Positions 1-21,676 of a DNA stretch of 21,676 bases are shown one piece after another. The notes beneath the pieces are model-generated. The model searched no databases. It was given only the letters and a program-made list of their open reading frames with translations, and was not told the origin of the DNA. Origin of the DNA: a virus; the IMG/VR virus record IMGVR_UViG_3300025570_001447, positions 1 to 21,676 of that record, one strand, 5' to 3'. A program made the translations under genes and the position numbers. The stretch's first letter is position 1; each line of letters opens with the position of its first letter.

Positions 1-155
1 TTATAGAAAGATTGTATCATATCTTCAAACGCTTCAATTACGTGGTCCATATGATCGACGTTCTCTAGAGTAATACCGTCATATTTCTCTTTCATATAAT
101 TAGTATGCAAGTTGCATATTAATCTATTAGGATATTTGCCAATGTTTACTTTCAT
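1..155 (-). CDS. hypothetical phage protein, 3' end beyond window
   Basis: The reading frame opens with ATG at 155 and stays open to the left edge, giving 51 residues that begin MKVNIGKYPNRL. The start overlaps the stop of the phosphomannomutase-like gene upstream by 4 bases (ATGA), as at many other junctions here. The opening MKVNIGKYPN reminds me of a widespread unannotated protein family of marine T4-like phages, but only the N-terminus is visible and no function can be given. The visible part is acidic towards its end and has no membrane segment. It is probably the ninth gene of the operon that starts at the promoter near 3545. Confidence 0.6.
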   Translation of the reverse strand, partial: MKVNIGKYPNRLICNLHTNYMKEKYDGITLENVDHMDHVIEAFEDMIQSFY

Positions 156-856
156 GTGATTTCCTTAAGTTTTTCCCAAGTATCTTCCCATCCTCTAACT
201 TGGTGAGAAAATCCCAACTGCCTTTTGCGTAACATGTCTGCTAAAGGTTTATCATTGCCGCCTTCAAACATTGCATCGCCGTAAAAATGTATCGTAGCGG
301 TTTCTTCAAAATCTTTTAGTATTTGACTTTTGTCAAATCCGCGAGGAGCAATATCAATTCCAGTATCGCCGCCTACAGTTGCTTGTAAGCTTGGAAATAA
401 TATATTAAACTCTGTAGCAATATTGTAACGTTCACTAATAGTACCTTCATATGTTACATAGGTCGCTCGTTGCTCTTTATTAGCATTTCGCCCAACAACA
501 CTAAAATTGATCATGCCAGAACGATGCTCAAAATGCAATCCTGTGCGAATGTTAAAATCACTTTCAGTTAGCTTAACAGATAACCATTCATGCGCGTTTT
601 CTGGCAATATCCACTTATTTGAACTTATTTGAACGTCACCCGCCCAAACTTCATTACCAGAACACTGATATGCAATTTTGCATAGGTTATAAGTATCTTC
701 GCCAATTTGCTCGACGGTCTTTTCTTTGTCACTACCAGTAACAAGGTAAACGTCGTTCTTCATACAGAAGATATTAAACCAAGCCTTGAATCCCAGATCA
801 ATCTGGCCTCGGCTTGGTGTAAGAGTTCCATCTACATCAAATATGAATTTTGTCAT
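152..856 (-). CDS. phosphomannomutase-like HAD-superfamily hydrolase
   Basis: A 234-residue HAD phosphatase resembling the eukaryote-type phosphomannomutase (HAD-IIB, PMM1/PMM2 fold). What is seen: the nucleophile motif FDVDGTLTPSR near the N-terminus (first Asp nucleophile, second acid/base), a cap region with RSGMINFSVVGRN that matches the PMM substrate-binding motif, GGDTGIDIAPRGFDKSQIL matching the PMM segment that carries the conserved Lys, and the metal-binding FYGDAMFEGGNDKPL. PMM converts mannose-6-phosphate to mannose-1-phosphate for GDP-mannose synthesis; a sugar-phosphate phosphatase is the alternative. I chose ATG 856 over an upstream ATG at 874 because it follows AAAGGTAG at good spacing and makes an ATGA overlap with the preceding gene. 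A cytidylyltransferase and a UDP-sugar dehydrogenase in the same operon fit a role in sugar activation. The fold is confident; the exact substrate is inference. Confidence 0.8.
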   Translation of the reverse strand: MTKFIFDVDGTLTPSRGQIDLGFKAWFNIFCMKNDVYLVTGSDKEKTVEQIGEDTYNLCKIAYQCSGNEVWAGDVQISSNKWILPENAHEWLSVKLTESDFNIRTGLHFEHRSGMINFSVVGRNANKEQRATYVTYEGTISERYNIATEFNILFPSLQATVGGDTGIDIAPRGFDKSQILKDFEETATIHFYGDAMFEGGNDKPLADMLRKRQLGFSHQVRGWEDTWEKLKEIT

Positions 857-1047
857 CCGTCTACCTTTATACACTCAACATATCCGCCGATCGAATCTAA
901 ATAATATTCAAAATTCTCGAACAAATTTTTATCTTGTTCGCAAGCTACCCGCGATTCGTAAATACCAATACTTGTATAATGAGCGTACTCAGGTAGCTCT
1001 TCTAAGGGAAAGGTTATTACGAAAAGTGCCCACATGTATTCCATCAT
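853..1047 (-). CDS. small hypothetical protein with hydrophobic N-terminus
   Basis: A 64-residue protein. Residues 5 to 14 (MWALFVITFP) form a short hydrophobic stretch that could be a weak signal or membrane anchor. The rest is polar, with a Tyr-rich section (YAHYTSIGIY) and two cysteines near residues 36 and 59. It overlaps the coiled-coil gene upstream (ATGA) and the phosphomannomutase-like gene downstream (ATGA), so it is probably translated by coupling. Similar short proteins with a THYTSIG/YES-C-EQ pattern are common in marine myophages as I recall them. No function is recognised. Confidence 0.65.
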   Translation of the reverse strand: MMEYMWALFVITFPLEELPEYAHYTSIGIYESRVACEQDKNLFENFEYYLDSIGGYVECIKVDG

Positions 1048-1259
1048 TTTGATTCCATGAGCGACATTTGTGTAGAATATTTTTCCATCTTTTCTAACAA
1101 TACTTCGTGCCGGGCAGATTTTTCAACCAATGCTTCAAGTCGATTTGCAATTTGTTCTAATCGAGCATTCTCTTTTGACCAGTTCCTTAACTGCTCAATC
1201 ATTGCTTTATCGGTATCACTCATATAGTCACCAGCTGTTGTAAATTTTAAATCACTCAT
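1044..1259 (-). CDS. small coiled-coil hypothetical protein
   Basis: A 71-residue, charged, probably all-helical protein. From about residue 20 onward hydrophobic residues recur in a heptad-like spacing (IEQLRNWSKENARLEQIANRL), suggesting a coiled coil, hence an oligomer or partner-binding role. The start ATG shares bases with the stop of the cytidylyltransferase gene (TAATG), and the end overlaps the next gene by 4 bases. No family is recognised. It is supported as a gene by tight packing within the operon rather than by homology. Confidence 0.6.
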   Translation of the reverse strand: MSDLKFTTAGDYMSDTDKAMIEQLRNWSKENARLEQIANRLEALVEKSARHEVLLEKMEKYSTQMSLMESK

Positions 1260-1681
1260 TATATACTATCTCTTTGATGTTCTGCTACACGTTTACGTAA
1301 GTCAGAAGATGAAAAGCGATGTTCACGTTTATTGAAATACAGCAAGATACCACGCTTTTTACAAATATCTTTTCCTGTAAAATCCTTTTCTTTATACTCC
1401 TCTCCTAATATTCTAACATCAATATGATACATTGTCAATATATCTTCAACATCTTTTTCACTAGAATAGGGAATAATTTCGTCTACATAACGAATACCTT
1501 TTAATTGGGTATATCGTTCTACAACTGTTTGAACTGGTGCATTCTTCTCTGGACGGTCTTCAGAAGGATCCATTTGCAAGCCGCATATTAAATAGTCACA
1601 CTGTTCTTTAGCTTCTCTAAGCATCTGTACATGACCAGCATGCAACAAATCAAATGTACTAAAAGTTATACCATATTTCAT
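1259..1681 (-). CDS. cytidylyltransferase-like protein (TagD/RfaE type)
   Basis: A 140-residue nucleotidyltransferase of the HIGH superfamily, resembling glycerol-3-phosphate cytidylyltransferase (TagD) and the C-terminal domain of RfaE/HldE. Visible motifs are GITFSTFDLLHAGHVQML near the N-terminus, which holds the nucleotide-binding HxGH (HAGH), a C-terminal HRFSSSDLRKR segment matching the family's (R/S)TSxIxxRI motif, and RILGEEYKEKDFTGK resembling the ERTEGISTT/GxDW region. Family length is 120 to 160 residues, so this is complete. It would attach CMP (or AMP) to a phosphorylated sugar or polyol. It overlaps the dehydrogenase gene upstream by 4 bases and shares TAATG with the next gene. 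The acceptor cannot be read from sequence. T4-like marine phages often carry such genes next to sugar-nucleotide enzymes. Confidence 0.82.
   Translation of the reverse strand: MKYGITFSTFDLLHAGHVQMLREAKEQCDYLICGLQMDPSEDRPEKNAPVQTVVERYTQLKGIRYVDEIIPYSSEKDVEDILTMYHIDVRILGEEYKEKDFTGKDICKKRGILLYFNKREHRFSSSDLRKRVAEHQRDSI
1410..1438 (-). promoter_or_regulatory. promoter-like sequence inside the cytidylyltransferase gene
   Basis: Minus strand: TTGACA (1438-1433), exactly 17 bases, TAGAAT (1415-1410). It could give extra transcription of the small genes and phosphomannomutase-like gene downstream, or be a chance match. Confidence 0.35.
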
Positions 1682-2424
1682 TTTGTTCTAATCCTATCAT
1701 TATATTCAATTGCTTCTTTTAAAATACTAAAATCGTAACCAAGCACTTTAGCAGATGCTACCAATGCAGAAGTATCTTTTGGAAAGCAATGACCGCCAAA
1801 GCCACGCTCTTCAGTTACATATGTATGACCATCGCCAATACGATCATCCATACTAACATAGTGTGATACTGCTGTATGTTCTACACCGGCTTTTTCACAA
1901 AGGTCATATGCTTGATTAAAGAATGCAACCTTAAGAGCTAAAAAGCTGTTACGAATGTATTTAGCTAAAATTAACTCTTCAGCTTCTGCAATATCAAATC
2001 TTACAAGAGGTAATACTGTTCCGAGTAGGTTTATCCAGAAAGATTCATCTCCACCGCCAATTTGTATTTCATCTTGATTTTTGAAATCATCTTGGGCACG
2101 AGCTGCGCGCAAATATTCAGGTGAAAATGATATTGTTTTTTCAGGCCACCGAGTTTTAATTTCTCGCCATCCCTCAAGACTGATAGTAGATTTGATTAGT
2201 ATAGGAGTGGAAGAAGCAATCTGCCCAATGCAATCGTAAACATTAGACATATCACAACTACCATCTTTGCCTATTGGAGTAGACACAGCAATGATTGCCG
2301 CATCGGGGCGATTCACATTATCAAAGCCCTTAGCTATATCACGAATATAAACAATGTGTTTACTTTTGAGAACATGCGCATGTGCTTTGCCTACAAAACC
2401 ATACCCATATATCATTACTCTCAT
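1678..2424 (-). CDS. short UDP-glucose/GDP-mannose dehydrogenase-like protein
   Basis: A 248-residue NAD-dependent nucleotide-sugar dehydrogenase. Evidence: an N-terminal Rossmann motif (YGYGFVG, residues 6-12), a second strand ending IIAVSTP, the ILIKSTI strand, SPEYLR, the helix motif LAKYIRN with Lys155 and Asn159, and the catalytic thiol loop FGGHCFPKD with Cys213. Canonical UDP-glucose 6-dehydrogenases have about 390 to 440 residues. Here the protein stops about 35 residues after the active-site Cys, so the C-terminal nucleotide-sugar-binding domain is absent. The start is ATG 2424, which shares TAATG with the gene upstream; a longer TTG-initiated form from 2454 is less likely. Catalytic residues are intact, so activity is possible, perhaps with residues supplied by a partner subunit; this is inference. 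It lies with a cytidylyltransferase and a phosphomannomutase-like gene. Confidence 0.82.
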   Translation of the reverse strand: MRVMIYGYGFVGKAHAHVLKSKHIVYIRDIAKGFDNVNRPDAAIIAVSTPIGKDGSCDMSNVYDCIGQIASSTPILIKSTISLEGWREIKTRWPEKTISFSPEYLRAARAQDDFKNQDEIQIGGGDESFWINLLGTVLPLVRFDIAEAEELILAKYIRNSFLALKVAFFNQAYDLCEKAGVEHTAVSHYVSMDDRIGDGHTYVTEERGFGGHCFPKDTSALVASAKVLGYDFSILKEAIEYNDRIRTK

Positions 2425-2750
2425 TAGCTTATAATCCAGTCTATTGTTTTCCAATCTGTATCTTGTGGCATTAATTCTATATTATCGCCGTGCTCTTCTT
2501 TGAAATCCTCATAAACAGCCGAGGTATAGAGTATCATCCCATAAGACTCTTTATTGCAAATGTAGCACGAACCACTAGAACCAAAGAAATGATAGTCTTG
2601 CTCATCCTCATTTACACTTGTAATACCGCTATTCATTCGCCAAGAATCACCGTCAAGATACCCACCAGACCAACTACCAAGAACTCGGTAATGCGGGTCA
2701 TCGCCTTTAAATTTTAAAACGACCCATTTGTGTGGACTATACTCAGACAT
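2424..2750 (-). CDS. hypothetical phage protein (WVVLKFKGDDPHYRV family)
   Basis: A 108-residue soluble protein, rich in aromatic and Gly/Ser residues (SWSGGYLDGDSWR, FFGSSGSCYICNKESYG). A Cys-x-x-Cys-like pair occurs in the GSCYICNK segment. I recall similar proteins beginning YSPDKWVV...GDDPHYRV as frequent conserved unknowns of marine T4-like phages; no function is known to me. I chose ATG 2750 rather than 2792 because it follows a GGGAAG ribosome-binding site and overlaps the upstream gene by only 8 bases. The aromatic beta-rich composition suggests a small binding domain, but that is only an impression. Confidence 0.65.
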   Translation of the reverse strand: MSEYSPHKWVVLKFKGDDPHYRVLGSWSGGYLDGDSWRMNSGITSVNEDEQDYHFFGSSGSCYICNKESYGMILYTSAVYEDFKEEHGDNIELMPQDTDWKTIDWIIS

Positions 2751-3078
2751 TTTTTTCTTCCCACTTATGGATGTATTCCATTTTTTGTTCAACTGACCAT
2801 GTTTTCAAGTAATCATTATCTTTATCAAAGAGATTTAGAACACGCTCTTCATCAAGAATAAATGAATCTATAATAGATTCACCTAACCAGTGTTGAGAGA
2901 ATTCTTTTACTTGTTCCATAGAAACAGAGTCTTCAGCCCACTCTATTTGTTTTGCAGTATCATTAGTGATATCTATTTCTAAGTTACTCTTTTGTAGCTT
3001 ACTTACGGGAATCGCGTATCGTTGTCTGAATTGACTAACAGTTGTAACTACTACAAATCGTTCATCTTTATTCTGCAT
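2743..3078 (-). CDS. hypothetical phage protein
   Basis: A 111-residue acidic protein. The N-terminal half reads like beta strands (ERFVVVTTVSQFRQRYAIPVSKL) and the C-terminal half like helices with Trp residues (WAEDSVSMEQVKEFSQHWLGE; a final EKMEYIHKWEEKNV-type helix). No catalytic motif or membrane segment is visible. It starts inside the 3' end of the preceding gene (11-base overlap) and its 3' end overlaps the next start, so it sits firmly in the operon driven from 3545. The composition resembles conserved unknowns of marine myophages; I cannot assign a role. Confidence 0.6.
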   Translation of the reverse strand: MQNKDERFVVVTTVSQFRQRYAIPVSKLQKSNLEIDITNDTAKQIEWAEDSVSMEQVKEFSQHWLGESIIDSFILDEERVLNLFDKDNDYLKTWSVEQKMEYIHKWEEKNV

Positions 3079-3478
3079 TTACAAATTCTCCGTTAACAAT
3101 TTTAAATGTACTATCAAGGCCAGTAGAGCGAATATATTGGCGGCCACCATCAATCATTTTATCTTCAATAAAGATACAATCATGATGTGAAGAAGAATAG
3201 TACCAGTTGTTGTCACTATCCTTAATCATCCCAAATTCAAAATCCTCTACCATATCAGCATTTGTGATCAAAAGATGCTGATCAATTGGATGGCGAAATA
3301 AGCCAAAATAGCGATTGCCAAACTCTGGGTGAGGTGAGTCCCTATAGAAAATATCTGCAGGAACATCACTACTCCGTAGATCAGTAGTACATACGTACTT
3401 GATTGGAACACCGTCTTTCTTTTCGTATATTTCAATTACTCTATCTTTATCGAATAATGTTGGATGCTTAATATCCAT
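3068..3478 (-). CDS. conserved hypothetical phage protein, first gene of the left operon
   Basis: A 136-residue protein and the first gene after the consensus promoter at 3545-3517; its ATG follows AAAGGTAA. It has a beta-rich look with aromatic and His-rich sections (YFGLFRHPIDQHLLITNADMVEDFEFG; YYSSSHHDC). The pattern IEIYEKKDGVPIKYV...DIFYRDSPHPEFGNRYFGL is one I recall from many marine T4-like phages, always as an unknown. No signal peptide or membrane segment is seen. Being promoter-proximal, it is expected to be made early and strongly, consistent with a host-takeover or regulatory protein, but nothing in the sequence proves that. Confidence 0.7.
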   Translation of the reverse strand: MDIKHPTLFDKDRVIEIYEKKDGVPIKYVCTTDLRSSDVPADIFYRDSPHPEFGNRYFGLFRHPIDQHLLITNADMVEDFEFGMIKDSDNNWYYSSSHHDCIFIEDKMIDGGRQYIRSTGLDSTFKIVNGEFVNAE

Positions 3479-3516
3479 TAATATATTACCTTTCTGTTTT
3501 CTATTAATTTATAATC

Positions 3517-3545
3517 ATTATATCACGAAAATAAGACGGTGTCAA
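3517..3545 (-). promoter_or_regulatory. consensus sigma-70 promoter for the left operon
   Basis: On the minus strand TTGACA (3545-3540) and TATAAT (3522-3517) are separated by exactly 17 bases: a perfect match to both hexamers. It lies 3 bases past the clpP-like stop codon (TAAAGGTTGACA) and 39 bases before ATG 3478. TATAAT-G-ATTATA forms a 13-base palindrome over the -10 element. It is likely an early promoter read by host RNA polymerase and drives genes from 3478 to the left edge. Confidence 0.88.
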
Positions 3546-3548
3546 CCT

Positions 3549-4169
3549 TTATTCTTCTTCGGTTTCTTCTTTTTCTAATTTAGCTTGGGCTTTTTCCATA
3601 GCTTTTACTTTCTTTCTCAGACGCTTAACAACTTCATCACCGTCCATCCAGATATCTTTGCTGTTTAGAATAGATGTAATTTCTTTTTCAGTTAAGAAAT
3701 CTGAATATACATCTCGAAGAAGCTTTTCAGACCAGTCTTTTTCGTGTGCTAGACGATCATACATTTCACCGCCTTTACCCACTACACCACTCGAATAGTT
3801 GTGGAACATAAACATCGAGTGAGGTGATACTTCAAACTGATGGCCTTGCAAGAAGATTAAAGTAGCAGCACTCATACAAGCACCTTCTACTGATACTGAA
3901 ATAGTACCTTCACTCTCTTTTAGTACTCGCATAAATTGGATAGCTGTGAAAAGATCACCGCCTGGTGAATTAATATAGAATTTTAAAATATCGTTTTGAT
4001 TTGCACTACGAATAGTATCAAACCATTCGATATAATCTTCCGATGATTCAATCTCTCCGCTTAAATAAAACTCGTGAATGTTTACTGCTTGTTTTGTAAT
4101 AATCCTATGGTTTTGACTTACTGGTGGTTTAAACATATCCATAATATCTATCTGCTTAGATTTAGTCAC
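3549..4169 (-). CDS. clpP: ClpP-like serine protease (S14 family)
   Basis: A 206-residue S14/ClpP-fold peptidase. Visible motifs: FYINSPGGDLFTAIQF (residues 64-79; the oxyanion-hole Gly-Gly region), catalytic Ser100 in GACMSAAT, catalytic His123 in MFMFHN, and an Asp (Asp172 in SKDIWMD) at the expected place for the third residue. The length is close to bacterial ClpP, but the end is a charged Lys/Glu tail. It starts with GTG 4169, preceded by AAGGAGAAAT at good spacing. Phage ClpP-like proteins are often prohead proteases, but this one lies among small early genes and metabolism genes, not capsid genes, so a role in host or phage protein turnover with a host Clp ATPase is equally possible. 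It is the third gene after the promoter at 4663. Confidence 0.88.
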   Translation of the reverse strand: MTKSKQIDIMDMFKPPVSQNHRIITKQAVNIHEFYLSGEIESSEDYIEWFDTIRSANQNDILKFYINSPGGDLFTAIQFMRVLKESEGTISVSVEGACMSAATLIFLQGHQFEVSPHSMFMFHNYSSGVVGKGGEMYDRLAHEKDWSEKLLRDVYSDFLTEKEITSILNSKDIWMDGDEVVKRLRKKVKAMEKAQAKLEKEETEEE

Positions 4170-4187
4170 TTAATATTTCTCCTTGCG

Positions 4188-4412
4188 TTACCAGCTTGGT
4201 GCTGAGTAATCATTATGTTTTTTATATGTCGCGTGGCCATCTAAGCCGTACGCTGGGCAAACCGTGATGTATTCAGGTAAACCCATTTCGTCTTTACTCC
4301 CACCTTCCCCGCAGATAAAGAAAACATCTGCAAATTTCTCAGGACTAACATGAACAAATATCTTTTTTAGTAATTCGAATTGCTTGAATTCTTTTTCAGT
4401 AATTTCTATCAT
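4188..4412 (-). CDS. small hypothetical protein
   Basis: A 74-residue protein with no membrane segment. It has a helical N-terminus (EKEFKQFELLKKIFVHVSPEKFADVFF) followed by a Gly/Tyr-rich tail (GLPEYITVCPAYGLDGHATYKKHNDYSAP). Cysteines near residues 34 and 52 could bind metal but form no recognised motif. Its ATG shares TAATG with the stop of the preceding small gene, and a GTG-initiated clpP-like gene follows after 18 bases. The tail resembles conserved unknowns in marine phages as I recall them. Function unknown. Confidence 0.6.
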   Translation of the reverse strand: MIEITEKEFKQFELLKKIFVHVSPEKFADVFFICGEGGSKDEMGLPEYITVCPAYGLDGHATYKKHNDYSAPSW

Positions 4413-4597
4413 TAGACACTTTCTGCTGTAATTCCCATTTTGTCCGCGAATAAAAATACCAAACGCTCAGGACTAAAATCGAATGAATGAGTTTCTTCAG
4501 TCTCACCATCTTCAATATAACACATGTCATTATCTACATATAAAGTTGATGATTCTTCGTCGAGTAAATCCCAGAAAAGGTTTTCGTCTTTGCTCAT
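4412..4597 (-). CDS. small acidic hypothetical protein
   Basis: A 61-residue, very acidic protein (MSKDENLFWDLLDEESSTLY...). I take ATG 4597 rather than an upstream ATG at 4648, because the latter lies upstream of the transcription start expected from the promoter at 4663-4635, while 4597 follows AAAGGA. It ends FSPERLVFLFADKMGITAESV, a probable helix. It is first in a three-gene unit with another small unknown and the clpP-like gene. Small acidic early phage proteins are often inhibitors or DNA mimics of host factors; nothing specific supports that here. Confidence 0.6.
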   Translation of the reverse strand: MSKDENLFWDLLDEESSTLYVDNDMCYIEDGETEETHSFDFSPERLVFLFADKMGITAESV

Positions 4598-4634
4598 AGC
4601 ATGTTTTCCTTTATGTAAGTCGTTATTAAGTATT

Positions 4635-4663
4635 AATATATCACACAATTGTTAAGCTGTCAA
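4635..4663 (-). promoter_or_regulatory. sigma-70 promoter for the clpP unit
   Basis: Minus strand: TTGACA (4663-4658), 17-base spacer, TATATT (4640-4635). The -35 is perfect and the -10 matches 5 of 6. It lies 3 bases after the hemC stop codon and about 40 bases before ATG 4597. It separates the hemE-hemF-hemC unit from the clpP unit, although no terminator is visible between them, so readthrough from hemC is likely. Confidence 0.8.
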
Positions 4664-4666
4664 CAT

Positions 4667-5431
4667 TTATTTGTAGAAAACTGTACTCATGCTAATTGGA
4701 TTGTCGCCTTCAGCATGTGCAGCAATCGACGTACTACAATCACCCATAACACCTTTAAGCAATGCTCTTTCTAAATTAGATTGCCGATGAGTTAAATCAT
4801 GATCAGTTAGCTTCACAATAGCAATAGTATCAAGATCTGATTTCCTGCATTGTAAAGCTATAGTACCTTGACCAACTGCTGGAATAATAGGTAGCACAGA
4901 ATATGATCTAACAACTTTAAGAGCGCGTAGGCCAGCTTCTGCTAATACAATAGCATCATATTCGCCAGCGTCAAGCTTCGCTAAACGAGTATCTATGTTT
5001 CCTCTAATATGTTTGATCTTTACATTGTAGCCAGCGTACAATTCTTCTAATTGAGCTTTGCGTCTAGGACTGCTCGTACCTAACGTAAAACCGTCAAAAA
5101 CTTTTCCAATGATTACATCGTATGGGCTATTGCGTTTTAGTGTTGATGTAATTTCTAGATCAGGATGTTCCCAATCTCCAGGCATATCTTTTAGACTATG
5201 CACAGCAACATCAATTTCATTATTGACTAAAGCTAATTCTAATGCACTACAAAATACACCTTTACCACCAATCTCACTCACCGGTACATCGGGGTTTAAA
5301 TCGCCTAATGTTTTAATAACAACTATTTCAGTATCACACGATACTATGTTACAAGAACGTAAGTCATTACAGGCTCGTTTAGCATATGCTAATGCTAAGT
5401 CACTACCTCGAACTCCTACTCTAATCATCAT
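4667..5431 (-). CDS. hemC: porphobilinogen deaminase (hydroxymethylbilane synthase)
   Basis: Joins four porphobilinogen units into hydroxymethylbilane, the third step from 5-aminolevulinate to heme. Seen: RVGVRGSDLALAYA at the N-terminus, VHSLKDMP with catalytic Asp82, LGTSSPRRKAQL (Arg123, Arg124 for substrate carboxylates), IRGNIDTRL, the domain-2 strand YDAIVLAEAGL, PAVGQGTIALQCR, and GDCSTSIAAHA with Cys232, the residue that carries the dipyrromethane cofactor. Length is 254 residues against about 313 in E. coli. Only 22 residues follow the cofactor Cys instead of about 70, so domain 3 is much reduced. I chose ATG 5431 of three nearby ATGs because GGTGAG lies 6 bases upstream and it makes an ATGA overlap with hemF. 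It is the last gene of the SleB-hemE-x-hemF-hemC unit; all catalytic residues appear intact. Confidence 0.93.
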   Translation of the reverse strand: MMIRVGVRGSDLALAYAKRACNDLRSCNIVSCDTEIVVIKTLGDLNPDVPVSEIGGKGVFCSALELALVNNEIDVAVHSLKDMPGDWEHPDLEITSTLKRNSPYDVIIGKVFDGFTLGTSSPRRKAQLEELYAGYNVKIKHIRGNIDTRLAKLDAGEYDAIVLAEAGLRALKVVRSYSVLPIIPAVGQGTIALQCRKSDLDTIAIVKLTDHDLTHRQSNLERALLKGVMGDCSTSIAAHAEGDNPISMSTVFYK

Positions 5432-6213
5432 GACCATCTCACCGTTGGTGGAAGACTCATTAGAATCGCATCCATGTTACCTCCTGTTTTAAAACCAAAA
5501 CGAGTTCCTCTATCATATAATAGATTAAACTCAACATATCGTCCACGTTTAATTTCTAACATTTCTCTATCTGCTTGAGAGTAATTCATCTCTAACGTAG
5601 GAGTAACAATAGATCGTATTAAATCATTAAATGTATTACCAACATCTTTTACAAAATCAAAGCTCATATCCTTTGGATCGTGGTATTCAAAAAACAGACC
5701 GCCTACGCCACGCGTTTCTTTACGATGTGGCAAATAGAAATACTTATCACACGCTTTACTAAAATCAGAATAATACTCTGAATCGTATCCATTACACATA
5801 TCTTTCAATTCGTTATGGTATGATTCTTTATTGAATGGCATACAAGGAGTAACATCCATGCCACCACCAAACCATTCTTTAGTGCTTGTTTTTAAGTAAC
5901 GTGTATTAAAATGCATTGCAGGAGCATGCGGGTTCCAAGGATGAAGAACAACGCTGATGCCAGTAGCCTGATATCTATTGTGCTCTTCAGTACCTGGAAT
6001 TTCGTGTGCAAACGAAGGATCAAATTCAGATTCAATCTTAGAGAAGTTTACAGTTGCTTTCTCAAACACATCACCACGCAAAGTCATATGCCGTTGTGTC
6101 CAGCCTTCTTTTCCCGTGGGCTCGTGGCTTTCCATTTTGCTATCTATATCTTCTATAGTACTACAAATTTCATCTTGGAGGGTTTTAAACCACTTAGCGT
6201 ATTCATTAAACAT
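5428..6213 (-). CDS. hemF: oxygen-dependent coproporphyrinogen III oxidase
   Basis: Decarboxylates two propionates of coproporphyrinogen III to vinyl groups using O2, giving protoporphyrinogen IX. The 261-residue protein carries the family signatures: QATGISVVLHPWNPHAPAMHFNTRY (residues 82-106), WFGGGMDVTPC (114-124), HRKETRGVGGLFFEY (163-177), and the C-terminal block RGRYVEFNLLYDRGTRFGF followed by GGNMDAILMSLPP. Bacterial HemF is about 300 residues, so this is a compact but apparently complete copy, shorter mainly at the N-terminus. ATG 6213 is preferred because AGGTGG lies 7 bases upstream. It overlaps the preceding small gene by 8 bases and hemC by 4, so the three are probably translationally coupled. 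HemF needs oxygen, which fits an aerobic host. There is no signal peptide; it is cytosolic. Confidence 0.96.
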   Translation of the reverse strand: MFNEYAKWFKTLQDEICSTIEDIDSKMESHEPTGKEGWTQRHMTLRGDVFEKATVNFSKIESEFDPSFAHEIPGTEEHNRYQATGISVVLHPWNPHAPAMHFNTRYLKTSTKEWFGGGMDVTPCMPFNKESYHNELKDMCNGYDSEYYSDFSKACDKYFYLPHRKETRGVGGLFFEYHDPKDMSFDFVKDVGNTFNDLIRSIVTPTLEMNYSQADREMLEIKRGRYVEFNLLYDRGTRFGFKTGGNMDAILMSLPPTVRWS

Positions 6214-6559
6214 TATCAATCCACCTTATCTTGTTGCCATAGTGTTCTTCGAATTGACGTATCAGTTCTTCATATGTAATCAGACTTTCATCTTCTATAT
6301 TGTCCAACCAATCACCAAAGGCATTCCAGTCTTCTGTACGCATAGGAGCAACACCATATTCTGATTTGCCGCACCAGTATGTATCATCATCTAGTCCATA
6401 GATGTCGATACGACCACAAGAATAGCTTTCTAAAAAGTCTTTATACTCTACTACTGGTAATATCTTCCCTGATGTTTTCTTCAATACAAACGGTATGTCC
6501 CTTTCCTCATACCAACGAGTAGAAACAGGGCCCATCCAATTTGTGCTATAACTAATCAA
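6206..6559 (-). CDS. hypothetical phage protein inside the heme operon
   Basis: A 117-residue acidic, aromatic-rich protein (ISYSTNWMGPVSTRWYEERDIPF...GRIDIYGLDDDTYWCGKSEYGVAPM...FGDWLDNI). It sits between hemE and hemF, overlapping both by 8 bases. The pattern NWMGPVST-WY...GGRIDI-GLD...YG-P-M is one I recall from conserved unknowns in many T4-like marine phages that lack heme genes. So it is probably an older resident gene around which hem genes were inserted, not a heme enzyme; it shows no resemblance to HemD or HemB. Function unknown. Confidence 0.7.
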   Translation of the reverse strand: MISYSTNWMGPVSTRWYEERDIPFVLKKTSGKILPVVEYKDFLESYSCGRIDIYGLDDDTYWCGKSEYGVAPMRTEDWNAFGDWLDNIEDESLITYEELIRQFEEHYGNKIRWIDNV

Positions 6560-7532
6560 ATCTATTCCTTACGGTATCAATAAAATATGTAATATTACGA
6601 GTAGGAGTAGTCTTATGAATACCGTGACCGAGTCCGCATATCCAACCAGTAGTATCAACTCCATCTAAACTATCAAGCCACTTATCTAATTCGTAATGAT
6701 ACAGTTTATTTTCTAGTAACATATGCTGTTCATTGAAGTTACCTTGAACAAAACCATTCTTATGTGTCTGTAATGTTTTAGCTAAATCTTCAGTAGAATC
6801 AATACCGATGCCAGCAAAATTCATTTTCTTTACTTTCGGCAAAGAGCCTTTTGGTAAATCACGTGAATAATAACCAACGTTACCAATCAATGCAAGTTGC
6901 TCAAGCATTGGTAGATATGTATTTTCGTAATATGCTTTACTTATATTACTTAGACCACTATCGAAAATCATTACGACATCAGCGCCTGCTACTTTCTGTG
7001 CTCTAATACTTTTAACCATTAATGGAATAATAACTTCTGTAAGATATGTAGTCTTAAAATCATTGCTTACTTTATTACCACCAAGAGCATAATTCAATAC
7101 ACTCCAAGGACCACCAACAAATCCAATTAGACTCTTATGATCTGGTAGTATATCTCGAGTAGTAGCCATAGCTGTTTGTTGAAAGTCTAGATGATCCATT
7201 GCCTTTTCAACATCAGTATGGTTTTGCCAATTATCTTCGTTAAGATGAAACTCAAACTTAGGGGCTGGATCAAACTTCAAAGGAAGTCCCAGCCCTTCGA
7301 CATGCCAAAGAATGTCACTAAACAATATAGCAGCATCAAAGTCAAAATCATTAATTGGCAACATAGCAACTTTAGAAGCGATCTGTGGTAGTTTACACAT
7401 CTGCTCAAAGTTGTATGATTCTTTTATTTCCATATACGAAGGCTGATAACGACCAGCTTGTCTCATCATCCAAATAGGAGGACACGACTGCTCTACTCGA
7501 TTAACAGCATTAGTAAATTTATTTGCGTCCAT
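6552..7532 (-). CDS. hemE: uroporphyrinogen decarboxylase
   Basis: Removes the four acetate carboxyls of uroporphyrinogen III to give coproporphyrinogen III. At 326 residues it is slightly shorter than bacterial HemE (about 350). Seen: the N-terminal signature PPIWMMRQAGRYQPSY with substrate-binding Arg24 and Arg28, FDFDAAILFSDIL with the key Asp73, the second signature region GFVGGPWSVLNYALGG with the active-site Tyr, MIFDSG, and a C-terminal GLGHGIHKTTP with the conserved His. All residues known to contact the tetrapyrrole appear present. It is a soluble cytosolic TIM barrel. The gene begins 12 bases after the SleB-type gene with GGAAG in front of its ATG, and its end overlaps the next small gene. 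It is the first heme gene of the unit driven from 8109. Confidence 0.96.
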   Translation of the reverse strand: MDANKFTNAVNRVEQSCPPIWMMRQAGRYQPSYMEIKESYNFEQMCKLPQIASKVAMLPINDFDFDAAILFSDILWHVEGLGLPLKFDPAPKFEFHLNEDNWQNHTDVEKAMDHLDFQQTAMATTRDILPDHKSLIGFVGGPWSVLNYALGGNKVSNDFKTTYLTEVIIPLMVKSIRAQKVAGADVVMIFDSGLSNISKAYYENTYLPMLEQLALIGNVGYYSRDLPKGSLPKVKKMNFAGIGIDSTEDLAKTLQTHKNGFVQGNFNEQHMLLENKLYHYELDKWLDSLDGVDTTGWICGLGHGIHKTTPTRNITYFIDTVRNRFD

Positions 7533-7544
7533 TTCTAACTTCCT

Positions 7545-8054
7545 CTATTCCCAACGGTAGTAAATATGCTCACCAATGCGACCAACCATGCGCAAAGAAG
7601 ATGCCCAGAATGGATTTACATATGTTGCATGATAATGTGTTGCACCTTCAGAAATACCTCGATATTCTTTAAACTCGATCATATTATATGCTACGGTCTG
7701 AGCTTCAAACCAGCGGTCTAAATCTACAGGTACATCCGGCTTTCCATCGCAATACCAAGAAAATTGACAATCTTTTCGGCCTGACTTATAACCGTCTTGT
7801 ACTACGTCGCAGATCGTATCAGGGTAACGGCGGTCTGCTACACGATTTAAAACTACATCCGCAACACCAGCTTTATCTGCTAAATTACTACTACGAGCTT
7901 CGTAATAAACATTAAGAGCTAAGCATTGAGCCTCAGCTTCATTTGCTTGCACAAATTGCGTAGTGCGCATAGCTTGATTCGCGTAAATTGGAGTAAACGC
8001 GGTACCAATAATCATAGTACCGGTTAGGATAGTACTGAGTATATTAATCAACAT
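7545..8054 (-). CDS. secreted SleB-type cell wall hydrolase
   Basis: A 169-residue protein of the cell-wall hydrolase SleB catalytic family (Hydrolase_2, spore cortex lytic enzyme fold). Residues 1-25 are a hydrophobic export signal ending around IYANQA. The mature part shows CLALNVYYEARSSNLADKAG, with the catalytic-type Glu in YYEAR, ADVVLNRV, YPDTICDVV, CQFSWYCDG, and GATHYHATYVNPFW. This family cleaves peptidoglycan. With a signal peptide it could reach the periplasm without a holin. It is first in the unit that continues into hemE, hemF and hemC, starting about 20 bases after the expected transcription start, behind GAGGAAG. Expression from an early-type promoter together with heme genes is odd for a lysis enzyme. 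A role in remodelling the wall, or an unrelated neighbour, are both possible. Confidence 0.88.
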   Translation of the reverse strand: MLINILSTILTGTMIIGTAFTPIYANQAMRTTQFVQANEAEAQCLALNVYYEARSSNLADKAGVADVVLNRVADRRYPDTICDVVQDGYKSGRKDCQFSWYCDGKPDVPVDLDRWFEAQTVAYNMIEFKEYRGISEGATHYHATYVNPFWASSLRMVGRIGEHIYYRWE

Positions 8055-8069
8055 GTATCTTCCTCATTT

Positions 8070-8088
8070 CTTATAATAATATTATAAG
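8070..8088. repeat. 19-base perfect palindrome over a -10 element
   Basis: On the minus strand CTTATAAT-ATT-ATTATAAG reads the same on both strands and fully covers the TATAAT of the promoter at 8109-8081. It could be an operator, or a chance product of a symmetrical -10 in AT-rich DNA. Confidence 0.6.
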
Positions 8089-8109
8089 TTAGTTAAGGAA
8101 TAATGTCAA
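8081..8109 (-). promoter_or_regulatory. consensus sigma-70 promoter for the SleB-hemE-hemF-hemC unit
   Basis: Minus strand: TTGACA (8109-8104), 17-base spacer, TATAAT (8086-8081), a perfect match. The stop codon of the upstream small gene (TGA, 8108-8106) lies inside the -35 hexamer. It probably drives the SleB-type gene and the hem genes as an early transcript. Confidence 0.88.
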
Positions 8110-8345
8110 CTACTTTTTAGGTTATTTAGCAAGTTTTTTAGACGCCAAACTGTAGTTTTTGTTGCTACATCTTCTGCCCAGTAACTTTCGTTTTCAGTTA
8201 AGTCAGAAAGCATCTCAAGGAGCATCATGCGATCAGCCCTCAGAGAATCGTTCTCTCTGAGGACATAAGCTTTCTCTTTCTTATGATGATCGATTTCTAG
8301 CTGAAGAGCTTCAACTGTTCTTTCGTTTACTTTTAGCTTTGCCAT
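8106..8345 (-). CDS. small coiled-coil hypothetical protein
   Basis: A 79-residue helical protein: MAKLKVNERTVEALQLEIDHHKKEKAYVL..., with heptad-like Leu/Ile/Met spacing through about residue 55 and a basic end. It overlaps the 3' end of the glycosyltransferase-sulfotransferase gene by 35 bases, and its stop codon is part of the next promoter's -35. There is no membrane segment. The function is unknown; coiled-coil composition suggests self-association or a partner-binding role. Confidence 0.6.
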   Translation of the reverse strand: MAKLKVNERTVEALQLEIDHHKKEKAYVLRENDSLRADRMMLLEMLSDLTENESYWAEDVATKTTVWRLKNLLNNLKSS

Positions 8346-9900
8346 TTTTCACACCATATTTTTCTAAGAATGCGTAATCGCTAACGTATGCTCTCTCAAT
8401 GAAGTCAATTTGTTCTTCAGAAAAATCTGCAGCAGTAATGTCTTTCTTAGTTACATTATGCATTTGATCTATACCAAAGTACTTATTAACATCTTCACGA
8501 CGTACAACTTCTATATCCTCAAAGTTTTCAGTATCAACAAACCGGCATTGTGGGTGGAAGTGATGGACCTGGTGCCCAGACGTAATCTTATTAAGATTAG
8601 CAAAAAACAAATCAATCTTTTCTTGCTTTGTCAGCTGAGTTATATCTTTGTCAAAGGTACTAAAGATGTCTTTACCGTAGTCAGAGTAACGTTGCTTATC
8701 AGTAAGGTACACATTAATCAACGAAATGAATCGATCGATTGGATCTGTAAATATCATGATAGGCTTTTTCTTTTCTTCAACGAAACGGTTATACAATCTA
8801 GTATCACGCATTACTTGAATACGCGATGGAAAGCTTTCTTTAATGGTTACAGAACAACTGCGTGGAACTTCAAACCAAAGCTTCTCATGATTATTTTCTA
8901 GGTCATATAATAAAGGCCATTCTAATTTTTGGCACCAATAACAATTGCAATCATTAAACACGTGATTTGAATCAAGCTTAACTTCTGGTAATAAGAACTC
9001 TTTAACTAAAGGAGATTCGAAAATTAGTTTAGGAAGACTATCATGTGGATATCTTTTAAGAATATGATCTTCATTACTATCAGGAGCAATGTTACCTTCA
9101 ACAGGTTCTGTAGTATCTACGAATTGCTTATAGTCTGCGTAACCGCCTTCAGTATGCCATTTAAAGCTATCAAAAGCATGAGCAAAAGATTCTGCCTTTG
9201 TTTGACGTTGAGCATTGCTGCCCATCCAAGCAAAATGCCAACCCATATCTTCTTGCACAATACCGTCTTGAGTTGGAAACCGAATTGGTATATTAATATT
9301 GCCGCAACGAATGTTACTGATTTTGCAATGCTGAATTTGCTCTTTGGTAGCTATAAACATAGCTCGCTTCCAAATAACGGCCCGGCCATCTTTATGATGG
9401 ATTCGTAAATCAGCTCTACCTTGAAGATATACTAATGGAACTTTAACAATAATATTAGGATGATTGTGAGCTTGTTTTGCTAACCACTTAATATGTTTTG
9501 GATCAATGATTTCATCAGCATCACCGTAAATAAACACATCGCGCTTTTCAAAATCTCGCAATGCCATCATCACAGCGTCTTTTTGTAAACGTTCACGAAC
9601 ACGCGCTAGTAGCGAATCTTTATTACTAGCGTTATTACCAGCATTCCTTCGATCTATATCTAGAATTTCCAGATCTTCGGTCTCAGGAATATCATGTTCA
9701 ATATAGATAATCTTTTCTATAGGCAGACCAAGCTTGCGAGCCACCTCCGGGAACTTTCGTTCCACGGGATGACCAGCATGAGTCTTATTTGATTCAACAA
9801 TAATGAATTTATCTACGTGGTCTTTTAACAGATTTACACGCAGATAAAGTAGTTCTTCTCCGTAGGGAGCAAACCAAGGAAAACAATCTACAACTTGCAT
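8311..9900 (-). CDS. GT17-like glycosyltransferase fused to a sulfotransferase-like domain
   Basis: A 529-residue two-part protein. Residues 1 to about 290 resemble glycosyltransferase family 17 (beta-1,4-N-acetylglucosaminyltransferase III type): DCFPWFAPYGEELLYLRVN at the start, KFIIVESNKTHAG, and FIYGDADEI with the Asp pair (127, 129) expected to hold the metal-nucleotide. Residues about 310 to 510 resemble a sulfotransferase: WFEVPRSCSVTIK (343-354) looks like the 5'-phosphosulfate loop and TDPIDRFISLINVYL (385-399) like the 3'-phosphate-binding helix, although the usual Arg of RDP is Thr here. A CNCYWC cluster lies between the parts. The protein could add a sugar and then sulfate it, on a virion or host glycan. 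GT17 assignment is good, sulfotransferase moderate, substrate unknown. Its ATG follows AAGAGG and the stop of the methyltransferase gene by 1 base. Confidence 0.78.
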   Translation of the reverse strand: MQVVDCFPWFAPYGEELLYLRVNLLKDHVDKFIIVESNKTHAGHPVERKFPEVARKLGLPIEKIIYIEHDIPETEDLEILDIDRRNAGNNASNKDSLLARVRERLQKDAVMMALRDFEKRDVFIYGDADEIIDPKHIKWLAKQAHNHPNIIVKVPLVYLQGRADLRIHHKDGRAVIWKRAMFIATKEQIQHCKISNIRCGNINIPIRFPTQDGIVQEDMGWHFAWMGSNAQRQTKAESFAHAFDSFKWHTEGGYADYKQFVDTTEPVEGNIAPDSNEDHILKRYPHDSLPKLIFESPLVKEFLLPEVKLDSNHVFNDCNCYWCQKLEWPLLYDLENNHEKLWFEVPRSCSVTIKESFPSRIQVMRDTRLYNRFVEEKKKPIMIFTDPIDRFISLINVYLTDKQRYSDYGKDIFSTFDKDITQLTKQEKIDLFFANLNKITSGHQVHHFHPQCRFVDTENFEDIEVVRREDVNKYFGIDQMHNVTKKDITAADFSEEQIDFIERAYVSDYAFLEKYGVKNGKAKSKRKNS

Positions 9901-9901
9901 A

Positions 9902-10489
9902 TTAGCCTCTTCTTTCCAAAACAGTTAATCCATTATTATTTGTCTTATGCGTCCTGAACTTCCAATGAGGATTTGCAATTACAAAATCAATAATCGCTGG
10001 AAGTAATCCTTGACCAGCCATAGCTTTACGATCGGGATTTTTAGCCCAATCTGCTTGTTCATCACGTACACCATAAGTGTGTGTATCATGGAAAGCAAGA
10101 TACTTGCGGGCAGCATTACCGTGAAGCTTTAGTTCATCACGTAATTGCCTTTGTGAATGCCAAGTATCAATAAAGATCATATCAGTTGGTTCAATAAGAA
10201 GACTAAGAGTATTACCCTTTTCATATTCTACATCTTTACCGACCTTACGAGCCATTTTAAATAGGTTCATAAGAGGATTATGAATTTCCAGATCGTATGC
10301 TCTAAGGGTCACAGGAGCCTTCAGAAAGGCCTTTGTACTAGAACCAAACCTACTACCAAACTCAGTAACATGTGTGCAGTCTAAGGCTAGTGTGAGCAAG
10401 TCATGCACATGTTCATTAATATCAGACGGATTATTCAATTCGTCTTGGTATTCTTTTTCAATGATTCTTTCAAAATCTTTCATATTCAT
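9902..10489 (-). CDS. class I SAM-dependent methyltransferase-like protein
   Basis: A 195-residue protein with a likely Rossmann methyltransferase fold. Residues about 45-56 (HVTEFGSRFGSST) resemble motif I (E/D-x-G-x-x-x-G), LRAYDLE the acidic end of strand 2, and MIFIDTWHS the strand-4 Asp region, followed by FHDTHTYG near a probable active site. It resembles the Methyltransf_24/cephalosporin-hydroxylase-like group found in glycan clusters. The start ATG 10489 overlaps the dehydratase stop (ATGA) behind AAGGTGG; a GTG at 10501 is less likely. Placed between an RmlB-like dehydratase and a GT17-type enzyme, it probably methylates a sugar, but the substrate is inference. Confidence 0.7.
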   Translation of the reverse strand: MNMKDFERIIEKEYQDELNNPSDINEHVHDLLTLALDCTHVTEFGSRFGSSTKAFLKAPVTLRAYDLEIHNPLMNLFKMARKVGKDVEYEKGNTLSLLIEPTDMIFIDTWHSQRQLRDELKLHGNAARKYLAFHDTHTYGVRDEQADWAKNPDRKAMAGQGLLPAIIDFVIANPHWKFRTHKTNNNGLTVLERRG

Positions 10490-11511
10490 ATGTCTAACCA
10501 CCTTCTATTTTCTAATGTCCATTTAACTACTTCAGCAATACGTTGTTGTACAGCAGTTGGCTCCCATCCCATTTGTTTCATACGTTCACCACTAAGAGCA
10601 TATCGTAGATCGTGACCCGGACGTGAAGAATGGAAATCTTGCATTTGATACTTTAATTCTTTACCTTGTGCATCAGCAATCATTTGTGCTAACTCTAAGT
10701 TAGATAACTCAGTAGCACCGCAGATGTTAAACTTAGGACACTTAACGCCATTGTTATTTGTAACATTTAGTGTACCTTCGTGCTCAAGCAAGAACAAAGT
10801 GGCGTCTGCAACATCTTCAGCGTGAATATAATGACGTGAACCAGCGATTGTTTTAGTCTCATCAGAGTGAATTGTTACCATACCACCATCACGTACATTA
10901 CGGATAGTCATAGGAATAAACTTCTCAGGATGTTGACGTTCACCAAACACATTCATTGTATGCGTAATATAGATAGGCATATTATATGTATTTTGATATG
11001 CTACGCAAAGTTCTTCTGCGCCTGCTTTAGAAGCAGAATAAGGATTGGTAGAATTGTAACGATCGTACTCGTCGTAGTTAACACCTTCTGGCGCAGGACC
11101 AAATACTTCGTCAGTTGAGAAATATAGGAAACGTTCTAAGTTTGGTTGCTTACGTGCAAATTCTAAAATGTTACATGTACCAACAACGTTATCCATTACA
11201 AATTCCATTGGAAAGTCAATTGACCTATCAACGTGTGATCCAGCTGCTAAGTGTGCAACAATATCAACGTCGCCGATATCTGCAACAAGCATTGGATTGA
11301 ATTCTGCTTTTAGATCGTGGAAAATAGTACGAAGACGCTTACGTTCTTCTGGGGTTCTTTCTTGAAGAAGATCATGCAAACGATTGAGGTTGCCGCTGTA
11401 ATCTAATCGATCTACAGTAACAATTTCCCAATCAGTTCTTTTGAGTACTTGGTTGATCAGATGGTGTGCAATGAAACCACCGCCACCGGTAATTAGGATT
11501 TTCTTAGCCAT
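10486..11511 (-). CDS. dTDP-glucose 4,6-dehydratase-like SDR enzyme
   Basis: A 341-residue extended short-chain dehydrogenase closest in look to dTDP-glucose 4,6-dehydratase (RmlB). Seen: KILITGGGGFIAHHL (NAD-binding GxxGxxG), VDRLDYSGNLNRL, HLAAGSHVDRSI, the catalytic FSTDEVFG (Thr, Asp, Glu), YSASKAG with the Tyr-x-x-x-Lys pair, and late SSRPGHDLRYALS, which matches the RmlB signature RPGHDxRYA. It would make a 4-keto-6-deoxy nucleotide sugar, first step towards rhamnose or amino-deoxy sugars. I chose ATG 11511 because GGAGATATA precedes it; an upstream ATG at 11562 would translate through a predicted hairpin. No rmlA, rmlC or rmlD is nearby, so the host or other phage regions must complete the route. 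Confidence 0.9.
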   Translation of the reverse strand: MAKKILITGGGGFIAHHLINQVLKRTDWEIVTVDRLDYSGNLNRLHDLLQERTPEERKRLRTIFHDLKAEFNPMLVADIGDVDIVAHLAAGSHVDRSIDFPMEFVMDNVVGTCNILEFARKQPNLERFLYFSTDEVFGPAPEGVNYDEYDRYNSTNPYSASKAGAEELCVAYQNTYNMPIYITHTMNVFGERQHPEKFIPMTIRNVRDGGMVTIHSDETKTIAGSRHYIHAEDVADATLFLLEHEGTLNVTNNNGVKCPKFNICGATELSNLELAQMIADAQGKELKYQMQDFHSSRPGHDLRYALSGERMKQMGWEPTAVQQRIAEVVKWTLENRRWLDI

Positions 11512-11550
11512 TATATCTCCGTCATCAATAACATTGTGTAAGTGTTTATA

Positions 11551-11571
11551 AACCCTCCACATCGAAGGGTT
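11551..11571 (-). terminator. weak hairpin, possible terminator after the DUF454 gene
   Basis: On the minus strand AACCCT and AGGGTT form a 6-base-pair stem around a 9-base loop, followed by TTATAAAC with only a poor T run. It lies between the DUF454 stop (11587) and the dehydratase start (11511). It could be a weak terminator or an mRNA processing structure. Confidence 0.4.
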
Positions 11572-11586
11572 GTTGAGTTTATTTAT

Positions 11587-12006
11587 TTACTTTAGCCAAC
11601 CAATCTTTTCACCAGCATCGATTCTTCGTTCAGCTTCTGCTTTTGAACCAGGATAGCGAGTAGCCCAAACGATAATTAACGCAAAAGTAATAGCCATATA
11701 AATGGTAGCTTTTACGTTTGCAAGAGTAAGGAAAAAGACCACAAGTGATGTAGACATTACCGCAACCATTAGATACTTTGCTGGAGTTGGATACACTCGA
11801 TATTTACTCCACTCTTTAATGAATGGACCAAATCGCGGGTGATTCATAATCCAAGCGTGGAATCTTGGACTTGATTTTGCAAAGCAAAACGTTGCCCCAA
11901 GAATTGGAGTACTCCAAGGTAAGCCTGGAAGAATGACTCCAAGATAAGCTACTCCTACCAAGATAATTCCTAGTGTAAACCAAAACGCTCTTTTAATTTT
12001 ATTCAT
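11587..12006 (-). CDS. DUF454 (YbaN-like) inner-membrane protein
   Basis: A 139-residue membrane protein of the DUF454/YbaN family. Seen: an N-terminal membrane helix (FWFTLGIILVGVAYLGVILPGLPWS) with the family's LGVxLPxLPxTP pattern, CFAKSSPRFHAWIMNHPRFG, which is nearly the YbaN CFARSSPRFHAWL motif, then two closely spaced helices (LMVAVMSTSLVVFFLTLA; YMAITFALIIVWATRYP) and a polar tail. The start ATG 12006 follows AAAAGGAAAT; an in-frame ATG at 12060 is less likely. The family has no established biochemical function that I know of. It directly follows hemA, 51 bases after its stop codon, and is probably co-transcribed with nrdB and hemA. A link to heme is a guess from position. Confidence 0.85.
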   Translation of the reverse strand: MNKIKRAFWFTLGIILVGVAYLGVILPGLPWSTPILGATFCFAKSSPRFHAWIMNHPRFGPFIKEWSKYRVYPTPAKYLMVAVMSTSLVVFFLTLANVKATIYMAITFALIIVWATRYPGSKAEAERRIDAGEKIGWLK

Positions 12007-12056
12007 AATAATTTCCTTTTGTTTAAATCTAGCAAAATATGCATTTTGAAGTTGAT

Positions 12057-13247
12057 TCATTTCAATACCTCTTTTAATGCTTCAACAAGCTGTATCATCA
12101 TAATATCATCATGAAACGGCGTAGGTGCTATTCTTAATCTTTCTGTACCTGCTTCTACGGTTGGCGCATTGATTGCCTGAATATATATACCGTATTCATT
12201 TAAAAGACGATCACTTGCAGTTTTGCACTTAAACGCGTCATTAACCATTACTGGTACTATGTGTGTACATGCGGTTTTGTGTATTGGTATACCAGCTTCA
12301 GCTAGCATTTCTTTTAGTTTTGTAGTTCGTTCTTGGTGCTTATCTCTTAGTTGAGGATGATCACGGAGATATCTGATAGATGCCAAGGCTCCGGCACAAA
12401 TGACTGGGCTTGTTGATGTCGTGAATATAAACCCGCTAGCAACACACCTAATAGAGTCAATGATATTAGTGTTACCGACAATATAGCCACCTTGTACCCC
12501 GAATGCTTTGCCGAGTGTACCATTGATAATATCAATCCTATCTGTTAAACCTAACTTTTCGCACCAACCCGCACCTTGTTCACCGTATAGACCAACAGCG
12601 TGGACTTCATCAATATAAGTAATTGCGTCATATTTATCTGCAAGATCACAGATAGCTTCCATCGGACTAATATCACCATCCATAGAATAAACAGACTCAA
12701 ATACAATACAAGGAATGTGTTTTGCCTTTACTGCGGCTTTGAGTTGTGCTTCTAAATCATCTAGATTATTATGTTTAAAAATCTTTTTAGTAGCCCGACT
12801 ATGCGACATACCAACAATCAACGAAGCATGATTTTTACTGTCAGAAATAAAACAAATATTTGGAATAATTTTGCTCAACGCAATAAGAGACCATTCGTTA
12901 GCAACATAAGCACTTGTGAAAAGTAACGATGCAGGCTTAGAATGTAAACTAGCAAGTTCTCGTTCTAGTGTTACGTGATACTGTGATGTTCCACCAATAT
13001 TTCGAGTACCGCCAGAACCAGAACCAGATTGATCTAATGCTGTATGCATGGCGCTTACTACATATTCGTTTTGGCCCATACCAAGATAATCGTTTGAACA
13101 CCAATTAACAATGTTCTTTGGCGCATATTTACCATACCATATAGCTTCTGGGAAAGATCCACGTTCTCTAAGAATATCATTGAATACTCTATAACGACCA
13201 TCTACGCAAAAATCTTTTATTGTTTGTTCAAAATATTCTTCATACAT
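12057..13247 (-). CDS. hemA: 5-aminolevulinate synthase (Shemin pathway)
   Basis: Condenses glycine and succinyl-CoA to 5-aminolevulinate, the committed and usually rate-limiting step of tetrapyrrole synthesis. The 396-residue protein aligns by eye end to end with Rhodobacter ALAS (about 400): [33 protein letters not shown] with Thr81 and Asn83 (ALAS-type, distinguishing it from related AKB-ligase and AONS enzymes), His140, [26 protein letters not shown] with Asp213 and His216, NGTLGKAFG with the PLP lysine Lys247, and [11 protein letters not shown]. All cofactor and substrate residues I can check are present. The gene starts in TAATG with the nrdB stop, so it is translationally coupled to nrdB. 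'hemA' is used in its alphaproteobacterial sense, not glutamyl-tRNA reductase. N-terminal heme regulatory motifs of mitochondrial forms are not visible. Confidence 0.96.
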
Positions 13248-14374
13248 TACAATGAGAACCCCTTGAATGTATCAGATGATACGTCTTGTTTTGTGCCACC
13301 TTGAACATAAGAAGTAATTTCTGTTTCTTGTGGAGCCACTTGAACATCAGCACCAGAGATCCATTTTTGGGTCCAAGGCAGCGGATTACTTTTAATACTA
13401 TAAGGTGAAGTGAGTTTTACATTAGTCATACGACGAGTTGCAATGAACTCGATATATTGTGAAAGCAACTCTGTATTCAAACCAATCATAGATCCATCTT
13501 TGAATAGATATTTTGCCCACTGTTTTTCTTGATCTACTGCATCAACAAACATTTGAGTACATTCTTCGCGTGTTTCTTCTTCAATCTTTACAAAGTCTTT
13601 ATCTTCTTGTTTAAGCAACTTAAGCATCATTTGAGTAGAAGCAAGGTGGAGGTTTTCATCACGAGCAATAAGCTTAATGATTTTAGCATTACCCTCCATC
13701 TTCTTCAATTCTGCAAATGCCCAAGAGCATGCAAACGAAACATAAAAACGAACACCTTCAAGAATATTAACACTCATCAAGCAAAGATACAAAAGTTTCT
13801 TTAATTGATATAGATCAACTACTACTTTTTTGCCGTTAACTGTATGTGTACCAACACCCAATAGGTTATAGTAGCCAGCCATCTCAATAAGAGCGTCATA
13901 GTAACCTGAGATAGACCCAGCACAATCTGCAATCTCTTTAACATCCAGCATCTCATCAAAAATCTTAGATGGATTTGAATAGATGTTACGAATGATATGA
14001 GTGTAAGAACGACTATGGATCGTCTCGGAGAATGTCCAAGTGATAATCCAGTTTTCAAGTTCGGGCAATGAAACAATAGATCCAAAGCTTTCTGCTGGTG
14101 CTCGACCTTGTACACTATCTAGAAGAATTTGTCGCTTCAGATTTGAAGTAAAGATGTGTTGTTCATGCTCAGTAAGAGCTTTAAAATCTTTTGCATCTTG
14201 GTAGATATCTACTTCTTCTGGCCGCCAAAAGAATCCAAGCTGTTTATCGGTAAGTTGATCAAACTGCTTATACTTGAGTGTGTCATAACGCTGAATTGTT
14301 GGTCCCCCAGTTGGATCCAAAAAGGAAGCAACTGAGGTATGGTCAACGCGGTTTTGGACATCAAAAACGCTCAT
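13247..14374 (-). CDS. nrdB: class Ia ribonucleotide reductase, beta subunit
   Basis: The 375-residue radical-generating subunit that works with NrdA to make dNTPs for phage replication. Seen: LLDSVQGR with metal-ligand Asp86, [18 protein letters not shown] with Glu117, His120 and radical Tyr124, [27 protein letters not shown] with a further Glu ligand, and IARDENLHL with the last Glu and His. It is close to E. coli NrdB over its full length. The C-terminal residues resemble the tail that docks on NrdA (ends GFSL). The ATG follows CAAGGAAAT, 35 bases after the -10 of its own promoter at 14437-14409. The reading frame is uninterrupted, unlike the intron-bearing T4 gene. Its stop overlaps the hemA start. 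An iron-dependent enzyme immediately upstream of a heme-pathway gene may be functionally suggestive. Confidence 0.97.
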
Positions 14375-14408
14375 CTAAATTTCCTTGTGTAATTTCTTGT
14401 TCTTTTTT

Positions 14409-14437
14409 ATTTTAACACTATTAGGTGATAATGTCAA
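14409..14437 (-). promoter_or_regulatory. sigma-70 promoter for nrdB-hemA-DUF454
   Basis: Minus strand: TTGACA (14437-14432), 17-base spacer, TAAAAT (14414-14409; 5 of 6). It lies 3 bases after the nrdA stop, in the same TAAAGGTTGACA context as the promoter at 3545. It gives nrdB and hemA a start independent of nrdA. Confidence 0.82.
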
Positions 14438-14440
14438 CCT

Positions 14441-16738
14441 TTAAATTGTGCACGACTCGCAATCTTCGTCATCTAATTCGCCTAGAGCTAATTGCTCTTC
14501 AGTCATTTTATCAGTATCAATTTCACCTTGACCATCGAATGTATTAAAGTAATACAATTGCTTTCCGCCGTACTTATAAAACATTAACAAATGCTGTAAT
14601 AGAACGCTCATTGGAATCTTTTCATCTTCAAAGAATACTGGATTATAGCTCGTATTAACTGAGATACCTTGATCGATATACTTCTGCAATACTGCCATAA
14701 TCTTTAAGTAACCTTCAGGAGACTTTTGATCCCACAATAAATCATATTTATTTTTAAGACGACGGTATTCAGGTACAACCTGCTTGAGAACTCCGTGCTT
14801 ACTCTGCTTGACACTTATAAGACTACGGGGTGGTTCAATACCATTAGTAGCGTTAGCGACCTGTGCAGAAGTTTCAGAAGGCATCAGAGCCATAAGAGTA
14901 GAGTTACGAATACCCGTTTCTTTCAGTTGCTTGCGAAGGCCTTTCCAATCCATACGTTCTTTATGCTTGACCAACTCGTCAAGATCTTTCTTATATGTTT
15001 GATTAGGTGTAATGCCTTGGCCATATTTAGTTTCAGAAGCACCTGAGATATTGCCTTGCTCAATAGCTAGATCAGCTGAAGCTTTAATAAGATAATAAGA
15101 CCATGATTCAGCGTACTCATCAATCAACTCTAAGCCCTCTGGAGTGATATCCTGATAGCTTAGGTCATGCTTTGCCATCCAATAAGCAAAGTTAATAATG
15201 CCCACTCCGATAGGTCTACGCTTCTCTGTAGACAGTTGTGCAGCAAGAACTGGATAATTCTGGTAACTTAGCAAAGCATCTAATCCACGAACTGCTAGTG
15301 TACATGCTTTTTCAAAATCAGCTGGTGATTTAACGTTACCCCAGTTAATAGCAGAAAGAGTACATAGACTAATTTCACCTTCAGGATCGTTAATATCATT
15401 CAAAGGCTTAGTTGGCAATGTAATTTCTGCGCACAAGTTACTTTGACGAATAGGAGCAAGATCAGGCAGGAATGAACCATGATCGTTTGCATTATCTACG
15501 TTCTGCAGATAGATACGACCAGTGTTTTTACGCTCATCCATAAACGAACTAAACAACGCTGCAGCCTTGAGTGTTTTCTTACGTAGCTTTGTATTACGTT
15601 CTGCTTTTTCATACAGTTCACGGAACTTATCTTGATCTGCATAGAACGCGTCGTATAGGCCTGGAACATCGCTTGGTGAAAACAATGTGATATCGCCACC
15701 AGTAATTAGACGCTCGTACATCAACTTATTAAACTGTACACCATAATCCATATGACGAACGCGGTTATCTTCAGTACCTTTGTTGTTTTTTAGTACAAGA
15801 AGATCTTCTGCTTCATAATGCCAAATAGGATAATAAATTGTACCAGCTCCACCACGAACACCACCTTGCGAACATGATTTAATCGCTGTTTGGAAGTGCT
15901 TATAGAAAGGAATAACACCGGTATGATATGCGTCACCTTTACGAATAGGAGTACCAACTGCACGAATTGACCCTGCGCCAATACCAATACCAGCTTTTTG
16001 ACTTACATATTTTACAACGGCAGATGCAGTAGCGCTAATGCTGTCAAGAGAATCGCCAGTTTCAATGAGAACACAACTACTGAACTGACGTTGTGGCGTA
16101 CGAACACCGGCCATAACAGGAGTTGGCAAGCTAATGTCGTGTAGAGAAATAGCATCGTAATAATCCTTTACGTATTGCAGTCTAGTTTCTTCTGGGTACT
16201 TATGAAACAATACAGATGCAATAAGAATATAACACATTTGAGGTGTTTCAAATATCTCGCCAGTAACACGGTTCTGCACAAGATACTTACCACGTAGTTG
16301 TTCCATTGCTACATAAGTTAGACTTTCGTCACGGTCATGCTTAATGAAACCATTGATCTTATCCCACTCTTCTTCAGTATAATATGAAATGAGTTCTTGA
16401 TCATAAAAGCCACGTTGAATATTTTTCTTTACTAACTCGAGGACATGAATTGGTTCGTATCCATCATATACTTCTTTACGCAACGCGTAGTTAATTAGAC
16501 GGCCACCAACAAATTGATAGTTTGGCGTGTCTTCATTAATAAGATCAGCTGCAGCTTTAATTAGAGTCTCTTGGATTTCAGAAGTTTTCATACCGTTATA
16601 AAACTGAATCTGACTACTAATTTCAACTTCGCTTGGGCTAACGCCGGTAATACCTTCACATGCGTGGAAAACCACTTTGTGAAGCTTTTCAACGTTCAAT
16701 GGTTCTTTTAGACCATCTCGTTTGGTAACTTGAATCAT
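14441..16738 (-). CDS. nrdA: class Ia ribonucleotide reductase, alpha subunit
   Basis: The 765-residue catalytic subunit reducing ribonucleoside diphosphates. It aligns by eye with E. coli NrdA throughout: an N-terminal ATP-cone (VTKRDGLKEPLNVEKLHKV to about residue 95; overall allosteric activity site), GKYLVQNRVTGEI, SLPTPVMAGVRTP, FSSCVLIETGDSLDSI with the first redox Cys, SQGGVRGGAGT, NLCAEITLPTKPL with the thiyl-radical Cys and Glu, LCTLSAINWG with the partner Cys, and ALMPSETSAQ. The C-terminal CESC pair accepts electrons from thioredoxin or glutaredoxin. The start ATG 16738 follows AAAGGAAG. It lies between thyA and nrdB as in T4, where the same four-gene order frd-td-nrdA-nrdB occurs. 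Confidence 0.98.
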   Translation of the reverse strand: MIQVTKRDGLKEPLNVEKLHKVVFHACEGITGVSPSEVEISSQIQFYNGMKTSEIQETLIKAAADLINEDTPNYQFVGGRLINYALRKEVYDGYEPIHVLELVKKNIQRGFYDQELISYYTEEEWDKINGFIKHDRDESLTYVAMEQLRGKYLVQNRVTGEIFETPQMCYILIASVLFHKYPEETRLQYVKDYYDAISLHDISLPTPVMAGVRTPQRQFSSCVLIETGDSLDSISATASAVVKYVSQKAGIGIGAGSIRAVGTPIRKGDAYHTGVIPFYKHFQTAIKSCSQGGVRGGAGTIYYPIWHYEAEDLLVLKNNKGTEDNRVRHMDYGVQFNKLMYERLITGGDITLFSPSDVPGLYDAFYADQDKFRELYEKAERNTKLRKKTLKAAALFSSFMDERKNTGRIYLQNVDNANDHGSFLPDLAPIRQSNLCAEITLPTKPLNDINDPEGEISLCTLSAINWGNVKSPADFEKACTLAVRGLDALLSYQNYPVLAAQLSTEKRRPIGVGIINFAYWMAKHDLSYQDITPEGLELIDEYAESWSYYLIKASADLAIEQGNISGASETKYGQGITPNQTYKKDLDELVKHKERMDWKGLRKQLKETGIRNSTLMALMPSETSAQVANATNGIEPPRSLISVKQSKHGVLKQVVPEYRRLKNKYDLLWDQKSPEGYLKIMAVLQKYIDQGISVNTSYNPVFFEDEKIPMSVLLQHLLMFYKYGGKQLYYFNTFDGQGEIDTDKMTEEQLALGELDDEDCESCTI

Positions 16739-16779
16739 GCTTCTTCCTTTATAATATAATCGATCTTGATCTGGTTCAT

Positions 16780-16787
16780 TATTTATA
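16780..16787 (-). promoter_or_regulatory. candidate T4-type late promoter
   Basis: TATAAATA on the minus strand matches the T4 late-promoter consensus exactly, 42 bases before the nrdA start and overlapping the thyA stop. Late expression of nrdA would be unusual and an AT-rich octamer can occur by chance, so this is tentative. Confidence 0.3.
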
Positions 16788-17652
16788 TTGCCATCTTAGC
16801 TTTAATTGTATCATGGTGAAAATAATTTGTCAATGTAAATTTACTAACTGTATCATTAGTATATTCATTAATAAATAAAAGTTCAAATGATTCATCAATG
16901 TTTAATGTTGGTGCCGCAAAGCTAGTACGCGATAATTGCTCGTTTACTTGATCAAAATGGTTACTGTAAATATGAGCATCTCCAATAGTATGGACTAACT
17001 CGCCTACTTCTAAACCACACTCGCGTGCAATAATATGTGTAAGGAGAGCATATGATGCAATATTAAATGGTACACCAAGAAATACATCTGCACTTCTTTG
17101 GTACATCTGGCAACTTAACTTTCCGCTGTATACTCTAAATTGAGACATAACGTGACACGGCGGAAGCGCCATTTTATCTATCTGATTAGGATTCCATGCA
17201 TTAAGGATTAGTCGTCTGCTATCTGGGTTTGATTTAATTTCATTAATAAGCCACTCAATTTGATCAAATCCTTGTCCATTAAAGTCACGCCATTGAGCAC
17301 CGTAGACTGGACCAAGTTCTTTATAGAACCGGTTATTTGGATATCCTAATGCAACACCTTGGTTATCAGCATTGTCAGTCCAAATAGTTTTTTTATCTTC
17401 AAGCACAGACCGATGTTTACCATATGTAAGCTCAGCTAATCTGCGTTCATCAGTACTACCTTCGAGGAACCACAATAGCTCTCCGACAACAGATTTCCAT
17501 GCAAGCTTCTTTGTAGTTACAGCAGGAAATCCTTCTCTCAAGTCAAACCGCATTTGATGACCAAAAATAGAACGTGTACCAGTTCCGGTACGGTCATTTA
17601 CATCTTCGCCTGACTCCATAATAACACGTAGTAATCTTTCGTAATCATACAT
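16783..17652 (-). CDS. thyA: thymidylate synthase (ThyA)
   Basis: Methylates dUMP to dTMP with methylene-tetrahydrofolate. A 289-residue protein with DVNDRTGTGTRSIFG (Arg21 region for phosphate), LLWFLEGSTD, LGPVYGAQWRDF, SRRLILNAWNP, and catalytic Cys166 in MALPPCHVMSQF, then SCQMYQRSADVFLGVPFNIASYALL and GDAHIYSNH. All signature residues of the family are present. The preferred start is ATG 17652, overlapping the dihydrofolate reductase stop by 8 bases; a TTG at 17682 is unlikely. It continues the DNA-precursor block between folA and nrdA. The frame is uninterrupted, with no sign of the group I intron of T4 td. A consensus promoter for nrdA lies within its 3' end. Confidence 0.97.
   Translation of the reverse strand: MYDYERLLRVIMESGEDVNDRTGTGTRSIFGHQMRFDLREGFPAVTTKKLAWKSVVGELLWFLEGSTDERRLAELTYGKHRSVLEDKKTIWTDNADNQGVALGYPNNRFYKELGPVYGAQWRDFNGQGFDQIEWLINEIKSNPDSRRLILNAWNPNQIDKMALPPCHVMSQFRVYSGKLSCQMYQRSADVFLGVPFNIASYALLTHIIARECGLEVGELVHTIGDAHIYSNHFDQVNEQLSRTSFAAPTLNIDESFELLFINEYTNDTVSKFTLTNYFHHDTIKAKMAI
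16805..16833 (-). promoter_or_regulatory. sigma-70 promoter inside the thyA 3' end, for nrdA
   Basis: Minus strand: TTGACA (16833-16828), 17-base spacer, TACAAT (16810-16805; 5 of 6). It lies in the last codons of thyA and about 65 bases before the nrdA ATG. It has the same spacing as the intergenic promoters, which supports it despite being within a gene. Confidence 0.65.
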
Positions 17653-18142
17653 CGTTTTTAATCCATTTTGTGATTGTTCCAAAGCTTTTTACTTCCCAAG
17701 ATGCGGCAGAAAATTGCTCCGTGATTTGTTCTTTTGGCAGGAAAGTATCGCAGTTATAATCACCTTGAACGTTATTCAGCCAGAGTTCGTCAATATAAGG
17801 CATCATCCCTTCAACTAATTGAGCGCCGCCAATAACCCAAATATCTTTATTTGCAAATTTTATTTGCGGCAGGATCTTTAACAAACTTCTCATATCTACC
17901 ACAATATTACCTAGCGCGCCTTTAATGTCTTGTGTTGTTACAATAACATTAGTTCTATTAGGCAGAGGTTTAAACGGTAGACTATCCCAAGTATTACGGC
18001 CCATAATTACTACATCGCCAGATGTAGTTTCTTTAAACCATTTCATATCTTCACTATTTTTTGGCCAAGGAAGATCTCCGTCTTTGCCTATTCCCCATTG
18101 TGAATCGTGTGCTAATATAGCTCTAATCAAGTTTTTCTCCAT
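17645..18142 (-). CDS. folA: dihydrofolate reductase
   Basis: Regenerates tetrahydrofolate consumed by thymidylate synthase. A 165-residue DHFR with WGIGKDGDLPWPKNSEDMKWFK (the Met20-loop and helix B; the acid residue in place is Asp), VVIMGRNTWDSLP, PLPNRTNVIVTT, and DIWVIGGAQLVEG, which binds NADPH. Length is normal for bacterial and phage DHFR. It overlaps the primase gene upstream by 16 bases and thyA downstream by 8, so the three are probably translationally coupled. Functional pairing with thyA is the standard arrangement in T4-like phages (frd-td). Confidence 0.95.
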   Translation of the reverse strand: MEKNLIRAILAHDSQWGIGKDGDLPWPKNSEDMKWFKETTSGDVVIMGRNTWDSLPFKPLPNRTNVIVTTQDIKGALGNIVVDMRSLLKILPQIKFANKDIWVIGGAQLVEGMMPYIDELWLNNVQGDYNCDTFLPKEQITEQFSAASWEVKSFGTITKWIKNDV

Positions 18143-19140
18143 GATGTAAATTTTAATTCTGCCTGCAAGCCTTGATATACGTGGTCTTCAATTAGCTTTT
18201 CTACATTTAATCCAGCCAAGTGCAGTTCGTTAATATCTTTACCTGGTAGGTTCTCAGGCCATATACAAATTTTGTAACCATTCTTTATTACTTTTTCCAT
18301 ACGCTTGTGTATTTCTTTGTTGCGGGGTTCTGAATCAAACACATAAATTGCGTTTTCATTTGCAGAGTTGCCGTTGCCTTCAGCGCCATTCATAGAGATA
18401 GCATTTTCAAGGAACATACTATCGATAGCACCTTCAACGATATAATACGGATGATCTAAGTTAACTTTATCTAGACCAAAGATCTTTGGTCTTTCATCAA
18501 ACATAATAGTTATATATCTGATTCCCTTAGGATTAAAACCACGCGCAGACACACCAAAGACTTTACCGTTTTCATCTAAGAAAGGTATTACTAATCTTGG
18601 TTCATCTTTGCCGATTTTTGCTGGATCAAACTTGTTTGGAATAATCTCGTTAATCCATGTCATAAAGTGACGAGCATAGAATAAGCGATAGTGATGATTA
18701 GTAGGTATCATTCGTTTATTAATATACTTCTTTATAGGATGATCGTATGCTAACTGACTAATCTTTTTGAGTTTTTTGAGGGGATCTTTACTGAACACAG
18801 GAGCTCTAGTTTTAAATTGCTCAACTGGCTGTTCTTTCTTGGTATCTCTAACAGTTGTGTTTGCTACAAACTTTTCAGCAATATAATCATTATATAATAG
18901 AGGGTCAACTGTTTTAAGAAAGTGATTGAAGCTATGGCTTGCACCACAATTGTGGCAGTAATATGAGAACTTGTTATCACGCTCTAACAACCAACCACGA
19001 GCCTTTGAACGATTCTTTTGAGAATCGCCACAGATAGGACAACGAAAGTTGATTTTGTAAGGATTTGTATGTTTTATTTTGAAGTGATCAAGACGACCAG
19101 AAAGCATCTGAGCAAATTGAATATCAATAAATTCTGCCAT
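18127..19140 (-). CDS. DNA primase, T4 gp61-like
   Basis: Makes RNA primers for lagging-strand synthesis and works with a gp41-type helicase. The 337-residue protein matches T4 gp61 (342 residues) along its length: an N-terminal zinc ribbon CPIC (34-37) and CHNC (62-65) with KARGW between, HPIKKYINKRMIP, EPRLVIPFLDENGKVFGVSARGF, YIVEGAIDSMFLENAI with the TOPRIM Glu, YVFDSEPRNKEIHKRM with the TOPRIM Asp, and DINELHLAG. ATG 19140 is chosen because an upstream TTG at 19164 is within a few bases of the expected transcription start. The Shine-Dalgarno is weak. Two tandem promoters lie upstream, and it leads the folA-thyA block. Confidence 0.95.
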   Translation of the reverse strand: MAEFIDIQFAQMLSGRLDHFKIKHTNPYKINFRCPICGDSQKNRSKARGWLLERDNKFSYYCHNCGASHSFNHFLKTVDPLLYNDYIAEKFVANTTVRDTKKEQPVEQFKTRAPVFSKDPLKKLKKISQLAYDHPIKKYINKRMIPTNHHYRLFYARHFMTWINEIIPNKFDPAKIGKDEPRLVIPFLDENGKVFGVSARGFNPKGIRYITIMFDERPKIFGLDKVNLDHPYYIVEGAIDSMFLENAISMNGAEGNGNSANENAIYVFDSEPRNKEIHKRMEKVIKNGYKICIWPENLPGKDINELHLAGLNVEKLIEDHVYQGLQAELKFTSWRKT

Positions 19141-19174
19141 ATTATAAAGTGTCCACAAGTTCAATACATAAAAC

Positions 19175-19200
19175 CATTATAGCACATAAATGCTATGATG
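19175..19200. repeat. inverted repeat spanning a promoter
   Basis: CATTATAGCA - CATAAA - TGCTATGATG on the plus strand: two 10-base arms matching at 9 positions, six-base spacer. It runs from the -10 to the -35 of the primase promoter at 19204-19176 and lies downstream of a second promoter, so it may be an operator, or in the longer transcript a hairpin followed by GGTTTTAT. Confidence 0.6.
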
Positions 19201-19204
19201 TCAA
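19176..19204 (-). promoter_or_regulatory. proximal consensus promoter of the primase operon
   Basis: Minus strand: TTGACA (19204-19199), 17-base spacer, TATAAT (19181-19176): a perfect match, 36 bases from the -10 to ATG 19140. An inverted repeat fills the spacer. Confidence 0.85.
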
Positions 19205-19238
19205 TACATGATTACATTATATAGAATGTTATAGATAC

Positions 19239-19267
19239 ATTATACACCAATACGCATCAGGTGTCAA
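19239..19267 (-). promoter_or_regulatory. distal consensus promoter of the primase operon
   Basis: Minus strand: TTGACA (19267-19262), 17-base spacer, TATAAT (19244-19239): a perfect match. The stop codon TGA of the upstream gene (19266-19264) is inside the -35 hexamer. It lies 63 bases upstream of the proximal promoter. Confidence 0.85.
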
Positions 19268-19758
19268 CCTAAAAATTTACTCCATTCGATATTAGTTACG
19301 ATAACAATAACAGTTGCGCCGAGACCCATAATGTACCATTTCCACTGCTCAAGCAACTTAATACGATCGTCTAATCGAACAAGTCTTGCTTCTAAAGAGC
19401 CGTTCATCTTAGCAAGTTGTGTCATAATTTCTTCGTTACGTTCTTTACGATTTTGTCTACTTTCCGCTGCAAGCTTTTCGTGATCTGCATACGCGGATTT
19501 ACGATACTCTTCAAGTCTTGAATTGATAATGTTATAGTTACTTAAATCTTCTTTCTTGTTTAAAGCAATCCTTTCATCTACGCCATCAAGTTTTTCAACT
19601 GTGTTTTTAAGTATCTCACCTTGTACAGCAACTTGAGTGGCAATCTCAGTCATTGAATTTAATGCGCTGTCGAATTTTACAAAAAATCTTTCGACTTGTT
19701 TAATGTCTTTTTTAATTAGTGCAACATCCGTTTGCAAACTATTATTCTGGTCAGTCAC
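19264..19758 (-). CDS. coiled-coil protein with C-terminal membrane anchor
   Basis: A 164-residue protein with a long charged helical body (residues about 5-135, heptad-like pattern, e.g. LEARLVRLDDRIKLLEQ) and one membrane segment near the end (WYIMGLGATVIVIVTNIEW, about 141-159). This layout resembles XhlA-type lysis-associated proteins and other tail-anchored phage proteins: cytoplasmic coiled coil, membrane anchor, short outer tail. Initiation is at GTG 19758 with GGAG 8 bases upstream. It is separated from the spanin block by an intrinsic terminator, and no clear promoter lies between terminator and start. Possible roles are a holin-like or lysis-regulating protein, or an unrelated membrane scaffold. 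No holin is otherwise seen in the window. Confidence 0.7.
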   Translation of the reverse strand: MTDQNNSLQTDVALIKKDIKQVERFFVKFDSALNSMTEIATQVAVQGEILKNTVEKLDGVDERIALNKKEDLSNYNIINSRLEEYRKSAYADHEKLAAESRQNRKERNEEIMTQLAKMNGSLEARLVRLDDRIKLLEQWKWYIMGLGATVIVIVTNIEWSKFLG

Positions 19759-19778
19759 GATACTCTCCGTTTAAAGCG

Positions 19779-19820
19779 AAAAAACCTTGCAGATTTTAGC
19801 TAATAAAATACTACAAGGTT
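19779..19820 (-). terminator. strong intrinsic terminator after the spanin genes
   Basis: On the minus strand AACCTTGTAG pairs with CTGCAAGGTT (10 pairs, one G-T), extended inward by ATTTTA/TAAAAT around a TTAGC loop, then TTTT within TTTTTTCGC. It lies 38 bases past the o-spanin stop and ends the lysis transcript. Confidence 0.85.
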
Positions 19821-19857
19821 AATGTGCTTATACTTTTAATTTATTATCTGCTATTAT

Positions 19858-20214
19858 TTATTCATCCCAAACTTTCCGATATAATAAAATTACTTGGTTT
19901 TGCTGCTGAATGTATGCTCTAATATCGCTTAAATTCAAAGCAATATCCTCGTAACCTTTTGCAGTTAAGGCAAACAAAACTTTATCGTCTTTTAAATTTG
20001 TGAGTACTTCTTCAATATTCTCAGGAGTAACAATAATAAACTCTATCTCTTTTAGTTCAAGAGTATCTGGTAGTGTTACTATAGGTTGGGGTGGTGTGAC
20101 ATATTCGGTGTTAGTTACTATCTTCGCTGGTGGCTGTACTGGATTCGACGAGCACGCCGCGAGTGATAAAATCATCATAAATCCAAGGACATTCACTATT
20201 AAATGCTTTACCAT
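19858..20214 (-). CDS. o-spanin (Rz1-like outer-membrane lipoprotein)
   Basis: A 118-residue lipoprotein that would link the outer membrane to the i-spanin and fuse membranes at the last stage of lysis. Residues 1-20 form a signal with lipobox LAAC (Cys21), followed by Ser, so sorting to the outer membrane is expected. A Pro-rich stretch follows (NPVQPPAKIV, TPPQPIVTLP), typical of Rz1 proteins, then a helical region with a final helix of about 40 residues. ATG 20214 is chosen over 20232 because AAAGGAG lies just upstream of it. The first 104 bases lie inside the i-spanin gene in another frame. The transcript ends at the terminator below. It is longer than lambda Rz1 (60 residues), as in T4 PseT.2-like spanins. 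Confidence 0.85.
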   Translation of the reverse strand: MVKHLIVNVLGFMMILSLAACSSNPVQPPAKIVTNTEYVTPPQPIVTLPDTLELKEIEFIIVTPENIEEVLTNLKDDKVLFALTAKGYEDIALNLSDIRAYIQQQNQVILLYRKVWDE

Positions 20215-20632
20215 TCGTAGCGCTCCTTTCATTGTCTGTTAAAGGTGCACCAGATTCTAACTCAAAGCATCTGAATGCTCTATTTGATGCCGTGTTAATA
20301 ACTCTTTCAACTAAGGCAGGTTTTGCTGCAGCTAATGCACCAATATCGTGCTTACCTAATCTGTTTTGAAGTTGATTATTTTGTTCGCGGATTAAACTGT
20401 AACTTTGTTGCAACGCTTGAAAATCTTCACGCTGTTTTTCAAAGTTTGTTTCCATTTGAGCAATAGTATTAATATTATTTTGATTGGCTTGTTCTATCTG
20501 CTCTACATTTGCAGTTAATTGCGCATTGTAAGCAGTTAATTCCATGATAGTAGCCTGAGTAGACTTGTAGTACCAAGCGCCACCGCCTGCTACTACCATG
20601 AGAATCATTCCGACATATAAAAATGAAGGCAT
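20111..20632 (-). CDS. i-spanin (Rz-like inner-membrane subunit)
   Basis: A 173-residue type II membrane protein: an N-terminal anchor (FLYVGMILMVVAGGGAWYY, about residues 4-22), then a periplasmic coiled coil (about 25-95: MELTAYNAQLTANVEQIEQANQ, then LQQSYSLIREQNNQLQNRL), then a globular C-terminus with cysteines (FRCFELESG and NSECPW). The arrangement and the embedded lipoprotein gene in another frame are diagnostic of a two-component spanin. It disrupts the outer membrane together with the o-spanin after the endolysin has acted. It starts 14 bases past the gp67-like stop codon. The RCFELESGA segment resembles Rz-like proteins of marine phages as I recall them. Confidence 0.85.
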   Translation of the reverse strand: MPSFLYVGMILMVVAGGGAWYYKSTQATIMELTAYNAQLTANVEQIEQANQNNINTIAQMETNFEKQREDFQALQQSYSLIREQNNQLQNRLGKHDIGALAAAKPALVERVINTASNRAFRCFELESGAPLTDNERSATNGKAFNSECPWIYDDFITRGVLVESSTATSEDSN

Positions 20633-20646
20633 AAGATTAAAACGAC

Positions 20647-20877
20647 TTACTTGTCATCTTCGTCTTCGTCTTCGTCTTCATCGTCTTCATCGTCTTCTTC
20701 ATCTTCATCTTCCATGTCATCTTCGTCTTCCATGTCATCTTTTTTAGCTTCCATGATTTCGACGTATTTTTCCTCAAGACGATCTTGAATGCGTGACTCG
20801 ATTTCTTCTGCAAAGGCTTCTTTCATTTCTAGTGGACGCCCTGCCATTGCTTCTGCAACAATTTTCTCTAAAGACAT
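20647..20877 (-). CDS. prohead core protein gp67-like, acidic tail
   Basis: A 76-residue protein. The N-terminal half (SLEKIVAEAMAGRPLEMKEAFAEEIESR) resembles T4 gp67, the small prohead core protein that also begins with a helix containing an AEAMA-x-R segment, and the second half is almost only Asp and Glu, also as in gp67 (80 residues). gp67 is part of the scaffold core that is later cut to internal peptides. ATG 20877 follows AAAGGAGAG. In T4, gene 67 lies between genes 20 and 21; here it lies between endolysin and spanins, so the capsid context is missing. Because Asp/Glu-rich tails are easy to match, I keep moderate confidence. Confidence 0.65.
   Translation of the reverse strand: MSLEKIVAEAMAGRPLEMKEAFAEEIESRIQDRLEEKYVEIMEAKKDDMEDEDDMEDEDEEDDEDDEDEDEDEDDK
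20657..20742. repeat. triplet low-complexity run coding Asp/Glu
   Basis: Plus-strand repeats of CTT, CGT and CAT triplets (for example CGTCTTCGTCTTCGTCTTCA), coding the acidic tail of the gp67-like protein on the minus strand. It is prone to length change by slippage in units of 3. Confidence 0.8.
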
Positions 20878-20918
20878 GTTTCTCTCCTTTTGGATTATTA
20901 ATTTGTTTTATGTAGTAC

Positions 20919-20926
20919 TATTTATT
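20919..20926 (-). promoter_or_regulatory. candidate late promoter for the gp67-like and spanin genes
   Basis: AATAAATA on the minus strand, within the NATAAATA form of the T4-like late consensus, overlaps the endolysin stop and lies about 42 bases before ATG 20877. Late expression fits core and lysis proteins. Weak because of the AT-rich setting. Confidence 0.35.
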
Positions 20927-21676
20927 AACCAAGTAACTTTGATTGTGTAGCTGGACCAACAATGCCGTCTGCGACTAAGCCATTGATATTCTGCCATTTC
21001 TTAACACTAGTTAGTGTACCGAAACCAAAATCACCATCTGATGCAATACCGAGTGCCTTCTGCATTTCTGCAACATCATCACCTTTCATGCCTTTTCGTA
21101 ATGTTCTCTTGCTTGCGCTTGTAGCTTTTGTTACTGGAATATCACTTCCACCTAGAATAGCCTTAGCATCTTTATACCGGCGGTTACGATCTTCTAACCC
21201 TATTGTACCACCGTTAATAGCCTTTGTCAACCCTAGATTGTCGTCTGCATCAGCAAAACGAGCTAGTTTGTTAGTTTTCCAAAACCAACACGCAGACTCC
21301 ATAGCACCCTTAGGTGTTGCTACGTATTCTGCTGCTTCGTCTGCTGTAATTCCAACTGTCTTTCCAAATGCTGCATAATTATTTCGACCTGTAAGTTGCT
21401 TAATGCCACGTCCGCGAAACAACCAGCCATCGCCGGCGTTGGTATTGCCAAGAGCGCCACGTGAAGATCTGAATTCGTCTTGGTATACGCAGTTAGCAAT
21501 CTTTTCAGGTTTCCTAGCATATTCTTTAGCATTTCTCTTTCCTTTTCCAAAATAACGACCAAAAACAGAATTTAATGCTTTTTCGCTATAGTTCAGATTT
21601 TCTTCTAGCGCAGTAAAGTCTAATGACTCGTGAGCGCATTGTGCCATGAAACCTGCAATTCGATTCGGTGTATTGA
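20925..21676 (-). CDS. GH19 endolysin with C-terminal peptidoglycan-binding domain, 5' end beyond window
   Basis: The frame is open to the right edge, with NTPNRIAGFMAQ in front of an internal Met at 21647, so the visible 249 residues lack the N-terminus. GH19 chitinase/lysozyme-type domain: GFMAQCAHES with the catalytic Glu, YSEKALNSVFGRYF, GDGWLFRGRGIKQLTGRNNY, and WFWKTNKL with LTKAINGGTIGLEDR. After a short linker, a peptidoglycan-binding domain (PG_binding_1) fills about the last 60 residues: LRKGMKGDDVAEMQKALGI and DGDFGFGTLTSVKKWQ, GIVGPATQSKLLG. It cleaves peptidoglycan to release progeny. The gp67-like gene and the spanins follow. There is no visible export signal, so a holin is probably needed. 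Confidence 0.92.
   Translation of the reverse strand, partial: NTPNRIAGFMAQCAHESLDFTALEENLNYSEKALNSVFGRYFGKGKRNAKEYARKPEKIANCVYQDEFRSSRGALGNTNAGDGWLFRGRGIKQLTGRNNYAAFGKTVGITADEAAEYVATPKGAMESACWFWKTNKLARFADADDNLGLTKAINGGTIGLEDRNRRYKDAKAILGGSDIPVTKATSASKRTLRKGMKGDDVAEMQKALGIASDGDFGFGTLTSVKKWQNINGLVADGIVGPATQSKLLG
21202..21230 (-). promoter_or_regulatory. promoter-like sequence inside the endolysin gene
   Basis: Minus strand: TTGACA (21230-21225), exactly 17 bases, TACAAT (21207-21202). It falls in codons of a conserved GH19 segment, so it could be chance, or an internal promoter for the genes downstream. Confidence 0.35.

Follow-up and report, generated by a model that had tools for sequence, protein, structure and literature searches.

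A heme module that is real, recurrent and selected occurs in the phage analyzed here and in dozens of its water-borne relatives, with hemE-hemF-hemC as a conserved core under purifying selection. Probably, this is a heme-flux module of T4-like aquatic phages, which would raise the flux toward heme in the host and borrow the HemD and HemH of the host.

Organization of the heme locus

The window, i.e., the whole stretch of DNA that was analyzed, comes from a T4-like phage; it is a linear fragment of 21.7 kb whose main genes all lie on the minus strand. The relevant features are as follows:

14409..14437, minus strand: promoter-like TTGACA-17-TAAAAT (11/12), ahead of nrdB-alaS-DUF454-rmlB and further genes
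12057..13247, minus strand: AlaS, 5-aminolevulinate synthase, in the preceding unit, behind nrdB
8081..8109, minus strand: sigma-70 type promoter, perfect TTGACA-17-TATAAT (12/12), ~25 nt ahead of the hydrolase start codon
7545..8054, minus strand: secreted cell wall hydrolase (Pfam Hydrolase_2, SleB/CwlJ-like), with a signal-peptide-like N terminus
6552..7532, minus strand: HemE, uroporphyrinogen decarboxylase, divergent, 326 aa; best family TIGR01464, below cut-off; catalytic residues kept
6206..6559, minus strand: x, 117 aa, phrog_18736, no assigned function
5428..6219, minus strand: HemF, oxygen-dependent coproporphyrinogen III oxidase; likely start ATG at 6213
4667..5437, minus strand: HemC, hydroxymethylbilane synthase, 256 aa; domain 3 shortened, cofactor Cys234 kept
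4635..4663, minus strand: promoter-like TTGACA-17-TATATT (11/12), beginning 4 nt beyond hemC

The initial annotation had described one perfect sigma-70 promoter followed by a tight block of overlapping or nearly abutting genes, and both descriptions, along with their coordinates, are borne out. Downstream of the promoter the order is hydrolase, hemE, x, hemF and hemC, with no gap or overlap exceeding 14 nt: the hydrolase and HemE are separated by 12 nt, HemE overlaps x by 8 nt, x overlaps HemF by 8 to 14 nt, and HemF overlaps HemC by 10 nt. The ATG at 6213 is more likely to be the start of HemF than the mechanically called TTG at 6219. A terminator-like site was sought at the end of hemC and none was found there; the heme unit is bounded on both sides, because the second promoter-like site (4663-4635) begins just past hemC. 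This layout suggests that the five genes from the hydrolase to hemC share one transcript.

Perfect TTGACA-16/18-TATAAT sites occur 11 times, mostly on the coding strand, in G013, a 52-kb contig that contains the window, is identical to it across the shared genes and extends it; a first-order Markov model predicts 0.1. Further, the promoter is retained upstream of the same operon, with drifted spacers, in three relatives (G003, G004, and G007). Taken together, these observations argue against a chance match, and therefore the promoter is one of a host-type class deployed throughout this phage group, rather than a heme-specific signal.

Two members of the block are local passengers. The hydrolase meets the Pfam Hydrolase_2 model (71 bits against a cut-off of 27) and fails the equivalog model for the spore protein SleB, TIGR02869 (34.6 against 236.5 bits); hence, the earlier description of a secreted wall hydrolase stands, whereas the name SleB is too specific. 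It lies beside heme genes only in the clade to which the window belongs, and x is limited to some relatives of this type. We place both outside the heme module because other clades lack them at that position. The possibility that x is the missing hemD was considered and ruled out: it is 117 aa long, its sole match is to phrog_18736, and it is absent from most cassettes.

About 4 kb upstream of the heme unit lies the gene for AlaS, which catalyzes the committed step of the pathway. The earlier assignment of HemE, HemF and HemC is confirmed, and this gene had been overlooked; because AlaS adds to those three, the window carries four heme enzymes. AlaS passes its equivalog model (557 bits against a cut-off of 339) and keeps the pyridoxal phosphate-binding lysine in the motif NGTLGK. 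It lacks both residues associated with heme feedback in the Rhodobacter capsulatus enzyme, with Lys340 at the position of His342 and the protein ending before the position of Cys400. Loss of His342 and Cys400 has already been described for other viral AlaS proteins (PMC11480375).

The phage enzymes and the spread of the cassette

HemC passes the NCBIfam equivalog model TIGR00212 with 236 bits against a cut-off of 164. On alignment to solved enzymes, the dipyrromethane-cofactor cysteine C234 and the catalytic residues D84, R10, R125, R126, R145 and R151 are invariant in 21 phage sequences, and a predicted model (pLDDT 89) gives TM scores of 0.80 to 0.88 against solved hydroxymethylbilane synthases. 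Most phage versions are 246 to 256 aa long, compared with 302 to 309 aa in SAR11 and 307 to 315 aa in other bacteria, and domain 3 is shorter by ~55 residues than in SAR11 and Escherichia coli HemC. HemE has TIGR01464 as its best family, yet at 196 bits it falls below the equivalog cut-off of 303, while clearing that of Pfam URO-D (199 against 24 bits). Its residues R24, R28, D73, Y148, S192 and H303, which we take to correspond to human Arg37, Arg41, Asp86, Tyr164, Ser219 and His339, are invariant in the alignment. HemF passes the equivalog model NF003727 (310 bits against a cut-off of 297), with H103 and the RGRYVEFNL motif conserved; phage and SAR11 HemF share a short C terminus (261 to 272 and 267 to 275 aa in total, respectively, against 285 to 314 aa elsewhere). 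For HemC, HemE, HemF and AlaS, dN/dS lies between 0.05 and 0.21. From these sequence features, we infer that phage HemC, HemE and HemF are enzymatically active.

Scans of viral contigs recovered 16 loci for HemE, 6 for HemC, 39 for HemF and at least 80 for AlaS. Among 46 related viral records, 35 have complete and clustered hemE, hemF and hemC within a span of 2.0 to 4.1 kb; of the others, seven encode HemE and HemC without HemF, two encode HemF and HemC, and two are cut short. The cluster is found in at least five genomic contexts, and the arrangements encountered are listed below (E, F, C and B standing for the respective hem genes):

nrdA-nrdB-alaS ... hydrolase-E-(x)-F-C (the clade of the window)
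gp47/gp46-E-F-C
a gene for a 357- to 361-aa protein, then E-F-C
F-C-E-B, with alaS ~10 kb away
canonical HemE, helicase, F, C
F-C near nrdA

The initial annotation had drawn attention to a gene order that does not follow the pathway; this order, however, varies by phage clade (E-F-C or F-C-E-B) and has no diagnostic weight. The heme genes are flanked by nrdA/B, thyA, a T4-type primase gene and clpP. They are thus host-type metabolism genes that sit in a phage context and are kept by selection, i.e., auxiliary metabolic genes. The two contigs with a canonical HemE (L243 and L244) were examined as possible bacterial sequences, which their phage helicase and gp46/47 genes rule out. A search for isolated phages with hemC, hemE or hemF gave only distant matches in the phage collection (<45% identity), all in unannotated fragments or bacterial-looking records, the latter including “Acinetobacter phage MD-2021a” and Salmonella contigs.

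Other steps of the pathway are more sporadically represented. HemB is present in 12 records, and HemJ, which acts in the step after HemF, is present in 2. Heme oxygenase (HemO) is found in 15 of 67 records, 7 of them HemC positive. In G006, HemJ, HemO and a bilin reductase occur together near T4-type replication genes, with E-F-C on the same contig. Among relatives for which more upstream sequence is available, G003 is closest to the window phage, and it encodes a bilin reductase ~32 kb upstream of its heme block.

The HemD gap and the proposed role of the module

Hydroxymethylbilane, the product of HemC, closes spontaneously to isomer I unless HemD acts on it; HemE accepts both isomers, and HemF accepts only isomer III. 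The initial annotation had reported that hemD is missing and had offered three ways out: the HemD of the host suffices, hemD lies elsewhere in the phage, or off-path porphyrins accumulate. The absence itself is upheld, with no HemD in the window or in the 52-kb contig that extends it. Nor was the domain (PF02602) detected in any of the 67 viral records, 44 of which are HemC positive (1.43 Mb). Eight of these 44 reach 50 kb or more, and the two largest measure 107 and 156 kb. As a positive control, the same model detects HemD in 18 of 20 SAR11 genomes. We therefore regard the gap as a property of the group rather than of this fragment, with the proviso that no record is known to be complete. 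Most contigs are fragments, and any single phage could hold HemD elsewhere. Ferrochelatase (HemH) is likewise absent from all 67 records; the “putative ferrochelatase” of Pelagibacter phage Mosig was considered as a phage HemH and discarded, as it has no Pfam or ferrochelatase match.

One could suppose that a phage hemD exists beyond the sequenced fragments, or has diverged past detection, and that the phages have a full set of the usual kind; this strikes us as rather improbable. In its favor, only 52 kb of the window's phage is covered, the isolate closest to it by UvsX has a genome of 156 kb, and few enzymes of the pathway are as poorly conserved as HemD. Nevertheless, the second of the above alternatives found no backing in any of the HemC-positive records, two of which exceed 100 kb. 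Moreover, a profile of eight SAR11 HemDs, run with filters off, matched nothing in 8,545 phage reading frames (best E value, 0.48) or in 80 further loci. In the SAR11 genomes where both genes were placed, HemD adjoins hemC, yet the phage block lacks it, and none of the conserved neighbors of hemC is a possible HemD. Candidates for an unrecognized linked hemD turned out to be clade-variable phage genes (for a methyltransferase, a GNAT-like protein and gp46/47), and in G006 the 233-aa protein encoded between HemO and the bilin reductase bears no resemblance to HemD. It is also very improbable, in our estimate, that HemD activity resides in a HemD-unrelated protein, the shortened HemC or the divergent HemE, or that the uroporphyrinogen III branch point has been selected to stay under host control.

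If excess HemC were to outpace host HemD, isomer I porphyrins would build up, perhaps as a photosensitizer or signal. The lack of HemD throughout, the tolerance of HemE for both isomers and the seven records with HemE and HemC but no HemF are all compatible with such a diversion, which we nonetheless deem very unlikely: the isomer III-specific HemF lies in the same block under purifying selection in 35 records, the putative hosts encode HemD, and two phages go on to add HemJ. This argument is weaker for the seven records because HemF is absent there. Where HemF is maintained by selection beside HemC and HemE, isomer III is presumably made in the infected cell, implying that host HemD is active and probably sufficient. 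Hence, among the three alternatives, the sufficiency of host HemD fits best: HemD is absent from the HemC-positive phage records and present in those SAR11 genomes in which the closest bacterial HemF matches obtained here occur.

Accepting this, we propose that the phage provides the first, regulated step of the pathway along with several slow ones, leaving the remainder to the host. AlaS, free of the heme-feedback residues, would yield more 5-aminolevulinate; HemC, HemE and HemF, expressed from a single promoter of the host sigma-70 type, would increase the capacity of the stretch between porphobilinogen and protoporphyrinogen IX; and the steps with no phage gene (HemB for the window phage; HemD and HemH across all records) would fall to enzymes that the host has made before infection begins. 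The likely purpose would be either to maintain heme, and hence respiration, during the shut-off of host expression or to supply substrate for the heme oxygenase and bilin reductase of several of these phages. Points against this proposal are the shortened domain 3 of HemC, the score of HemE below its cut-off and the seven records lacking HemF.

A stronger version of the latter possibility holds that heme is mainly an intermediate on the way to a bilin (or to released iron) as the true product. This is suggested by the seven HemC-positive records with HemO, by the adjoining bilin reductase in G006 and in the Mosig genome, and by the bilin reductase of G003. However, the 52-kb contig of the window's phage yielded neither HemO nor a bilin reductase, and many contigs with the bilin reductase family FDBR have no link to hemE-F-C in the stretch examined; accordingly, we consider bilin as the main product unlikely.

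The proposed boost to host heme flux bears on how phage heme metabolism is understood. Phage AlaS has so far been read as a single-gene boost, and here it is accompanied by later steps; the related phages together encode nearly every soluble step from glycine and succinyl-CoA to protoporphyrinogen IX except HemD, and in some relatives the route from heme to bilin is phage encoded too. The purpose of this metabolism thereby becomes testable, in terms of the flux-limiting steps in the infected cell and of heme or bilin as the goal. Further, the consistent absence of HemD and HemH predicts that those host enzymes outlast host shut-off.

Provenance of the genes and relationship to known systems

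The 16 phage HemF sequences group into a single fully supported clade, as do the 21 phage HemC sequences; of the groups sampled, SAR11 is the neighbor of each. The best 80 bacterial HemF matches are all from Pelagibacteraceae, at 47 to 51% identity against 38 to 44% for other bacteria, in a search whose patterns were taken from phage sequences and which hardly sampled other marine alphaproteobacteria. Hence, we limit ourselves to stating that the heme genes are likely of alphaproteobacterial origin, with SAR11 as a possible source. The phage G+C content of 38.6% exceeds the values usual for SAR11 and its phages. We also attempted to name the host through similarity of NrdA, the primase and UvsX; the nearest isolates are scattered, mostly T4-like phages, and thus point to no single host.

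In the open full-text literature, nothing was found that describes hemE, hemF and hemC as a phage cassette or remarks on the lack of hemD in it, subscription papers and preprints lying outside the search. The clustered cassette and the HemD/HemH gap therefore appear undescribed in the searchable literature, while AlaS is known and the pairing of HemF with HemC has a one-line precedent. Viral AlaS (valaS) has been published and shown to be active, together with a hemO-pcyA/X-valaS cassette (Wegner et al. 2024, PMC11480375). The present system resembles it in the catalytic lysine, the lack of heme-feedback residues, the T4-like aquatic phages involved and the heme oxygenase and bilin reductase of relatives. 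It differs in that AlaS goes with HemC, HemE and HemF in the window, and also with HemB and HemJ in relatives; that paper contains no hemC, hemD, hemF, coproporphyrinogen or any hemE-F-C block. The precedent is a single sentence on a metagenomic genome of a deep-ecotype pelagimyophage, noting a coproporphyrinogen oxidase and a porphobilinogen deaminase (PMC7029224, 2020). This phage likewise combines HemF and HemC, with no mention there of HemE, a gene arrangement or the HemD question, whereas the present set is clustered, recurrent and has been tested for HemD and HemH. Finally, the cyanophage genes ho1, pcyA and pebS and the HemO/PcyX pair of Pelagibacter phage Mosig (MT647606) also represent tetrapyrrole metabolism in Kyanoviridae phages; those genes act in pigment formation and heme degradation, in contrast to the genes of the window, which make heme.

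Host-type promoters and a possible supply of glycine

Perfect sigma-70 consensus promoters number 11 in the 52 kb of G013, the longer contig of the window's own phage, or about 100 times the number expected by chance, and these sites constitute a clean class of host-type promoters. The window carries:

3545, 8109, 19204 and 19267, minus strand: perfect sigma-70 consensus promoters
12057-13247, minus strand: 5-aminolevulinate synthase, in the unit preceding the heme operon
11587-12060, minus strand: DUF454 membrane protein, the next gene after the synthase

The window also encodes thyA and DHFR, and locus L143 of G013 adds two genes:

15015-16199: serine hydroxymethyltransferase
17190-18287: S-adenosylmethionine synthetase

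Acting alongside ThyA and DHFR, the hydroxymethyltransferase would yield, as a further product, glycine, the substrate of 5-aminolevulinate synthase.

Gene x and variants of HemE

Window 6206-6559, minus strand: x (phrog_18736)
L243 4731-8910, and also L244: canonical HemE, UvsW-like helicase and phage-type hemF-hemC

Only some window-type relatives possess x, positioned between hemE and hemF; in the related record G004, which has lost hemF, it sits between hemE and hemC. In the viral loci L243 and L244, the helicase separates HemE from hemF-hemC. This canonical HemE shares 29% identity with that of the window and appears to be a replacement or an independent gain.

Later steps of the pathway

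L399 2363-3133 (Pelagibacter phage Mosig): gene annotated "putative ferrochelatase"
L150 6248-10355 (G006): HemJ, 270-aa secreted-looking protein, heme oxygenase (HemO), 233-aa protein and bilin reductase, together

The Mosig product has no ferrochelatase domain, and the name is probably wrong; 2OG-Fe(II) oxygenase genes surround it. The G006 contig bears both hemE-hemF-hemC and the HemJ/HemO/bilin reductase group. HemO and bilin reductase also occur on the fragments L401-L404, of which L404 shares its metagenome of origin with G013; this is possibly an absent part of the window's phage.
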